Source: Lachnospiraceae bacterium
GTDB taxonomy: Bacteria > Bacillota > Clostridia > Lachnospirales > Lachnospiraceae
DNA: 64,000 bases
Reading direction: 5' to 3'
Assembly (NCBI GenBank): GCA_017622875.1
Contig: JAGAQG010000052.1
Coordinates: 56,428-120,427 of the forward strand
The stretch's first letter is position 1. Every line of letters starts with the position of its first letter. Below are positions 1 to 64,000 of the stretch, in pieces. Position numbers and translations under genes: made by a program. Under the pieces are notes generated by a model that worked only from the letters and a program-made list of their open reading frames with translations, searched no databases and had not been told where the DNA came from.

Positions 1-396
1 ATGCTGGATAATATGAAAAAGAACCAGTTCGGATTCGACGATTACTTGGAAAGTATGAATCAGATGAAGAAACTGGGGGGAATCTCAAGCGTTCTCAGCA
101 TGATGCCGGGAATGGGCGGAGCGCAGATGAAGCAGATCGAAGATGCCATGGATGAAAAGAAGATGGCCAGAATCGAAGCAATCATCCTTTCCATGACTCC
201 GCAGGAGAGAAGAAATCCTGATGTTATCAATCCATCTAGAAAGCGAAGAATCGCAAAGGGTGCCGGGGTTGATATCAGCGAAGTAAACAGACTGGTGAAA
301 CAGTTTGAACAGAGCAGAAAGCTCATGAAACAGATGCCTGGAATGATGGGCGGTAAACGTGGTAAAAGAGGAAGATTTGGAAAACTTCCTTTTTAA
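1..396 (+). CDS. ffh: Signal recognition particle protein Ffh, C-terminal part (5' end outside window)
   Basis: This is the last 131 residues of the SRP GTPase that binds signal sequences and 4.5S/scRNA and delivers ribosomes to the membrane. What is visible is the methionine-rich M domain: repeated Met-Met and Met-Gly pairs, the conserved stretch around KRRIAKGAG (residues 80-88) and a basic GKRGKRG tail. The NG GTPase domain lies upstream of base 1, so the ATG at position 1 is internal and not a start. It is followed 53 bases later by rpsP, the usual Firmicute order. Confidence 0.93.
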   Translation: MLDNMKKNQFGFDDYLESMNQMKKLGGISSVLSMMPGMGGAQMKQIEDAMDEKKMARIEAIILSMTPQERRNPDVINPSRKRRIAKGAGVDISEVNRLVKQFEQSRKLMKQMPGMMGGKRGKRGRFGKLPF

Positions 397-449
397 CATA
401 AAGTATAAACATTAAATTTTATTGAAAGAAAAATTATGAGGTGAACAAA

Positions 450-695
450 ATGGCAGTTAAGATCAGATTAAGAAGAATGGGACAGAAAAAAGCTCCTTTT
501 TACAGAATTATTGTAGCAGATTCCAGATCTCCAAGAGATGGTAGATTCATCGAAGAAATCGGAACATACAATCCAAACACAGACCCAAGCACATTCAACG
601 TAGACGAAGAAGCTGCAAAGAGATGGTTAGCAAACGGTGCTCAGCCAACAGAAGTTGTTGGAAAAATCTTCAAATTAGCAGGTATTGAAAAATAG
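450..695 (+). CDS. rpsP: 30S ribosomal protein S16
   Basis: An 81-residue small-subunit protein that starts [11 protein letters not shown], the signature N-terminus of S16, with the conserved motifs [10 protein letters not shown] and GTYNP. A GTG at 441 is in frame, but the Shine-Dalgarno GAGGTG at 438-443 sits seven bases before the ATG at 450, so 450 is chosen. It leads the rpsP-khpA-rimM-trmD-rplS cluster typical of Firmicutes. Codon use is strongly biased, as expected for a ribosomal protein. Confidence 0.95.
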
Positions 696-720
696 TTAGA
701 ACCCGCTTGGAGGTGGAGAT

Positions 721-951
721 TTGAAAGAATTAGTTGAAGTAATTGCGAAAGCACTCGTAGAAAATCCAGATGAGGTTGTTGTTACAGAGACTGAAAAGGA
801 AAGAGTAATCGTGGTAGAACTTCGTGTGGCTCCATCTGATATGGGAAAAGTTATCGGAAAGTCAGGAAGAATTGCGAAAGCAATCCGTTCAGTAGTAAAA
901 GCAGCATCTTCTAACTACGATAAGAAGGTTGTTGTAGACATTATGCAGTAA
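721..951 (+). CDS. khpA: KH-domain RNA-binding protein KhpA (YlqC family)
   Basis: A 76-residue single KH domain with the RNA-contacting GKSG loop (within [10 protein letters not shown], about residues 41-50). KhpA pairs with KhpB/Jag in Firmicutes and affects cell elongation and small-RNA function; that role comes from family knowledge. The start is TTG at 721, placed just after a strong GGAGGTGGA ribosome site. It ends nine bases before the stem of an intrinsic terminator. Length is normal for the family. Confidence 0.92.
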
Positions 952-956
952 TTGAT

Positions 957-986
957 AAGGGGCTTGTGAAAGCCCCTTGTTTTTTC
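957..986 (+). terminator. Intrinsic terminator between khpA and rimM
   Basis: AAGGGGCTT and AAGCCCCTT form a perfect 9-bp stem (957-965 with 970-978) around a GTGA loop, followed by GTTTTTT. It lies inside what is otherwise a single cluster, so it probably attenuates transcription, giving more rpsP-khpA than rimM-trmD mRNA. Confidence 0.85.
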
Positions 987-1007
987 ATTAAATCAATAGG
1001 AGAAATA

Positions 1008-1517
1008 ATGGAACAGTTATTAAGAGTTGGTGTCATTTCCTCAACCCATGGGGTCAGAGGGGAAGTAAAGGTCTATCCGACTACGGATGACGCAAATCGA
1101 TTTAAAAAGCTGAAAAAAGTTGTCCTTGATACAGGCAGAGAATACATTGATCTTGAGATTTCCGGTGTGAAATTCTTCAAAAATCAGGTCATCTTAAAGT
1201 TCAAGGGCATTGATAATATCAATGATATTGAAAAATATAAAGGCAAAGATCTTCTGGTACACAGAGAAGATGCTGTGAAGCTGGAAGAAAATGAAAATTA
1301 TGTGGCAGACTTAATTGATTTAAAGGTTGTCACAGATGAAGGCCAGGTGCTTGGCTGCCTGACAGAAGTTATGGAGACAGGTGCCAATGATGTGTATGTG
1401 GTAGAAACAGAAGATGGAAAAGAGCTTTTGCTTCCAGCCATCAGAGACTGTATTTTAGATGTAGATCTTGATGAAGAAGTCATGACAGTACACATTTTGC
1501 CAGGACTTTTTGACTAG
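1008..1517 (+). CDS. rimM: 16S rRNA processing protein RimM
   Basis: A 169-residue ribosome maturation factor that binds S19 and helps fold the 30S head. The N-terminal RimM barrel begins [19 protein letters not shown], and the C-terminal PRC-barrel includes GANDVYVVE and LLPAI. An upstream in-frame ATG at 966 would start inside the terminator hairpin; AGGAGA at 998-1003 precedes the ATG at 1008, so that is the start. It sits 12 bases before trmD. Confidence 0.94.
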
Positions 1518-1529
1518 GAAGGAAATGCG

Positions 1530-2270
1530 ATGAATTTTTATATTTTGACGTTATTTCCGGAAATGGTCATGCAGGGCTTAAATACAAGTATCATCGGTCG
1601 TGCGGTGAAAAATGGTCTTCTTAATATAGAAGCGATCAATATCCGTGATTTTGCTCAGAACAAACATGGTCAGGTGGATGATTACACTTATGGCGGCGGT
1701 GCAGGGTTGCTTATGCAGGCAGCGCCAATTTACCGGGCTTACGAACATATTTGTGAGAAAATCGGTAAAAAACCGCGTGTGATTTATCTGACACCACAGG
1801 GTGATGTGTTCAATCAAGGGTATGCGGAAGAATTTTCCAAAGAGGAAGATTTGATTTTTCTCTGCGGACATTATGAAGGAATTGATGAACGTGTTCTGGA
1901 AGAAATCGTGACAGATTATATGTCTATTGGCGATTATGTGCTGACGGGAGGGGAACTGCCTTCCATGGTCATGATTGATGCCATCAGCCGACTGGTTCCG
2001 GGGGTTTTGAATAAACAGGCATCCCACGAGATTGAATCCTTTCATGACAATCTGCTGGAATATCCGCAGTACACAAGACCGGAAGAGTGGCATGGAAAGA
2101 AGGTGCCGGACGTACTATTATCCGGACATCATGTCAATATTGAGAAGTGGAGAAGAGAGCAGTCTCTAAAGAGAACTTTAGAGCGCAGGCCGGATCTTTT
2201 GGAGAATGCAAATCTTACAAAACAAGATAAAAAATACTTGCAATCCTTAAAGGAAAGTGATAATATATAA
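1530..2270 (+). CDS. trmD: tRNA (guanine-37-N1)-methyltransferase TrmD
   Basis: A 246-residue SPOUT methyltransferase that makes m1G37 in tRNA next to the anticodon, preventing +1 frameshifting. Conserved elements are GGGAGLLMQ near residue 57, the SAM-binding trefoil-knot pieces LCGHYEGIDERV and IGDYVLTGGELP, and a C-terminal helical domain. The ribosome site AGGAAATG precedes the ATG. It is co-transcribed with rimM and upstream of rplS, as in most bacteria. Confidence 0.96.
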   Translation: MNFYILTLFPEMVMQGLNTSIIGRAVKNGLLNIEAINIRDFAQNKHGQVDDYTYGGGAGLLMQAAPIYRAYEHICEKIGKKPRVIYLTPQGDVFNQGYAEEFSKEEDLIFLCGHYEGIDERVLEEIVTDYMSIGDYVLTGGELPSMVMIDAISRLVPGVLNKQASHEIESFHDNLLEYPQYTRPEEWHGKKVPDVLLSGHHVNIEKWRREQSLKRTLERRPDLLENANLTKQDKKYLQSLKESDNI

Positions 2271-2274
2271 TACG

Positions 2275-2399
2275 TTGTGAGTATAAGAAGAGATGGTCCT
2301 CTGTTACAAGTGTTCGCGGCAACAATGTGCGAACCGGTTTGTGAAATGCAAACTATAGTGAAGTATTAAGAACATCCGGAAATAAGGAGGAAACACACA
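2275..2399 (+). promoter_or_regulatory. Structured leader upstream of rplS (candidate L19 leader)
   Basis: The 129-base gap before rplS contains two hairpins: GTTCGC/GCGAAC (2312-2317 with 2329-2334) and GTTTG/CAAAC (2337-2341 with 2349-2353), preceded by the run CCTCTGTTACAAG. Autoregulatory L19 leaders are known at this place in Firmicutes. The match to that family is my inference from position and hairpin content; a covariance-model search would decide. Confidence 0.5.
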
Positions 2400-2747
2400 A
2401 TGAATAGCATTATTAAAAACATCGAAGCAGCTCAGGTAAAAGCTGAAGTTCCAGTATTCCATGTAGGTGATACAGTTAAGGTTTACGGAAAAATCAAAGA
2501 AGGTAACCGCGAACGTGTTCAGGTATTTGAAGGCGTTGTATTAAAAAGACAGGGTGGCGGAGCTAGAGAAACTTTCACAGTTAGAAAAACATCTAACGGT
2601 GTTGGTGTAGAAAAAACTTGGCCATTACATTCTCCAAACGTAGAAAAAATTGAAGTTGTTCGTTACGGTAAAGTAAGACGTGCGAAACTCAACTACTTAA
2701 GAGATCGCGTAGGTAAAGCTGCTAAGGTAAAAGAATTAGTAAGATAA
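2400..2747 (+). CDS. rplS: 50S ribosomal protein L19
   Basis: A 115-residue large-subunit protein near the 30S-50S interface. The [16 protein letters not shown] start, the [12 protein letters not shown] segment and the [17 protein letters not shown] motif are diagnostic. A full GGAGG ribosome site stands at 2386-2390. It is the last ribosomal gene of the block and is closed by a strong terminator at 2756. Confidence 0.96.
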
Positions 2748-2755
2748 TGATTTCT

Positions 2756-2790
2756 GGGGACAAATGCATACGCATCTGTCCCCGTTTTCG
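2756..2790 (+). terminator. Intrinsic terminator after rplS
   Basis: GGGGACA (2756-2762) pairs with TGTCCCC (2777-2783); ATGC/GCAT pairs inside, and GTTTTCGTTT follows. It separates the ribosomal block from lepB. Confidence 0.85.
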
Positions 2791-2820
2791 TTTCAGGGTA
2801 CGAGTGTTTGAGGAGTAAAG

Positions 2821-3393
2821 ATGGCAGGCTTAACATTCCGAAAAAGAAAGAAAAGAATTAATTACAATATTATTAAAGAGGGCTTTGTCTGGTTGGCAGA
2901 GCTTGCGTTGGCATTTTTTATCGCTTGTCTTTTGGTCGTAAATTTTGGCGTAATGACAAGCAATGTTGGACAGTCCATGGAACCGACACTGGCCAGCGGA
3001 GACAGAGTATTGACAAATCGACTGATCTATAAGTTGACAGATCCGAAACGCGGCGATCTGGTGGTATTTAAACCGAATGGAAATGAAAAGTCTCATTATT
3101 ATATTAAGCGTGTTGTGGGACTGCCGGGGGAAACGATTCAGATTATAGATGGATTTATTTATATTGATGGCGAAGTCCTCGTAGAAGACATCAAATTTGA
3201 CAAGATGGAATATGCGGGAATCGCAGAAGATCCAATCAAGCTCGGTAATGACGAGTTTTTCGTTCTCGGGGATAACAGAAATGCCAGTGAAGACAGCAGA
3301 AATGCGGAAATTGGCATGATTAAGAAACAGGATATTGAGGCCCAGGCGTGGTTCAATGCGACGATGGGTGACAATTTTGGAAAGATAGAGTAA
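2821..3393 (+). CDS. lepB: Signal peptidase I, first copy
   Basis: A 190-residue type I signal peptidase that cuts secretory signal peptides at the outer face of the membrane. One transmembrane helix spans about residues 24-45. The catalytic Ser52 lies in GQSMEPTL and the general base Lys96 in YYIKRVVG; the GDNR box (LGDNRNASEDSR) follows. GAGGAG precedes the ATG. A second signal peptidase lies 0.9 kb downstream on the other side of rbgA. This copy has a short basic N-terminus, unlike the acidic one of the second copy. Confidence 0.93.
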   Translation: MAGLTFRKRKKRINYNIIKEGFVWLAELALAFFIACLLVVNFGVMTSNVGQSMEPTLASGDRVLTNRLIYKLTDPKRGDLVVFKPNGNEKSHYYIKRVVGLPGETIQIIDGFIYIDGEVLVEDIKFDKMEYAGIAEDPIKLGNDEFFVLGDNRNASEDSRNAEIGMIKKQDIEAQAWFNATMGDNFGKIE

Positions 3394-3405
3394 GGAGGAA
3401 GAAAC

Positions 3406-4257
3406 ATGCAGGTTCAGTGGTATCCTGGTCATATGACCAAAGCAAAACGTATGATGCAGGAAAACATCAAATTAATTGACTTAGTAATCGAGCTGGTGGA
3501 TGCGAGAGCACCATTATCCAGCAAAAATCCGGACATTGATGAACTTGGCAAGAACAAATTCCGATTGATTTTGTTAAATAAGGCAGACCTTGCAAGTGAA
3601 AAGGGCAATGCGATGTGGACAAAATATTTCGAAGAAAAGGGATATTTTGTTGTGAAGATCAATTCCAGAAGCGGTGCGGGGATGAAACAGATTTCTGCGA
3701 CGATTATGGAAGCTTGTAAAGAAAAGATTGAGCGTGACAGAAAACGCGGTATTTTGAACAGACCGATTCGTGCCATGGTCGTTGGAATTCCAAATGTAGG
3801 CAAATCTACATTTATTAACAGCTTTGCAGGAAGAGCAGCGGCAAAAACCGGAAATAAGCCGGGTGTTACAAAGGGGGCACAGTGGATTCGCTTAAATAAA
3901 CAGGTGGAACTTCTTGATACACCGGGAATTTTATGGCCGAAATTCGAAGACCAGGCAGTGGGTATAAAATTGGCGATTCTTGGTTCTGTTAATGATGAGA
4001 TTCTGAACATTGATGAACTGAGTGTGGAACTGATTAAGCTTTTGAATGAATATTTCCCGGAAGTGATCAGTGAACGTTATCAGATTGGGAAGCATGAAGA
4101 ACCTGTGAAAGTACTGGAAGAAATTGCGAGAGTGCGTTCCTGCCTGTTAAAGGGTAACGAACTGGATATTTCCAAGGCTGCGAGCATTTTGATGGAAGAT
4201 TTCAGAAGCGGACGACTGGGCAAATTAACGCTTGAATTCCCACAGGTAAGTGAGTAA
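3406..4257 (+). CDS. rbgA: Ribosome biogenesis GTPase RbgA (YlqF)
   Basis: A 283-residue circularly permuted GTPase required for late 50S assembly in Firmicutes. The permuted order is clear: the G4 motif NKAD (58-61) comes before the P-loop GIPNVGKST (127-135) and G3 DTPG (171-174). The C-terminal helical domain binds rRNA. GGAGG lies before the ATG, twelve bases after the first lepB. The rplS-lepB-rbgA-rnhB order matches Bacillus and Clostridia. Confidence 0.95.
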   Translation: MQVQWYPGHMTKAKRMMQENIKLIDLVIELVDARAPLSSKNPDIDELGKNKFRLILLNKADLASEKGNAMWTKYFEEKGYFVVKINSRSGAGMKQISATIMEACKEKIERDRKRGILNRPIRAMVVGIPNVGKSTFINSFAGRAAAKTGNKPGVTKGAQWIRLNKQVELLDTPGILWPKFEDQAVGIKLAILGSVNDEILNIDELSVELIKLLNEYFPEVISERYQIGKHEEPVKVLEEIARVRSCLLKGNELDISKAASILMEDFRSGRLGKLTLEFPQVSE

Positions 4258-4300
4258 TATAATAATATTGTAAGATAAGAACTTAACTTGGGAGAAACTT

Positions 4301-4987
4301 ATGTTTAAGAAATTTAGTACAAAGAAAAAAGATCGTGAAAACGATTTGGAATTAGATGAAGTAGAATTTTTGGACTTAGATGAGATGGAAGATCTGGAAG
4401 TCATAGATTTGGATATTGTTGACCTTGATAAAGAAAAAACAGAGGAAAAAGAGTATTCTTTGAAAAGAGAAATTATCAGTACGGTATTGTATTTACTTGC
4501 AGTTGTTGCGCTTACATTCTTATTTGTGCAGTTTGTGGGTCAAAGAACACACGTGAATGGGGATTCCATGAATGTGACACTGGAAGATGGAGATAACCTG
4601 ATCGTAGATAAATTAAGCTATAGATTTACTGATCCGGAACGTTTTGATATCATCGTTTTCCCGTATAAATATCAGGAAAAGACCTATTATATTAAGCGTA
4701 TCATTGGTATGCCGGGTGAAACTGTGCAGATTATAGACGGTATGGTTTATATTGATGGTGAAATGCTGGATGAAACCTACGGAAAAGAAGTTATGCAGTA
4801 TTCAGGTGTTGCATCTGATCCGATTACCCTTGGGGAAGATGAATATTTTGTCCTTGGGGATAACAGAAACAACAGTTCTGACAGCCGAGATCCGAGTGTA
4901 GGAAACATTCAGAAAGACCAGATTATTGGTAAAGCATTTATCAGAATTTGGCCATTGAACAAATTTGGAATTTTAAAACATCAATAA
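4301..4987 (+). CDS. lepB: Signal peptidase I, second copy with acidic N-terminal extension
   Basis: A 228-residue signal peptidase I. Residues 13-50 form a highly acidic cytoplasmic segment rich in Leu-Asp and Glu, followed by one membrane helix (about 58-79). Catalytic Ser89 (GDSMNVTL) and Lys132 (YYIKRIIG) and the GDNRNNSSDSRDP box are intact. It is about 35 residues longer than the first copy because of the N-terminal extension. The paralogues share the downstream motif order, so they probably arose by duplication around rbgA and may differ in substrates or partners. Confidence 0.92.
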   Translation: MFKKFSTKKKDRENDLELDEVEFLDLDEMEDLEVIDLDIVDLDKEKTEEKEYSLKREIISTVLYLLAVVALTFLFVQFVGQRTHVNGDSMNVTLEDGDNLIVDKLSYRFTDPERFDIIVFPYKYQEKTYYIKRIIGMPGETVQIIDGMVYIDGEMLDETYGKEVMQYSGVASDPITLGEDEYFVLGDNRNNSSDSRDPSVGNIQKDQIIGKAFIRIWPLNKFGILKHQ

Positions 4988-4996
4988 GGAAATGCT

Positions 4997-5656
4997 ATGA
5001 CAAAGAAGGAAGAACAGGAATTAAAACGACAGGCGAAGCTGGAAAAGGAACGCGCCCGCATTGAGACCATGAAGGTTTATGAAAAGGAATATGAGAGCCA
5101 TGGCTGGATTTGCGGTATTGATGAGGTAGGAAGAGGACCACTTTGCGGACCAGTGGTTGCCAGTGCGGTAATTTTACCGAAGGATTGTCAGATTCTTTAC
5201 CTGAATGATTCTAAGAAGCTTTCTGAGAAGAAACGCGAGGAGCTTTATGATGTGATCATGGAGCAGGCCATTGCGGTTGGCGTTGGCATGGCGAGTCCTG
5301 AAAGAATTGATGAGATCAATATTCTGCAGGCAACGTATGAAGCGATGCGTCAGGCAATTTCGGGTCTGAAAGTAAAGCCAGCGGTACTTCTTAACGATGC
5401 TGTGACAATTCCGGGCGTGGAAATTCCGCAGATTCCGATTATTAAAGGGGATGCGAAAAGCGTTTCTATTGCGGCGGCTAGTATTATTGCGAAGGTTACA
5501 AGAGACCGTATGATGATGGAATATGACCGCATTTATCCGGGATATGACCTGGCATCCAATAAAGGCTATGGTACAAAGGTACATATGGAAGCGCTGCGTA
5601 CCATTGGGCCATGTGAAATCCATAGAAGAACATTTATTAAGAACATCTGTGGCTAA
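4997..5656 (+). CDS. rnhB: Ribonuclease HII
   Basis: A 219-residue RNase HII, which removes ribonucleotides and RNA-DNA hybrids from DNA. The active-site motif GIDEVGRGPLCGPVV (residues 40-54, with Asp42 and Glu43) and the YDLASNKGYGT motif near the C-terminus are present. A Lys/Glu-rich leader of about 30 residues precedes the catalytic core. It begins nine bases after the second lepB, so is co-transcribed. Confidence 0.95.
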   Translation: MTKKEEQELKRQAKLEKERARIETMKVYEKEYESHGWICGIDEVGRGPLCGPVVASAVILPKDCQILYLNDSKKLSEKKREELYDVIMEQAIAVGVGMASPERIDEINILQATYEAMRQAISGLKVKPAVLLNDAVTIPGVEIPQIPIIKGDAKSVSIAAASIIAKVTRDRMMMEYDRIYPGYDLASNKGYGTKVHMEALRTIGPCEIHRRTFIKNICG

Positions 5657-5743
5657 AACTGAATGAGAGAATTTTGACGGGGGTGAAGATTTTTCGCCCC
5701 TGCCCTGTTATAATGATATATATTTTGAAATTAAGGAGTCTAC

Positions 5744-6112
5744 ATGCAAAATAACAGAAAAGTGGGGGACGCACAGGAGACTCGAACAGTGTTAGAACTG
5801 GAAAAAATCGGTTACAAGATTTTACAGAAAAATTTTCGCTGCAGAATCGGAGAAATTGACATTATCGCCCTGCATAAGGGTTATCTGGTATTTATAGAAG
5901 TAAAATACCGAAAAACAAACAAATCAGGCTATGCGGCGGAGGCTGTGACATGGAAAAAACAGCAGATCATCAGTCGTGTGGCGGATTATTATATCAGGAC
6001 TCATTGTCGGAAGATACCATCCTGCCGTTTTGATGTGGTGGCATTGGACGGAGAGGCAGTGACTGTTTACGAAAATGCATTTGAATATATTCCAAGGGGA
6101 AGCGGAAGATGA
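5744..6112 (+). CDS. YraN-family (UPF0102) nuclease-like protein
   Basis: A 122-residue protein of the UPF0102 family with a restriction-endonuclease-like fold. The PD-(D/E)xK core is seen as GEIDIIA (Asp39) and VFIEVKYRK (Glu52, Lys54). Family members often sit after rnhB, as here; the cellular substrate is not well established. An AAGGAG site precedes the ATG. The stop overlaps the start of the next gene by four bases, implying translational coupling. Confidence 0.88.
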   Translation: MQNNRKVGDAQETRTVLELEKIGYKILQKNFRCRIGEIDIIALHKGYLVFIEVKYRKTNKSGYAAEAVTWKKQQIISRVADYYIRTHCRKIPSCRFDVVALDGEAVTVYENAFEYIPRGSGR

Positions 6113-6978
6113 TAGAAGCGATGAAAGAAATGAACTGGAATGTGAAGGAGCAGGAAAGCACCATAACATTGAAAGAAATGTATGAAATCCCGTTTTTTAC
6201 TTTTGAACATTTGGAAAAAACGGGAATGGTGGTACATGGTTTTTCTACCCGTATGGGTGGTGTAAGTATAGGGGACTGTGCGACTATGAATTTGAGCTTT
6301 GAACGTGGAGATTCTGAAGAAGCAGTACGCACCAATTATGAGCTTTTGGGTACAGCAATCGGTTTTAAAACGGATTCTCTGGTGTTTTCCAAGCAGACTC
6401 ATACGACGAATGTTCGTGTAATCACAGAAGAAGACTGCGGTAAAGGATTTGTGCGTGAGCGTGATTATACAGATGTAGATGGTCTGATTACAAATGTTCC
6501 GGGATTAACGCTGGCCACATTCTATGCGGATTGCGTACCTCTGTTTTTCGTTGATCCAGTACATAAAGCTATTGGACTTTCTCATTCTGGCTGGAAGGGG
6601 ACTGTTGGAAAAATCGGGAAAGCGACTGTAGAAAAAATGACAGAACAGTATGGAACAGACCCGAAAGATGTTTTAGCGGCAATTGGGCCATCGATTTGCC
6701 AGTCCTGCTATGAAGTCAGCGAAGATGTGATCATTCAGTTCAAAGAAGTATTTAAGAAAAAGTACTGGCCGGAATTGTTCTACGGAAAAGAAAACGGAAA
6801 ATATCAGCTAAATCTTTGGCGTGCTAACGAATTGATTTTTGAAGAAGCAGGGATTTTAAAGGAACATTATTCTACAACAAATGTTTGTACCTGCTGCAAT
6901 CCGGGATATTTATTCTCCCATAGAGCATCCCATGGAAAACGTGGAAATCTGGGAGCATTTTTACAAATTAAAGAATAG
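6109..6978 (+). CDS. YfiH-family purine nucleoside phosphorylase/laccase-fold protein
   Basis: A 289-residue member of the YfiH/PgeF family, reported as multicopper-oxidase-like, peptidoglycan-editing or adenosine-processing enzymes. Metal ligands are visible in SHSGWKGT (His near residue 161) and CTCCNPGYLFSHR near the C-terminus. The ATG overlaps the yraN stop. Several in-frame ATGs follow (6121, 6130), so the start could be slightly downstream. A strong terminator follows. Confidence 0.88.
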   Translation: MIEAMKEMNWNVKEQESTITLKEMYEIPFFTFEHLEKTGMVVHGFSTRMGGVSIGDCATMNLSFERGDSEEAVRTNYELLGTAIGFKTDSLVFSKQTHTTNVRVITEEDCGKGFVRERDYTDVDGLITNVPGLTLATFYADCVPLFFVDPVHKAIGLSHSGWKGTVGKIGKATVEKMTEQYGTDPKDVLAAIGPSICQSCYEVSEDVIIQFKEVFKKKYWPELFYGKENGKYQLNLWRANELIFEEAGILKEHYSTTNVCTCCNPGYLFSHRASHGKRGNLGAFLQIKE

Positions 6979-7002
6979 CAATATAGTAAATTGATTTGTT
7001 AT

Positions 7003-7044
7003 AGGGTCTATAGAAGAAAATTCTTCTTAAGACCCTGTTTTTTT
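7003..7044 (+). terminator. Intrinsic terminator after yfiH
   Basis: AGGGTCT (7003-7009) pairs with AGACCCT (7030-7036), with an inner AGAAGAA/TTCTTCT stem, followed by GTTTTTTT. Confidence 0.87.
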
Positions 7045-7127
7045 ATAATATTGGGGTTTGGCGTGAATTTAATTTGCATAGATCCCAGTGGAATTATATA
7101 GTCGATAATCAGTTCTGTTGGAAGGCC

Positions 7128-7179
7128 TTGACAACTTTGTCTAATATTGTTAGACTAAAAGAGTCTAAAAGTATTAGAC
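7128..7179 (+). promoter_or_regulatory. Promoter with two BlaI-type operators for the 7200-9992 operon
   Basis: TTGACA at 7128-7133 and TAGACT at 7151-7156 are spaced by 17 bases. Two copies of GTCTAA-N5-TTAGAC lie at 7139-7155 and 7163-7179, the first covering the -10 and the second about the transcription start. Two matched inverted repeats over a promoter are what is expected for an autorepressing BlaI/MecI regulator. Confidence 0.8.
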
Positions 7180-7199
7180 AAGAAAGTGTGGTGTGAAGG

Positions 7200-7562
7200 A
7201 TGGAACCTTATAAATTAGGAGAAATGGAACAAAAATTTGCAGACCTCATTTGGGAGCATGCTCCGATAGGTTCGGGAGAACTGACAAAATTATGCGAAAA
7301 GGCTTTTGCGTGGAAGAGAACGACTACATATACCATGTTAAAGCGTCTGTGTCAGAGAGGCCTATTCGAAAATGACCATGGAACGGTCAAGATTCTGATG
7401 AGCAGAGAAGAGTTTGAATCAGCTCAGGGCGAACAGTTTTTGGAAGAACATTTTGACGGTTCGCTTCCAAAGTTTCTGGCAGCCTTTTCAAGAAAGAAAA
7501 AACTTAGCAAACATGAAATAGAGGAGTTGAAAAAGCTGATCGAGACTTATGAGGAGGGATAG
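7200..7562 (+). CDS. BlaI/MecI/CopY-family transcriptional repressor
   Basis: A 120-residue winged-helix repressor. The N-terminal half has the family pattern LGEMEQKFADLIWEHAPIGSGEL followed by a recognition helix in WKRTTTYTMLKRLCQRGL; the C-terminal part is the dimerisation and protease-sensitive region. It is followed three bases later by an M56-type sensor protease, its usual partner, which inactivates the repressor when a signal is sensed. The twin operators upstream suggest autoregulation. No beta-lactamase or transpeptidase gene lies next to it, so the target regulon is unknown. Confidence 0.9.
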   Translation: MEPYKLGEMEQKFADLIWEHAPIGSGELTKLCEKAFAWKRTTTYTMLKRLCQRGLFENDHGTVKILMSREEFESAQGEQFLEEHFDGSLPKFLAAFSRKKKLSKHEIEELKKLIETYEEG

Positions 7563-7565
7563 TTT

Positions 7566-9992
7566 ATGGAACAGATGATGGAAAGCATTTTCATAGAAAT
7601 CTTAAATATAAGTCTGACTGCATCCGTAATCATTGTTGCATTATTTTTCATAAGAGTGTTGTTGAAAAAAGCACCGAGAATCTATACGTATGCACTTTGG
7701 GCGATTGTTCTTTTTAGACTGCTTTGCCCGGTTTCTTTTGAATCAAATGTGTCGCTATTAGGTGTTTTACAGAATGAATCAGCTGTAGAAGGACACATGG
7801 AATATATTTCACAAGATATTGGCTATCAGCTAGAGCCTGAGATACATATGCCAATCGAAGTGGTCGATAATGTAGTCAATAACTCGCTTCCGGAAGGTAA
7901 TCCGCAGGGTTCTGTGAACCCGTTACAGGTGGTTTTATACTTGGTGGTACGCATATGGATTCTTGGGATAGCAGTTTTAGTAATTTATAGTGCAGTGTCC
8001 ATTGTGAAATTTCAAAAGCTGTTAAAAAAAGCGGTTTGGGAGAAGGATAATATTTATCGGATAAAAGGGAAACATTCTCCGTTTGTCTATGGAGTTTTCG
8101 GTCCGTGTATTTATCTTCCGGACCATCTTGAAGAAAATGAACTGGAATATGTGATATTACATGAGCAGATACATATTAAACGAGGCGACCATATTTATCG
8201 TTTGTTAGCGTATTTAGCACTTTGTATTCATTGGTTCAATCCACTTGTTTGGGCAGCGTTTTCATTCAGTGGGAGGGACATGGAAATTTCCTGTGATGAA
8301 GCAGTCATCCGGAAAATGGGAAGCAAAGTGAAGAAAGAATATTCTATGTCCTTATTGAATCTTACCTGTGGCGACAAAATCGTGAAAGGCATTCCGGTGG
8401 CATTTGGAGAAAGTGATACCGCTAACCGCATTAAGCATGTGCTGAAATATAAAAAGCATGCAAAAGTGTTTGTAAAAGTGACGGCGATTGTATGTGCAAT
8501 TGTCGCAGTGATGCTGATTGCTAATCCTGCAGACAGAGGATATTCCGTGTATGGTATTATCGAATATGGGGATATGTTTGGAGAAGCAGAGGAAAATGAA
8601 AGAATGCAAAGAGTTGTTGCATTGACATCGGGTGATGTATACATTCCGGGAACAGATGACATTATCCCATTGGAAAAAGGCGGAAGTCGGGAATTGGAAG
8701 TGGGAGACCTTGTGAAAATTTCATTTGCAGAAAAAGAAGTAGGAATTTTAGAAACCTATCCTGGACAGTTTTCAGAACGAGCGAAAACAATCGAAGTTTT
8801 GGGAAAAGGTTATTCTTTGGAGTATCTAGGAAATGATCTGCACATGCTTTCCGTATCACTCGATGTGGCTCAAATGGCCGATATAGGCGATAAATTAGAA
8901 ATGTATCATGAAGAAAAACTGCTGGTATCTTCAGAAATTGAGAGAATTAATGAGGACACAAAAGAACTTTTTGTTGAATTGACAACCAATGATTTAAAGA
9001 ATTTTTTCAAAAATTTTGAGTCAGGAATCGAATATCAGTTGGTAGTTCAGGAAAAGGCCGAATCAGAAAGGAGCCAGCGGGAAAGCATAAGAAATGACCT
9101 GAACCCGGAAAATCCAGAAGATGGAACCTATTATCTTTCCACTTGCAGTATTTCAAAAAGTGCCCGATGTATAGAACGTTATGTGTCAGAAAATATGGAA
9201 GGGGAATGGACAGCACTTGGCTTAGCAGATTACTGTGTATTTCTGGTAAATAAAGAGATGGCAAAGGAACGATACGAAGCGGTTTCTTATGATGAATTTA
9301 CGGATTTGGTGAATGATAAAAAAGAAAATGTCAGTGCGCCATGTATTGTAACCTTTGAAAATGGTCTGATTGTGGAAGCAAAGCTGAAAAGTGAATATTT
9401 CAACTATGGAATCAATTATCAGCCAATCATAAAAAACACCTGGGAAGAATTTCATGAGGAGCAGGATCTTGAAAAAGGAGAAAAGTCTGATGTTATAAAT
9501 GCGAATATCAGGGAAACTTTGAAGATGGATATCGGTGATGGAAAAGGAGAAGAAATCATTGAAGTAAGTACAGGCAGCTATGGTCAAAGCAATGTAGGGA
9601 TTGTTAATTTTAAAAGTGCACAGGGGACATGGCTGTACTCGGAATCTGCATTTCAGTTCCGTGCCGGATGGAACAATATTTATCTTGGTGAGGCAGAAGG
9701 CGTACCGTATATTTTGACGGTGCATATTGAAGACCGTGAGGAAAATGGTGTCTACAGTTATCAGGTGTTCAGATTGGATCGCTATGGGGAAATTCTTCAG
9801 ATAGCAGGATCCCAGTTTGAATGGGGGGAGACATTCTTTTATGATGACCAGCTCTTTACAGTATGGGTCAGTGACCTGGAATATTATCTGGAGAACAGTT
9901 TTCTGATCTTAAGTTCACAGGAGGGAGAAATACGTATTGAACAAGTCTGTGAATTGGAAAAATATAATTATGAAACATTAAAAAGGGAATGA
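7566..9992 (+). CDS. BlaR1-type M56 membrane metallopeptidase with an unusual C-terminal sensor region
   Basis: An 808-residue membrane protein. The N-terminal 320 residues hold four membrane helices (about 10-30, 40-56, 122-145, 301-320) and the zinc-protease motif HEQIH at 199-203 with the M56 motif RDMEISCDEA (237-246). This domain should cleave the adjacent repressor. The remaining 488 residues are predicted outside the cell; they do not show a penicillin-binding domain that I recognise, and look beta-rich with Glu/Asp-rich loops. GAGGAGGGA precedes the ATG. The ligand cannot be named. Confidence 0.85.
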   Translation: MEQMMESIFIEILNISLTASVIIVALFFIRVLLKKAPRIYTYALWAIVLFRLLCPVSFESNVSLLGVLQNESAVEGHMEYISQDIGYQLEPEIHMPIEVVDNVVNNSLPEGNPQGSVNPLQVVLYLVVRIWILGIAVLVIYSAVSIVKFQKLLKKAVWEKDNIYRIKGKHSPFVYGVFGPCIYLPDHLEENELEYVILHEQIHIKRGDHIYRLLAYLALCIHWFNPLVWAAFSFSGRDMEISCDEAVIRKMGSKVKKEYSMSLLNLTCGDKIVKGIPVAFGESDTANRIKHVLKYKKHAKVFVKVTAIVCAIVAVMLIANPADRGYSVYGIIEYGDMFGEAEENERMQRVVALTSGDVYIPGTDDIIPLEKGGSRELEVGDLVKISFAEKEVGILETYPGQFSERAKTIEVLGKGYSLEYLGNDLHMLSVSLDVAQMADIGDKLEMYHEEKLLVSSEIERINEDTKELFVELTTNDLKNFFKNFESGIEYQLVVQEKAESERSQRESIRNDLNPENPEDGTYYLSTCSISKSARCIERYVSENMEGEWTALGLADYCVFLVNKEMAKERYEAVSYDEFTDLVNDKKENVSAPCIVTFENGLIVEAKLKSEYFNYGINYQPIIKNTWEEFHEEQDLEKGEKSDVINANIRETLKMDIGDGKGEEIIEVSTGSYGQSNVGIVNFKSAQGTWLYSESAFQFRAGWNNIYLGEAEGVPYILTVHIEDREENGVYSYQVFRLDRYGEILQIAGSQFEWGETFFYDDQLFTVWVSDLEYYLENSFLILSSQEGEIRIEQVCELEKYNYETLKRE

Positions 9993-10010
9993 AGTGAATC
10001 ATTCCCTTTT
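9981..10010. terminator. Bidirectional terminator between the M56 gene and the DtxR-type gene
   Basis: AAAAGGGAATGA (9981-9992) pairs perfectly with TCATTCCCTTTT (9999-10010). The 5' arm includes the M56 stop codon. A-rich and T-rich flanks let it serve both converging genes. Confidence 0.82.
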
Positions 10011-10021
10011 GCAATCTTTGC

Positions 10022-10396
10022 TTAACGTGCGCCTTTTTCTTTTAAATGTTTTTTGATTGCTTCAAAACTTTCGTCACTTAATATATGTTCGATCAAGCAT
10101 GCATCTTCAGCAGCAGTTTCTTCGGAAACACCAAGCATTACGAACATTTTTGTAAGAATGGTATGGCGTTCATAAATAGCCTCTGCCTGAGCCTGTCCCT
10201 CTTCGGTCAATGTGATAAAACCGGCATCGCTGACAACGATCAATTCTTTTTCACGTAAATGTTTCATAGCAACGCTGACACTCGGTTTTTTGAAATTCAA
10301 CTCAGTTGCAATATCTACGGAACGAACTACCGGAAGTTTTTTGCTCAATATGTAAATAGTTTCCAGATAATTTTCGGCAGACTCGTTTTTTCTCAT
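10022..10396 (-). CDS. DtxR/MntR-family metal-dependent repressor
   Basis: A 124-residue iron- or manganese-responsive repressor made of the winged-helix and dimerisation domains only, without the SH3-like domain. The metal site around ACLIEHILSDE places Cys100, Glu103 and His104 as in DtxR (Cys-x-x-Glu-His) rather than the Glu of MntR, which hints at Fe(II). His78 and Glu8 are further likely ligands. GGGGGA precedes the start. No metal transporter adjoins it, so its targets are elsewhere. Confidence 0.87.
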   Translation of the reverse strand: MRKNESAENYLETIYILSKKLPVVRSVDIATELNFKKPSVSVAMKHLREKELIVVSDAGFITLTEEGQAQAEAIYERHTILTKMFVMLGVSEETAAEDACLIEHILSDESFEAIKKHLKEKGAR

Positions 10397-10538
10397 CTTA
10401 TTTATCCCCCTTAACAGAAGTTCTCAGAAAATAATAACACATTTGAAATGGAAAGAAAAGCATTTTCGTTGTATAATATAATTAAGGATGGGATACTGAT
10501 AATTTGAAGCATGATACATATTCAAAGGGGGCGGACCT

Positions 10539-12146
10539 ATGAAACTTGAATTTTTGGGAGCTGCGCATGAGGTAACTGGTTCCTGCACATTACTTGAAAC
10601 TGATAATTACAAGATTTTGATAGACTGCGGGATGGAACAGGGCGCAGATACTTATGAAAACTGCCAACTTCCGGTATTGCCAGCGGAAATTGACTGTGTA
10701 CTTCTGACCCACGCACATATTGACCATTCCGGAAAAGTACCAATGTTAGCAGCACAAGGTTTTAACGGACCGATTTATTGTACCGGTGCCACAAGGGTAT
10801 TATGTGATATGATGCTGAAGGATTCTGCACACATTCAGGAATCGGAAGCAGAGTGGAAGAACCGTAAGAGTCAGCGTTCTGGCGGAGCAGCCTATGTGCC
10901 TCTTTATACACTGAAAGACGTTGAAAAAACATTGCCTTTGTTTGTTCCTTGTGAATACGAAAAAGTTTATCAGATTCTGGATAATATCAAGCTGAGATTC
11001 ATTGATGCGGGACATTTACTGGGCTCATCGAGCATTGAACTGACGGTGACGGAAGGGGACGTAACGAAAGTTATTTTGTTCTCTGGTGATGTTGGAAATA
11101 TCGACAGACCTTTGATCAAAGACCCGAAAAAACCGGAACAGGCGGATATTGTGATCATTGAATCCACCTATGGAAATCGATATCATGGAGCCCGTGCAGA
11201 CTATGTAAGCCAGCTGACAAGAATGATTCAGGAAACACTGGATCGGGGAGGAAACCTTGTCATTCCTGCGTTTGCGGTAGGCAGAACTCAGGAAATGCTG
11301 TATCTGATTCGTCAGATCAAAGATAACAATCTGGTGAAAAATCATCCGAACTTTCAGGTATGGGTAGACAGCCCGATGGCGGTAGAAGCTACGGAAATCT
11401 ATGCTGGAAATGTTATGGGATATTATGATGAAGAAGCGATGGATTATATTCGAAATGGAATTGATATTCTTCATTTTAATGGACTTCATAAGTCAGTTAC
11501 CAGTGCAGATTCGATTGCATTGAATACAGATAAAACACCAAAAGTTATCATTTCTGCAAGTGGAATGTGTGAAGCCGGACGTATTCGGCATCATTTAAAA
11601 CACAATCTCTGGAGAAGTGAGAGCACAGTCCTGTTCGTAGGCTATCAGTCTGTAGGAACATTGGGTAATAAATTGTTAAGTGGTGCTGCTCATGTGAAGC
11701 TTTTTGGAGAAGATGTACAGGTCAATGCGCACATCGAAAAAATGGATGGTATCAGCGGTCATGCAGACCTCGGTATTTTATTAGAATGGCTTGGAAACCT
11801 TAAAGTTAAGCCGGAGCAGGTATTTGTAAATCACGGTGAAGATGAAGTGTGTGATGAATTTGCAAATACGATCAAAGAACAGCTTGGCTTTTTTGCGACT
11901 GCACCGTATAATGGAGCAGTATATGACCTGATTACGGGGGAATGTATTGCAGAAGGCAATAAAGTGAAGCTTCAGAAGGCAGAAACAGTTAAGAAGGGTA
12001 AAGCAATTTCTGCAATTTATGAAAATCTGCTCAGAGCAGGAAAGCGCCTGATGGCACTGATTGAAAACAGCAGTAGCTTTGCCAATAAGGATTTGAAAAA
12101 AATGACAGCGGAAATTGATGCGCTGTGTGATAAATGGGAAAAATAG
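10539..12146 (+). CDS. Beta-CASP metallo-beta-lactamase-fold RNase (CPSF-like)
   Basis: A 535-residue hydrolase of the metallo-beta-lactamase/beta-CASP/RMMBL family. The zinc motif LTHAHIDHSG gives His58, His60, Asp62 and His63; FSGDVG, PAFAVGRTQEML (beta-CASP) and the C-terminal SGHADLGILLEWL and FVNHGE motifs are present. Family members are RNA endo- or exonucleases or uncharacterised. It has an AAGGGGGCGG ribosome site and lies 24 bases upstream of hflX. Confidence 0.9.
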   Translation: MKLEFLGAAHEVTGSCTLLETDNYKILIDCGMEQGADTYENCQLPVLPAEIDCVLLTHAHIDHSGKVPMLAAQGFNGPIYCTGATRVLCDMMLKDSAHIQESEAEWKNRKSQRSGGAAYVPLYTLKDVEKTLPLFVPCEYEKVYQILDNIKLRFIDAGHLLGSSSIELTVTEGDVTKVILFSGDVGNIDRPLIKDPKKPEQADIVIIESTYGNRYHGARADYVSQLTRMIQETLDRGGNLVIPAFAVGRTQEMLYLIRQIKDNNLVKNHPNFQVWVDSPMAVEATEIYAGNVMGYYDEEAMDYIRNGIDILHFNGLHKSVTSADSIALNTDKTPKVIISASGMCEAGRIRHHLKHNLWRSESTVLFVGYQSVGTLGNKLLSGAAHVKLFGEDVQVNAHIEKMDGISGHADLGILLEWLGNLKVKPEQVFVNHGEDEVCDEFANTIKEQLGFFATAPYNGAVYDLITGECIAEGNKVKLQKAETVKKGKAISAIYENLLRAGKRLMALIENSSSFANKDLKKMTAEIDALCDKWEK

Positions 12147-12169
12147 AAAACGAGAGGAATTGAAAAAAC

Positions 12170-13456
12170 GTGTCGGATTTAAAAGAGACTTTGGAGGAAC
12201 GTAAAGAGCGTGCAATCATTGTGGGAGTAGATTTGGGTAATTCTGATGATTTTGAAGAATCCATGGAAGAACTGGAAGCTCTGGCAGAGGCCTGCAATAT
12301 GGAAGTTGTCTGTGCGGTAACTCAGAAAATGCCAGCCATTCACCATTCTCTTTACATTGGAACAGGAAAAGTGGCGGAAGTACGGGAATATGTACAGAAT
12401 TTATGGGCAGACGTAGTGATTTTTGGAGATACTCTGACACCGTCCCAGCTTCGCAATCTTCAGCAGGAGTTAGACACTGCGGTAATGGACCGTACAAATC
12501 TGATTCTTGAAATCTTCTCTAAAAGAGCGAGGACAAGAGAAGCCAGACTGCAGGTAGAAGTGGCAAATTTGCAGTATATTTTACCGAGATTGGTGGGAAT
12601 GCACGAAGCCTTAAGCCGACAGGGCGGCGGAAGCGGTCTTGCAAATAAGGGTGCCGGTGAAAAGAAATTGGAGCTTGACCGAAGAAAGATTGAACATCGT
12701 CTGGCGCAGCTTCGAAGAGAGCTAGAAGAGGTGTCAAAGGACCGTCAGACACAGAGAAAGCAGCGTGCAAATTCCGGAATTCCTCGTGTGGCACTGGTGG
12801 GATATACCAATGCGGGAAAATCTACCATGATGAATCAGATGCTTTCCACCTATGGCGGACCGGAAGAAAAGCAGGTCATGGAAAAAGATATGCTTTTTGC
12901 CACATTGGAAACTACTGTCCGTAATATTAAAATCGACAGAAACCGACAACTGTTGTTGTCCGATACCGTAGGATTTATCAATCATTTGCCGCACGGTCTG
13001 GTCAAAGCATTTCGTTCAACATTAGAAGAAGCCTGCGAAGCAGATTTGATCTTAAATATTATCGATGCTTCTGATCTACACCATAAACAGCATATCAAAG
13101 TAACCGAAGATACCTTAAAAGACTTAAATGTAGGCGATGCACCAATGATTTATGTCTACAATAAAGCAGATAAATGCATGGAGGAACCACTTCCTGTCAT
13201 TCGAGGCGATGATAAGATCTATCTGTCAGCAAAATCCGGCGAAGGCTTACCGGAATTGATCGAAATGATTTTTCAAAAGCTTCATTCAGGACATCTGGAT
13301 GCAGAGTTTTTGGTGCCATACGCAGATGGACGCGCGGTGTCAGATATCTTGCAAAAATGCACTGTCTACGAAACATCTTATGAGGAGAGTGGAACGCTTT
13401 TGAAAGTGCGTTGTGATTTGGCCGTATATCAGAAATATAAAGAATATTTATTATAA
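12170..13456 (+). CDS. hflX: GTPase HflX
   Basis: A 428-residue ribosome-associated GTPase that splits stalled 70S ribosomes under stress. The N-terminal HflX domain contains GTGKVAEV and the loop QGGGSGLANKGAGEKKLELDRR; the G domain has P-loop GYTNAGKST (211-219), DTVGFI and NKAD. The start is GTG at 12170 with AGAGGA upstream. Length is normal. Confidence 0.95.
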   Translation: MSDLKETLEERKERAIIVGVDLGNSDDFEESMEELEALAEACNMEVVCAVTQKMPAIHHSLYIGTGKVAEVREYVQNLWADVVIFGDTLTPSQLRNLQQELDTAVMDRTNLILEIFSKRARTREARLQVEVANLQYILPRLVGMHEALSRQGGGSGLANKGAGEKKLELDRRKIEHRLAQLRRELEEVSKDRQTQRKQRANSGIPRVALVGYTNAGKSTMMNQMLSTYGGPEEKQVMEKDMLFATLETTVRNIKIDRNRQLLLSDTVGFINHLPHGLVKAFRSTLEEACEADLILNIIDASDLHHKQHIKVTEDTLKDLNVGDAPMIYVYNKADKCMEEPLPVIRGDDKIYLSAKSGEGLPELIEMIFQKLHSGHLDAEFLVPYADGRAVSDILQKCTVYETSYEESGTLLKVRCDLAVYQKYKEYLL

Positions 13457-13470
13457 TATGCCAATAAACA

Positions 13471-13546
13471 GCTTAAAGAACATCGATTTCCACGAGAGGC
13501 ATTGTACCCAGTATGCCGGTGCAGGGGGGATCGATGTTCTTTAAGC
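13471..13546. repeat. 17-bp perfect inverted repeat with structured loop between hflX and recA
   Basis: GCTTAAAGAACATCGAT at 13471-13487 is the exact reverse complement of 13530-13546. The 42-base interior can fold a second hairpin, GGCAT/ATGCC (13498-13502 with 13513-13517). No T run follows on the + strand, so it is not a standard terminator for hflX. It could be a small structured RNA, a processing site or a mobile repeat. Confidence 0.7.
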
Positions 13547-13641
13547 GTCTGTTGAAAAAATATGAGAAACATGCTATTCTGATTAGGCAGTACTTTCTCA
13601 TGTGCGCCTCGCACAAAATTCTCAAATGCAGCAATGAAAAT

Positions 13642-13721
13642 CGAAAATTTGTTCGAAAATTCAGTTGACAGAACAAAGATTTTATACTACTATTAAAAAC
13701 AGAAGAACGAACAAATGTTTG
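13642..13721 (+). promoter_or_regulatory. recA promoter with two LexA-type SOS boxes
   Basis: TTGACA (13665-13670) and TACTAT (13688-13693) are 17 bases apart. CGAACAAATGTTTG at 13708-13721 fits the Gram-positive SOS box CGAAC-N4-GTTYG, and CGAAAATTTGTTCG at 13642-13655 fits with one mismatch. They flank the promoter on both sides, consistent with LexA repression. Confidence 0.78.
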
Positions 13722-13739
13722 TCAAAAGGAGAATAAATA

Positions 13740-14768
13740 ATGGCAAGTAAAGACGAAAAACAGAAAGCTCTGGAAGCAGCTTTAGGTCAGATAGAAAAAC
13801 AGTACGGTAAAGGAGCGGTTATGAAGCTGGGAGACCACTCCCACATGCAGGTAGAAACGGTTCCGACAGGTTCCTTAAGCCTTGATATTGCCCTTGGACT
13901 TGGTGGTGTACCAAAGGGACGTATCATCGAAATCTATGGACCAGAATCCTCTGGTAAAACTACAGTTGCTTTACATATGGTAGCAGAAGTACAGAAACGC
14001 GGCGGCGTTGCAGGGTTTATCGACGCAGAACATGCATTAGACCCGGCTTATGCAAAGAACATCGGTGTAGATATCGATAACCTTTATATTTCCCAGCCAG
14101 ACTGTGGAGAACAGGCTTTGGAAATTACTGAAACTATGGTACGTTCCGGTGCAGTAGATATCGTAATCGTTGACTCTGTAGCAGCTTTAGTACCAAAGGC
14201 AGAAATTGATGGTGATATGGGAGACTCACATATGGGTCTTCAGGCAAGATTAATGTCTCAGGCACTCCGTAAATTAACAGCAGTCATCAGCAAATCCAAC
14301 TGTATCGTAATTTTCATCAACCAGCTCCGTGAAAAACTGGGAGTAATGTTTGGTAATCCTGAAACTACTACCGGTGGACGTGCACTGAAATTCTATGCAT
14401 CCATCCGTCTCGATGTCAGAAGAACAGAGTCTTTAAAACAGGGCGGCGAAGTTGTAGGTAACCATACAAGAGTCAAAGTTGTAAAGAATAAAGTAGCTCC
14501 GCCATTCAAAGAAGCGGAATTCGATATCATGTTTGGTAAAGGTATTGTAAAAGAAGGCGATCTGATCGATATGGCTGCAAACCTTGGCATTATCTCAAAG
14601 AGTGGTGCGTGGTATGCATATGAAGGAGAAAAGATTGGTCAGGGACGTGAAAATGCAAAGACATTCCTTGCAACTCATTCGGAAATTGCGGAAGAAGTAG
14701 AACGTAAGATTCGCCAGCATTATGGTTTATTAGGAGAAACACCAGCTGTCGAAGAAGAACAGGAATAA
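13740..14768 (+). CDS. recA: Recombinase RecA
   Basis: A 342-residue strand-exchange protein and SOS co-protease. Walker A is GPESSGKT (67-74); Walker B lies in [17 protein letters not shown], and the conserved [20 protein letters not shown] loop 2 follows, ending in an acidic tail. AAAAGGAG precedes the ATG. Codon use is biased. It is followed after one base by recX. Confidence 0.97.
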
Positions 14769-14769
14769 T

Positions 14770-15273
14770 ATGTTGGACAGAGAATCTTTTTTGGACTTTG
14801 AAACAGAAGAAAAAAGTGAAGAAGAAATCAAAGACGAAGTAAGGCGCGCAAAGCTGCGCGCCCTTCATCTTTTAACAGCCATGGACCGTACAGAAGCGCA
14901 GCTGCGTGAAAAACTGCAGGCTTCTTACTGTGAGGAAGCGGTAGATACAGCGATTGAATATGTAAGAAGCTTCGGCTATCTGGACGATGAACGCTATGTG
15001 AGAGTTTACATTGAGAGCAAAAGCCGCACCAAAAGCCGCAAGCAGATCGAACAGGAGCTGATTTTTAACAAAGGAGTATCCAAAGAAGCGGTACAGAGAG
15101 GCTTTGAAACTGCACAGATGGCTGACCTTACAGAAGTCATTCAAAAATATATGCAAAAGAAAAGAATTGACCCTGAAAACTGTGATTATGAACAGAAGAA
15201 TAAGTTCTTTGCCTATATGATGAGAAAAGGTTTCCAAATTGAGGACTTGAAAAAGGTTTTTGACTTGACATAA
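14770..15273 (+). CDS. recX: RecA modulator RecX
   Basis: A 167-residue helical protein of the RecX family that inhibits or edits RecA filaments. Characteristic are LRALHLLTAMDRTEAQLREKL and the FGYLDDERYVRVYIESK segment. Only one base separates it from the recA stop, so translation is likely coupled. The first 25 residues are very acidic. The -35 of the next promoter overlaps its 3' end. Confidence 0.9.
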   Translation: MLDRESFLDFETEEKSEEEIKDEVRRAKLRALHLLTAMDRTEAQLREKLQASYCEEAVDTAIEYVRSFGYLDDERYVRVYIESKSRTKSRKQIEQELIFNKGVSKEAVQRGFETAQMADLTEVIQKYMQKKRIDPENCDYEQKNKFFAYMMRKGFQIEDLKKVFDLT

Positions 15274-15299
15274 TGCATAAAAAAGTATAAAATTTATAC
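15265..15299 (+). promoter_or_regulatory. Candidate rny promoter with a palindrome
   Basis: TTGACA at 15265-15270 and TAAAAT at 15288-15293, 17 bases apart. The -10 lies within a perfect palindrome, GTATAAAATTTATAC (15285-15299), which may be an operator or only AT-rich chance. Confidence 0.55.
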
Positions 15300-15342
15300 G
15301 TTGTATTGCGAACAATGAAAATTAAATAAAGGAGGTGCTCCT

Positions 15343-16893
15343 GTGACGATTGGAATGATAGCAGGTATTGCAATAGCATTCATTGCCGCTGTTATAATTG
15401 CGTCTCTTGTTTCTGTAAATCTCTACAAATCTTCTTCAGAGAAGAAAATTGGAAATGCAGAAACCAAAGCGCGTGAAATAATAGATGAAGCATTGAAAAC
15501 TGCCGAAACCAAGAAACGCGAAGCTTTGCTTGAAGCAAAGGAAGAAACTTTGCGCATGAAGAATGAATCCGAGCGTGAAATCAAGGAAAGCAGAGCAGAA
15601 GTTCAGCGTTACGAAAGAAGAATTCTTTCCAAGGAAGAACAGCTTGACAAAAAAGCTGCTGCCATGGAAAAGAGAGAAGCAAATTTCGCTAACAAGGAAG
15701 AACGTCTTGCGAAAAAAGCGGCAGAGATCGATGATCTTTACGAAAAAAGAGTACAGGAACTAGAAAGAATCTCTGGTTTAACCTCCGAACAAGCAAAAGA
15801 ATATCTTTTAAAAGCAGTTGAGGACGAAGTAAAGACCGATGCTGCCAAGTTGGTTAGGGAATTAGAAAACAAAGCAAAAGAAGAAGCATCTAAGAAAGCA
15901 AGAGATTACGTGGTAACTGCCATTCAGAAATGCGCAGCAGACCATGTGGCAGAAACTACAATTTCTGTAGTGCAGCTTCCAAGTGATGAGATGAAAGGAC
16001 GTATCATCGGACGTGAAGGACGTAACATCCGTACATTGGAAACAATGACAGGTGTTGATCTGATCATTGATGATACACCGGAAGCGGTCATCTTATCAAG
16101 CTTTGATCCAATTCGTAGAGAAGTAGCGAGAATTGCTCTTGAAAAACTGATTGTTGACGGACGTATTCATCCGGCAAGAATCGAAGAAATGGTAGAAAAA
16201 GCTCAGAGAGAAGTAGATACCATGATCCGTGAAGAAGGTGAAGCAGCTACTTTAGAAGTAGGTGTTCATGGAATCCATCCGGAACTTGTAAAACTTCTCG
16301 GAAGAATGAAATTCAGAACAAGCTATGGTCAGAATGCGTTAAAACATTCTATCGAAGTAGCTCATTTAGCTGGACTTCTGGCAGCAGAAGTTGGAGTTGA
16401 TGTACGTGTCGCAAAACGTGCAGGTCTTTTACATGATATCGGTAAATCTATCGATCATGAGGTTGAGGGCTCCCATATCCAGATTGGTGTTGATTTATGT
16501 AGAAAATACAAAGAATCCGCAACAGTTATTAACGCAGTTGAGTCTCATCATGGCGATGTAGAACCAACATCATTGATTGCATGCCTTGTACAGGCCGCAG
16601 ATACAATTTCTGCAGCAAGACCAGGTGCAAGACGTGAAACATTAGAAACCTATACAAACAGATTAAAACAACTTGAAGATATCACAAACTCCTTCCAGGG
16701 AGTTGACAAATCTTTTGCTATTCAGGCGGGTAGAGAGATTCGTATCATGGTGGTACCGGAAGTAGTCAGCGATGCAGATATGGTATTAATGGCTAGAAAT
16801 ATTTCGAAACAGATTGAAGCTGAGATGGAATATCCGGGACAGATCAAAGTAAACGTGATTCGCGAAAGCCGTGTCATCGATTACGCAAAATAA
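15343..16893 (+). CDS. rny: Ribonuclease Y
   Basis: A 516-residue membrane-anchored endoribonuclease that starts mRNA decay in Firmicutes. Order: membrane helix (about 4-26), long Glu/Lys-rich coiled coil (about 30-200), KH domain ([15 protein letters not shown]), and HD domain with [12 protein letters not shown]. The start is GTG at 15343 behind AGGAGGTG. Length fits the family (about 520). A terminator hairpin follows directly. Confidence 0.96.
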
Positions 16894-16902
16894 ATAAGAT
16901 TC

Positions 16903-16941
16903 AAAAACCTTTCATATACTTGGTATATGGGAGGTTTTTTT
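16903..16941 (+). terminator. Terminator of rny whose 3' arm carries the ribosome site of the next ORF
   Basis: AAAAACCT (16903-16910) pairs with AGGTTTTT (16932-16939), and CATATAC (16913-16919) pairs with GTATATG (16923-16929); a T run ends at 16941. The descending arm includes GGGAGG (16929-16934), seven bases before the ATG at 16942. The layout matches the hairpin before eno. Confidence 0.8.
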
Positions 16942-17316
16942 ATGTTATTGCGTTTGATTATATTTCGTTTATTTCCATTAACTTCATTGAGGTTCTGCAA
17001 AGAGAAAAAACAGATGAAGCTGGCTGTTATGATTATTTTGGTATGCTATTGCGTCAGTTTTTTTGCTGTAGCAGCAAAGATGATCAGTGAAAAATATTGG
17101 CTGGGAATTTTATATGTGCCGTTGTCTATGTTTCCTCACTATTTGTTTTATGGATTTTCGGTTGTAATTCTGATGCGATGTATCTGGCATGCGTGGTCAG
17201 AAAGAGTCTGGAAAAGAATTTATTCCCTGGCGCAGATTTCCGTAATTCTTGGTATTTTAACGGAAACTTACATAAATCCGAAAATTTTACAATTTTTTTT
17301 CGGAATTTTTAAATAA
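16942..17316 (+). CDS. Hypothetical small membrane protein
   Basis: A 124-residue protein I do not recognise. It has about four hydrophobic segments (roughly residues 1-12, 27-46, 52-75 and 94-110) and basic connecting loops, so is probably an integral membrane protein. ATG 16942 is preferred over the ATG at 16927 because GGGAGG lies seven bases ahead of it. The ribosome site is buried in the rny terminator hairpin. Whether it is expressed depends on read-through or on a promoter within that hairpin. Confidence 0.6.
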   Translation: MLLRLIIFRLFPLTSLRFCKEKKQMKLAVMIILVCYCVSFFAVAAKMISEKYWLGILYVPLSMFPHYLFYGFSVVILMRCIWHAWSERVWKRIYSLAQISVILGILTETYINPKILQFFFGIFK

Positions 17317-17390
17317 TTTTTTTGTAATTTACATAACAAGATATTGTGTGTGTCGAAAGAACCCGTTTCGAAATGTTGTGGAAATACAAG

Positions 17391-17415
17391 AAAACCCTTG
17401 AGTTTACTGGGTTTT
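17391..17415 (+). terminator. Weak hairpin after the 16942 gene
   Basis: AAAACCC (17391-17397) pairs with GGGTTTT (17409-17415). The T run is short, so it is a weak terminator at best. Confidence 0.4.
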
Positions 17416-17432
17416 ACCGCTGAAAAAACCGA

Positions 17433-17460
17433 TTGATTTTCCTACAAAAATCTGTATAAT
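17433..17460 (+). promoter_or_regulatory. xerD promoter
   Basis: TTGATT (17433-17438) and TATAAT (17455-17460) with a 16-base spacer, 31 bases before the start codon of the recombinase gene. Confidence 0.65.
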
Positions 17461-17491
17461 CAAGATTAAATCATTAGGGGACGGTTATGCA

Positions 17492-18376
17492 ATGGAAGGA
17501 AATATACGGGGATTTATCAGCTATTTAAGCGAAAAGAGGGATGCTTCTTACAATACGAAGATTTCCTATGAGAGAGATCTGAAAAAGTTAAAAGAGTATC
17601 TGGAAAAGCAGGGGATTACAAATGTGCAGGATGTAAGCGAAACATCCTTAAATTCCTATATTCTGTATTTGGAAAAAGAGGGAAAAGCTGCATCTACAGT
17701 ATCCAGATATATTGCATCTTTTAAAGGTTTTTTTGAATATTGTTTAAGGAGAGGAATCATTGCTGAAGATCCAGCGGACAGATTGAGACCACCGAAGGTC
17801 GAAAAGAAATTTCCACAGATTTTGACAATCTCTGAGACCCAGAAGCTGATGGAAGAACCGGATGTTCAGTCAGATAAAGGAATCCGCGACAGAGCTATGC
17901 TGGAGCTTTTGTATGCGACGGGAATTCGTGTTTCAGAGCTGATTTCTTTAAAGACAGAGGATATGAACCTTGCCATGGAGTATGTGGTCTGTCATGAAAA
18001 ATCCAAGGATCGAATTATTCCATTTGGCACTGCGGCAAAGGATGCGTTAATCGTATATCTTGATAAGACAAGAGACAATATGGTTGGAGAATCGGAAAGC
18101 GAATATTTATTCGTAAACTGCTCTGGAAAACCAATGAGCCGTCAGGGCTTTTGGAAGCTGATTAAATATTATGCAGATAAAGCTGGAATTGAGAAGGAAA
18201 TCACACCACATACCTTCAGACATTCCTTTGCGGCACATCTTTTGGAAAATGGTGCAGATGTTCAGTCTGTACAGAAAATGATGGGACATGCAGATATCTC
18301 TACCACACAAATGTATGTAGAAATGCAGGCTGGAAATGTGAGGGATGTATATAAAAAGTTTCATCCTAGAAGTTGA
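17492..18376 (+). CDS. xerD: Tyrosine recombinase XerD/XerC family
   Basis: A 294-residue site-specific tyrosine recombinase, length typical for the chromosome dimer resolution enzymes. The N-terminal SAM-like DNA-binding domain covers about 1-95; catalytic residues are Arg146 (TGIRVSEL), Lys170 or Lys172, His240, Arg243 (HTFRHSFA), His266 and Tyr275. Nothing mobile surrounds it, so a housekeeping XerD role is more likely than an integrase. GGGGACGG is the ribosome site. Confidence 0.88.
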   Translation: MEGNIRGFISYLSEKRDASYNTKISYERDLKKLKEYLEKQGITNVQDVSETSLNSYILYLEKEGKAASTVSRYIASFKGFFEYCLRRGIIAEDPADRLRPPKVEKKFPQILTISETQKLMEEPDVQSDKGIRDRAMLELLYATGIRVSELISLKTEDMNLAMEYVVCHEKSKDRIIPFGTAAKDALIVYLDKTRDNMVGESESEYLFVNCSGKPMSRQGFWKLIKYYADKAGIEKEITPHTFRHSFAAHLLENGADVQSVQKMMGHADISTTQMYVEMQAGNVRDVYKKFHPRS

Positions 18377-18394
18377 TACATAATATATAAAGGA

Positions 18395-18443
18395 ATAGAA
18401 ATAACTTGAGGGAGTCTGTGTGACTCCCTCAAGTTATTTCTAT
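18395..18443. terminator. Bidirectional terminator with a 21-bp perfect stem
   Basis: Bases 18395-18415 are the exact reverse complement of 18423-18443, with a seven-base loop. The stem core is GAGGGAGT/ACTCCCTC and both flanks are A/T rich. It lies between converging xerD and the DAHP synthase gene. The stem is unusually long for an intrinsic terminator. Confidence 0.8.
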
Positions 18444-18455
18444 GATTCGTTATGA

Positions 18456-19484
18456 TTAACAATTTTCAGCAATTTCGTATAAAAGTCTTTCAGAATCCTC
18501 CCATCCGAGACATGGATCTGTGATGGATTTTCCATAACATTTATCATGAACGGTCTGGCTTCCTTCTTCAATATAGCTTTCAATCATAAATCCTTTGACA
18601 AGTTTATGAATATCTTTGTTATAGCGGCGGCTATGGAGAACTTCCTTTGCGATACGGATCTGTTCTTTGTATTTTTTTGCTGAGTTAGAATGGTTCGTGT
18701 CAATAATCGCTGCTGGATTCTGAAGATTTCGTTCGCCGTAGAGTGACAGTAAGGTCATTAAATCTTCATAATGGTAGTTTGGTTGGTTAACTCCGCGCTT
18801 GTTCACTGCGCCACGTAAAATAACATGGGCCAGAGGGTTTCCGGTTGTATTGACTTCCCATCCGCGATAGATGAAGGTGTGGGCGTGTTGTGCTGCTACA
18901 ACAGAGTTAAGCATTACGCTCATGTCACCGCTGGTAGGGTTTTTCATACCCGCTGGTACATCAAATCCGCTGACAGTCAGACGATGCTGCTGATCTTCTA
19001 CGGAACGAGCGCCGATTGCGACATATGAGAGAATGTCGGAAAGGTATCTGTAGTTTTCAGGATAGAGCATTTCATCAGCAGGAGTCAGTCCGGTCTCTTC
19101 GATGGCACGCATATGCATTTTTCTCATGGCAATTAATCCTGCCAGTAAATCTGGTTTTCCTTCTGGGTCTGGCTGATGTACGATTCCTTTGTAGCCTTCC
19201 CCTGTTGTACGAGGTTTGTTTGTATAGATTCTAGGAATGATGATTACTTTATCTTTGATCTTTTCCTGAATTGGAGCTAAGCGATTGATATAATCGCATA
19301 CAGCATCTTCATTATCAGCAGAGCAAGGACCGATGATCGCGAGAAATTTATCGCTTTCGCCAGTGATGACTTTTTTGATTTCTTCATCACGTTCTGCTTT
19401 GATTCTTTCGATTTCCTTGGAAACAGGATATTGTTCCTTGATTTCCGCAGGAGTTGGAAGTTTTTTCACAAATTCAAATCCCAT
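18456..19484 (-). CDS. aroF: 3-deoxy-7-phosphoheptulonate (DAHP) synthase, AroF/G/H type
   Basis: A 342-residue class I DAHP synthase, condensing phosphoenolpyruvate and erythrose-4-phosphate in the first step of aromatic amino-acid synthesis. Seen are IGPCSADNEDAV, PRTTGEGYKG, ARSVEDQQHR and the C-terminal GWEDSERLL. AGAGGA precedes the start. It stands alone, without other shikimate genes. The choice among aroF, aroG and aroH names is arbitrary here. Confidence 0.92.
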   Translation of the reverse strand: MGFEFVKKLPTPAEIKEQYPVSKEIERIKAERDEEIKKVITGESDKFLAIIGPCSADNEDAVCDYINRLAPIQEKIKDKVIIIPRIYTNKPRTTGEGYKGIVHQPDPEGKPDLLAGLIAMRKMHMRAIEETGLTPADEMLYPENYRYLSDILSYVAIGARSVEDQQHRLTVSGFDVPAGMKNPTSGDMSVMLNSVVAAQHAHTFIYRGWEVNTTGNPLAHVILRGAVNKRGVNQPNYHYEDLMTLLSLYGERNLQNPAAIIDTNHSNSAKKYKEQIRIAKEVLHSRRYNKDIHKLVKGFMIESYIEEGSQTVHDKCYGKSITDPCLGWEDSERLLYEIAENC

Positions 19485-19521
19485 TGTTAAATCCTCTTTT
19501 CTTTTGCTTCACGTGGAAATC

Positions 19522-19550
19522 ATTATAATATAGTTTGAGTTTGAAATCAA
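19522..19550 (-). promoter_or_regulatory. Promoter of the DAHP synthase gene
   Basis: On the minus strand TTGATT (19545-19550) and TATAAT (19522-19527) have a 17-base spacer. The -35 hexamer contains the TGA stop codon of the upstream flippase gene (19547-19549), so the two genes are packed without a gap. Confidence 0.75.
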
Positions 19551-20881
19551 CCTCGAGAAGCGGTTTGCGCTTTTTGGAGCGTATTGCGAAGAAAGAGGCA
19601 GCCGGAGCTGGTGATAAATAGCTGACTTGCAAGAAGTCCGAACAGATAGCCATGGATTCCGATTTTTGGAACTGCCAGAAAGATGAATCCAATGCGGATG
19701 AAAAGTCCTAGGATGCCATTGAAGAAAGTAATATTGGTCTTTCCGAGTCCGTTCAGAACACTGTTTAAAGTTGTATTCAAATAAAGAAATGGGCATATCC
19801 ATGCAAGAACAGTGATAAAATCTCCTGCCAATGCACTGGAAAATATAAATTCTCCAAGAAAGTTTCCAAATACTAAAAAGAAGAGCAGACAAATACATCC
19901 TAAAAGAATACAGAAAGAAAAGGTTCTTTTGACAGTAGCCTTTAGAGAGTCGAGATGTCCGGAAGCCTGTGATTCTGAAACCGCTGGGAGAAGCATTAAA
20001 GAGATGGAACCGGTCAGTGCATTGGGAAATAAGATAAAAGGCAATGCCATTCCGTTTAAAATTCCATAAACGCTAAGCGCTGTCCCGGAATCCATGCCAT
20101 AGGCTTTTAAAGCATTTGGAATCAAAGCTGCTTCTAAGCTTGCCAGCAGATTTATGCAGATTCGACTGACTGTCAGAGGTGCTGCAAGCGTGAGAATCTC
20201 TTTTGAATTAGAAAATGCTTTAGTAAAAGGGATGGAAACGCGGCTTTTTGGCTGAAAAGAAAAGCATGTTATAGTAAATAATAATGCGCAGACTTCTCCA
20301 AAAACAAGCCCGATTACGGCGATGGCAGGAGAGATATTCATCCCATTTGTCTGATAAAGGTGGAATAAAAAGAATACACAGCCAATTCGAAATCCCTGTT
20401 CGATCAGCTGCGCGCATGCAGGAACTCCAGCTTTATGAACACCAAAATAGTAGCCGCAGATGCAGGACTGAGCAGTACCAAAGGGAATGGTAACGGATAA
20501 AATTCTTAAAAGACCGACACAGCGGGACTCTTTTAAAAAAACTTCTGCCAGAACCTCTGCATAGTTGTAAATAAGCAGGGAACAACTAACAGAGAGTGTG
20601 AGGGTCAGAAAAAGACCAGTTCTTAATACACCAGAGGCTTCTGCTGGTTTTCCCACCGCATATTTTTCGGCGGTCAGCTTGGAAATGGCAGTCTCAATAC
20701 CAGAGGCGCACAGGGAAAAGCAGACAGAATAAATCGGAAAAATGAGCTGATAAATTCCCATTCCCTCTGCACCGATTGTATTTGCCAGGAATATTCTATA
20801 GAAGAACCCCATAATTCGACTAAGGATCCCGGCAATTGTCAAAAGAAGAGTTCCACGTAAAATGACATTTTTCAGATTCAT
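19547..20881 (-). CDS. spoVB: MATE/flippase-superfamily membrane protein, SpoVB-like
   Basis: A 444-residue polytopic membrane protein of the MVF/MATE-like flippase clan (SpoVB, MurJ, Wzx). The N-terminal LTIAGILSRIMGFFYRIFLANTIGAEGMGIYQLIFP resembles SpoVB of spore-formers, which is thought to move cell-wall lipid precursors during cortex synthesis. About 12-14 hydrophobic helices are seen. A role in vegetative wall or polysaccharide export is possible. It lies directly upstream of the DAHP synthase gene on the same strand. Confidence 0.8.
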   Translation of the reverse strand: MNLKNVILRGTLLLTIAGILSRIMGFFYRIFLANTIGAEGMGIYQLIFPIYSVCFSLCASGIETAISKLTAEKYAVGKPAEASGVLRTGLFLTLTLSVSCSLLIYNYAEVLAEVFLKESRCVGLLRILSVTIPFGTAQSCICGYYFGVHKAGVPACAQLIEQGFRIGCVFFLFHLYQTNGMNISPAIAVIGLVFGEVCALLFTITCFSFQPKSRVSIPFTKAFSNSKEILTLAAPLTVSRICINLLASLEAALIPNALKAYGMDSGTALSVYGILNGMALPFILFPNALTGSISLMLLPAVSESQASGHLDSLKATVKRTFSFCILLGCICLLFFLVFGNFLGEFIFSSALAGDFITVLAWICPFLYLNTTLNSVLNGLGKTNITFFNGILGLFIRIGFIFLAVPKIGIHGYLFGLLASQLFITSSGCLFLRNTLQKAQTASRG

Positions 20882-20920
20882 AAATTTTCCGTTTTTTTAA
20901 AATATATTCGAAAGGAGAAC

Positions 20921-20982
20921 TTGACAGAACGCATACATAGGTTTAATATCTTGTTTAGAGAAATCCGACAAAAATAGTCGGA
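20921..20982 (+). promoter_or_regulatory. Promoter and operator of the iscR-iscS-iscU operon
   Basis: TTGACA (20921-20926) and TAATAT (20944-20949) are 17 bases apart. TCCGAC (20964-20969) and GTCGGA (20977-20982) form an inverted repeat with a 7-base spacer just past the start point, a fitting site for the Rrf2 repressor encoded next. Confidence 0.72.
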
Positions 20983-21000
20983 AATAAAAAGAGGGATGCT

Positions 21001-21456
21001 ATGAAGCTGTCAACAAAAGGACGATATGGTCTTCGCGCCATGATTGATCTGGCAATTCACAGTGAGGAAGAAGCAGTTTCCATCGCAAGTATCGCAGCCC
21101 GTCAGAAGATTTCAGAAAGCTATTTAGAACAGCTGATTCCGAAGCTTCGAAAGGCAGGAATGATTGTAAGCGTCAGAGGTGCCGGCGGCGGCTATATGCT
21201 GGCAAAACCTGCAAGCGAAATTTCCGTAGGGGATGTACTGAGAGCGCTGGAAGGAAATCTTGATCCTGTAGATTGTGCGGGACTTCCCGGAGCCTCTGGT
21301 TGTGAGGGATCTAACGGATGTGTCACAAAGTACGTGTGGCAGAAGATTAATGAAAGCATTAATCAGGCCGTAGATGGAATGAACCTGGAAGAACTGATCA
21401 GAGAAACAAAAAGCGAGAACACAGCGGAGGTAAACTCCGGTGCATGCAAGAAATAG
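21001..21456 (+). CDS. iscR: Rrf2-family Fe-S cluster regulator IscR
   Basis: A 151-residue winged-helix regulator starting MKLSTKGRYGLRAMIDLA, the Rrf2 signature. Cys92, Cys101 and Cys107 in the C-terminal loop are the likely Fe-S ligands. It should sense the cluster status and control the genes that follow. GAGGG precedes the ATG, and the next gene starts 12 bases after its stop. Confidence 0.92.
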   Translation: MKLSTKGRYGLRAMIDLAIHSEEEAVSIASIAARQKISESYLEQLIPKLRKAGMIVSVRGAGGGYMLAKPASEISVGDVLRALEGNLDPVDCAGLPGASGCEGSNGCVTKYVWQKINESINQAVDGMNLEELIRETKSENTAEVNSGACKK

Positions 21457-21468
21457 AGGTGGCAAGTT

Positions 21469-22650
21469 ATGAAAAAAATGATTTATTTGGATAATGCAGC
21501 GACAACAAAAACTGCTCCAGAAGTAGTGGAAGCAATGCTTCCATATTTTACAGAATTTTATGGAAATGCTTCCAGTGTTTACGGTTTTGCCGGAAACAGT
21601 AAAGAAGCTATGGCAAAGGGCCGTGAATCCATCGCAAAAGCCCTTGGCGCAAATGCGAATGAGATTTATTTTACAGCAGGCGGAAGTGAAGCTGATAACT
21701 GGGCATTAAAGGCCACAGCCGAAGCTTACAAAGCAAAAGGAAATCACATTATTACAACAAAGATTGAACATCATGCAATCCTTCATACAGCAGAATGGCT
21801 GGAAAAGAATGGTTTTGAAGTAACATATTTAAATGTAGATGAAAATGGTGTTGTAAAACTTGATGAATTAAAAGCAGCAATTCGTCCAGAAACAATTCTG
21901 ATTTCAGTTATGTTTGCAAACAATGAAATCGGAACTATTGAACCAATCAAAGAAATTGGTGAAATTGCAAAAGAACATGGCATTTTATTCCATACAGATG
22001 CAGTACAGGCTTTCGGACAGGTACCAATCAATGTAGATGAATTGCACATTGATATGTTAAGCTCCAGCGGTCATAAATTAAACGGACCAAAAGGTATCGG
22101 TTTCCTCTACATCCGTAAAGGCGTAAAGATCCGTTCCTTCGTACATGGCGGTGCACAGGAAAGAAAACGTCGTGCAGGTACAGAAAACATTCCGGGTATC
22201 GTAGGATATGGCGCAGCAGTAGAACGCGCAATGCGTACGATGAAAGAACGTACTGACAAGGAAATTGAACTCAGAGATTATCTGATCGACAGAGTATTAA
22301 AAGAAGTTCCATATACAAGACTGAACGGTCATCGTACAAATCGTCTTCCAAACAACGCGAATTTCAGTTTCCAGTTCATTGAAGGCGAATCACTTTTGAT
22401 CATGCTGGATATGGAAGGCATCTGCGGTTCTTCTGGTTCTGCATGTACTTCAGGATCTTTAGATCCATCCCACGTGCTTTTGGCAATTGGCCTGCCTCAT
22501 GAAATTGCACATGGATCATTAAGACTGACACTTAGCGATGAAACAACAAAAGAAGACATTGATTTTGTTGTAGAGACGATCAAAGACATTGTTTCCCGCT
22601 TAAGAGATATGTCTCCATTATATGAGGATTTTATTAAGAAGCATAAATAA
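21469..22650 (+). CDS. iscS: Cysteine desulfurase NifS/IscS
   Basis: A 393-residue PLP enzyme that draws sulfur from cysteine as a persulfide. The PLP lysine is Lys203 (SSSGHKLNGPKG) and the active cysteine Cys326 (GSSGSACTSGSLDPSH). The loop with an extended SGSACTSG pattern is group I (NifS/IscS type). It is between iscR and iscU, feeding sulfur to the scaffold and probably to MnmA two genes on. Confidence 0.94.
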   Translation: MKKMIYLDNAATTKTAPEVVEAMLPYFTEFYGNASSVYGFAGNSKEAMAKGRESIAKALGANANEIYFTAGGSEADNWALKATAEAYKAKGNHIITTKIEHHAILHTAEWLEKNGFEVTYLNVDENGVVKLDELKAAIRPETILISVMFANNEIGTIEPIKEIGEIAKEHGILFHTDAVQAFGQVPINVDELHIDMLSSSGHKLNGPKGIGFLYIRKGVKIRSFVHGGAQERKRRAGTENIPGIVGYGAAVERAMRTMKERTDKEIELRDYLIDRVLKEVPYTRLNGHRTNRLPNNANFSFQFIEGESLLIMLDMEGICGSSGSACTSGSLDPSHVLLAIGLPHEIAHGSLRLTLSDETTKEDIDFVVETIKDIVSRLRDMSPLYEDFIKKHK

Positions 22651-22696
22651 TCAATACAGATTTTAAATAGTTACAGTAAATAAGGAGAAAGTTAAC

Positions 22697-23140
22697 ATGT
22701 ATAGTGATAAAGTAATGGATCATTTTAAAAATCCAAGAAATGTAGGAGAAATCGAAAATGCCAGCGGTGTAGGTACAGTTGGTAATGCAAAATGTGGAGA
22801 TATCATGAGAATCTTCCTTGATATCGATGAAAATCAAGTAATTCGTGATTGTAAATTCAAAACATTTGGCTGTGGTGCAGCAGTCGCAACTTCCAGTATG
22901 GCAACAGAGCTTGTGATCGGAAAAACAATCTATGAAGCTCTTGAAGTAACAAACAAAGCAGTTATGGATGCGCTGGATGGACTTCCACCAGTAAAAGTGC
23001 ATTGCTCACTTCTTGCAGAAGAAGCCATCCATGCAGCACTTTGGGATTATGCTGAAAAGAATGGCATTAAGATTGAAGGACTTGAAAAACCAAAGAATGA
23101 CATTCATGAAGGCGAAGAAGAGGAAAGCGAAGAGTATTAA
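22697..23140 (+). CDS. iscU: Fe-S cluster scaffold IscU/NifU
   Basis: A 147-residue NifU-N/IscU scaffold. The three cluster cysteines are Cys33 (AKCGD, with Asp35), Cys59 (FGCGAA) and Cys103 (VHCSLLA). The last 20 residues are an acidic Glu-rich tail not usual in short IscU proteins. GGAGAAAG precedes the ATG. There is no hscA, fdx or iscA, typical of minimal ISC operons of Clostridia. Confidence 0.94.
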   Translation: MYSDKVMDHFKNPRNVGEIENASGVGTVGNAKCGDIMRIFLDIDENQVIRDCKFKTFGCGAAVATSSMATELVIGKTIYEALEVTNKAVMDALDGLPPVKVHCSLLAEEAIHAALWDYAEKNGIKIEGLEKPKNDIHEGEEEESEEY

Positions 23141-23143
23141 TTC

Positions 23144-24232
23144 ATGGCAGGAAAGAAAGTAGTTGTGGGTATGTCCGGCGGAGTAGATTCTTCTGTTGCG
23201 GCATATCTCTTAAAAAAGCAGGGCTATGAGGTCATCGGTGTGACCATGCAGATCTGGCAGGATGAGGAAGAAATTGTACAGGAAGAAAACGGTGGCTGCT
23301 GTGGACTGACTGCGGTGGATGATGCCAGAAGAGTAGCAGCCCAGCTTGAAATTCCTTACTATGTGCTGAACTTTAAAAAAGAGTTTAAAGAAAATGTCAT
23401 GGATTATTTCGTGGATGAGTATTTAAACGGACGTACACCGAATCCATGTATTGCATGTAACCGCTACGTGAAGTGGGAGAGTTTGCTAAAACGCAGCATG
23501 GATATTGGGGCGGATTATATCGCTACTGGACATTACGCTTCTGTGGTACAGCTTCCAAATGGAAGATATGCATTGAAAAAATCTAAAACAGATGCAAAAG
23601 ATCAGACCTATGCACTGTACAATCTGACACAGGATCAGCTTTCAAAAACTCTGATGCCTTGCGGAGCTTATGAAAAGGATGAGATTCGTAAGATTGCGGA
23701 AGAGATTGAATTGAGAGTTGCCAATAAGCCGGACAGTCAGGAAATCTGTTTTGTTCCGGATGATGATTATGCCGGATTTATTGAGCAGACGACAGGAAAG
23801 AAGATCCCTGAAGGAAATTTCGTAACGAAAGACGGTAAAGTGCTTGGAAAGCATAAAGGGATCATTCACTATACCGTTGGTCAGCGAAAAGGTCTTGACC
23901 TTCCGATGGGCAGAAGGGTATTTGTTACAGAGCTTCGTCCGGAAACCAATGAAGTGGTCATCGGAGAGGCAGAAGATGTCTTTGGACATGTATTATATGC
24001 CAACAGATTGAACTGGATGGGTATAGAACAGCCGGAGAAAGCCATTGAAGTAGATGCAAAGATCCGCTATAACCATAAAGGTTCCAGATGTATCGTGGAA
24101 GTTGTGGGTGATGATCTGGTGAAATGCACTTTCCCTGAATCGGTAAGAGCCATCACACCGGGACAGGCAGTGGTATTTTATGACGGAGATATCGTCCTCG
24201 GCGGCGGAACGATCATTCGTGAAGAAAAATAG
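23144..24232 (+). CDS. mnmA: tRNA-specific 2-thiouridylase MnmA
   Basis: A 362-residue ATP-dependent thiolase forming s2U34 in Lys, Glu and Gln tRNAs. The PP-loop is GMSGGVDSS (9-17); catalytic cysteines are Cys105 (in NPCIACN) and Cys202 (SQEICFVPD). It begins four bases after iscU, so sulfur donor, scaffold and tRNA thiolase form one transcript. A strong hairpin terminator follows. Confidence 0.95.
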   Translation: MAGKKVVVGMSGGVDSSVAAYLLKKQGYEVIGVTMQIWQDEEEIVQEENGGCCGLTAVDDARRVAAQLEIPYYVLNFKKEFKENVMDYFVDEYLNGRTPNPCIACNRYVKWESLLKRSMDIGADYIATGHYASVVQLPNGRYALKKSKTDAKDQTYALYNLTQDQLSKTLMPCGAYEKDEIRKIAEEIELRVANKPDSQEICFVPDDDYAGFIEQTTGKKIPEGNFVTKDGKVLGKHKGIIHYTVGQRKGLDLPMGRRVFVTELRPETNEVVIGEAEDVFGHVLYANRLNWMGIEQPEKAIEVDAKIRYNHKGSRCIVEVVGDDLVKCTFPESVRAITPGQAVVFYDGDIVLGGGTIIREEK

Positions 24233-24244
24233 TGAAAATATTAG

Positions 24245-24282
24245 AAAGAATGGGGAAATCAGGTTTTTCCCCATTCTTTTTT
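24245..24282. terminator. Bidirectional terminator between mnmA and the AraC-type gene
   Basis: AAAGAATGGGGAAA (24245-24258) pairs perfectly with TTTCCCCATTCTTT (24266-24279), followed by a T run. The minus-strand AraC-type gene ends inside the hairpin. Confidence 0.87.
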
Positions 24283-25146
24283 AAACTGCAAAGGTGTTAA
24301 GGATTCGTGTGCTTTAAATACATTGATGAAATGACTGACATGATGGAATCCACAGGAAAAGGCTGCCTGTTCTACGGTCTGAGAGGTATATTTTAAAAGC
24401 TCTTTTGCATAGTTCAGGCGCGTAAGCGTCAGATATTCATTGATCGTTGTGCCCATGTACCGCTTGAATTCTCTGGAAAGGTGATATTTACTGATGCCAA
24501 ACTCTCTGGCCAGATCGTCCAGGCTGAGAGGTTCGGTGAAATCCTGATCAATCTTTTTTGTTACATTTTTTAAATATTCGGGCATTACATCAAGTCGTGA
24601 GTCTTCAGTGCTGCTTGAAATCAAAAGATGAGTTAAAAGGTCGGTGATCAGATTAGAAACAATGATTTCGGAGTGAATGTCTTTTTTCTGAGTCGTATTT
24701 AAAATGTTTTGCATAAGACCCTCAATGAAATGTTCTTTTGTATCATGACAGATGCGAAAACCATTTTTGATAAAATTCTCATAGTAGCCCAGGGCAGAAG
24801 GACCATGAAAATGAAGCCAGAGAAATTCCCATTCATGATCAGGTGCACACTGGTAATGATGGTAATCCATACAGTTGATAAAGGCAATTGTTCCGGGAAG
24901 CAGTTCATGGATGCTGTTGTTTAGAGTCAAAATCCCTTTTCCGGAAAGCGTGCAGAAAATTAAAAAACTGTTCAGGTTGGCACGTTCTGTATAATAAGGA
25001 GGTATTGTTTTGAAATATCCTACCTCCTGTACATAAAAGAAAGTCTGGCGGGCAGAAGGGGAGGCGGTATTGGAAAACCAGATGGAATCCTCACTCCAGC
25101 TGCGGTCTGCTTCTTCCCAATATTGTTTGTTTTTAATCTGTTTCAT
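24259..25146 (-). CDS. AraC-family transcriptional regulator
   Basis: A 295-residue regulator with an N-terminal cupin-like ligand domain (about 30-150) and two C-terminal helix-turn-helix motifs; SLDDLAREFGISKYHLSREFKR is the first, and QTVEQAAFSCGFHHVSHFINVFK the second. Such proteins usually activate sugar genes. It is divergent from a solute-binding protein gene with no signal peptide, sharing a 146-base intergenic region with repeated AGCAATAT boxes. The ligand is unknown. Confidence 0.9.
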   Translation of the reverse strand: MKQIKNKQYWEEADRSWSEDSIWFSNTASPSARQTFFYVQEVGYFKTIPPYYTERANLNSFLIFCTLSGKGILTLNNSIHELLPGTIAFINCMDYHHYQCAPDHEWEFLWLHFHGPSALGYYENFIKNGFRICHDTKEHFIEGLMQNILNTTQKKDIHSEIIVSNLITDLLTHLLISSSTEDSRLDVMPEYLKNVTKKIDQDFTEPLSLDDLAREFGISKYHLSREFKRYMGTTINEYLTLTRLNYAKELLKYTSQTVEQAAFSCGFHHVSHFINVFKAHESLTPLQFKKEWGKT

Positions 25147-25161
25147 AGAATTCTCCGAGAA

Positions 25162-25259
25162 AGCAATATATTGTTATTTTTAAGCAATATTTTCCGATGT
25201 TAAATTAATATTAGCAAAATATAATAAGATTGTAAAGAAGTCTCGAGGCATAGCAATAT
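25162..25259. promoter_or_regulatory. AGCAATAT direct repeats in the araC-type/solute-binding intergenic region
   Basis: AGCAATAT occurs at 25162-25169, 25183-25190 (21 bases apart, two DNA turns) and 25252-25259; a variant AGCAAAAT stands at 25213-25220. A TATAAT -10 (25220-25225) has no good -35, as expected for an activator-dependent promoter. Likely binding sites of the adjacent AraC-type protein. Confidence 0.55.
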
Positions 25260-25292
25260 TTTGATAATTATATCGGAAGAAGGGGGATTTCT

Positions 25293-26516
25293 ATGGCTAA
25301 AATTACCTATTTTGCACCAGATACAGATGCTTATGTAGAAAGTGTAATGCGTCATATTAAAGAGTTTGAAGAACTGACGGGAGATACCGTAGAATTTCGT
25401 ATCATCACAAGTGATGAGTATTATTCGAACCAGATTCAGGGATATCTGGCAGAGGAAGGCGGAGCTGACGTTTATATGTCCGGTCCAATCTTGCAGTGGG
25501 AACATCTGAATGCTGGATTTGTAGAACCATTGGATGAATATATTGCAAAACAGGAAGATTGGTATCACTTTGAAGAGTTTATTCCAAATCTGATCAATGC
25601 GAACCGTTGGAGCGGAAAATTTGGTGATCCATTAGGAGCAGGTCCGGTAATCTCTATTCCGATCAACTGTGAATCTTACAATGTGGCATATAATAAAGAT
25701 ATTTTTGAAAAATATAATCTGCAGGTTCCAAGAACATGGGAAGAATATTTTGAAACATCCAAATGGATCGCAGAAAACGTAGAAGGAGCCAGAGGGTTTG
25801 CCCAGAGGGGTACCACTTCATGGCATACCATGTTTACAGGATTCGCAACCCAGTACTGGTCTATGGGAGCTACAGATTTTGATGAGAATGGAAAATGCGC
25901 AATTGCCTCTGAGAAAGCCGTGGAAGCTACCGAAAAATTCATTGAAGCATTAAAGGTTTCCGGACCGACAGAGTGGCCAACCCAGAGATGGTACGAGCTG
26001 GCGCTGGATTTCTGTGCCGGAAAGTATGGGCTGATCGTAGATTCGGATCATTATGTGGCATATTATGAAAATCCGGAAATGTCTTCTATGACTGGAAGAG
26101 TAGGCTATGCGACAACGCCTGTGAATGCAGAAGGAAAATCTGTACCAAATATGTATACCTGGGGGCTTGTGATGAACAAACAGTCCAAGGTAAAAGATGC
26201 TGCATGGAGATTTATGCAGTGGGCATCCAGCAAGGAATTTCTTGTTCGTGCTGCTTTTGAAGGAAACATGAACCCGACAAGATCAAGTGTGTGGGAAGAC
26301 GAACGTTTTAAAGAACATGTGTCCGGCTGGGGTGATTTTGCAAAAGTATCCAGAAAGCTTGCTGAGGAAGATGGTAAGATTTTAGTTACACCTACCTATA
26401 AATACAGAATTGTAGCAGAACGCTGGGTCAAAGCGTTGCTGGAAGCATATGATACAGGAAAGGTGAAGGCAGCACTAGAAGCAGCAGCAAAAGAGATTGA
26501 CGAGATCATGGCATAA
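25293..26516 (+). CDS. Solute-binding protein of ABC sugar type, without signal peptide
   Basis: A 407-residue protein of the family 1 extracellular solute-binding fold (maltose/sugar type): features include ITYFAPDTDAY, GGADVYMSGP, PINCESYNVAYNKDIFEKY and a C-terminal WRFMQWASSKEF region. Surprisingly the first residues, MAKITYFAP, enter the fold at once; there is no signal peptide, no lipobox Cys, and no upstream in-frame start with one. No permease or ATPase genes follow. It is therefore probably cytoplasmic, possibly a ligand sensor partnering the divergent AraC-type regulator. Confidence 0.8.
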   Translation: MAKITYFAPDTDAYVESVMRHIKEFEELTGDTVEFRIITSDEYYSNQIQGYLAEEGGADVYMSGPILQWEHLNAGFVEPLDEYIAKQEDWYHFEEFIPNLINANRWSGKFGDPLGAGPVISIPINCESYNVAYNKDIFEKYNLQVPRTWEEYFETSKWIAENVEGARGFAQRGTTSWHTMFTGFATQYWSMGATDFDENGKCAIASEKAVEATEKFIEALKVSGPTEWPTQRWYELALDFCAGKYGLIVDSDHYVAYYENPEMSSMTGRVGYATTPVNAEGKSVPNMYTWGLVMNKQSKVKDAAWRFMQWASSKEFLVRAAFEGNMNPTRSSVWEDERFKEHVSGWGDFAKVSRKLAEEDGKILVTPTYKYRIVAERWVKALLEAYDTGKVKAALEAAAKEIDEIMA

Positions 26517-26525
26517 AAACGATTT

Positions 26526-26552
26526 TGAGGGAGCATTTTAAATGCTCCCTCA
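26526..26552. terminator. Bidirectional hairpin after the solute-binding protein gene
   Basis: TGAGGGAGCATTT (26526-26538) pairs with AAATGCTCCCTCA (26540-26552); in practice about 11 bp with a short loop. It lies between converging genes. Confidence 0.78.
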
Positions 26553-26557
26553 TGTTA

Positions 26558-27361
26558 TTATACCTTTATAAATTCCGGCTGTCGTTTTTTGAAAATTGTA
26601 TAATATTCAAATCCGCATTCTTTTAAAATATCAGGAACTTTCTGGAAGTCATATGCCAGATGTTCCGGCTTATGCCCGTCAGAACCGATCGTCAGAATCT
26701 CACCGCCTAATTCTTTATAACGTTTCAGAATATCTGTGTGAGGATTCGGAAAACCAAGTCCGTATTTAAAGCCTGCAGTGTTCAGTTCCAGTCCAATGTT
26801 TTTTGAAATTAATGTTTTTAAGACTTCATCTAATATTTCTGCGTATTTCTGGTAAGAATAATTAGCAGCCTTGGCCGGAGCGTAGCGGACGATATAGTCA
26901 ATGTGTCCGTATACATCAATATTATCGAACTCTGTTACATTTTCTAAAATGGTTTCAAAATAGCGAAGAATTCCGCTGTAGTCGCTTTTGTCCTGCCAGT
27001 ATTCAGGAAAGTATGGATCCATGTGATCGACCAAATGGGAAGAACCAATGACAAAATCCCAGTCCCATTCATCTGACAGTTTGATTAATTCGTTTTTAAT
27101 ACCTGGCTGGAGCCCAAGCTCAATACCTGTATATAAAGTGATCTGGTTTCCGTATCGAGCGCGCAGTTCCTCATGCTTTTTGAAATATTTGTTCACATCA
27201 AATGTAAAATCATAATCAGGGTATGGGTAATCCGGATCCATATGATCGGTCATACAGATCATTTTTAATCCTGAGCGGATTGCCTGCTCGATCATGCTTT
27301 CCGGAGCAGCAGTACTGTCGGGAGAGAAAGAAGTGTGGTTATGGTAGTCGCAGATTATCAT
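26558..27361 (-). CDS. PHP-domain phosphoesterase, histidinol-phosphatase-like (HisJ/HisK type)
   Basis: A 267-residue PHP metalloenzyme. The metal motif DYHNHTSFSPDS is at the very start, then TDHMD, GIELGLQPG, GSSHLVD, DVYGHIDYIVRY and GSDGHKPEHL. Family members hydrolyse histidinol phosphate or related phosphoesters; no his genes are near, so the substrate is open. The reading frame runs 69 codons further upstream, but those are low-complexity and AAAGG lies before the ATG at 27361, which I choose. Confidence 0.85.
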   Translation of the reverse strand: MIICDYHNHTSFSPDSTAAPESMIEQAIRSGLKMICMTDHMDPDYPYPDYDFTFDVNKYFKKHEELRARYGNQITLYTGIELGLQPGIKNELIKLSDEWDWDFVIGSSHLVDHMDPYFPEYWQDKSDYSGILRYFETILENVTEFDNIDVYGHIDYIVRYAPAKAANYSYQKYAEILDEVLKTLISKNIGLELNTAGFKYGLGFPNPHTDILKRYKELGGEILTIGSDGHKPEHLAYDFQKVPDILKECGFEYYTIFKKRQPEFIKV

Positions 27362-27485
27362 AAAATTACCTTTCTGTACATCTGTCATTCGTATGATTTT
27401 TTTCTTATTTCTACTATAATAAAAAAGACTGTCGAAGTAAACAAAAAATATGTTAAAAAAATAACATTTTTTACGAAAATAATAC

Positions 27486-27514
27486 TTGAATTTTTGCATA
27501 GGATTATGTACAAT
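27486..27514 (+). promoter_or_regulatory. gap promoter
   Basis: TTGAAT (27486-27491) and TACAAT (27509-27514) with a 17-base spacer, leaving about 75 bases of leader before the start codon. Confidence 0.8.
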
Positions 27515-27595
27515 ATATGCAGATTGGGAATAATTTAACATTAATCTCAAAAAAATACTTTTATGCACAATTTATATTTCAGGAGGATGAAAATC

Positions 27596-28615
27596 ATGGC
27601 AGTTAAAGTAGCAATTAATGGTTTTGGACGTATTGGACGTCTTGCATTCAGACAGATGTTCGGAGCAGAAGGATTTGAAATCGTTGCAATCAACGACTTA
27701 ACAAGCCCAGAAATGTTAGCTCACTTATTAAAATACGACTCTACACAGGGTAGATACGCTAAAGCTGATACAGTAGTAGCTGGCGAAGATTCTATCACAG
27801 TTGACGGAAAAGAAATCAAAATTTACGCAAAAGCTAACGCAGCTGAACTTCCTTGGGGAGAAATCGGTGTTGACGTAGTTCTTGAATGTACAGGTTTCTA
27901 CACATCTAAAGCAAAAGCTCAGGCACACATCGATGCAGGCGCTAAATATGTTGTTATCTCTGCACCAGCAGGAAACGACCTTCCAACAATCGTTTACAAT
28001 GTAAACCATGACAAACTTATATCAGAAGATCAGATCATCTCTGCAGCTTCTTGTACAACAAACTGCTTAGCACCAATGGCTAAAGCACTTAACGACTTAG
28101 CACCAATCAAAACTGGTATCATGTGCACAATCCACGCTTACACAGGCGATCAGATGACACTTGACGGACCACAGAGAAAAGGCGATAAGAGACGTTCTCG
28201 TGCAGCTGCTTGCAACATCGTTCCAAACAGCACAGGTGCTGCTAAAGCTATCGGCTTAGTTATCCCAGAATTAAACGGAAAATTAATCGGTGCTGCTCAG
28301 CGAGTTCCAACCCCAACAGGTTCTACAACAATCTTAACAGCAGTTGTTGAAGGTACAGTAACAGTTGATCAGATCAACGCAGCTATGAAAGCAGCTTCTA
28401 ACGAATCTTTCGGATACAACACAGATGAAATCGTTTCCAGCGATATCGTTGGTATGACATATGGTTCTCTGTTTGATGCTACACAGACAATGGTTCTTCC
28501 ATTAGACAATGGCACAACACAGGTACAGGTAGTTTCATGGTATGACAATGAAAACTCTTACACAAGCCAGATGGTTCGTACAATCAAACACTTCGGAACA
28601 TTAATGAACAAATAA
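27596..28615 (+). CDS. gap: Glyceraldehyde-3-phosphate dehydrogenase, type I
   Basis: A 339-residue NAD-dependent glycolytic dehydrogenase. The Rossmann start is [14 protein letters not shown], and the catalytic cysteine is in [12 protein letters not shown]. An in-frame ATG lies 33 bases upstream, but AGGAGGATG at 27581-27589 fixes the start at 27596. Codon use is very biased, pointing to high expression. It is the first of the glycolytic series and has its own terminator. Confidence 0.97.
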
Positions 28616-28658
28616 TTAATGGACGTGGAGAACGTTTGACGGGTTAAATTTAGACCTC

Positions 28659-28696
28659 AAAGGGTCCGGTCTTTTTGGACCGGACCCTTTTTTAAC
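28659..28696 (+). terminator. Terminator between gap and pgk
   Basis: AAAGGGTCCGGTC (28659-28671) pairs with GACCGGACCCTTT (28678-28690), followed by more T. A 13-bp GC-rich stem; it probably sets gap expression above that of the distal genes. Confidence 0.9.
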
Positions 28697-28738
28697 AAAT
28701 ATTAAACTAAACAAAATATAAACAAGGAGGCATACAAA

Positions 28739-29962
28739 ATGTCACTTAACAAGAAAAGCGTAGATGATTTTAACGCAAAAGGCAAAAGAGTATTAGTAAG
28801 ATGCGACTTTAACGTTCCATTAAAAGATGGCGTGATCACAGACGAAACACGTATCAACGCAGCTCTTCCTACAATCAACAAATTAATCGCAGATGGCGCA
28901 AAAGTAATCCTTTGCTCTCACCTCGGTAAAGTTAAAGAAGGACCAAACGAAAAAGAATCTTTAGCTCCAGTAGCAAAAAGACTTTCTGAAAAATTAGGCA
29001 AAGAAGTAGTATTCGTAGCGGATTACAATGTAACAGGCGAAGCTGCAACAGCAGCAGTAGCAGCTATGAACGAAGGTGATGTTGTATTACTTCAGAATAC
29101 ACGTTTCCGTGGAAAAGAAGAAACAAAGAACGGCGAAGAATTCTCTAAAGAATTAGCTGATCTTTGCGATGCATATGTATGCGACGCTTTCGGTTCTTCT
29201 CATAGAGCACATGCTTCAGTAGCTGGTGTAACAGATGTAGTTCGTGCAAAAGGCGGCGACTGTGCAGTTGGTTACTTAATGCAGAAAGAAATCGAATTCT
29301 TAGGAAATGCAGTAGAAAACCCAGTTAGACCATTCGTAGCAATCCTTGGTGGTGCTAAAGTTGCTGATAAATTAAATGTTATCTCTAACTTACTTGAAAA
29401 ATGTGACACACTCATCATCGGTGGTGGTATGGCTTACACATTCTTAAAAGCAAAAGGATACGAAATCGGTACTTCTTTAGTAGATGATGAAAAGCTTGAC
29501 TACTGTAAAGAAATGATGGCAAAAGCTGAAAGCTTAGGAAAACAGCTTCTCCTTCCAATCGATACAACAATCGCAGCTGCATTCCCAAGCCCAATCGATG
29601 CTGAAATCGAAGTAAGTGTTGTACCATCTAATGAAATCCCTGCAGATATGATGGGTCTTGATATCGGAACAGCTACAGCTGAATTATATGCAAATGCTGT
29701 AAAATCTGCTAAGACAGTTGTTTGGAACGGACCTATGGGTGTATTCGAAAACCCTATCCTTGCAAAAGGTACAATCGCAGTAGCTCAGTCTTTAGCTGAT
29801 ACAGATGCAACAACAATCATCGGTGGCGGTGATTCCGCAGCAGCTGTTAACCAGTTAGGTTTCGCTGATAAGATGTCTCACATCTCTACAGGTGGTGGTG
29901 CTTCTCTCGAATTCTTAGAAGGAAAAACATTACCAGGCGTTGCAGCAGCAGACGACAAATAA
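28739..29962 (+). CDS. pgk: Phosphoglycerate kinase
   Basis: A 407-residue glycolytic kinase making ATP from 1,3-bisphosphoglycerate. Signature [15 protein letters not shown] is at residues 17-31; the nucleotide motif GPMGVFENP and the C-terminal GGGDSAAAV are present. GGAGG precedes the ATG. Codon bias is as strong as in gap. I see no clear promoter in the 42 bases after the gap terminator, so read-through probably feeds pgk. Confidence 0.97.
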
Positions 29963-30005
29963 ATTCGATTATCTGATAAAAATTATAATTTAGGAGAACA
30001 ATACA

Positions 30006-30755
30006 ATGGCAAGAAGAAAAATCGTAGCTGGTAACTGGAAAATGAACATGACTCCAAGCCAGGCTTTAGAATTAGTTGAAACATTAAAACCATTAGTAGT
30101 TAGCGAAGATGTAGATGTAGTTTACTGTGTACCAGCAATCGACATCGTACCAGTAGTAGAAGCTGTAAAAGGCACAAACGTTGCAGTAGGTGCTGAAAAC
30201 ATGTACTTCGAAGAAAAAGGTGCTTTCACAGGTGAAATCTCTGCAGATATGTTATTAGATGCAGGTGTTAAATATGTTATCCTTGGCCACTCTGAAAGAC
30301 GTGACTACTTCAAAGAAGACGATGCTTTATTAAACAAAAAAGTGAAAAAAGCAATCGAAAAAGGTCTTACACCAATCCTTTGCTGCGGCGAATCTCTTGA
30401 ACAGAGAGAAATGGGCGTTACTATGGACTGGATCAGACTTCAGATCAAATCTGACTTAGTTGGTGTTGCTGCAGCAGACGTAGCTAACATGGTTATCGCT
30501 TACGAACCAATCTGGGCTATCGGAACAGGTAAAACAGCTACAACAGAACAGGCTCAGGAAGTTTGTAAAGGAATCCGTGAACTCATCGCTGAAATGTATG
30601 ATGAAGCTACAGCAGAAGCAGTTCGTATTCAGTACGGCGGATCTGTTAACGCAGCTACAGCAGCTGATCTCTTCTCTCAGCCAGACATCGATGGTGGTTT
30701 AGTAGGTGGAGCAGCATTAAAAGCTGATTTCGGCAAGATCGTTAACTACAAATAA
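30006..30755 (+). CDS. tpiA: Triose-phosphate isomerase
   Basis: A 249-residue TIM barrel interconverting dihydroxyacetone phosphate and glyceraldehyde-3-phosphate. Catalytic Lys is in AGNWKMN, His in GHSERR and Glu in [12 protein letters not shown]; the phosphate loop is GGSVN. AGGAGA precedes the ATG, 43 bases after pgk. Codon use is strongly biased. Confidence 0.97.
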
Positions 30756-30787
30756 TTTAAGTTATTTAGAATAGGAACTATATAAAA

Positions 30788-32326
30788 ATGAGTAAAAAAC
30801 CAACCGTATTAATGATTTTAGATGGCTATGGTTTAAATGAAAGAACTGATGCAAACGCAGTTGCAGAAGCGAAAACTCCAGTCATGGACGGTCTTATGAA
30901 GGACTATCCATTTGTAAAAGGAAATGCCAGCGGTATGGCTGTTGGACTTCCTGAAGGACAGATGGGTAACTCTGAAGTAGGTCATTTAAACATGGGTGCC
31001 GGACGTATCGTATACCAGGAACTCACAAGAATCACAAAAGAAATCCAGGATGGCGATTTCTTTAAGAATGAAGCGCTTCTTGCTGCAGTAGAAAACTGCA
31101 AAAAGAAAGGTTCTGCACTTCATATGTGGGGACTTGTATCTGATGGCGGCGTTCATAGCCACAATACACATATCTACGGATTATTAGAACTCGCTAAAAG
31201 AGAAGGACTTGAAAAAGTCTATGTACATTGCTTCCTTGACGGACGTGATACACCACCTGCATCAGGTAAAGATTATGTTGCTGAGTTAGTAGACAAAATG
31301 CACGAAATCGGTGTTGGTGAAGTTGGTGTGGTTTCCGGACGTTACTATGCAATGGACCGTGATAATCGCTGGGATCGTGTAGAATTAGCATACAATGCAC
31401 TTGTAAAAGGTGAAGGTGTAGAAGCAACTGACCCTGTACAGGCAATCGCTGATTCTTACGCAGAAGAAGTTTACGATGAATTCGTAAAACCAACTGTTTG
31501 CATGAAAGATGGTAAACCAGTTGCAACTGTTCAGGATGGAGACAGTGTCATCTTTTTCAACTTCCGTCCAGACCGCGCAAGAGAACTTACAAGAGCATTC
31601 TGCTCTGATGAGTTTGATGGTTTTGCAAGAGAAAAAAGACTGGATCTCACATACGTATGCTTCACAGAATACGATGTAACAATCCCTAACAAAATCGTTG
31701 CATTCCATAAAGTATCTCTGGAAAATACTTTTGGTGAATACCTTGCAAAATGCGGCAAAACACAGGCAAGAATTGCTGAAACAGAAAAATATGCACACGT
31801 TACATTCTTCTTCAACGGTGGCGTAGAAGAGCCAAACGAAGGCGAAGATCGTATCCTTGTAAAATCTCCAAAGGTTGCAACTTATGACTTACAGCCTGAA
31901 ATGAGCGCTTACGGTGTATGTGATAAACTCGTTGAAGCAATCAAATCTGATAAATATGATGTGATCATCATCAACTTCGCTAACCCTGACATGGTAGGTC
32001 ATACAGGCATTGAAGAAGCAGCAATCAAGGCAGTAGAAGCCGTCGATGAATGTGTTGGAAAAGCTGTAGAAGCTTTAAAAGAAGTTGATGGACAGATGTT
32101 TATCTGTGCTGACCACGGTAATGCAGAACAGTTATTAGACTATGAAACAGGTGCTCCATTTACTGCACATACAGTAAACCCAGTACCATTCATTCTTGTA
32201 AATGCTGATCCTGCTTACAAGCTTCGTGAAGGTGGATGCCTTGCTGATATCATCCCAACACTCTTAGAGCTGATGGATATGGAACAGCCGGCAGAAATGA
32301 CAGGTAAGTCATTACTCGTAAAATAA
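30788..32326 (+). CDS. gpmI: 2,3-bisphosphoglycerate-independent phosphoglycerate mutase
   Basis: A 512-residue Mn-dependent mutase of the alkaline-phosphatase clan. The catalytic serine lies in MGNSEVGHLNMGAGR; other motifs are GLVSDGGVHSH, HCFLDGRDTPP, SGRYYAMDRDNRWDR and CADHGNAEQ. It is 32 bases after tpiA and co-transcribed. Codon bias is strong but slightly relaxed toward the 3' end. Confidence 0.97.
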   Translation: MSKKPTVLMILDGYGLNERTDANAVAEAKTPVMDGLMKDYPFVKGNASGMAVGLPEGQMGNSEVGHLNMGAGRIVYQELTRITKEIQDGDFFKNEALLAAVENCKKKGSALHMWGLVSDGGVHSHNTHIYGLLELAKREGLEKVYVHCFLDGRDTPPASGKDYVAELVDKMHEIGVGEVGVVSGRYYAMDRDNRWDRVELAYNALVKGEGVEATDPVQAIADSYAEEVYDEFVKPTVCMKDGKPVATVQDGDSVIFFNFRPDRARELTRAFCSDEFDGFAREKRLDLTYVCFTEYDVTIPNKIVAFHKVSLENTFGEYLAKCGKTQARIAETEKYAHVTFFFNGGVEEPNEGEDRILVKSPKVATYDLQPEMSAYGVCDKLVEAIKSDKYDVIIINFANPDMVGHTGIEEAAIKAVEAVDECVGKAVEALKEVDGQMFICADHGNAEQLLDYETGAPFTAHTVNPVPFILVNADPAYKLREGGCLADIIPTLLELMDMEQPAEMTGKSLLVK

Positions 32327-32369
32327 GAACCGAAAGTCTTATTTGAACCTTCAGATTGAATGAAAAATT

Positions 32370-32414
32370 AAGAACCTGCTTATACTATTGTAAAGTATAA
32401 GGAGGTTCTTTTTT
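32370..32414 (+). promoter_or_regulatory. Hairpin with T run that contains the eno ribosome-binding site
   Basis: AAGAACCT (32370-32377) pairs with AGGTTCTT (32403-32410), and TTATACT (32380-32386) pairs with AGTATAA (32394-32400); TTTTTT runs into the eno ATG at 32415. GGAGG (32401-32405) sits in the 3' arm. It looks like a terminator for gpmI and at the same time masks the eno ribosome site. A TATACT in the 5' arm, with TTGAAT 19 bases upstream, could be a promoter that would yield eno mRNA lacking the 5' arm. Confidence 0.7.
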
Positions 32415-33698
32415 ATGTTTTATCAGTATTTACCTATTACAGATATATTTGCAAGAGAAATTTTAGATTCCAGAGGAAATCCAACTGTGGAAGCAGAGGT
32501 TACTTTGGCAGGAAAACACATCGCACGGGCCAGCGTACCATCAGGAGCATCCACAGGTCGATATGAAGCGGTGGAACTTCGAGACGGAGAAGGAAGATAC
32601 TCTGGTCTTGGTGTGCGAAAAGCAGTAGAAAATGTGAATGTAAAAATTGCTCCGCTGCTTCAGGGAGTTAATGGGCTGGAACAGCGTGCAGTTGACAAAA
32701 TGCTCCTTGAGGCAGATGGTACAGAAAATAAAACAAGTCTTGGAGCAAATGCAATCTTAAGTGTATCTATGGCAGTAGCAAGAGCAGCAGCCAAAGCATT
32801 GGGAATGCCTTTGTATCAGTATCTTGGCGGGATTCGTCCAAATGTGATGCCGATTCCCATGATGAATGTAATTAATGGAGGAAAGCATGCAAAAAATACA
32901 TTGGATTTTCAGGAATTTATGATCGTTCCGGCAGGTGCCAGCAACTTCAGCCAGGGTCTTCGCATGGGAACGGAAATTTACCATAGTCTGAAAACTCTTT
33001 TGAAAAAGAGAAATCTTGCAACTGCAGTAGGAGATGAAGGTGGCTTTGCACCGGATATCAAAGATGCACATGAAGTCTTTGAACTTTTAACAGAAGCATC
33101 CCGTATGGCTGGTTATGAGACGGGAAAAGACATTTTTTTTGCCATGGATGCAGCAGCCAGCGAACTGTACAATGAAGAGGAAAAAATCTATGAATTTCCT
33201 GGTGAAACAAAAATGACAGGGCAGAAGATTGCGAGAAAATCAAAGGTGCTGATCGAATATTATGAGGATCTGGTGGATGAATTTCCGATAATTTCTATTG
33301 AAGACGGACTTTCTGAGGATGACTGGGAAGGATGGAAAGAGCTTACTCATGCATTGGGTGATCGAATCCAGCTGGTTGGTGACGATTTGTTTGTGACGAA
33401 TACAAAGAAATTGAAAGTTGGAATTCAGATGGGTGCTGCCAATGCGATTTTGATCAAATTAAATCAGATCGGTACAGTCAGTGAGGCGATGGATGCAATT
33501 GAGCTGGCTCAAAGAAATGGCTATCGAACAGTGATTTCCCATCGTTCCGGAGAGACAGAGGATACGTTTATTGCGGATCTGGCAGTGGCGGTCAATGCAG
33601 GGCAGATCAAAACAGGTGCACCATGCAGAACAGAAAGAGTTGCGAAATATAATGAACTCCTTAGAATTGAGGAACAGTTAAATTATATATTGGATTAA
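32415..33698 (+). CDS. eno: Enolase (somewhat divergent copy)
   Basis: A 427-residue enolase converting 2-phosphoglycerate to phosphoenolpyruvate. Conserved parts: [22 protein letters not shown], the metal residues in [11 protein letters not shown] and VGDDLFVTN, the catalytic Lys region LIKLNQIGT and SHRSGETED. The loop reads [16 protein letters not shown] where many enolases have GG(S/A)HA(D)N. Codon use is clearly less biased than in the four glycolytic genes before it. The gene may be a second, specialised enolase; it remains fully intact. Confidence 0.94.
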
Positions 33699-33703
33699 CT
33701 AAT

Positions 33704-33732
33704 TTGACACGATTTCCCGATGATGTTAGAAT
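33704..33732 (+). promoter_or_regulatory. glf promoter
   Basis: TTGACA (33704-33709) and TAGAAT (33727-33732) with a 17-base spacer, 30 bases before the glf start codon. Confidence 0.78.
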
Positions 33733-33762
33733 TACAGAATAGTAATATTCGGAGGAACACAA

Positions 33763-34863
33763 ATGAAGTATGATTATTTAGTCGTGGGTGCAGGCCTTTA
33801 TGGTGCGGTATTTGCTCAGGTCGCGAAGGAAAAGGGGAAAAGTGTTTTAGTAATTGATAAAAGAAATCATATTGCGGGAAATGTATATACTGAAGAAATT
33901 GAAGGGATTAATGTACACAAATATGGTGCGCATATTTTCCATACAAACAATAAAAAAGTGTGGGAATATATTACAAAGTTTGCAGAATTTAACCGTTTTA
34001 CAAACTCACCGGTCGCAAATTATAAGGGAGAACTTTACAGTCTGCCATTTAATATGTACACCTTCAATAAAATGTGGGGCGTTGTGACACCACAGGAGGC
34101 AGCTGCGAAAATTGAAGAACAGAAGGCAGCTGCAGGTATCACAGAGCCAAAGAATTTAGAAGAACAGGCAATTAGTCTGGTCGGTACAGACATTTATGAA
34201 AAGCTTGTCAAAGGTTACACAGAAAAACAGTGGGGACGTCCATGTAACGAACTTCCAGCGTTTATTATCAAACGTTTGCCGGTTCGTCTGACATTCGATA
34301 ACAACTATTTCAATGCACTCTATCAGGGAATTCCGATGGGCGGATATACAAAGATGGTAGAAAATCTTTTAGAAGGCATTGAAGTACGTGTGGGTGAAGA
34401 TTATCTGGAAAAGAAAGCAGAATATGATGCAATGGCAGAAAAGATTGTTTATACAGGTGCCATTGATGCCTACTTTGATTATCGTCTTGGCGCGCTGGAA
34501 TATCGTTCCGTACGCTTTGAAAATGAGGTGCTTAATATGCCGAATTTCCAGGGAAATGCAGCAGTGAACTATACAGATGCAGAAACTCCTTGGACACGTA
34601 TCATTGAGCATAAATGGTTCGAATTTGGTGATCAGCCAAAGACCGTTATCAGTCGTGAATACAGCTCTGAGTGGAAGCTTGGGGATGAACCATATTATCC
34701 GGTAAATGACGAAAAGAACGGTAATCTTTATGCGGAATATAAAAAGCTTGCTGATGCGGAAAGCAATATCATTTTTGGCGGACGTCTTGGAGAATACAAG
34801 TATTACGACATGGATGCAGTAATTGCTTCGGCATTAGACATGTGTGAAAAAGAACTTGCCTAA
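33763..34863 (+). CDS. glf: UDP-galactopyranose mutase
   Basis: A 366-residue flavoenzyme that converts UDP-galactopyranose to UDP-galactofuranose for surface glycans. The FAD fold is VVGAGLYGAVFAQ with DKRNHIAGN; also seen are HKYGAHIFHTN, GYTEKQWGR and the C-terminal GRLGEYKYYDMDAVI. It stands alone with its own promoter, away from any glycan cluster in the window. Length is normal. Confidence 0.95.
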   Translation: MKYDYLVVGAGLYGAVFAQVAKEKGKSVLVIDKRNHIAGNVYTEEIEGINVHKYGAHIFHTNNKKVWEYITKFAEFNRFTNSPVANYKGELYSLPFNMYTFNKMWGVVTPQEAAAKIEEQKAAAGITEPKNLEEQAISLVGTDIYEKLVKGYTEKQWGRPCNELPAFIIKRLPVRLTFDNNYFNALYQGIPMGGYTKMVENLLEGIEVRVGEDYLEKKAEYDAMAEKIVYTGAIDAYFDYRLGALEYRSVRFENEVLNMPNFQGNAAVNYTDAETPWTRIIEHKWFEFGDQPKTVISREYSSEWKLGDEPYYPVNDEKNGNLYAEYKKLADAESNIIFGGRLGEYKYYDMDAVIASALDMCEKELA

Positions 34864-34911
34864 AATAGTGATTTTTTTGATGAATTTTTACAATTATTTC
34901 ATGGAAATCAC

Positions 34912-34940
34912 TTGAAAAGAGCAAGGGCTTGTGTTAAACT
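34912..34940 (+). promoter_or_regulatory. secG promoter
   Basis: TTGAAA (34912-34917) and TAAACT (34935-34940) with a 17-base spacer, 30 bases upstream of secG. Confidence 0.7.
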
Positions 34941-34970
34941 AACTCTGTTCGACACGTAGGAGGTGTAATC

Positions 34971-35201
34971 ATGAGAATTTTTCTTACAATTTTATTTGTA
35001 ATTGTTTGTATCGCATTATCAGTAGTTGTATTACTTCAGGAAGGAAAATCAGGTCTTGGTGCATTAACAGGCGGTAGCAGTGAAACATACTGGGGAAAGA
35101 ACAAAGGTCGTTCCGCAGAAGGAATCCTCGCTAAAGTTACAAAAATCTTAGCGGTGGTATTCATGTTACTCGCACTTTTACTGAACATGAACTTGTTTTA
35201 A
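34971..35201 (+). CDS. secG: Protein translocase subunit SecG
   Basis: A 76-residue small subunit of the SecYEG channel with two membrane helices (about 1-22 and 55-75) joined by the loop LLQEGKSGLGALTGGSSETYWGKN, a SecG signature. AGGAGGTG precedes the ATG. The order secG-rnr-smpB-ssrA is common in Firmicutes. A terminator separates it from rnr. Confidence 0.93.
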   Translation: MRIFLTILFVIVCIALSVVVLLQEGKSGLGALTGGSSETYWGKNKGRSAEGILAKVTKILAVVFMLLALLLNMNLF

Positions 35202-35206
35202 TTAGA

Positions 35207-35239
35207 AGCACTCTTGAAGTAATCAAGAGTGCTTTTTTT
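35207..35239 (+). terminator. Terminator after secG
   Basis: AGCACTCTTGA (35207-35217) pairs perfectly with TCAAGAGTGCT (35223-35233), followed by TTTTTT. Confidence 0.88.
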
Positions 35240-35339
35240 CGCGAGTGGAAAGGAAAATGTGTGTTTACACAGGCATTTGACGAGTACTGCGAAAGCCTGG
35301 ATATTGCAAATATGCAGGATGCGAGTAACGAGGAGATTT

Positions 35340-37319
35340 ATGGAAAAAGAGATATATACAGGAAAATTTATTGCAAATGCCAAGGGCTTTGGCTTCGTTG
35401 AAGTGGAAGAACTGGAGACAGATATTTTCATCGGAGAGATGGACGTCAAAGGGGCTATGCATGGTGATACAGTAGAAGTTCGTGTTCGTACCTATCGCGG
35501 CGGTAAACGTCCGGAGGGTGTGATCGTAAAAATTCTGGAACGCGGTATTACGGAAGTAGTGGGTACTTTTCAGAGAAGAAAGAACTTTGGATTTGTAGTC
35601 AGCGATAATCAGAAAATATTACAGGACATTTTCATTCCACTGGAAGCTATGAACGGTGCCCTGGATGGACAGAAAGTAGTAGCAGAGATTACAGCCTACG
35701 CAGAAAAAGGAAAAAAGCCGGAAGGAAAGATTAAGGAAGTTTTGGGCTTCCTGGAAATTCCTGGGACAGATATTCTTTGTATTGCAAAGGAATATAAGCT
35801 TCCCCTGGGATTTACGGAAAAGCAGTTGAATCAGGCGGAGCGTATAGCGAAGCCGGTTTCTGAGGCGGACATGTTTGGCCGCGTGGACCTTCGCGATACT
35901 GTCATGGTGACCATTGACGGGGAAGATGCGAAGGATCTGGACGATGCTGTTTCCATGGAAAAAGTGGGAGATTTGTATCGCTTGGGCGTACACATTGCGG
36001 ATGTGGCCAATTATGTACAGGAGAGTAGTGCGCTGGACAAAGAAGCGCTGAATCGCGGAACAAGTGTTTATCTTGTGGATCGTGTCATTCCGATGCTTCC
36101 AAAGGCACTTTCTAATGGAATCTGTTCTTTAAATGCAGGAGAAGACAGATTGGCACTTAGCTGTATCATGGACGTGGATGATAAAGGCAATGTGGTAAAT
36201 CATACGATTGCAGAGACTGTCATTCATGTCAATGAACGTATGACCTATACCAGCGTTAAGAAGATTCTGGAAGACAAGGATGAAACTGAGTGCGAAAAAT
36301 ATAAAGAATTGGTTCCAATGTTTGAAATGATGGCGCATGTGGCTGGTATTTTACGAGAAAAACGAAGCCGCAGAGGAAGCATTGACTTTGATTTTCCGGA
36401 AACAAAGGTAAAATTAAACGCATTGGGAAAAGCAGTCGATATTTTGCCATATGAACGAAATACAGCTACAAAACTGATTGAAGATTTCATGCTGCTTGCG
36501 AATGAAACAGTAGCGGAACATTTCTTCTGGCAGGAAATGCCTTTTGTTTACAGAACTCATGAGAAGCCGGATCCGGAAAAAATGACTCAGCTTGGTATTT
36601 TTATCCGCAACTTTGGATATTATTTCAAAGCAGGTAATGGAGAGGTTCATCCGAAGGAGCTGCAGAAGCTTCTTGATAAGATTTCGGGAACGAAAGAAGA
36701 AGCATTGCTTAGCAGACTGACACTGCGTTCTATGAAAAGGGCTGCTTATACCACAGAATGTACTGGACATTTTGGTCTGGCTGCACAGTATTATTGTCAT
36801 TTTACTTCACCGATTCGTCGTTATCCGGATTTACAGATTCACCGAATCATTAAAGATTCTCTTCGTGGAAGGTTAAATGACCGAAAGATTGCACATTATG
36901 CAAAGATTCTTCCGGAAGTCGCATTACAGAGCTCTAAGATGGAACGACGTGCAGATGAGGCAGAGCGTGATACTGTAAAGATGAAAAAGGCAGAATACAT
37001 GAAAGAGCATCTTGGAGAAATTTATGAGGGTGTGATTTCAGGGGTAACAAATTATGGGATTTATGTGGAGCTTGACAATACTGTAGAAGGCATGGTACAT
37101 GTAAATTCGATGAGAAATGATTACTACTATTTTGATGAAATCCACTATGAACTGGTGGGACAAGACAGTGGTGTGAAATATAAGCTTGGTGAGCGTGTGC
37201 TCGTTCAGGTGAAAAGAGTTGACATGGCCTCAAAGACCATTGATTTTCGACTCGTTGACAGGGAGGACATAGACGATGGCGAAGGCTCCGAAAGAGAATG
37301 TGAAACTGATTGCCAATAA
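35340..37319 (+). CDS. rnr: Ribonuclease R
   Basis: A 659-residue 3'-5' exoribonuclease of the RNB family that degrades structured RNA and tmRNA-tagged messages. Order: cold-shock domain ([15 protein letters not shown]), second CSD, RNB domain with catalytic [13 protein letters not shown], and C-terminal S1 domain ([17 protein letters not shown]). The frame is open 37 codons further upstream into the secG terminator, but AGGAG lies before the ATG at 35340. The C-terminal basic tail of other RNase R proteins is missing; the end is acidic. Confidence 0.93.
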
Positions 37320-37749
37320 TAAAAAGGCCTATCATGATTATTTTATTGAAGAAAAATATGAGGCAGGAATTTCTCTGGCAGGAACAGAGGTAAAATCCTT
37401 ACGTCAGGGGAAATGCAGTATTAAAGAATCCTTTATCCGCATTGAAAAAGGAGAAGTGTTTATTTACGGTATGCACATTACTCCTTATGAAAAGGGTAAC
37501 ATTTTCAATAAGGACCCGCTGCGTGTGAAAAAACTGCTGCTTCATAAATATGAAATCAATAAAATGGCAGGAAAGATTGCGGAAAAAGGGTATACCCTGG
37601 TTCCACTCCAGGTATACTTTAGAGGAAGCCTTGTAAAGGTGGAGATCGGTCTTGCGAAAGGTAAAAAGCTTTACGATAAACGTCAGGATATCGCAAAGAA
37701 AGACCAGAAGCGTGAGGCAGAGAAGGAATTTAAAATAAGAAATCTTTAA
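37276..37749 (+). CDS. smpB: SsrA-binding protein SmpB
   Basis: A 157-residue partner of tmRNA in ribosome rescue. The core is [21 protein letters not shown]-type start, [23 protein letters not shown] and the C-terminal KKLYDKRQD(I)AKK tail, which enters the mRNA channel. GGGAGG at 37260-37265 marks the start. It overlaps the 3' end of rnr by 44 bases in another frame, so the two are translationally linked, and ssrA follows. Confidence 0.95.
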
Positions 37750-37880
37750 GATTTGTCAGGTTGACTTATTTGGAAGATTCTCATATAATAACAAAGCGAG
37801 AAAATGTTAAATACTTTGGCACAGGCGAAAAGCCACATTGTTCGCAGTAGATAATGATTACTGTGAACGCTACCGTACAA

Positions 37881-38219
37881 GGGCTTGTACTGGTTTCGAC
37901 AGGGGTTTTGCAGCTGGTGAAGCTATCCGCATGCAATGCGTTAAATGGCAAACTTAAATATAAACGCTGAAGAAAATTTAGCATACGCTGCTTAATTAAG
38001 CGGCCGTCTGACCTAGTGGACCTACACATTAGGACCCAGGCGTCGATTTTGTAGGAAACGACATATGCAAAGCTTTGCGCATGTGGGCGTAATATGAAGC
38101 TACCAAAGCCGGGAGAGTGTTCGTTCTCGTCCGGTGGAGGGAATGAAAAATAACGGACTATGATAGTAGAAGAACAGGGAATAGGCTTTTGGACACGGGT
38201 TCGATTCCCGTCAGGTCCA
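37881..38219 (+). ncRNA. ssrA: Transfer-messenger RNA (tmRNA)
   Basis: Acts as tRNA-Ala and mRNA to free stalled ribosomes. The 5' GGGCTTG (37881-37887) pairs with CAGGTCC (38212-38218), and the T arm GGTTCGATTCC is intact. The tag begins at GCT 37966 and reads AEENLAYAA, stopping at TAA 37993-37995, so the added tag is (A)EENLAYAA with the usual degradation end. After the discriminator A (38219) the DNA reads CTA, not CCA, so the 3' CCA is not encoded and must be added. The internal pseudoknot region spans about 38000-38150. It follows smpB directly. Confidence 0.95.
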
Positions 38220-38223
38220 CTAA

Positions 38224-38259
38224 AAAGTGCTGGAAATATGGGTTTCCAGCACTTTTTTT
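38224..38259 (+). terminator. tmRNA terminator
   Basis: AAAGTGCTGGAAA (38224-38236) pairs perfectly with TTTCCAGCACTTT (38243-38255), followed by further T. Confidence 0.9.
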
Positions 38260-38343
38260 GAGAGTAAATATGGTTGAAATCAGGTAATCTTATGATATGA
38301 TATTGAAAGATTATAAAAAGCATAGAAATATAGAGGAACAGAC

Positions 38344-40086
38344 ATGATTCAGGTAGAAAATTTATCATACAGTTTTCCAACGAAGGAATTATATAAAAAA
38401 GTATCTTTTACTTTAGAAGATGGACAGCATTGTGCATTCATTGGAAGTAATGGAACTGGAAAGACCACATTGGTGGACATGATCATTGATCCGGAAAAAT
38501 ATCTTTACGATGGAAAGATCATCAAAAGTGAAGAGTGCAGAATCGGCTATGTCAACCAGTTCTCAAAATCTGAAAAGGATCAGGAAAAGACGGTTTTTGA
38601 ATATTTAAGTGAGAAATTTGTCGAAAATCAGGAGGAGACTGCAAAAGTCTGCGAAGAAATGGCAACTGCGGAGGATTTAGAACCGGTCTTTGCAAGATAT
38701 CAGGAACTGATGGATTTGTTTCAGGCAATGGATGGAGACAATTATGAAAGCAATATCAAAAAGCAGTTATATCTGGCCGGCATGACTCACCATGAACAGA
38801 CAGAAATTTCTGCACTAAGCGGTGGAGAATATAAGCTTCTTCAGGTCATGAAGGAAATGCTTCAGCAGCCGAACCTGCTCATTATGGACGAACCGGATGT
38901 ATTCCTTGATTTTGAGAATTTGAATGGTCTTACTGAGCTGATTAATTCCTATAAAGGTACTTTACTGGTCATTACCCATAACAGATATCTGCTGAATCAT
39001 TGTTTTAATAAAATTCTTCATTTGGAAGATACCGATATTCAAGAGTTTGACGGAAACTATATTGATTATAATTATGCATTGCTGCAGAAAAAGATAGAAC
39101 TGCAGGAGATTGCAGCAGAAGAACAGGAAGAGATCGCACGTGCAGAGAAAATGGTGGAGCGTCTTCGCACGGATGCTACCAGAGCAAGCATTGCATCTTT
39201 AGGACGGGCAGTTCATGCAAAACAGACCTATCTGGACAGATTGAAAGCGAGAGCGATCAAGGAACCGTTTGTAGATATCCGACTGCCAAAGATTACACTT
39301 CCAGCGGTAGAAGCAGACCAGGAAAAGGTTGTTTTAAGTGTGACAGATTATGAGGTCGCATTTGATGAAGTGATTTTTGAAAATGTAAGCTTTGAACTGA
39401 AAGCAGGGGAGAAGGTCGCTATCGTAGGGGCAAACGGAACAGGAAAGACCACATTGCTTCGCGATATTTTCAAAAATGCGCATCCTGCAATTAAAATCAT
39501 TGAAGACGTAGAGGTTGGATTTTTATCTCAGCTCCATGGAGAAATGTTGGATGAATCCAAAACAGTTTATGAAGAATTTGAGTCCCTTGGATTTGAGAAA
39601 AAGGCAGATATTTATCATTATCTGAAAGAATACTGCTTTGAAGAGGATACACTGACACAGAAAATCGGTCAGTTATCCGGTGGAGAACAGAACCTGCTGC
39701 AGCTTGCTAAAATTTCCGTAAGCCATGCAAATCTGCTTTTGTTAGATGAACCGACCAGTCATTTGGATACCTATTCACAGATCGCATTGGAAAAAGCGGT
39801 TTCCGAATATCAAGGTACGGTACTGATGGTTTCTCATGATTTTTACAATATTGTAAATTGTGCGGATTATGTGCTGTTCGTGGATGAAAAATCTATGAGA
39901 CCGATGCGAATCCGTTCCTTCAGAAAGAAAATCTATGAAAATCATTTCAGTAAGGATTATCTGGAACTGGAACAGAAGAAAAAAGAGTTAGAAACAAGAA
40001 TTTCTGCCAGCCTGAAAGCAAAAGACTTTAAGAATGCGAAAAAGCTGTGTGAACAGCTGGAAGAAATCATAGGAAAAATGAGTTAA
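38344..40086 (+). CDS. ABC-F family ATPase
   Basis: A 580-residue soluble twin-ATPase protein. Walker A motifs are GSNGTGKTT (34-42) and GANGTGKTT; signatures are LSGGEYKLLQ and LSGGEQNLLQ; LLLDEPTSHLD is the second Walker B, while the first reads LIMDEPDVFLD. A charged linker of about 80 residues lies between them and a coiled C-terminus follows. ABC-F proteins act on the ribosome, as translation factors or antibiotic-protection proteins; which one cannot be told. It is followed after four bases by a MATE transporter. Confidence 0.9.
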   Translation: MIQVENLSYSFPTKELYKKVSFTLEDGQHCAFIGSNGTGKTTLVDMIIDPEKYLYDGKIIKSEECRIGYVNQFSKSEKDQEKTVFEYLSEKFVENQEETAKVCEEMATAEDLEPVFARYQELMDLFQAMDGDNYESNIKKQLYLAGMTHHEQTEISALSGGEYKLLQVMKEMLQQPNLLIMDEPDVFLDFENLNGLTELINSYKGTLLVITHNRYLLNHCFNKILHLEDTDIQEFDGNYIDYNYALLQKKIELQEIAAEEQEEIARAEKMVERLRTDATRASIASLGRAVHAKQTYLDRLKARAIKEPFVDIRLPKITLPAVEADQEKVVLSVTDYEVAFDEVIFENVSFELKAGEKVAIVGANGTGKTTLLRDIFKNAHPAIKIIEDVEVGFLSQLHGEMLDESKTVYEEFESLGFEKKADIYHYLKEYCFEEDTLTQKIGQLSGGEQNLLQLAKISVSHANLLLLDEPTSHLDTYSQIALEKAVSEYQGTVLMVSHDFYNIVNCADYVLFVDEKSMRPMRIRSFRKKIYENHFSKDYLELEQKKKELETRISASLKAKDFKNAKKLCEQLEEIIGKMS

Positions 40087-40090
40087 GAGT

Positions 40091-41491
40091 ATGATGTTAA
40101 AGAACTTTAAGAAAAAATTTATCGGCGATAAGGCATTTTACGCCATGGTATTAGGGATTACAGTACCAATTATTATTCAAAATGGAATTACCAACTTTGT
40201 GAATTTGCTGGATAATATCATGGTAGGACAGCTGGGAACAGAGCAGATGTCCGGGGTATCCATTGTTAATCAGCTGATCTTTGTCTATAATCTTTGTATT
40301 TTCGGCGGATTGTCAGGGGCAGGTATTTTTACTTCCCAATACTATGGACAAAAGGATGACGAGGGAATCCGTCATACGTTTCGCTATAAATTATGGATGG
40401 CTGTGATTTTAACAGCCGGTGCAATCGCGCTGTTTATGCTCATTGGCGATTCCCTGATTAATTTGTACTTAAGCGGAAGCAGTGATGGCGGTGATCTGGC
40501 GGCAACGTTAAGCTATGGACGAACCTATTTAAACATTATGTTGTTTGGACTTCCTGCGTTTATGATGCTGCAGGTTTATGCCAGCACCCTGCGTGAATGC
40601 GGAGAAACTGTAGTTCCGATGAAAGCCGGCATGGCGGCGGTCCTTGTAAATCTGGTGTTTAATTATTTTCTGATTTATGGAAAATTTGGATTTCCAAAGC
40701 TTGGCGTTGCAGGTGCGGCAATTGCGACTGTCATGTCCCGTTATGTTGAGGCCTTTATCGTAATATGGTGGACCCATAAGCATACTGAGAAGAATTCATA
40801 CATTATTGGAATGTACCGGACATTGAAGGTTCCATTAAGCGTAACAAAGAAAATCTTTATCAAGGGAACGCCATTGCTGTTAAATGAGGCACTCTGGTCC
40901 AGTGGTATGGCAATGCTGTCTCAGTGCTATTCAGTGCGTGGTCTGAACGTTGTAGCAGGATTAAATATTGCAAATACGGTAAACAACCTATTTAGTGTTG
41001 TATTTCTGGCACTTGGAAATGCTGTTGCGATTATTGTCGGACAGCTTTTAGGCGCTGGAAAAATGAAAGAAGCGAGGGATACGGATAATAAGCTGCTTGT
41101 ATTTGCTGTCGCAGCAAGTACAGGAATTGCCTTCATCATGCTGGTGCTTTCACCATATTTTCCATTGCTGTACAATACTTCAGATGCAGTAAGAACTCAG
41201 GCTACGAAAATATTGATTGCTCAGGCAATCTTTATGCCGCAGGCAGCATTTCTGAATGCAACTTATTTTACACTTCGTGCAGGAGGGAAGACAGTCATTA
41301 CGTTTTTCTTTGACTGTGCATTTGTATGGCTCGTCAGCATTCCGGTGGTATTTTTGTTGAGCCGCTTTACCGGTATGCCGGCACATTTTATCTATGCATG
41401 CGGACAGATTGCTGAATGGGGAAAATGTGTCCTTGGATTTATCCTTGTGAAAAAGGGTGTCTGGATTCAGAATATTGTAAAAGATTCATAA
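40091..41491 (+). CDS. MATE-family efflux transporter
   Basis: A 466-residue cation-coupled multidrug or metabolite exporter with about 12 membrane helices. Typical MATE motifs are VPIIIQNGITNFVNLLDNIMVGQLGTEQMSG near the N-terminus and a repeat with FVVFLALGNAVAIIVGQLLGAGKM-like order in the second half. Start at 40091 or the next codon. Co-transcribed with the ABC-F gene, suggesting a shared stress or drug response. Confidence 0.9.
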   Translation: MMLKNFKKKFIGDKAFYAMVLGITVPIIIQNGITNFVNLLDNIMVGQLGTEQMSGVSIVNQLIFVYNLCIFGGLSGAGIFTSQYYGQKDDEGIRHTFRYKLWMAVILTAGAIALFMLIGDSLINLYLSGSSDGGDLAATLSYGRTYLNIMLFGLPAFMMLQVYASTLRECGETVVPMKAGMAAVLVNLVFNYFLIYGKFGFPKLGVAGAAIATVMSRYVEAFIVIWWTHKHTEKNSYIIGMYRTLKVPLSVTKKIFIKGTPLLLNEALWSSGMAMLSQCYSVRGLNVVAGLNIANTVNNLFSVVFLALGNAVAIIVGQLLGAGKMKEARDTDNKLLVFAVAASTGIAFIMLVLSPYFPLLYNTSDAVRTQATKILIAQAIFMPQAAFLNATYFTLRAGGKTVITFFFDCAFVWLVSIPVVFLLSRFTGMPAHFIYACGQIAEWGKCVLGFILVKKGVWIQNIVKDS

Positions 41492-41502
41492 GAGATGGAA
41501 GG

Positions 41503-41536
41503 AACAGGTACGCTGCAGAAAACGTACCTGTTTTTG
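41503..41536. terminator. Terminator after the MATE gene
   Basis: AACAGGTACG (41503-41512) pairs with CGTACCTGTT (41523-41532), followed by TTTG. It lies just before the converging TetR-type gene. Confidence 0.83.
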
Positions 41537-41545
41537 TTCATCAAA

Positions 41546-42130
41546 TTATTCATTAAAATTTATTTCTGCGTACTGCATGCTGGTCAGGGCGGTTCTGATA
41601 ATGGAAGTGAGATATTTTACCGCTTTTTCTCTGTCATAAGAATCTTTTCGTGACACCAGATCCAGCAGCATGGCAGATAAGGCCTCTGTATAAAATTTAG
41701 CGACATATTTTTTGAAATCAGGCGGAATGCTTTTGTTTAGATTACTTTCCGCCTGATTGATGACAGAGGTGACAACATTGGTGAAATTTGTACTGAAAAA
41801 ATCTTTCATCTGCTCGCGACATACGGAATCGTAGGCGCAGCTTTTCAAATAATCATTCTTTTCAACATAGTCCATGACAAAGACAATGGCATCCTCATAA
41901 TCTACCAGCAGGTTAAACTGTTTTACAACTTCAAGCGCTTCTTCCTCAAACATCCATTTTAATAATGCATAAATATCTTCAAAATGATAGTAGAAAGTCT
42001 TTCTGTTCAGACCACAGTCGCGGATGATTTCACTGACCGATATTTTAGAAAAAGGCTTTATCTGCATTGCCTTTTTTAATGAATCTGCAAGGGTTCGTTT
42101 GGTGTTATAAGATGTGATCTCGTGTTTCAT
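41546..42130 (-). CDS. TetR-family transcriptional regulator
   Basis: A 194-residue regulator. The N-terminal helix-turn-helix covers about residues 12-52 (SKISVSEIIRDCGLNRKTFYYHFEDIY); the C-terminal ligand domain resembles the DhaS-like group. GGGGG precedes the start. It is divergent from an MMPL transporter operon, with two ACAC-AA-GTGT sites between, so it probably represses that operon and responds to a transported compound. Confidence 0.9.
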   Translation of the reverse strand: MKHEITSYNTKRTLADSLKKAMQIKPFSKISVSEIIRDCGLNRKTFYYHFEDIYALLKWMFEEEALEVVKQFNLLVDYEDAIVFVMDYVEKNDYLKSCAYDSVCREQMKDFFSTNFTNVVTSVINQAESNLNKSIPPDFKKYVAKFYTEALSAMLLDLVSRKDSYDREKAVKYLTSIIRTALTSMQYAEINFNE

Positions 42131-42157
42131 AAAATACCCCCAGGTTAATTTGAATTT

Positions 42158-42186
42158 ATTATACAGTTGTCCATGAAATGCTTCAA
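42158..42186 (-). promoter_or_regulatory. Promoter of the TetR-type gene
   Basis: On the minus strand, TTGAAG (42181-42186) and TATAAT (42158-42163) are spaced by 17 bases. Confidence 0.6.
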
Positions 42187-42214
42187 GGTCAACTTCTTAT
42201 ATTTGCCCATCAAT

Positions 42215-42248
42215 TTTACACAAGTGTCCTAAATTTACACAAGTGTCC
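42215..42248. promoter_or_regulatory. Twin operators for the TetR-type regulator
   Basis: TTTACACAAGTGTCC occurs twice, at 42215-42229 and 42234-42248, 19 bases apart. Each holds the inverted repeat ACAC-AA-GTGT. They lie between the tetR-type promoter and the TATAAT (42283-42288) of the MMPL gene, so one set can control both. Confidence 0.72.
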
Positions 42249-42319
42249 GCTTTTTATCCGTTTTATTTATTTTTTGCATAGATATAATGAGTTCGAAAAT
42301 ATAGGAAAGGAAGATGTTT

Positions 42320-44377
42320 ATGCAAAAATTTTATACCGGCATTGTAAAGTTACGAAAGCCGATCATTGCATTTTATTTAGCGGTTACTGTTATCTGTCTT
42401 CTTATGACAAATATGGTTGGTGTTAATTATGATATCAATGATTACTTACCGGCGGAAACTCCTTCTACAGTGTCGATAGACAAAATGCAGGAAGAATTTG
42501 AGGGAGGAATACCAAATGCAAGGGTAATGGTAAAAAATGTTACCATACCGGAAGCGTTGGAAGTAAAAGAACAGATAGAAAAAGTGAATGGTGTTACGGA
42601 TGTTACATGGCTGGATGATTCTGTAGATATTCATGTTCCGCTTTCTACATTAGATCAAGGAGTGGTGGAGACTTATTACAAAGATGATACAGCATTGTTC
42701 AGTGTTACGATAGAAGAATCGCATCGAATTTCCGCAGTGGATGAGATTCGTGCGATTATTGGAGAGGAAAATGCGATGGGTGGCTCTGCGGTATCTACTG
42801 CAATTGCGACCGTCAATACCGTAAAAGAAATTCAAGTCATTGTGGTAATTGCAGTGATCTTTGTACTTCTTGTATTGATTTTAACGACCAATTCGTGGAT
42901 GGAACCGATTTTAATACTTGGAGGTTTGGGAGTTGCGATAGCGATCAATAGCGGCACAAACCTGATTTTTGGAGAAATTTCCTTTGTTTCCAATGCGGCT
43001 GGAAGTATTTTGCAGTTGGCTGTTTCTTTGGACTACTCTGTATTTTTGATTCATCGTTTTGAAGAATGCAAAAATCAAAATCCAAATACAGATGAAGCGA
43101 TGGTAGAGGCGCTCTGTAAATCAACGTCATCGATTCTTTCCAGTGGACTGACTACTGTTATTGGATTTGTAGCATTGGTATTGATGCAGTTTTTACTTGG
43201 AAGAGATCTTGGGATGGTTCTGGCAAAAGGGGTTGCATTCAGCTTGATCATTGTATTTACCTTTATGCCGGCACTTATTTTGTCCGTCTGCAAGTGGATG
43301 GATAAAACAAAACATCGATCTTTTATGCCATCATTTAAGAAACTGGGCAGATTGATCAGAAAAATCTCAGTTCCAATGGCCTGTCTGTTTGCGCTGGTCA
43401 TTGTTCCGGCTTATCTTGGATCTAATGCAAATTCCTATCATTATGGGTCTTCCGGAATCTATGGGGAGGATACCCAGTTCGGAAAGGATAAAAAGGCAAT
43501 TGAGGAGGTATTTGGCAAAGGCGATACCTATGTGCTTCTTGTACCGAGAGGCGATCTGGCTACGGAAACAGCACTTTCCGAAGAACTGCATTTGCTTCCG
43601 GAAGTAAAAAATATCATTTCTTATGTGGATCTGGCGGGTGCGGAAGTGCCAATAGAATATCTGGATGAAAACACACTGGCACAGTTGATGAGTGATGAAT
43701 ACAGTCGAATGGTGATTTCAGTCGATGTGGATTATGAGGGCGAAGAAACTTTTGCACTGGTAGAAAACATTCGAAAGATTGCAGATCAGTATTATCCGGG
43801 AGCAACTTATCTGGCAGGAGAAGGAATCAGTACCTATGATCTGAAAGAAACTGTAACTGCAGACATGATAAAGGTAAATTTAGTGGCGATTGCGGCAGTA
43901 TTTGTGGTGCTTTTACTTACCCTGAAATCAATTTCTCTGCCGATTATTTTGGTATTAAGTATTGAAACTGCAATCTGGCTGAATCTGACCGTACCGTATT
44001 TTCTGGATTCGGCGATTTACTATATTGCATACCTGATCATCAGTTCCATTCAGCTGGGCGCAACCGTAGATTACGCAATTTTGCTGACAGACCGTTATAA
44101 AGAAAACAGAGCAGTATTAAATAAAAATGAAGCAGTCGTACAGACAATCGATGATGTTATGGTATCTATCCTGACTTCGGGAAGTGTTCTGACTGTTGTA
44201 GGATTTTTGCTGGGAATCTTTTCGTCGAACCAGCTTCTGGGACAGCTCGGAATCTTCATTGGACGAGGGGCGTTGCTGTCAATGATCATTGTAATCTTCG
44301 TGTTACCGGGACTGCTACATATTTTTGATAAAACAGTAGTTGGGAAAAAGATACAGGAATCACAACAGGAGGTATAA
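42320..44377 (+). CDS. MMPL/RND-family transporter
   Basis: A 685-residue membrane transporter with two halves, each a first helix, an extracellular domain (about 40-160 and 370-510) and a block of five helices with GLGVAIAINSGTNLIFGE, LAVSLDYSVFLIHRFEE and in the second half LGATVDYAILLTDRYKE. The Asp-Tyr pairs are the proton-relay positions of MMPL proteins. The substrate is probably a lipid or hydrophobic compound. ATG 42320 is preferred to 42314 because of spacing from AGGA. The next gene begins 4 bases after. Confidence 0.88.
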   Translation: MQKFYTGIVKLRKPIIAFYLAVTVICLLMTNMVGVNYDINDYLPAETPSTVSIDKMQEEFEGGIPNARVMVKNVTIPEALEVKEQIEKVNGVTDVTWLDDSVDIHVPLSTLDQGVVETYYKDDTALFSVTIEESHRISAVDEIRAIIGEENAMGGSAVSTAIATVNTVKEIQVIVVIAVIFVLLVLILTTNSWMEPILILGGLGVAIAINSGTNLIFGEISFVSNAAGSILQLAVSLDYSVFLIHRFEECKNQNPNTDEAMVEALCKSTSSILSSGLTTVIGFVALVLMQFLLGRDLGMVLAKGVAFSLIIVFTFMPALILSVCKWMDKTKHRSFMPSFKKLGRLIRKISVPMACLFALVIVPAYLGSNANSYHYGSSGIYGEDTQFGKDKKAIEEVFGKGDTYVLLVPRGDLATETALSEELHLLPEVKNIISYVDLAGAEVPIEYLDENTLAQLMSDEYSRMVISVDVDYEGEETFALVENIRKIADQYYPGATYLAGEGISTYDLKETVTADMIKVNLVAIAAVFVVLLLTLKSISLPIILVLSIETAIWLNLTVPYFLDSAIYYIAYLIISSIQLGATVDYAILLTDRYKENRAVLNKNEAVVQTIDDVMVSILTSGSVLTVVGFLLGIFSSNQLLGQLGIFIGRGALLSMIIVIFVLPGLLHIFDKTVVGKKIQESQQEV

Positions 44378-44381
44378 TAGT

Positions 44382-46313
44382 ATGAAAAATGGAAAAAGAA
44401 TTCTGGCCGCCTGTATGGCAGCATTAATGACTATAATAACAATTCCAATGTCTGCATTTGCAGCAGAAGATAATACACCAAAGGAAGAAGTTGTATATAT
44501 TAATTTGAATACAGATGGTTCTGTAAAAGAAATCAATGTGGTAAATATCTTTGATCTGGACGAAAAGGGAACAATTGTTGATTATGGAGAATATGAAAGT
44601 ATTCGAAATATGACGACAACAGATGAAATTACCTATGCTAACGATAGGGTGTCTGTAGAGGCAGAAGCAGGAAAACTTTATTATGAAGGAAAACTGACAG
44701 ATACGCAGATGCCATGGAAGATAAACATTCACTATTATTTGGATGGCGCAGAATATGATGCCAAAGAGCTTGCGGGAAAAAATGGCAGTTTGAAAATCAC
44801 AATGGACATTATAGAAAATACTGCGTGTGCAGGAACTTTTTTTGAAGATTATGCATTGCAGGCATCTGTGATATTAGATACAAAGAAATGCAGTAATATT
44901 AAGGCAGATGGTGCAACTATTGCCAATGTGGGCGCTGACAAACAGCTGACTTACACAATTCTTCCAGGTGAAGGTGCATCAGTGGAAATTACTGCTGACG
45001 TGACAGAATTTGAAATGACTGCCATTGCGATCAATGGAATTCCACTTTCTATAGATATTGAAGTGGATGACGAAGAGCTGATGAATCAGGTTAGTGAGCT
45101 TTTAGACGCCATTGCCAAGCTGGATGACGGAGCAGGAGAATTAAAGGACGGAGCAAAAGAGTTAAAGGATGGCGCGGAAGATGATCTTCAGAGCGGAGTC
45201 AGTGAATTAAATAATGGTGCCAGTGAGCTTCATGATGGAGTCAATGAATTGAAAAGCGGTGGAAGTGAACTGAAAGATGGTGCCAAAGATCTGAAAACAG
45301 GAACAGAAGAGTTGAAAAGTGGTATCAATGATCTGAATTCCGGAATTGATGAGATTCAGGCGGGATTAAATGCATTGAATGAAAAATCTGCGGAATTAAC
45401 AGGAGGGTTTGCGATGGTAAAAGAAGGCCTGGGGGCTCTTGCTGATGGAGCAGCAGCTTTACAGGGTGGTTTGGAGCAATATAATCAAGCAGTAAGCCCG
45501 GAAACTGTTACTGCATTGCAAAATAGTAACGTAGCTGCAATTCAGTCTTTGGAAAGTCAGATTACAGAGTTGGAAACAATGATTGAGGTATTGAAAGCTC
45601 AGGAAGCAGATGTGACAGATTTAGAAGCATCAAAAACTCAGCTTTCAGGAATTAAAACACTCCTTGAAGGCAACTATGCTATGATTGATGGAATGAATGG
45701 ATACATTACACAGGTAAATGCAGGAATCAGTGGTTTATCAGCAGTTAGTACACTGAAAGAGAATTACAATCTATTAGATCAAGGAATTCAGGAATATACA
45801 GCCGGTGTTTCACAGCTTGCAGCTGGCAGTGAAAAGCTTTCCAAAGGTTCCTCTGCACTTGTCTCTGGAAGTAAAGTGCTTGCGGAAGGAAGCAGCAGCC
45901 TTTATGACGGAACCAAAGAATTGGTTTCTGGTATCAGTGAGCTTTATGATGGAACCAGTGAACTAAAAGATGGTACAGGCGAATTGAATGACGGTGTAGC
46001 AGAATTGATTTCAGGTATCATTGAACTTTATGATGGAACCATCGAACTGAAAGATGGCACAACTGAGTTTAAAGAAGAAACAGGTGGTATAGATACTGAA
46101 ATTTCAGACAAGATTGATGAAATGCTTGAAAGCTTTACAGGAGATATCGAAATCAAGTCTTTTGTCTCTGAAAAAAATACAAATATTGATGTGGTACAGT
46201 TTGTAATCCAGACAGAAAGTATTGAAATTGAGGAAACAGAAGAAATAACGGTGGAAGCAGAAGAACCATTGACATTTTGGGAGAAATTCCTGGCGCTGTT
46301 TGGATTAAAATAA
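44382..46313 (+). CDS. Secreted repeat-rich partner of the MMPL transporter
   Basis: A 643-residue exported protein. The signal peptide is residues 1-27 (KRILAACMAALM core, cleavage near AFA-AED). A beta-rich region (about 30-230) is followed by long runs of an 11-14-residue unit of the form L-x-x-G-x-x-x-L-x-x-G with ELKDG and ELYDG variants (about 245-330 and 480-570), as seen in YhgE/Pip-type proteins, giving a long helical or coiled-coil rod. It ends FWEKFLALFGLK without a membrane helix. GGAGG at 44369-44373 supports the start; the frame upstream overlaps the transporter. It may bridge the transporter and the wall. Confidence 0.8.
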   Translation: MKNGKRILAACMAALMTIITIPMSAFAAEDNTPKEEVVYINLNTDGSVKEINVVNIFDLDEKGTIVDYGEYESIRNMTTTDEITYANDRVSVEAEAGKLYYEGKLTDTQMPWKINIHYYLDGAEYDAKELAGKNGSLKITMDIIENTACAGTFFEDYALQASVILDTKKCSNIKADGATIANVGADKQLTYTILPGEGASVEITADVTEFEMTAIAINGIPLSIDIEVDDEELMNQVSELLDAIAKLDDGAGELKDGAKELKDGAEDDLQSGVSELNNGASELHDGVNELKSGGSELKDGAKDLKTGTEELKSGINDLNSGIDEIQAGLNALNEKSAELTGGFAMVKEGLGALADGAAALQGGLEQYNQAVSPETVTALQNSNVAAIQSLESQITELETMIEVLKAQEADVTDLEASKTQLSGIKTLLEGNYAMIDGMNGYITQVNAGISGLSAVSTLKENYNLLDQGIQEYTAGVSQLAAGSEKLSKGSSALVSGSKVLAEGSSSLYDGTKELVSGISELYDGTSELKDGTGELNDGVAELISGIIELYDGTIELKDGTTEFKEETGGIDTEISDKIDEMLESFTGDIEIKSFVSEKNTNIDVVQFVIQTESIEIEETEEITVEAEEPLTFWEKFLALFGLK

Positions 46314-46323
46314 AATATCGAAA

Positions 46324-46398
46324 ACAGTAATTATTACTGTTGACACTCATGAACCTATATGATATAGTAAAGATACAAAAAAGTTAGTTATAACTAAC
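46324..46398 (+). promoter_or_regulatory. Promoter with two palindromes upstream of the 38-codon gene
   Basis: TTGACA (46340-46345) and TATAGT (46363-46368) are 17 bases apart. ACAGTAATTATTACTGT (46324-46340), a perfect 8-1-8 palindrome, touches the -35; GTTAGTTATAACTAAC (46383-46398), a perfect 16-base palindrome, lies just past the start point. Either could be an operator; the first could also be a weak terminator of the preceding gene. Confidence 0.68.
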
Positions 46399-46424
46399 AA
46401 AAAATAGGAAAGTGAGGAAAACGT

Positions 46425-46541
46425 ATGAATATATTTGGATTGTTTATTGTAGAAATTTTTGGTGCTGCATTGTTTTCACTGGCTTTCTTTGCAGGCCAGC
46501 AGAAATTAAAAAGCATGATTTATTCGATGATTGACAGATAA
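46425..46541 (+). CDS. 38-residue hypothetical membrane peptide
   Basis: A small open frame: MNIFGLFIVEIFGAALFSLA, then FFAGQQ and a basic end KLKSMIYSMIDR. One membrane helix spans about residues 3-24, with a short charged tail. GTGAGGAAA is a well-placed ribosome site, a good promoter lies upstream and a terminator follows, so the gene has a complete transcription unit. I do not recognise the family. Confidence 0.65.
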   Translation: MNIFGLFIVEIFGAALFSLAFFAGQQKLKSMIYSMIDR

Positions 46542-46576
46542 AATATTAAATATGTGAACATACATATTGCCATATA

Positions 46577-46626
46577 CGAAGCATCCGACCCATGATATGA
46601 TGGGTTTGGGTGCTTCGGCTTTTTTA
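46577..46626 (+). terminator. Terminator after the 38-codon gene
   Basis: CGAAGCA (46577-46583) pairs with TGCTTCG (46611-46617), with an inner ACCCAT/ATGGGT stem, followed by GCTTTTTT. Confidence 0.83.
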
Positions 46627-46635
46627 TTTTGATGC

Positions 46636-46659
46636 AACATTTTGAACATGAAAAACGTC
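46636..46659 (+). promoter_or_regulatory. ECF-type promoter candidate of the sigma gene
   Basis: GCAAC at 46634-46638 and CGTC at 46656-46659 are spaced by 17 bases from the AAC, matching the AAC...CGTC pattern of many ECF-sigma autogenous promoters. No sigma-A promoter is evident. Confidence 0.5.
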
Positions 46660-46699
46660 TTTATATATAGAAATGCATTTCAAGAGAGGTGAGAAGTGA

Positions 46700-47179
46700 A
46701 TGGAACGATTCATGATACTGTATGAGTCAGTTTATAAAGATTTATATCGTCTGGCATATTATTACCTTGGGAATCCGCAGGATGCAGAGGATGTTGTCAG
46801 TGAAACAGTGTTAAAAGCTTATGAAAAATTTTCGACACTTAGAAATGAAGAAGTTTTTCGTGCGTGGATATTTAAGATTCTGGTAAATCAATGTAACAGT
46901 TTTTTAAGAAAAAATGCAGGAAGAAAAGCTTCACAGCTGGCAGCAGAGCCTTCCTATCATCCGGAACTTGGGGATCTGGTAGTTACAAAGGAACTACTTT
47001 CCGCACTTTCAGAAGAAGAGAGACAAATCGTGGCACTGGCTGTGTTTGGCGGATACAAGGGAGAAGAAATCGCTAAAATGACCCGTCAAAAGCACAGTAC
47101 CATTCGTTCCAAATATCGCAGAGCCTTAAAGAAACTGGAACAGAAGCTTCTGACAGAGGAGGTGCAGCATGAAAAATAA
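46700..47179 (+). CDS. ECF-type RNA polymerase sigma factor
   Basis: A 159-residue sigma-70 family protein with region 2 (YYLGNPQDAEDVVSETVLKAYEKF) and region 4 (the LSEEERQIVALAVFGGYKGEEIAK helix-turn-helix), and no regions 1 or 3. The AGAGGTGA ribosome site precedes the ATG. The next gene overlaps it by 11 bases and encodes a membrane protein with a short cytoplasmic end, the usual position of an anti-sigma factor. Confidence 0.9.
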   Translation: MERFMILYESVYKDLYRLAYYYLGNPQDAEDVVSETVLKAYEKFSTLRNEEVFRAWIFKILVNQCNSFLRKNAGRKASQLAAEPSYHPELGDLVVTKELLSALSEEERQIVALAVFGGYKGEEIAKMTRQKHSTIRSKYRRALKKLEQKLLTEEVQHEK

Positions 47180-49259
47180 GGAAGATGTTTTAAAGCTTTT
47201 ACGAGATGAGGCAGAACAGATAAAGATTCCGGAATGTCTGGAACCTGAACAGATAAAGAAAATGTTAAAACAGCACGAGGCGCAGAACGCGGCTGAAAAA
47301 CAAAAAACGAAAAAGCTGTATCGCAAGCTCCTGGCTATGGCAGCAGCGATTTGCATCGTAGTACTTGGGGCGACAGCTGTTGTAATGTATCAGAAAATCG
47401 ATAGTATTCAGACAGAACCGGGAGAAACCGCGTATGAAGGAGAAAAATCAGATGAGGCAATGATTCTTGAAACAGCAGATGTTGGTCTTGAATATCCTGA
47501 AATCAGTTATGAAGATATCTATGAATCAATGTCAAAAACATGGGAAGATTCAAAATTACTGGTCCGCGAGGAACCGACAGAATCCGGGGAGCCTGGTGCG
47601 AATATGGCAGAAAGTTCAGTGATGGAAGAATCTGCAGTAAAGGAAAGTATGAGTGATTTTGCGTCAGCGAATTCTGTCGGAACAACAAATGTACAGACTG
47701 CTGGGGTAGATGAAGGAGACATTGTAAAAAATGATGGAAGATATCTGTATCAGAAGATTCAGATTGAGAAAGAAAACCATGTGACATGGGCTGTACAGGT
47801 TATTGATACTCAGGATGGATTGAAAGAGATTCATCGAATTGGCAGTTTTGAAAACATTGAAGAATTTTATGTTTGGAATGATGTACTGGTAGTCATTGAA
47901 GAAAAATACTTGAATGAGACAGAGAGTGCCTCGGGAAGCGGAATGATTGCCTGTGTGGATGTGGCATATTTTTCAAATTATTATCATGAGATCACATTTT
48001 TTAACATCAAAGACCGCAGCCAGCCAAAGGAAATTAAAACATTTAGCCTGCAGGGCCGATATGCTTCTTCAAGAATAGCAGATGGATATTTTTATGGTTT
48101 CAGTAAATATTATGCAGAACCGGGAAACGGAAAATCAGACTATGATGCCTATATACCAATCGTGGATGGAATTCGTTTACAGGCAGAGAAGATATATCTT
48201 CCAGAGGAAAGTGAAACAACATCTTATCTGGTATTGGTTGCCATTGATTTGAGAAATCCTACCGCATTTACAGATACAACAGGAATCGTATCGGGTGCAG
48301 ACCTGTTTTATGCCAGTACAGATAATATTTTTGTGGCGGATTCGAAATCTCAGGAAACAAAAGAAGGATGGAACAGTAATGGTACATCCCTGCTTCGCTT
48401 TTCCTATGGTGATGGAAAATTTACACTACGAGCTTTAGGAGAAGTAAAAGGAACACTGGAAGGCAGTTTCTCCATGGATGAATATGAGGAACATCTTCGT
48501 GTGGTCACAACGGTAGAGGAATATCGTACAGAAAAAATTACAGACGACAGAACAGGAAAAGTGATTGGCTACAATACATTGGAAGATCGCCAGAGCAATG
48601 CTTTGTATGTGCTTGATGAAACGTTAGCGGTTGTTGGAAAGATTGAAGGACTTGCGGAAAATGAACAGATCTATTCCGCCAGATTTCTGAGGGAGACGGG
48701 ATATTTCGTAACATTTCGTCAGACAGATCCTCTTTTTGCGGTAGATTTAAAAGATCCTGAGAATCCAAAGGTCTTAAGTGAATTGAAAGTGAGTGGTTTT
48801 TCGGAATATCTGCACATTTACGGGGAAGACAGACTCCTTGGAATCGGTATGGAGGCTGATGAGGAGACCGGAGTGCAGGAAAACATGAAACTGTCTATGT
48901 TTGATGTTTCAGACAAAGCAAATGTAAAAGAGATTACAAAGAGAAATCTTACTGATTACGATTACAGCGAGGCCCTTTATAATCATCATGCAGTAATGAT
49001 CAGTACGGAAAAAAATATTTTTGGATTTGCAGCAGAAGGATGCAGCGGTAACAAATTTTATCGGAATTATTTTGTATATACTTATGAAAATGACAGATTT
49101 GTGGAAAAATTGAAAGTGGATGCAAAAAGCACAGATGGAAATTATTATTCTGTGAGAGGTACTTTTATCGGGGATATATTTTATCTGTTTTTAGGTGATG
49201 GCGTTGTGCGAAGCTATGATCTGAATACTGGAGAAATGTTGGAGAGTCTGGAACCGTAA
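47169..49259 (+). CDS. Membrane-anchored beta-propeller protein, probable anti-sigma factor
   Basis: A 696-residue protein: cytoplasmic segment 1-53 (includes PECLEPEQIKKML), one membrane helix at about 54-74, an acidic linker, and a large extracellular domain (about 150-690) of the secreted beta-propeller family, recognised by the TNVQTAGVDEGDIVKNDGRY entry motif. The overlap with the sigma gene and the topology suggest that the N-terminus holds the sigma factor while the propeller senses an outside signal. The anti-sigma role is inference; the propeller assignment is firmer. GAGGAGGTG precedes the ATG. Confidence 0.82.
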   Translation: MKNKEDVLKLLRDEAEQIKIPECLEPEQIKKMLKQHEAQNAAEKQKTKKLYRKLLAMAAAICIVVLGATAVVMYQKIDSIQTEPGETAYEGEKSDEAMILETADVGLEYPEISYEDIYESMSKTWEDSKLLVREEPTESGEPGANMAESSVMEESAVKESMSDFASANSVGTTNVQTAGVDEGDIVKNDGRYLYQKIQIEKENHVTWAVQVIDTQDGLKEIHRIGSFENIEEFYVWNDVLVVIEEKYLNETESASGSGMIACVDVAYFSNYYHEITFFNIKDRSQPKEIKTFSLQGRYASSRIADGYFYGFSKYYAEPGNGKSDYDAYIPIVDGIRLQAEKIYLPEESETTSYLVLVAIDLRNPTAFTDTTGIVSGADLFYASTDNIFVADSKSQETKEGWNSNGTSLLRFSYGDGKFTLRALGEVKGTLEGSFSMDEYEEHLRVVTTVEEYRTEKITDDRTGKVIGYNTLEDRQSNALYVLDETLAVVGKIEGLAENEQIYSARFLRETGYFVTFRQTDPLFAVDLKDPENPKVLSELKVSGFSEYLHIYGEDRLLGIGMEADEETGVQENMKLSMFDVSDKANVKEITKRNLTDYDYSEALYNHHAVMISTEKNIFGFAAEGCSGNKFYRNYFVYTYENDRFVEKLKVDAKSTDGNYYSVRGTFIGDIFYLFLGDGVVRSYDLNTGEMLESLEP

Positions 49260-49360
49260 GGTTCCGGACTTTTCCACTTTCAGGAAGGGTGACTTAGTCA
49301 CTTGAAGTTCCTTGGCGGACATGATAAATTATAGTAAACTTGAAATGAGGAGTTTTATCT

Positions 49361-50023
49361 ATGCAGTATTTTATTTCGTTCCTTGAGGGGATTATCACAT
49401 TTATATCTCCATGCTTGCTGCCGATGCTGCCGATCTATATTTCTTACTTTGCAGGCGGCGGAGAGAGAAGCACGAAAAAAACAGTGATCAATGCATTGGG
49501 CTTTGTTTTTGGCTTTGCCCTTGTGTTTATGGCACTTGGTGCTCTGGCTGGTACGCTGGGAAGCTTTTTGATCAAATATCAGACAGTGGTCAATATTGTA
49601 TGCGGAATCATTGTGATTTTCTTTGGATTAAATTATCTTGGAGTATTGAAAATCAATTTATTCCATGGAATGACAGGCAATGTAGATACTGAAAATATGG
49701 GATTTTTCTCAGCAATCGTATTTGGGGTAATCTTTTCTGTAGGATGGACACCGTGTGTTGGAACTTTTTTAGGATCGGCGCTGATGCTGGCATCTACTCA
49801 GGCACAGATGCTGAAAGGGATTTTAATGCTTTTATGCTACTCACTGGGGCTTGGAATTCCGTTTGTGATCAGTGCAGTGTTGATTGATAAGCTCAAAGGG
49901 GCTTTTTTGTTTATTAAAACTCATTACCAGATTATCAACAAGGTTTGTGGTGTGTTCTTGATCGTTGTGGGAATCAGCATGGCCACAGGAATGCTTGGAA
50001 AACTATTAAATATACTTAGTTAG
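49361..50023 (+). CDS. ccdA: Cytochrome c biogenesis protein CcdA family
   Basis: A 220-residue membrane protein with six helices that passes electrons from thioredoxin to outside thiol proteins. The two redox cysteines are Cys18 (TFISPCLLPMLP) and the one in SVGWTPCVGT. GAGGAG precedes the ATG. The partner thioredoxin-like lipoprotein/anchor gene follows nine bases later, giving a CcdA-ResA-like reducing pair; no cytochrome c genes are present, so the targets are other exported proteins. Confidence 0.92.
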   Translation: MQYFISFLEGIITFISPCLLPMLPIYISYFAGGGERSTKKTVINALGFVFGFALVFMALGALAGTLGSFLIKYQTVVNIVCGIIVIFFGLNYLGVLKINLFHGMTGNVDTENMGFFSAIVFGVIFSVGWTPCVGTFLGSALMLASTQAQMLKGILMLLCYSLGLGIPFVISAVLIDKLKGAFLFIKTHYQIINKVCGVFLIVVGISMATGMLGKLLNILS

Positions 50024-50031
50024 GAGACAAT

Positions 50032-50697
50032 ATGAAGAAGAAAATTGGTTGGATCGTACTTGCGCTCGGGTTGGTAGTATTAATTGCAGGAGCAAGTGCT
50101 TTATATAATAAATACAGTGCTGAAGTTGAGACGGAGCGTCTTATGACAGCAGATTCTGCTCAGGCGGAGATAAAAGAAGAGGATTCAGAAGAAACCGCAA
50201 CAGAGGCTGATGAGTCTGCGGAAACATCAGAGGATGCGGCAGATGATACACAGGAGCTTGTCATGGCACCGGATTTTACAGTTTATGATGCGGATGGAAA
50301 TGCAATGAATCTTTCTGATTTTATAGGAAAACCGACGATTGTAAATTTCTGGGCAAGCTGGTGCGGACCATGCCAGATGGAAATGCCGGATTTTGATGAA
50401 TATTATAAAGAGTATGGAGAGAATGTAAACTTCCTCATGGTCAATATGACGGACGGTTCTCAGGAGACGTTGGAAAGCGCAAAAGAGTTTGTAGAAAATT
50501 CAGGTTATTCATTCCCTGTTTATTATGATACGGATATAGATGCAGCGATGACTTATGGTGTGAATTCGATTCCGTCTACCTATTTTATTGATGCAGAGGG
50601 TCATGCCATTGCAAGAGCACAGGGAATGATTGATGCAGACACTTTGTTATATGGAATCAAAATGATCAGTGGAGAAGGAGCAGAATCAAATGAATAG
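50032..50697 (+). CDS. TlpA/ResA-like membrane-anchored thioredoxin
   Basis: A 221-residue extracytoplasmic thiol reductase. An N-terminal anchor helix (about 5-25) is followed by an acidic linker (41-75) and a thioredoxin fold with FWASWCGPCQ (Cys111, Cys114) and the cis-proline motif GVNSIPSTYFID. It receives electrons from the CcdA protein encoded just before it. GGAGA precedes the ATG. Confidence 0.92.
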   Translation: MKKKIGWIVLALGLVVLIAGASALYNKYSAEVETERLMTADSAQAEIKEEDSEETATEADESAETSEDAADDTQELVMAPDFTVYDADGNAMNLSDFIGKPTIVNFWASWCGPCQMEMPDFDEYYKEYGENVNFLMVNMTDGSQETLESAKEFVENSGYSFPVYYDTDIDAAMTYGVNSIPSTYFIDAEGHAIARAQGMIDADTLLYGIKMISGEGAESNE

Positions 50698-51715
50698 GAC
50701 GATTCGTTGGGGATTTTTAGGCTGTGGAAAGGTCGTACAGAAGAAAAGCGGAGATTCTTTTCGGAATGTACCAAACAGTAATATCTCAGTCATTATGAGA
50801 CGCAGTCTGGAGGATGCAAAAGCATCTGCGGAATATTTTGGAGCACCGCAGTGGTGCGACAGTGTGGAGCAGTTATTGGAAAAGGATATCGATGCGGTAT
50901 ATATTGCCACACCACCGGGACTGCATTTTGAGCAGGCAATGAAATGTCTGGAAGCGAAAAAGGCAGTCTATCTGGAAAAGCCATTCGCAAGAAATTATAC
51001 AGAAGCGAAAACATTGACAGAAGCTTTTGAAAAGGCAGAAGTGCCTCTTTATATTGGACATTACAGAAGAGCGCTTCCAAGATTTTTAAAGATTCGTCGC
51101 ATGCTAAATGAAAAAGTTATTGGAGAAGTCAAATCCGTTGATTTTTACTTGAACAGAATTTTTTTACAAAAAGAGGCTGAAACTACGTGGTTATATAATC
51201 CGGTACTGTCCGGCGGAGGAAAGTATTACGACATTGCACCGCATACAGTGGACATTATTAATTTCCTTTTCGGAAATATTACAGAGGTACAGGGAAGCGT
51301 AGAAAATCTGGGAACAGGCTGTCCTTTGGAAAACATTGTAAAAATGAGTTTTGTGACGGAAAAAGGCGTAGTGGGAACTGCAACATTTAACTGCGTAGCG
51401 GAAACAAAGTCAGACCGCATGACTGTGACTGGAACAGCTGGCAGCATGGAATTTTCTGTACATGGCAAAACAGACGTAATAGTGAGAGATTTGGATGGAA
51501 CTGTAATCGAACAGTTTGACCTGCCAGACCCGAAGACAGTTGAACAGCCGATGGTTCAGTCGGTGGTAGAAGATTTACTGGAAATTTCTGAATGCGAAAG
51601 CAAAGCGAAAGAGGTGCTGGTTACTTACGATATCATAGACAAGGTATTGGATGAATTTTACGGTGGACGAAGTGATGATTTCTGGAATCATCCTGAGAGA
51701 TACAAAATGAAATAG
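50690..51715 (+). CDS. Gfo/Idh/MocA-family oxidoreductase
   Basis: A 341-residue NAD(P)-dependent oxidoreductase. The Rossmann motif is GFLGCGKVVQ, the catalytic Lys lies in YLEKPFARN, and a YDIAPHTVDIINFLFG segment contains the typical His. GGAGCAG before ATG 50690 fixes the start (the frame is open 7 codons upstream). It overlaps the thioredoxin gene by eight bases and is followed by an M24-type protein, so may act on a sugar or amino-sugar derivative; the substrate is unknown. Confidence 0.88.
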   Translation: MNRTIRWGFLGCGKVVQKKSGDSFRNVPNSNISVIMRRSLEDAKASAEYFGAPQWCDSVEQLLEKDIDAVYIATPPGLHFEQAMKCLEAKKAVYLEKPFARNYTEAKTLTEAFEKAEVPLYIGHYRRALPRFLKIRRMLNEKVIGEVKSVDFYLNRIFLQKEAETTWLYNPVLSGGGKYYDIAPHTVDIINFLFGNITEVQGSVENLGTGCPLENIVKMSFVTEKGVVGTATFNCVAETKSDRMTVTGTAGSMEFSVHGKTDVIVRDLDGTVIEQFDLPDPKTVEQPMVQSVVEDLLEISECESKAKEVLVTYDIIDKVLDEFYGGRSDDFWNHPERYKMK

Positions 51716-51725
51716 GGGGTATTTT

Positions 51726-52904
51726 ATGAGACCGACAATCAGACAGGAAGAATTTCTGGCAAGAGGGCAGAAGGTTCAAAATCTAATGGAGGAAAAAGGC
51801 TTAGACCTGATTATTGCATATGCGGATGATCGTTTTGTGTATGGACAGGCCTATGCAAGATGGCTGTTGAATTATCAGCCTGCATTTGAACCTGCATTTG
51901 TGATGGTTCCGGCAAAGGGGGATGCTGTGATCGCAACAGGTGCAGAATCAGTAGATTTCGTACATAATTTTTCTAACTGCAAAAAAGCTTATGCAGTCTG
52001 GGAGTTTTTACATCCGGATGAAGAATATCCATATTGTGAAGTTGTCAATATGAAGGATGTAAATGAAGATTTAGAAACGACAATGGGCAGAAAAATTGAA
52101 AAAGTCGGTATCGCGGGCGCAAGTGCAGTTCCATATCATATGATGCTCAAACTTCAGGAAATTTATGGAGCAGAAAATATCATTGATGTGGATGAAGAAA
52201 TGTCAATGCTTCGTGCAGTAAAATCAGAAAATGAAATCGAAGTGATTCGATATGCATATAAAATCGCGCAGGCTGGAATGGATAAGGTTGCGGAAATCAT
52301 AAGACCAGGAATGACAGAACGTGAGATTGCAGCAGAAGCAGAATACGTTATGAGAAAGATGGGCTCCGAAGGTATGGGAATCGACACCATGGTTGCGTCA
52401 GGAAAAGACCATACAATGCCGATTTTGGCAAGAATCACTGACCGCGAGGTCAAAGACGGTGATCTGGTGGTAGTTACATTGGCTCCGCGTTATCAGGGCT
52501 ATCATGGTGCTGTTGCAAGACCATTCTTTATCGGTAAACAGTCTGATACGATCATGAATGTATTCGAACTTGTAAAGCAGGCGCAGGAACAGACTGCGGC
52601 AAAATTACGTCCGGGTGTGACTGCGAAAGAAGTCGATGAAACTTCCAGAGAAGTTTTGAACAATGCCGGAATTGGAAATCATTTTGTTTACACTGGTGTT
52701 CACAGCACAGGTGTAATTGAATTTGAGGCTCCGATTCTTGCATCTAAGAGTGATGTTGTGATTGAGAAAAACATGGTTTATTCTATCGACATTCCGATTT
52801 TTATTACAGAATGGGGTGGAATGAGACTGGAAAATGGCTATCTCATTACAGAAAATGGTCCGGAACCATTAAATGACCTTGATACATCTTATTGTATAAA
52901 ATAG
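51726..52904 (+). CDS. M24-family (aminopeptidase P/creatinase-like) protein with altered metal site
   Basis: A 392-residue two-domain pita-bread protein: creatinase-type N-domain (about 10-140) and M24 catalytic domain (about 160-385). The usual metal aspartates are missing: where M24 enzymes have D..G.....D.T/R, this has VVTLAPRYQGYHGAVARPF, and the EPG motif reads SIDIP. The later His (GVHSTG) and Glu (MRLENGYL) remain. It is therefore probably a non-metal hydrolase such as creatinase, or inactive. GGGGG precedes the ATG. Confidence 0.82.
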   Translation: MRPTIRQEEFLARGQKVQNLMEEKGLDLIIAYADDRFVYGQAYARWLLNYQPAFEPAFVMVPAKGDAVIATGAESVDFVHNFSNCKKAYAVWEFLHPDEEYPYCEVVNMKDVNEDLETTMGRKIEKVGIAGASAVPYHMMLKLQEIYGAENIIDVDEEMSMLRAVKSENEIEVIRYAYKIAQAGMDKVAEIIRPGMTEREIAAEAEYVMRKMGSEGMGIDTMVASGKDHTMPILARITDREVKDGDLVVVTLAPRYQGYHGAVARPFFIGKQSDTIMNVFELVKQAQEQTAAKLRPGVTAKEVDETSREVLNNAGIGNHFVYTGVHSTGVIEFEAPILASKSDVVIEKNMVYSIDIPIFITEWGGMRLENGYLITENGPEPLNDLDTSYCIK

Positions 52905-52914
52905 AATGAAAGTG

Positions 52915-52951
52915 AAAAGACGCTGACTCCTTCACGGAAACAGCGTCTTTT
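52915..52951. terminator. Bidirectional terminator after the M24-type gene
   Basis: AAAAGACGCTG (52915-52925) pairs with CAGCGTCTTTT (52941-52951) between converging genes. Confidence 0.84.
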
Positions 52952-52964
52952 CGTCTGTTAGGAA

Positions 52965-54302
52965 TTATTTATTGTAAGTATCTGCATCGAATTTGCCTTC
53001 ACTCTTTGCAACTGCGATACATGCAACGGAGTCACCTACACAGTTCAAAGAAGTAACAAGCATTTCGATCGGACGGTTAATTGCAAGAATTAAAGAGTAT
53101 GCAATTAATGCCTGATCGCCTGTAAATCCTACACCAGAAAGGATTGTAAACAGGATAACTGCACCGGCACCTGGAGCAGCAGGAGTGCCCATGCTGGCGA
53201 TGAGTGCAAGTACCATGATGATCACTAACTGGAATACGGAAACATCATATCCGCCGCAGCCTGCGATGAATAAAGTAGCTACGACCTGCATGATCGCTGT
53301 ACCATCCATATTGATCGTCATACCTAATGGAAGTACGAAGGATGCAATCTGGTGATCAACACCAAGTTCTTTTGTATTTGTATCAAGGTTCAGTGGCAGA
53401 GTTGCTGCACTGGAAGATGTAGAGAAACCGAAAACGATTACTTTGAAGATCTTCTTGATGAAAATAATTGGATTTAATTTGCATCCAACTGCAATAATAA
53501 TTGGATATCCAAGGAACAGATATACAAGAAGAAGGATGACGCAAAGTACAAAATAAGCAAATGCCGGTTTCAGATAGTCAATACCGTAAGTAGCGAATGT
53601 TCTGCATAATAACATGAAGATTGCTGCAGGACCAAATTTTTTAACTGTAAAGTTTAAGAAAATTACAATGATTTTACTGATTTCATCACAAAGACGATAG
53701 ATCGTGCTTTCTTTTCCCATGTTCAGGGCATTTAAACATAAACCTACAACAACTGCGATGAATACAACACCCAATACTGCATTGTTCACACTGAATGTGG
53801 AACCGATGTTGGATGGTACAATGTTTAAGATTACCTCTAATGGGTTGGAACCTGTAGAACCTGCCGCACCTGCAATTCCTTCAATTTTTACATTGAACAT
53901 ACCAGCGTTAAAACAGATCAATGCAACGACACCAGCAAGAATTAATGCGATGACGCTTGTCAGCATGAACCATCCAATTGTTTTTGCGGATACACGGCCA
54001 AGAGTAGAGGCCTCATTGATTTCGCTGATAGCCATTACGACTGAAGAAAATACCATAGGAACAATGATTAACTGAAGTGCCCGGATGAATAACTGACCGC
54101 CAAGGTAGAAAAGACCAATGGAACTTTCACCGCCTTCGGCTGTAATATCCTGGAATAAAATGTTGTTGATAGTTGTCCATGTGGAGCTGTCTGCGCCAAC
54201 GTTTTCTCGAACCATCATAAATAATAAACCTACAAGAATACCGGCAACCATTGCAACCAGCATCTGAATCGCAAGCTTATTGTTCTCATTTGCTTTTTTC
54301 AT
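52965..54302 (-). CDS. Dicarboxylate/amino acid:cation symporter (DAACS family)
   Basis: A 445-residue sodium- or proton-coupled transporter for glutamate, aspartate, serine or dicarboxylates. The signature FSTSSSAATLPLNLD (reentrant loop) and the NMDGTAI motif in transmembrane segment 7 are present, as is the C-terminal NCVGDSVACIAVAKSEG. About eight helices plus two hairpins are expected. GGAG precedes the start. It stands as a single gene. Confidence 0.92.
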   Translation of the reverse strand: MKKANENNKLAIQMLVAMVAGILVGLLFMMVRENVGADSSTWTTINNILFQDITAEGGESSIGLFYLGGQLFIRALQLIIVPMVFSSVVMAISEINEASTLGRVSAKTIGWFMLTSVIALILAGVVALICFNAGMFNVKIEGIAGAAGSTGSNPLEVILNIVPSNIGSTFSVNNAVLGVVFIAVVVGLCLNALNMGKESTIYRLCDEISKIIVIFLNFTVKKFGPAAIFMLLCRTFATYGIDYLKPAFAYFVLCVILLLVYLFLGYPIIIAVGCKLNPIIFIKKIFKVIVFGFSTSSSAATLPLNLDTNTKELGVDHQIASFVLPLGMTINMDGTAIMQVVATLFIAGCGGYDVSVFQLVIIMVLALIASMGTPAAPGAGAVILFTILSGVGFTGDQALIAYSLILAINRPIEMLVTSLNCVGDSVACIAVAKSEGKFDADTYNK

Positions 54303-54458
54303 AGAAAAAATCTCCTTCTTAAAATAACTTAAAAATGCTCAAATGACCAAAGTATACAAGAATCGACAGAAGAATGCAAGAGTAATTTTTGTAAATTTAA
54401 ATATTATTTTATACATTTTTAGAAAAAAGTATTTTATAAAAGAAAATTTATTCACATA

Positions 54459-54482
54459 ATAAACATAAGTTTATGCTACAAT
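54459..54482 (+). promoter_or_regulatory. Candidate promoter/operator of the response regulator gene
   Basis: TACAAT (54477-54482) is a likely -10; an inverted repeat ATAAAC-ATAA-GTTTAT (54459-54474) occupies the -35 region, where no good hexamer is seen at the right distance. The repeat may be an activator or autoregulatory site. The rest of the 54303-54458 gap is AT-rich with no gene that I can see. Confidence 0.4.
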
Positions 54483-54531
54483 AGTTCCAGAAAATGAGAA
54501 AACTGTGTGTTTTAGAAATTCGAGGTGTGCA

Positions 54532-55209
54532 ATGGAACGTCTTAAAATTTTAGTAGTAGATGATGAAAGCAGAATGAGAAAGCTTATTAAAGACTTTCTT
54601 GTAAAAAGTGGATATGAAGTGCTGGAAGCAGAAGATGGTGAAAAAGCAGTGGATATGTTTCTGGCAGTCAAAGATGTTGCACTTATTATTTTGGATGTTA
54701 TGATGCCGAAAATGGATGGCTGGGAGGCGTGCAGAGAAATTCGAAAGAACTCCAAAGTACCGATCATTATGCTGACAGCGAAATCCAGTGAAGCGGATGA
54801 GTTAAAAGGCTTTGAACTTGGGGTGGACGAGTATATTTCCAAGCCATTTAGTCCTAAGATTCTGGTGGCGAGAGTGGAAGCGGTACTTCGACGTTCAAAT
54901 GCAGCAGCTGCGGAAGAGGTCATTGAAGCGGGGGATATTATTATCGATAAGTCTGCTCATCAGGTAACGATTGATGGTAATGTAATTGAGCTTAGCTATA
55001 AAGAATTTGAACTTCTTACCTATTTTGCGGAAAATCAGGGAATTGCTTTATCACGAGAGAAGATTCTTAACAATGTTTGGAATTATGATTATTTTGGAGA
55101 TGCAAGAACCATTGATACTCATGTGAAAAAGCTTCGTAACAAGCTTGGCGAAAAAGGAGGAGAGTATATCAAGACTATCTGGGGCATGGGATACAAATTC
55201 GAAGTATAG
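54532..55209 (+). CDS. OmpR-family response regulator, without adjacent kinase
   Basis: A 225-residue two-component regulator. The receiver domain has acidic residues D10, D11 and phospho-acceptor Asp55 (LIILDVMMPKMDG) and Lys in YISKPF; the winged-helix output domain ends in the TIWGMGYKFEV motif. GAGGTG precedes the ATG; the frame upstream is open nine codons but lacks a site. The next gene is a MATE transporter, not a kinase; an OmpR-type histidine kinase stands alone 7 kb downstream. Confidence 0.92.
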   Translation: MERLKILVVDDESRMRKLIKDFLVKSGYEVLEAEDGEKAVDMFLAVKDVALIILDVMMPKMDGWEACREIRKNSKVPIIMLTAKSSEADELKGFELGVDEYISKPFSPKILVARVEAVLRRSNAAAAEEVIEAGDIIIDKSAHQVTIDGNVIELSYKEFELLTYFAENQGIALSREKILNNVWNYDYFGDARTIDTHVKKLRNKLGEKGGEYIKTIWGMGYKFEV

Positions 55210-55222
55210 GCGGAGTTAGCAA

Positions 55223-56599
55223 ATGAAAAAGGAACATGCAGGCAGTAAAATAGAAATTTTTGAAAATAAGCCCATCTGGCAGGCCCTGGCAATTATGGCG
55301 ATTCCGACTGTCATAAGTCAGTTGATTACGCTAGTTTATAACATTGCAGATACATGGTTTATCGGTCAGACAAACAATCCATACATGGTAGCAGCATCTG
55401 CGCTGGTAGCGACCATTTTCCTGATGGCCACAGCAATCGCAAACCTCTTCGGTGTAGGCGGCGGAAATCTGGTAGTACGTCTGATCGGAAGCGGACAGCA
55501 GGAAGAAGCAAAAAAGGTAGCGTCATGGAGCTTGGTCATGTCAGCAATCAGTGCGTTGGCATTTTCTCTTCTGTGTCTGATTTTCATGAATCCATTGCTT
55601 CGTGCGCTTGGTGCCAGTGACAATACGATCGGATACGCAAGACAGTATCTTTTCTTTGTGGTGATTATTGGCGCGTTGCCGACCATTCTCTCAAATACGA
55701 TGAGTTCTATGTTAAGAAACGTAGGATACTCTAAAGAAGCGGCATTTGGGCTTGGATTTGGCGGAATCTTAAATGTATTTTTAGACCCGCTGTTCATGTT
55801 CGTATTAATGCCGGAAGGATATGAAGTCATGGGTGCAGCCATTGCAACAATGCTTTCTAATGTGATAGCGATGCTGTACTATATTTACATATATCATAAA
55901 GTACAAAAGGAAACAATTCTTGCGTTACCTCGAAAGCTGGAGAAGATTTTGCCAGAGTCTGTAAAATCAGTTTTTTCAGTTGGAGTACCATCAGCAGTAA
56001 GCTTATTACTTTATGATTTAACGAACATGGTCATCAATATGCTTTCTTCTTCTCATGGAGACCTGGAGCTTGCGGCTATGGGAATTGTGTTGAAGGTAGA
56101 AAGACTTCCATTAAATATTGGAATTGGTATCTGCATCGGAATGATGCCGCTGGCAGCGTATAATTATGCGGCAAAAAATAAAAAAAGAATGCAGGGATTT
56201 TTCTCTGCAGCGCGTATCGCAGGACTTGCTGTTTCAATCGGAAGTGTTATTTTGTATCGGTTTGCAGCTCCATATATTATGTCTGCATTTATAGATGAAG
56301 CTGAGACTGTACGTTTGGGAACGACGTTTTTACAGGCACGCTGTTTTGCAACACCGTTTATGTTCTTAAGTTTTCATGTAGTTCATTATATGCAGGCGGT
56401 AGATGAAGGAAAAATATCGTTCTGCTTTGCGGTAATCAGACAGCTGGGATTAAATATTCCGATTCTTCTGTTACTCAATGCGATATTTGGAATGACGGGA
56501 ATTATTTGGACCCAGTTAACAGCAGATGTTATCAATGTAATTATTTCCTATGTAATTTATGCGAGAGTAATGAAGAAAGATAAATTTCAGTTTTATTAA
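55223..56599 (+). CDS. MATE-family efflux transporter (second)
   Basis: A 458-residue MATE exporter with about 12 helices: N-terminal IFENKPIWQALAIMAIPTV, ITLVYNIADTWFIGQ and LFGVGGGNLVVRLIGSG mark the DinF/NorM-like group. It lies 13 bases after the response regulator, probably under its control. GGCGGAG precedes the ATG. The substrate is not known. Confidence 0.9.
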   Translation: MKKEHAGSKIEIFENKPIWQALAIMAIPTVISQLITLVYNIADTWFIGQTNNPYMVAASALVATIFLMATAIANLFGVGGGNLVVRLIGSGQQEEAKKVASWSLVMSAISALAFSLLCLIFMNPLLRALGASDNTIGYARQYLFFVVIIGALPTILSNTMSSMLRNVGYSKEAAFGLGFGGILNVFLDPLFMFVLMPEGYEVMGAAIATMLSNVIAMLYYIYIYHKVQKETILALPRKLEKILPESVKSVFSVGVPSAVSLLLYDLTNMVINMLSSSHGDLELAAMGIVLKVERLPLNIGIGICIGMMPLAAYNYAAKNKKRMQGFFSAARIAGLAVSIGSVILYRFAAPYIMSAFIDEAETVRLGTTFLQARCFATPFMFLSFHVVHYMQAVDEGKISFCFAVIRQLGLNIPILLLLNAIFGMTGIIWTQLTADVINVIISYVIYARVMKKDKFQFY

Positions 56600-56609
56600 T
56601 GAATATAAA

Positions 56610-56636
56610 AGGGGAAATCGGTTAACCGAATCCCCT
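56610..56636. terminator. Bidirectional hairpin after the second MATE gene
   Basis: AGGGGA (56610-56615) pairs with TCCCCT (56631-56636) around an inner palindrome CGGTTAACCG. The flanking A and T runs are moderate. Confidence 0.65.
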
Positions 56637-56645
56637 CTTATCAAT

Positions 56646-58340
56646 TTATTCAGCATTTTCTATTACAATCTTACTGCCATAATCAATGCCTTCATACCAC
56701 GGACATGTAATGTTCTTTAGCAGCATATGATCCTCGTTGGTATACCGCATCGTCGTTGTTTTTCCATTGCTCGTCACTGCCAGTCCCCAAAATCCATCAT
56801 CAAAAACTTTTTCGGGATAAGTAAGAAGCTGTCCAATACTTCGTCTGGAAACAAGAATTGCAGGAAAATCAGCATTTGTCATAATTCGGCTGGAATTATT
56901 TTCAGTGCTGCCACTGTAGTGAGGGGAAAGCGTTAATGTTGCGCCATCCTCAAACGCATCATCAATATACCATAACTGGTGAACATGCCCGCCGAAAAGA
57001 ACTGTCAGTTTCATTTTGTTTAGACGCTTGATCCACGCATCCTTATATGCTCCTGCATGGTCATTGGTATATTTGACTGTCAGTGGAATATGACATACAG
57101 CGATACGATAATCCACGCCCTGTGCATCAAATTCATATTCCGCATTTTCCAGAACTTCATCTAAAAATTCAGTCTGAGCACGTCGATATGCATTAAATTT
57201 TGCAGTTCCATAATATTCCTGATACCCGTCTCTGTGATCTTCGCCAATGTCAAGCACAATTCCCCAAACATTTTTTATACGGAAGGTATAGTAAAAATCT
57301 TCCCCATTAGCCCCTACATATTTATAATATTCATCAGCCACAACACCCTTTGTCTCGTGATTACCTCGGGCATAGATTACTGGTACTTCCCCATTTGTAA
57401 TATTTCCAGCCAAACGAAGCATCTGTGTCAGGTCATCCTCTCTGTCAAGCCAGCTTGCGTTATCGCCACAGGAAATCAGAAAATCCAGAGAATCGCCGAA
57501 AAAGGTTCCAGCAGCATAAGGGGATTTCTGAGTATTATGCGTATCGGAAAGAACATAATAATTCAGACCGTCTTCAGGGTTGACACCCCGCCAGCGATAT
57601 GTTTTACTGATCGTTTCTCCCTGAAGCGCACAGAAAGGACCACGAAGCAGCATGGAACGGGTATGAATCGTATATTCTCCGGCATTATCCAAAGCGGCCA
57701 TGGGAACAATGATTTTATGAACCGTATCCTCTGTCTTTCGATACCCTGCATAGGTATCGTTATATTCGATTCCATCGATTGTGACCCAACCAGTACCTTT
57801 TGCCTTTGTCGTAAATACAATCTGGTAAGTATTTTCTACAGCATAAACAGCAGGAGTGCAGTCAATGCTGTTATATAATACAAAATCATATTGAATAAAA
57901 AATCCTGAAATCAGCAGGGACAAAAATAAAACTGTAGGAAACCATTTCTTCTGAAATATTGCATGCTTGTACAGAGAGGTTATAGCCCAAAATATAATGT
58001 CGATGACCAGTAAAAATGCACCACTGTATAAAAATTCACGGATAAAATACATGGAGGCATCAAGGGTCAGGGAGATAATAAAACCATTGAGAGCTAAAAA
58101 GAACAGATTAACAATCACGAAAACTCCTGCAAAGAATACAGGATATTTTCGGTTGATTGTTAAAAGTGTATGCAAAAGCGCACAAAATGCGATGATGATT
58201 AGTAAAATATAGGGCATCGGCTCAATGGTATATCGAATGATGCCGGACCACATAGAACGAATAGAAGTGTAGCACAATAAATTAAAGATTGTGACAATGT
58301 TTATAATAATAAACAGCAAAGGTCTACATTGCTTTTTCAT
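56646..58340 (-). CDS. Membrane-anchored metallophosphoesterase
   Basis: A 564-residue protein with four or five N-terminal membrane helices (about 8-160), a beta-sandwich-like stretch, and a C-terminal calcineurin-type phosphoesterase domain. Metal motifs are VLSDTHNT, ISCGDNASW, ARGNHETKG and FGGHVHQLW. The active site should face outward. GGAG precedes the start. It lies downstream of, and on the same strand as, other minus-strand gene 58371-59108, possibly one transcript. The substrate is unknown. Confidence 0.85.
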   Translation of the reverse strand: MKKQCRPLLFIIINIVTIFNLLCYTSIRSMWSGIIRYTIEPMPYILLIIIAFCALLHTLLTINRKYPVFFAGVFVIVNLFFLALNGFIISLTLDASMYFIREFLYSGAFLLVIDIIFWAITSLYKHAIFQKKWFPTVLFLSLLISGFFIQYDFVLYNSIDCTPAVYAVENTYQIVFTTKAKGTGWVTIDGIEYNDTYAGYRKTEDTVHKIIVPMAALDNAGEYTIHTRSMLLRGPFCALQGETISKTYRWRGVNPEDGLNYYVLSDTHNTQKSPYAAGTFFGDSLDFLISCGDNASWLDREDDLTQMLRLAGNITNGEVPVIYARGNHETKGVVADEYYKYVGANGEDFYYTFRIKNVWGIVLDIGEDHRDGYQEYYGTAKFNAYRRAQTEFLDEVLENAEYEFDAQGVDYRIAVCHIPLTVKYTNDHAGAYKDAWIKRLNKMKLTVLFGGHVHQLWYIDDAFEDGATLTLSPHYSGSTENNSSRIMTNADFPAILVSRRSIGQLLTYPEKVFDDGFWGLAVTSNGKTTTMRYTNEDHMLLKNITCPWYEGIDYGSKIVIENAE

Positions 58341-58370
58341 GGAAAATCTCCTTAGAAGTAGTAGACATAA

Positions 58371-59108
58371 TTATAACATAAAATCTAATGCCTCTGCCAC
58401 AGAATTTACGATATGTTTCGATTTTTCCTGCAATGCTTCTGGAGCAAAAGGAAATGTAAACGGCATGTCCGCTTTTTCAAGCATTGGTAAATCGTTCATG
58501 GAATCCCCGATACCACAGAAAGTATCAATCTGAAAGACTTTTCGCACGATTTCAATACCTGTCCCTTTAGAACAGCCAAACGGTACGATATCCACATAAC
58601 GTGTATTGCGAAATGCAGCAATCTGGTCTCCGAACTGATGCGAGATCAACTGAACAAGTTCTATAGCGGCTTCCTCTGTCAACGCATTATAACTGATATT
58701 ATGAACGTTTCCGTGGATTTCATCCAGTGAAGTTATGATATCCTTAATAAAATTTGTAGCCTTTCCGTAAGCATAAAACTTTCCATCCATATGAAGATCT
58801 ACAGCATAAGAGTTTTCAACCCCATAAGTAATTAACTTATCAATGATTTCTTTTGGAATCGTCTTTTCATAAATAAGATTCAAGTCCTTATCATGAATGG
58901 TTGCCCCGCTGTTGGTAATATAAAAATCTGCTTCAATGTATTCTTTTATATAATCTGTAACACCATAGATTGGTCTGCCTGTGCAAAATCCAAACAAATG
59001 TCCCTGTTCCTGAAATTTATGAACAGCCTGAATGTCGGATGCTTTTACATGTTCAGACTTTTCGGAAAAATAAATTGTTCCGTCAAAATCACTTGCAAAT
59101 GCTTTCAT
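58371..59108 (-). CDS. HAD-superfamily Cof-type phosphatase
   Basis: A 245-residue HAD hydrolase with a class IIB cap. Motif I is SDFDGTIYF, motif II around FCTGRPIYG, and motif III-IV CGIGDSMNDLPML. Such enzymes dephosphorylate sugar phosphates or flavin/pyridoxal phosphates; the specific substrate cannot be told. AGGAAGGA precedes the start. It is 30 bases upstream of the phosphoesterase gene. Confidence 0.9.
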   Translation of the reverse strand: MKAFASDFDGTIYFSEKSEHVKASDIQAVHKFQEQGHLFGFCTGRPIYGVTDYIKEYIEADFYITNSGATIHDKDLNLIYEKTIPKEIIDKLITYGVENSYAVDLHMDGKFYAYGKATNFIKDIITSLDEIHGNVHNISYNALTEEAAIELVQLISHQFGDQIAAFRNTRYVDIVPFGCSKGTGIEIVRKVFQIDTFCGIGDSMNDLPMLEKADMPFTFPFAPEALQEKSKHIVNSVAEALDFML

Positions 59109-59280
59109 AAAAGTAAATCCTTCCTGCGCGTTTATTTTAATTAAGTATAATTGTCAAAAAAATGTAGGTCAAGTAAAATGCACAGAAAGAAATTGTGTAG
59201 TTTCTGTGTAATGAATTGAAATGAAAACTTGATGTGCTAAAATATTAGAAAACATTACCCTATTTATATTGATAGCTCGC

Positions 59281-59309
59281 TTGACATATACCCCTAGGGG
59301 GTATATGAT
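59281..59309 (+). promoter_or_regulatory. Copper-operon promoter and CsoR operator
   Basis: TTGACA (59281-59286) and TATGAT (59304-59309) are 17 bases apart. The spacer is filled by the palindrome ATATACCCC and GGGGTATAT around TAG (59286-59306), the classic CsoR operator. The repressor would block the promoter until Cu(I) binds. Confidence 0.9.
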
Positions 59310-59356
59310 AGGAATATCACAGAAAATAAATCCATTTATCGAAAAGAGGTAAATAA

Positions 59357-59665
59357 ATGTCAGAAAAAGTATGCGAACACTGCTCTGGAAAGAGTAAGGA
59401 ACGTTCTGAAAAAGAATATAAAGACCTGTTAAACCGTCTGAGCCGCATTGAAGGACAGGTACGTGGTGTGAAGGCTATGGTGGAGCGTGATGCATATTGC
59501 ACAGACATTATTACTCAGGTGGCTGCAATCAATGCCGCATTAAACAGCTTTAATAAAGTACTTCTTGCAAACCATATCAAAACCTGTGTGACTCAGGATA
59601 TTAAGGATGGCAAAGAAGAAACAGTAGATGAGCTGGTAGCAACTTTGCAAAAACTGATGAAATAA
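59357..59665 (+). CDS. csoR: Copper-sensing repressor CsoR
   Basis: A 102-residue four-helix repressor of the DUF156 family. The Cu(I) ligands Cys48, His73 and Cys77 have the 25- and 4-residue spacing of characterised CsoR proteins. The N-terminus has another CEHC motif (residues 6-9), which may bind metal too. GAGG precedes the ATG, and the G-tract operator lies directly upstream, so copper is the likely effector rather than formaldehyde or persulfide. Confidence 0.93.
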   Translation: MSEKVCEHCSGKSKERSEKEYKDLLNRLSRIEGQVRGVKAMVERDAYCTDIITQVAAINAALNSFNKVLLANHIKTCVTQDIKDGKEETVDELVATLQKLMK

Positions 59666-59699
59666 ATGTTTTTTAGATGCTAGAAAAGAGGTAATGTTA

Positions 59700-62297
59700 A
59701 TGAAACAATACATTGTAACAGGTATGAGCTGTGCTGCCTGCAGTGCACGAGTAGAAAAAGCAGTGGGTCAGGTGCCGGGAGTTACCTCCTGCTCTGTCAG
59801 TCTGCTGACAAATTCCATGGGAGTGGAAGGTGACGCTGCCATTTCAGATGTCATCAAAGCGGTTACTGATGCCGGGTATGGGGCAAGTTTAAAAGAAACT
59901 GGCGCAGAAAAGAAAAAAGCTGATTATGCTGCACAAGAAGAAATGCTTAAAGATAAGGAGACACCTGTTTTAAAGAAAAGATTATTTGCTTCTTTGGGTT
60001 TTTTAGTTGTTCTGATGTATTTTTCCATGGGACACATGATGTGGGGATGGCCAGTTCCAGCGGTACTGGAGCATAATCATGTTGCGCAGGGACTGCTTCA
60101 GCTCCTTTTGACAGCAATTGTGATGGTCATTAATCAGAAATTTTTTATCAACGGATTCAAGAGTCTGTTCAAAGGTTCTCCCAATATGGATACTCTGGTT
60201 GCGCTTGGTTCTGCAGCAGCGTTTGTGTACAGTACAGCGGCATTATTTGTGATGACTGATGCCCAGATGAAAGGCGACAGTGCACTTGTCATGTCTTACA
60301 TGCATGAATTCTACTTTGAATCAGCAGCGATGATTCTTACATTGATCACCGTAGGAAAAATGCTGGAAGCCCGTTCAAAGGGAAAAACAACGGATGCATT
60401 AAAAGGACTTATGAAGCTGGCTCCCAAAACTGCAGTACTGGTGCGTGACGGTGTGGAAGTAGAAGTTCACATTGATGAAGTAAATAAAGGGGATATTTTT
60501 GTAGTTCGTCCGGGAGAAAATATTCCAGTAGACGGTATTATAATAGAAGGAACGACTGCGGTGAATGAATCTGCATTGACCGGGGAGAGTATTCCTGCAG
60601 ATAAAAATCCGGGAGATCTTGTTTCGGCAGCAACGCTGAATCAGTCAGGATTTATCCGCTGTGAGGCCAGACGTGTCGGAGAAGATACGACACTTAGCCA
60701 GATCATTCAGATGGTAAGTGATGCGGCAGCTACAAAAGCGCCGATTGCCAAGGTGGCAGATAAAGTATCTGGCGTATTCGTTCCGACAGTCATTACATTG
60801 GCAGTGATTACAACTTTTGTATGGCTTCTGACAGGGCATTCTATCGGTTATGCTCTTGCAAGAGGCATTTCGTTACTGGTAATCAGTTGTCCATGTGCCC
60901 TTGGTCTAGCAACTCCTGTAGCAATCATGGTGGGCAACGGAGTCGGTGCTAAAAATGGTATTATGTTCAAGACAGCAGTATCTTTGGAAGAAACCGGGAA
61001 AATGGATATTGTTGCATTGGACAAGACTGGCACGATCACAAGCGGTGAACCAAAAGTTACAGATATCTGGACAAACGATGATATTACAAAAGAAGAACTG
61101 GTAGGTGTTGCTTATGCATTAGAAGAAAAGAGTGAACATCCGTTAGCAAAAGCAATCGTTGACTTTGTAAAAGAAAATGAAGATCTGAATGCGAACTTAG
61201 CGACTACAGATTTTCAGATTTTGCCGGGCAATGGTTTGGAGGGAACTGTAGCTGGAGAAAAATGTGTTGGCGGAAGTTATTCTTATATTGAAAAAATTGT
61301 AAAAGTAACTCCTATAGTTCGTGATAAATACGTAACGTTTGCCGAAGAAGGTAAAACACCGTTATTCTTTGCAAAGAATGGAAAACTTCTGGGTATTATT
61401 GCGGTAGCAGACGTTATTAAAGAGGACAGTGCTGAGGCAATTAAACAGTTGGAAAATATGGGAATCCATGTAGTTATGCTGACGGGTGATAATGAAAGAA
61501 CTGCTAAAGCTATTGGAAAACAGGCTGGTGTTAACGAAGTAATCGCTGGGGTTCTTCCGAATGAGAAAGAATCTGTTATCCGTGCATTGATGGAAAAAGG
61601 CAAAGTTGCCATGGTCGGTGATGGTATCAATGATGCGCCAGCTCTTACGAGAGCTGATATAGGTATTGCCATTGGTGCAGGTACAGATATCGCCATTGAT
61701 GCGGCAGATGTAGTTCTTATGAAGAGCAGTCTGATGGATGTTCCGGCAGCCATCCGTTTGAGCCGCGCAACCCTTCGAAATATTCACCAAAATCTGTTCT
61801 GGGCCTTTTTCTATAACAGTATTGGGATTCCGTTGGCAGCAGGCGTATTTATTCCATTGCTTCACTGGGAATTAAATCCAATGTTCGGGGCAGCAGCCAT
61901 GAGCTTATCCAGCTTCTGTGTAGTGAGCAATGCGCTGAGACTGAATTTTGTGAAAATTTATGATACTGCGAAAGATAAAATGCGCAGAAAGAATCTTATA
62001 GAAGGAAATGCATTCGTAAAAGAGGATGCTTCTGATAAAAATAATCATGCATGTGACGAAGCATGCGCCATGAAGGAGGACAATACCATGGAAAAGACAA
62101 TGAAAATTGAAGGAATGATGTGCCCACACTGCGAAGCAAGAGTAAAGAAAACTCTGGAAGATATGGCACAGGTAAAGGAAGCTGTTGTGAGCCATGCAGA
62201 CGGTACAGCAGTTGTGAAATTGGCTGAAGCAGTAGACAATGATGTTCTTAAGAAAACCATTGAAGATCAGGGATATAAAGTACTTGATATTCAGTAA
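59700..62297 (+). CDS. copA: Copper-exporting P1B-type ATPase with N- and C-terminal metal-binding domains
   Basis: An 865-residue Cu(I) exporter. N-terminal HMA domain (Cys11 and Cys14 in MSCAACSARV), membrane region with CPC at 397-399, phosphorylated Asp441 (DKTGTIT) and GDGINDAP hinge. After the last helices come a Cys/His/Lys-rich linker and a second HMA domain (Cys808, Cys811 in MMCPHCEARV), an unusual C-terminal position. ATG 59700 is preferred to 59694 because of its 8-base distance from GAGG. An internal ribosome site could make the last domain alone. Confidence 0.93.
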   Translation: MKQYIVTGMSCAACSARVEKAVGQVPGVTSCSVSLLTNSMGVEGDAAISDVIKAVTDAGYGASLKETGAEKKKADYAAQEEMLKDKETPVLKKRLFASLGFLVVLMYFSMGHMMWGWPVPAVLEHNHVAQGLLQLLLTAIVMVINQKFFINGFKSLFKGSPNMDTLVALGSAAAFVYSTAALFVMTDAQMKGDSALVMSYMHEFYFESAAMILTLITVGKMLEARSKGKTTDALKGLMKLAPKTAVLVRDGVEVEVHIDEVNKGDIFVVRPGENIPVDGIIIEGTTAVNESALTGESIPADKNPGDLVSAATLNQSGFIRCEARRVGEDTTLSQIIQMVSDAAATKAPIAKVADKVSGVFVPTVITLAVITTFVWLLTGHSIGYALARGISLLVISCPCALGLATPVAIMVGNGVGAKNGIMFKTAVSLEETGKMDIVALDKTGTITSGEPKVTDIWTNDDITKEELVGVAYALEEKSEHPLAKAIVDFVKENEDLNANLATTDFQILPGNGLEGTVAGEKCVGGSYSYIEKIVKVTPIVRDKYVTFAEEGKTPLFFAKNGKLLGIIAVADVIKEDSAEAIKQLENMGIHVVMLTGDNERTAKAIGKQAGVNEVIAGVLPNEKESVIRALMEKGKVAMVGDGINDAPALTRADIGIAIGAGTDIAIDAADVVLMKSSLMDVPAAIRLSRATLRNIHQNLFWAFFYNSIGIPLAAGVFIPLLHWELNPMFGAAAMSLSSFCVVSNALRLNFVKIYDTAKDKMRRKNLIEGNAFVKEDASDKNNHACDEACAMKEDNTMEKTMKIEGMMCPHCEARVKKTLEDMAQVKEAVVSHADGTAVVKLAEAVDNDVLKKTIEDQGYKVLDIQ
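62088..62297 (+). CDS. Possible internal CopZ copper chaperone made from within copA
   Basis: In frame with copA, ATG 62088 is preceded by AAGGAGGA (62073-62080) at seven bases, an optimal ribosome site inside a coding region. Translation from it would give 69 residues: MEKTMKIEGMMCPHCEAR and onward, a complete HMA domain of the exact size of free CopZ. No separate copZ gene is present in this operon. Expression from this site is inference. Confidence 0.5.
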   Translation: MEKTMKIEGMMCPHCEARVKKTLEDMAQVKEAVVSHADGTAVVKLAEAVDNDVLKKTIEDQGYKVLDIQ

Positions 62298-62321
62298 AGT
62301 AAAATTTTTGAGGTAATGAAG

Positions 62322-63782
62322 ATGAAACGATCCTTTCGCAGGCAGTTGACGATGATTTTTACAGCGGTCATGGCCGGAACTTTATTGCTGATTTTTTTCA
62401 GCGGTGCTGTATTTTTGGAAAAATATTATATTGTAGACAAAAAGAATCAGGTCATGGAAGCGTATGAAAAATTTAATACAGCTGCCACGGAAGGGACAAT
62501 GGACACAGAAGAGTTTAAGGAAAGTCTTCAAAGCTTCAGTATGACGGACAATATTTCTGTCATTATTATGGGAACTGACGGAAAGGTTAGATTATATTCT
62601 ACCCGTGACAGTGAGAGATTGAAATTTCAGCTTTGGAACTATATCCTTGATAGGGAGTCTGTGGAAATGACAAAAATTCTTGAGGAGACTCCGGAATATG
62701 TCATCCGTCAGAGTCGTGACCATATGGTGGGTATGGAGTATCTGGAAATGATTGGAACACTGGACAGCGGCGATTATTTTATTATGAGATCTCCATTGGA
62801 AAGTATTCGAGACAGTGTAATGCTGTCGAACAAATTTTATATTGGTATTGGAATTGCAGCAATTGTTATCAGTGCGATTATTATTTATTTGTTCAGCCGA
62901 AAGGTGACAAAACCAGTCATGGAGCTGGCTGATATTTCAAAACGAATGACAGCCCTTGATTTTGATGCAAAATTCGAATCCAAAGGAGAGAATGAAATTG
63001 ATGTGCTGGGAGAACACATGAATCAGCTTTCCGAGGCACTGGAAAAAACAATTTCTGAATTAAAGACAGCAAATAATGAACTTCGAAGAGATATTGAACA
63101 GAAAGAAAAAATCGATCAGATGCGAAAAGAATTTCTGTCCAATGTTTCTCACGAGTTGAAAACTCCCCTGGCATTGATTCAGGGATATGCGGAAGGATTA
63201 AAAGATGGTATCAGCGAAGACCCAGAAAGCAGGGAATATTACTGTGAGGTCATTATTGACGAAGCACAGAAAATGAATACCATGGTAAAGAAGCTTCTAA
63301 CTTTAAATGAGGTAGAGTTTGGTCAGGATACCGTTTCTATGGAACGATTTAATGTTGCTGAGCTGATTGAAGGTGTAGCTCAGTCGTGCTCGCTGCTCGT
63401 ACAGCAAAAGGAAGGAAAGCTTCGATTGAAAGTGGAAAATCCACTCTATGTATGGAGTGATGAACTTAAAATAGAAGAAGTTCTTACTAATTATATAAGT
63501 AATGCGTGCAATCATTTGGATTGTGAGCGTATTATTGAGATTAAAGCAGAACAAAAGGAGGGTAAGGTACGTATCAGTGTATTTAATACTGGAAAACAGA
63601 TTCCAGAAGAGGATATGGAACGTATCTGGGAAAAATTCTATAAGGTTGATAAGGCGCATACCAGAGAGTATGGCGGCAGTGGCATAGGGCTTTCGATTGT
63701 AAAGGCGATTATGGAATCGGTCAATGGTTCTTATGGTGTAAAAAATTACATGAATGGTGTAGAATTTTGGTTTGAACTTTGA
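62322..63782 (+). CDS. Sensor histidine kinase, OmpR-partner type
   Basis: A 486-residue membrane kinase: helix 1 (about 9-30), extracellular domain (about 31-170), helix 2 (about 171-191), HAMP linker, HisKA with His277 (LSNVSHELKTPLALIQGY), and the ATPase domain with NYISNAC, FNTGKQIPEED and GGSGIGLSIVKAI. It starts 25 bases after copA with GAGG eight bases before ATG 62322. No regulator gene follows; the orphan OmpR-type regulator at 54532 is a candidate partner. Confidence 0.92.
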   Translation: MKRSFRRQLTMIFTAVMAGTLLLIFFSGAVFLEKYYIVDKKNQVMEAYEKFNTAATEGTMDTEEFKESLQSFSMTDNISVIIMGTDGKVRLYSTRDSERLKFQLWNYILDRESVEMTKILEETPEYVIRQSRDHMVGMEYLEMIGTLDSGDYFIMRSPLESIRDSVMLSNKFYIGIGIAAIVISAIIIYLFSRKVTKPVMELADISKRMTALDFDAKFESKGENEIDVLGEHMNQLSEALEKTISELKTANNELRRDIEQKEKIDQMRKEFLSNVSHELKTPLALIQGYAEGLKDGISEDPESREYYCEVIIDEAQKMNTMVKKLLTLNEVEFGQDTVSMERFNVAELIEGVAQSCSLLVQQKEGKLRLKVENPLYVWSDELKIEEVLTNYISNACNHLDCERIIEIKAEQKEGKVRISVFNTGKQIPEEDMERIWEKFYKVDKAHTREYGGSGIGLSIVKAIMESVNGSYGVKNYMNGVEFWFEL

Positions 63783-63816
63783 TAAAAAAACATTATAAAA
63801 ATTTTAAAAAAAGTTG

Positions 63817-63845
63817 TTGACAAATAAAAAAGCACATGATAATAT
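63817..63845 (+). promoter_or_regulatory. Strong promoter at the window end (rRNA-operon-like)
   Basis: Consensus TTGACA (63817-63822) and TAATAT (63840-63845) with a 17-base spacer, following an A-rich upstream tract. It reads out of the window. Confidence 0.8.
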
Positions 63846-63852
63846 ATCAGAG

Positions 63853-64000
63853 TTGCTGGTGAACAGCACAAAACAAAATGAACATTGATAACTAAACAGT
63901 ATAACATGCAAAGTTCTTTAAGAACATATGCAAACCTTGAAATTCTTTAATGAGTAATGTCTGGAAAGACAGTCCGAGAGGACAGAAATTCAAGAGAACA
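63853..64000 (+). other. Structured untranslated leader, probably of a 16S rRNA operon
   Basis: No open frame. It holds small hairpins GTTCTT/AAGAAC (63913-63925), GTCT-GGAA-AGAC (63959-63970) and GTCC-GAGA-GGAC (63972-63983), enclosed by CTTGAA (63936-63941) and TTCAAG (63989-63994), and AACATTGATAACTAAACAG. Such leaders occur upstream of 16S rRNA in Clostridia. The 16S gene itself is outside the window, so this is inference. Confidence 0.6.

Follow-up and report, generated by a model that had tools for sequence, protein, structure and literature searches.

A putative internal translation start in a Lachnospiraceae copA gene, predicted to release the C-terminal domain of the pump as a CopZ-like chaperone

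The copA gene described here ends in a complete HMA domain that is preceded by what looks like a ribosome binding site of its own, and raises the question whether the gene gives rise to the copper pump alone or, in addition, to a small chaperone of the CopZ type. The gene is located on the forward strand of a stretch of 64,000 nucleotides, the window, at positions 59700..62297, with an alternative ATG start at 59694, and encodes a Cu+ P1B-ATPase of 865 residues with an HMA domain at both its N- and its C-terminus. The protein meets the curated model for copper-translocating ATPases (TIGR01511, 583.9 bits at a cut-off of 397) and matches the Pfam families PF00122, PF00702 and, twice, PF00403, while its 652.9 bits against the E. 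coli-type equivalog NF007952 stay below the 1316 bits required there. The N-terminal HMA domain (59709..59879, forward strand; PF00403, 58.8 bits) carries the motif GMSCAAC. Upstream of copA, a gene on the same strand (59357..59665; PF02583, E 1.6e-31) encodes a csoR-like copper-sensing repressor of 102 residues, whose score against the RicR model, 74.4 bits, remains under the curated cut-off of 175 bits. Reading of the sequence ahead of this gene revealed the near-palindrome ATATACCCCTAGGGGGTATAT (59286..59306, no strand assigned), which overlaps a TTGACA box and which, in view of a resemblance to CsoR operators, may be a CsoR operator. On the other side, a gene for a sensor histidine kinase (62316..63782, forward strand; PF00512/PF02518) begins 18 bases past the copA stop, giving the order csoR, copA, histidine kinase. 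A separate copZ does not adjoin copA in the window, in agreement with a preliminary description of this DNA that had been made from the sequence alone. The histidine kinase is probably a neighbour and not part of the feature: a crude motif scan of the 84 loci with at least 1.6 kb of downstream sequence detected a HisKA domain downstream of copA in a single locus, the window itself, and thus gave no support for the kinase as a conserved partner of copA.

The internal site lies at the end of a linker of 49 residues (61941..62087, forward strand) that connects the last membrane region to the C-terminal HMA domain and is hypervariable in relatives. It consists of the Shine-Dalgarno (SD) sequence AAGGAGGA (62073..62080, forward strand; duplex energy -12.1 kcal/mol), the 7-nt spacer CAATACC (62081-62087) and an ATG in the copA frame (62088..62090, forward strand), with both the SD and the start codon being conserved in relatives. 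The nested frame (62088..62297, forward strand) comprises 69 codons and shares the stop TAA of copA (62295-62297); its predicted product, at the same time the C-terminal domain of CopA, carries the motif GMMCPHC and matches the whole Pfam HMA model (PF00403, model positions 1-62 of 62, 50.9 bits at a cut-off of 24.8). Thus, an SD seven nucleotides ahead of an in-frame ATG and a complete 69-residue HMA domain, as given in the preliminary description, were both confirmed. The 69 residues align with solved CopZ proteins across nearly their full length, and chains of solved structures that bear the name CopZ or copper chaperone have 68-73 residues; scores against the CopZ models of NCBIfam were under the cut-offs (NF033795 51.9/91, NF047957 48.8/85 and NF033794 44.0/95 bits). 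Directly ahead of the site, the linker of the window contains Cys residues (HACDEACA, 62047-62070); two or more Cys were found in 12 of 274 linkers. A promoter scan of positions 61600-62400 gave two weak sites compared to 1.8 expected from shuffled sequences, leaving a separate internal transcript without support.

In order to judge the strength of the site, duplex energies were calculated with the canonical anti-SD, which was assumed because the 16S 3' end gave no match in the source genome, an assembly of 87.7% completeness. Long ORFs of the window contain 391 in-frame internal ATGs, of which seven reach -8 kcal/mol or lower, and the one at 62088 is the only one at or below -11 kcal/mol; the ATG of copA itself at 59700 has -7.2 kcal/mol. 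In place of a genome-wide background, we used the window and the loci of 80 relatives, and 175 of 6594 other internal ATGs in these 81 sources reach -8 kcal/mol. After K/E-rich stretches with a Glu at the position of the SD, 39 of 250 ATGs in these sources reach this value, compared to 74 of 79 at the nested site. For the remaining in-frame ATGs within the ORFs that carry the nested site, the corresponding share is 1.7% of 6672.

For the comparison with relatives, whose names indicate a Lachnospiraceae-like genome, we assembled a main set of 315 non-redundant CopA loci that leans to closer relatives. It consists of the window, 80 of 590 relatives, 25 loci from a family search (367 of 397 genomes matched), 96 from 100 stretches of the family list, 27 from 30 stretches of 60 lower-scoring genomes, 20 further loci, 3 from an HMA search, 24 from a class search (127 of 391 matched) and 39 from 40 class stretches. 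An additional search at the level of the phylum (72 of 398 matched) provided 25 new loci and 20 stretches, from which 45 CopA proteins were read, one locus of this set (L385) repeating a locus of the main set (L345). We left out 13 loci with identical last 400 nucleotides, 29 frames running off the ends of their stretches, frames that were shorter than 1200 nucleotides or lacked ATPase motifs, and the loci L001-L006 and L087. A locus was considered to have an internal start if an ATG 5-20 codons before the motif of the C-terminal HMA domain was combined with a duplex energy of -5.8 kcal/mol or lower, the best candidate being taken and GTG or TTG being accepted at codon -8, counted from the motif, only; the limit of -5.8 was chosen after the first tables had been seen and was checked by a test at fixed codon -8 and by other cut-offs.

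All of the first 80 relatives have a C-terminal HMA domain in frame, and most of them have an SD and an ATG eight codons before GM.C, within a widely varying linker. In the main set, the domain is present in 287 of the 315 loci, two of which (L175 and L225) were included with the motif GI.C, and was not found in 28; the preliminary description had regarded a C-terminal HMA domain as unusual for CopA, whereas it turned out to be common in this lineage. The CxxC, which was also a search criterion, is present in all 287 of these domains, and their length counted from codon -8 is 66-73 residues in 282. An SD with a start precedes the domain in 274 of the 287 loci and is lacking in 13. The start is at codon -8 in 251 of them, ATG in 248 and GTG in 3, and the remaining 23 have an ATG at positions -6 to -14, each with an SD upstream, by which the start was picked; L138 and L243, with an SD and an ATG at codon -14, belong to this group. 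The duplex energy is -8 kcal/mol or lower in 250 of the 274 loci, and the distance between SD and start is mostly constant, with one spacing accounting for 172 of 211 loci. In the phylum set, 39 of the 45 CopA proteins have a C-terminal HMA domain, and 34 of these 39 have the SD and start. The site is kept across many families as well as in genomes of other classes of the same phylum. One of the loci counted as having no start, L190, has a TTG at codon -16 with a strong SD that is suitably spaced for initiation.

Conservation was considered separately for residues and for nucleotides. In 223 loci, the residues ahead of the start have entropies of 2.6-3.8 bits at most positions; low values were found for the Met (0.75 bits; 201 of 223 loci) and the Glu four codons earlier (1.28 bits). 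At the second and third positions past the Met, K and T are conserved to the same degree (K 255, T 243 and M 255 of 287), and residue conservation alone is therefore no proof of a start; part of the conservation of the Met may be due to a constraint on the protein. At the same time, the five residues before the start form 176 distinct peptides in 211 loci, and the SD is spelled by many of them. With the start fixed at codon -8, 229 of 257 loci (89.1%) reach -8 kcal/mol or lower. When the codons of the whole set were reshuffled synonymously 500 times with the peptide unchanged, this share averaged 37.7% and peaked at 46.3%, so that the observed value is above all 500. In a set of 215 loci, with codons counted from the start and expectations taken from the codon use of the same genes, Glu at codon -4 is encoded by GAG in 171 of 180 loci (expected 87) and Lys at codon -5 by AAG in 98 of 110 (expected 60). 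Next to them, the preference is reversed: GAG makes up 17 of 108 at codon -3 (expected 52) and AAG 11 of 83 at codon -6 (expected 46), GAA and AAA being preferred nearer to the start and at most positions further upstream. Judged by these codon statistics, selection is acting on the nucleotides of the SD and not only on the residues. The conservation of AAGGAGGA relative to neighbouring codons was a comparison set beforehand, and it came out in favour of the site: an in-frame start with a suitably spaced SD is kept, beyond the constraint on the protein, in a linker that is otherwise hypervariable. In addition, the mRNA near the internal start is less structured than at sampled other ATGs of the same ORF (-0.94 versus -8.61 kcal/mol), with lower structure in 274 of 274 loci, in part because the linker is A-rich (GC 0.30 versus 0.49). 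The internal SD and the SD of copA itself are of similar strength (means of -9.8 and -9.5, medians of -9.3 and -9.9 kcal/mol, respectively; n=268).

In some relatives, copA is followed by a separate copZ, and we compared these loci at the same junction, as had been suggested in the preliminary description. The copZ start is located eight residues before GM.C in six of these split loci (L240, L250, L252, L259, L371 and L383), and five others have their nearest start 7 or 9 residues ahead of the motif. This supports the earlier proposal of a fused copZ with its own ribosome site. In L383, the copA stop is two bases ahead of the copZ start; L371 has a near-identical beginning of copZ but its copA stops earlier, and it is plausible that the two represent a step toward a copA-copZ fusion.

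A separate HMA gene was found within 1.5 kb downstream of copA in 7 of the 13 loci lacking the start but, of 262 loci that have it, in just 2, L145 and L157, which represent two species of a single genus (Fisher test, p 2.7e-9, kinship of the loci being ignored); less than 1.5 kb of downstream sequence was available for 197 of the 262. Of the 28 loci whose CopA has no C-terminal HMA domain, 11 have such a gene. The downstream genes are mostly less than 300 bases from the copA stop. The association persisted at other cut-offs, with ratios of 3/267 versus 6/8 (-5.4) and 2/240 versus 7/35 (-8). In a FastTree phylogeny of the ATPase core, the fused loci show 13 changes of start state, and tree-aware pairs, an underpowered comparison, gave 0 against and 2-4 for, out of 9 supported (median p 0.125). 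In five of the 13 loci without a start, codon -8 is an ATG and the duplex energy, -5.5 or -5.6 kcal/mol, lies just at the cut-off. A downstream HMA gene was not found in six of the 13, nor in any of the five such loci of the phylum set; a free chaperone is therefore not needed everywhere or comes from elsewhere. Hence, the complementarity between internal start and separate HMA gene appears to be a trend and not a rule.

The site, its conservation at the level of nucleotides, its coupling to a start codon, the open mRNA and the split counterparts can be read from the sequences themselves. From these, we infer initiation in the cell and a stable product that serves as a copper chaperone. Accordingly worded, our explanation is that copA is very probably a gene with two products, a pump and a CopZ-like chaperone made by in-frame internal initiation; we do not put it more strongly because the K and T match the conservation of the Met and because five of the 13 calls without a start lie at the cut-off. 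Ribosomes that begin at the 5' start would produce the copper pump of 865 residues with a metal-binding domain at each end, and ribosomes that bind the SD at 62073-62080 would start at the ATG at 62088 in the same frame and produce the last 69 residues alone. The latter would be a free, soluble HMA protein of the CopZ type that carries cytosolic Cu(I) and passes it to the pump, while CopA would keep a tethered copy, the same domain being made within the pump. The output of the 69-residue protein would follow the copA message and is expected to be under the control of CsoR, and the ratio of pump to chaperone would be governed by two ribosome sites on this one message that are similar in strength. 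Most likely, the arrangement arose by loss of the copA stop codon ahead of a downstream copZ, whose ribosome site would then have been kept by selection. The internal initiation proposed in the preliminary description thus finds strong comparative support, and it is likely that in much of the phylum, CopA loci with a C-terminal HMA domain usually make their chaperone from a start hidden in copA and not from a separate gene.

We weighed this explanation against four others. The site could be a fossil, i.e. the old ribosome site of a copA-copZ fusion that is out of use, and the existence of split relatives, with L371 and L383 resembling steps toward fusion, is in line with such a history. However, the site persists over many families and other classes of the phylum, it stays while the linker peptides turn over, and the choice of codons keeps it against the local preference for AAA and GAA, making this reading extremely unlikely. 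An SD between two domains could in principle act as a pause, and an SD-like sequence might slow down ribosomes for folding or insertion of the pump before the last domain without any initiation. The equal conservation of K and T after the Met weakens the argument from the start codon. A pause would not need a start codon, yet Met occupies codon -8 in 201 of 223 loci amid varying flanking codons, GTG takes its place in three loci with an SD, SD and start are paired at other codons, and the open mRNA near the start fits initiation; we give a mere pause just as little credence as a fossil.

The other two alternatives concern the product. Translation might work as in E. coli, where a -1 frameshift sets the N-terminal HMA domain free as the chaperone, the C-terminal site being secondary here, and such a mechanism could coexist with internal initiation. 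The window indeed has an in-frame TTTAAAA 55 codons past the N-terminal motif, followed by a -1 stop nine codons on. In a scan limited to slippery heptamers and -1 stops, some in-frame heptamer was present in the scanned stretch of 93 of 311 loci, but a -1 stop within 12 codons followed in just 24 of the 311, including the window, and with varied sequences and places. A conserved E. coli-type CopA(Z) frameshift was rejected on these counts, and we consider it very unlikely as the main source of the chaperone. It is also possible, albeit unlikely, that initiation is real and that the 69-residue protein serves for copper buffering, for metal transfer to CsoR or for competition with the metal-binding domains of the pump. 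The scores under the curated CopZ cut-offs and the presence of other small HMA proteins in some genomes leave room for such a role; the size, the CxxC motif and the position match free CopZ, and split relatives have a copZ-like gene at the same site, all of which argues for the chaperone.

Parts of this arrangement have precedents. Archaeoglobus fulgidus CopA has an N-terminal metal-binding domain and reportedly also a C-terminal one, similar to the HMA domain at the C-terminus of the CopA described here. E. coli copA and CopA(Z) are said to be covered by Meydan 2017 and Drees 2017. E. coli copA is described as a single gene for pump and chaperone, using programmed -1 frameshifting (PMC5009743, PMC10187127). 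As in that gene (PMC5009743), one copA would yield an HMA protein of about 70 residues and the full pump; there, however, the short protein comes from the 5' part of the gene by frameshifting, whereas here it would be the C-terminal HMA domain, made by in-frame initiation at an SD. Proteoforms from in-frame internal starts are described for the short form of CcmM, CheA-S and InfB (PMC11005335), where, likewise, initiation at an additional in-frame codon leaves out the N-terminus and the shortened product, in the cases described, has a role of its own; unlike the examples named there, the product here would be a metallochaperone nested in its partner pump and a complete domain whose homologue is a free-standing gene. 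The typical arrangement is described as a separate copZ beside copA, with tandem copZ genes in Haemophilus influenzae (PMC10187127). The type and size of the predicted product and its pairing with CopA are the same as for these genes; the differences are that no stop intervenes and that the pump, too, includes the domain. Going by sequence, the present case is a joining of two known kinds, the two-product copA and the in-frame internal initiation of a C-terminal domain. Searching the open-access literature by titles and the openings of abstracts, we found no report of a chaperone start inside copA.

If our explanation is correct, at least two unrelated translational routes to a pump and its chaperone from a single gene have evolved, the one described here being a convergent solution with a mechanism different from the E. 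coli frameshift. It would also mean that an internal start occurs throughout the phylum and can be recognised from sequence alone, and it would explain why copZ is rare beside copA at such loci. Annotation with one frame per gene would miss a chaperone that is merged with its pump, and other annotations may lack similar nested domains.

With regard to further HMA proteins, the source genome contains four HMA matches at E <= 0.001, two of them in CopA, one in a frame of 708 residues and one in a protein of 118 residues. The latter, encoded on contig C9 (L003; 1480-1836, minus strand), has its HMA domain at the C-terminus, a CCGGG segment and what appears to be a membrane helix at the N-terminus. 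Several genomes that bear the internal start have other small HMA proteins elsewhere, and a general rule of no other small HMA proteins was rejected, since several of 20 stretches around small HMA frames show them. The types in these stretches are proteins of 80-94 residues with MMCGMC or MACxMC and DCANCA-type proteins. The MMCGMC/MACxMC family as a whole has roughly 79-94 residues, and most members end in a Y-K-K-G-F/L tail; its proteins are encoded downstream of copA in L059, L141, L145, L147, L157, L183 and L190 and elsewhere in the genomes in L299, L301, L306, L313 and L315, and the genes adjoining a copA without internal start are mostly of the MMCGMC/MACGMC type. DCANCA-type proteins, which have 76-89 residues and are unlike the nested CopZ, were observed in L297, L300, L302, L304, L305, L309, L310, L312, L314 and L316.
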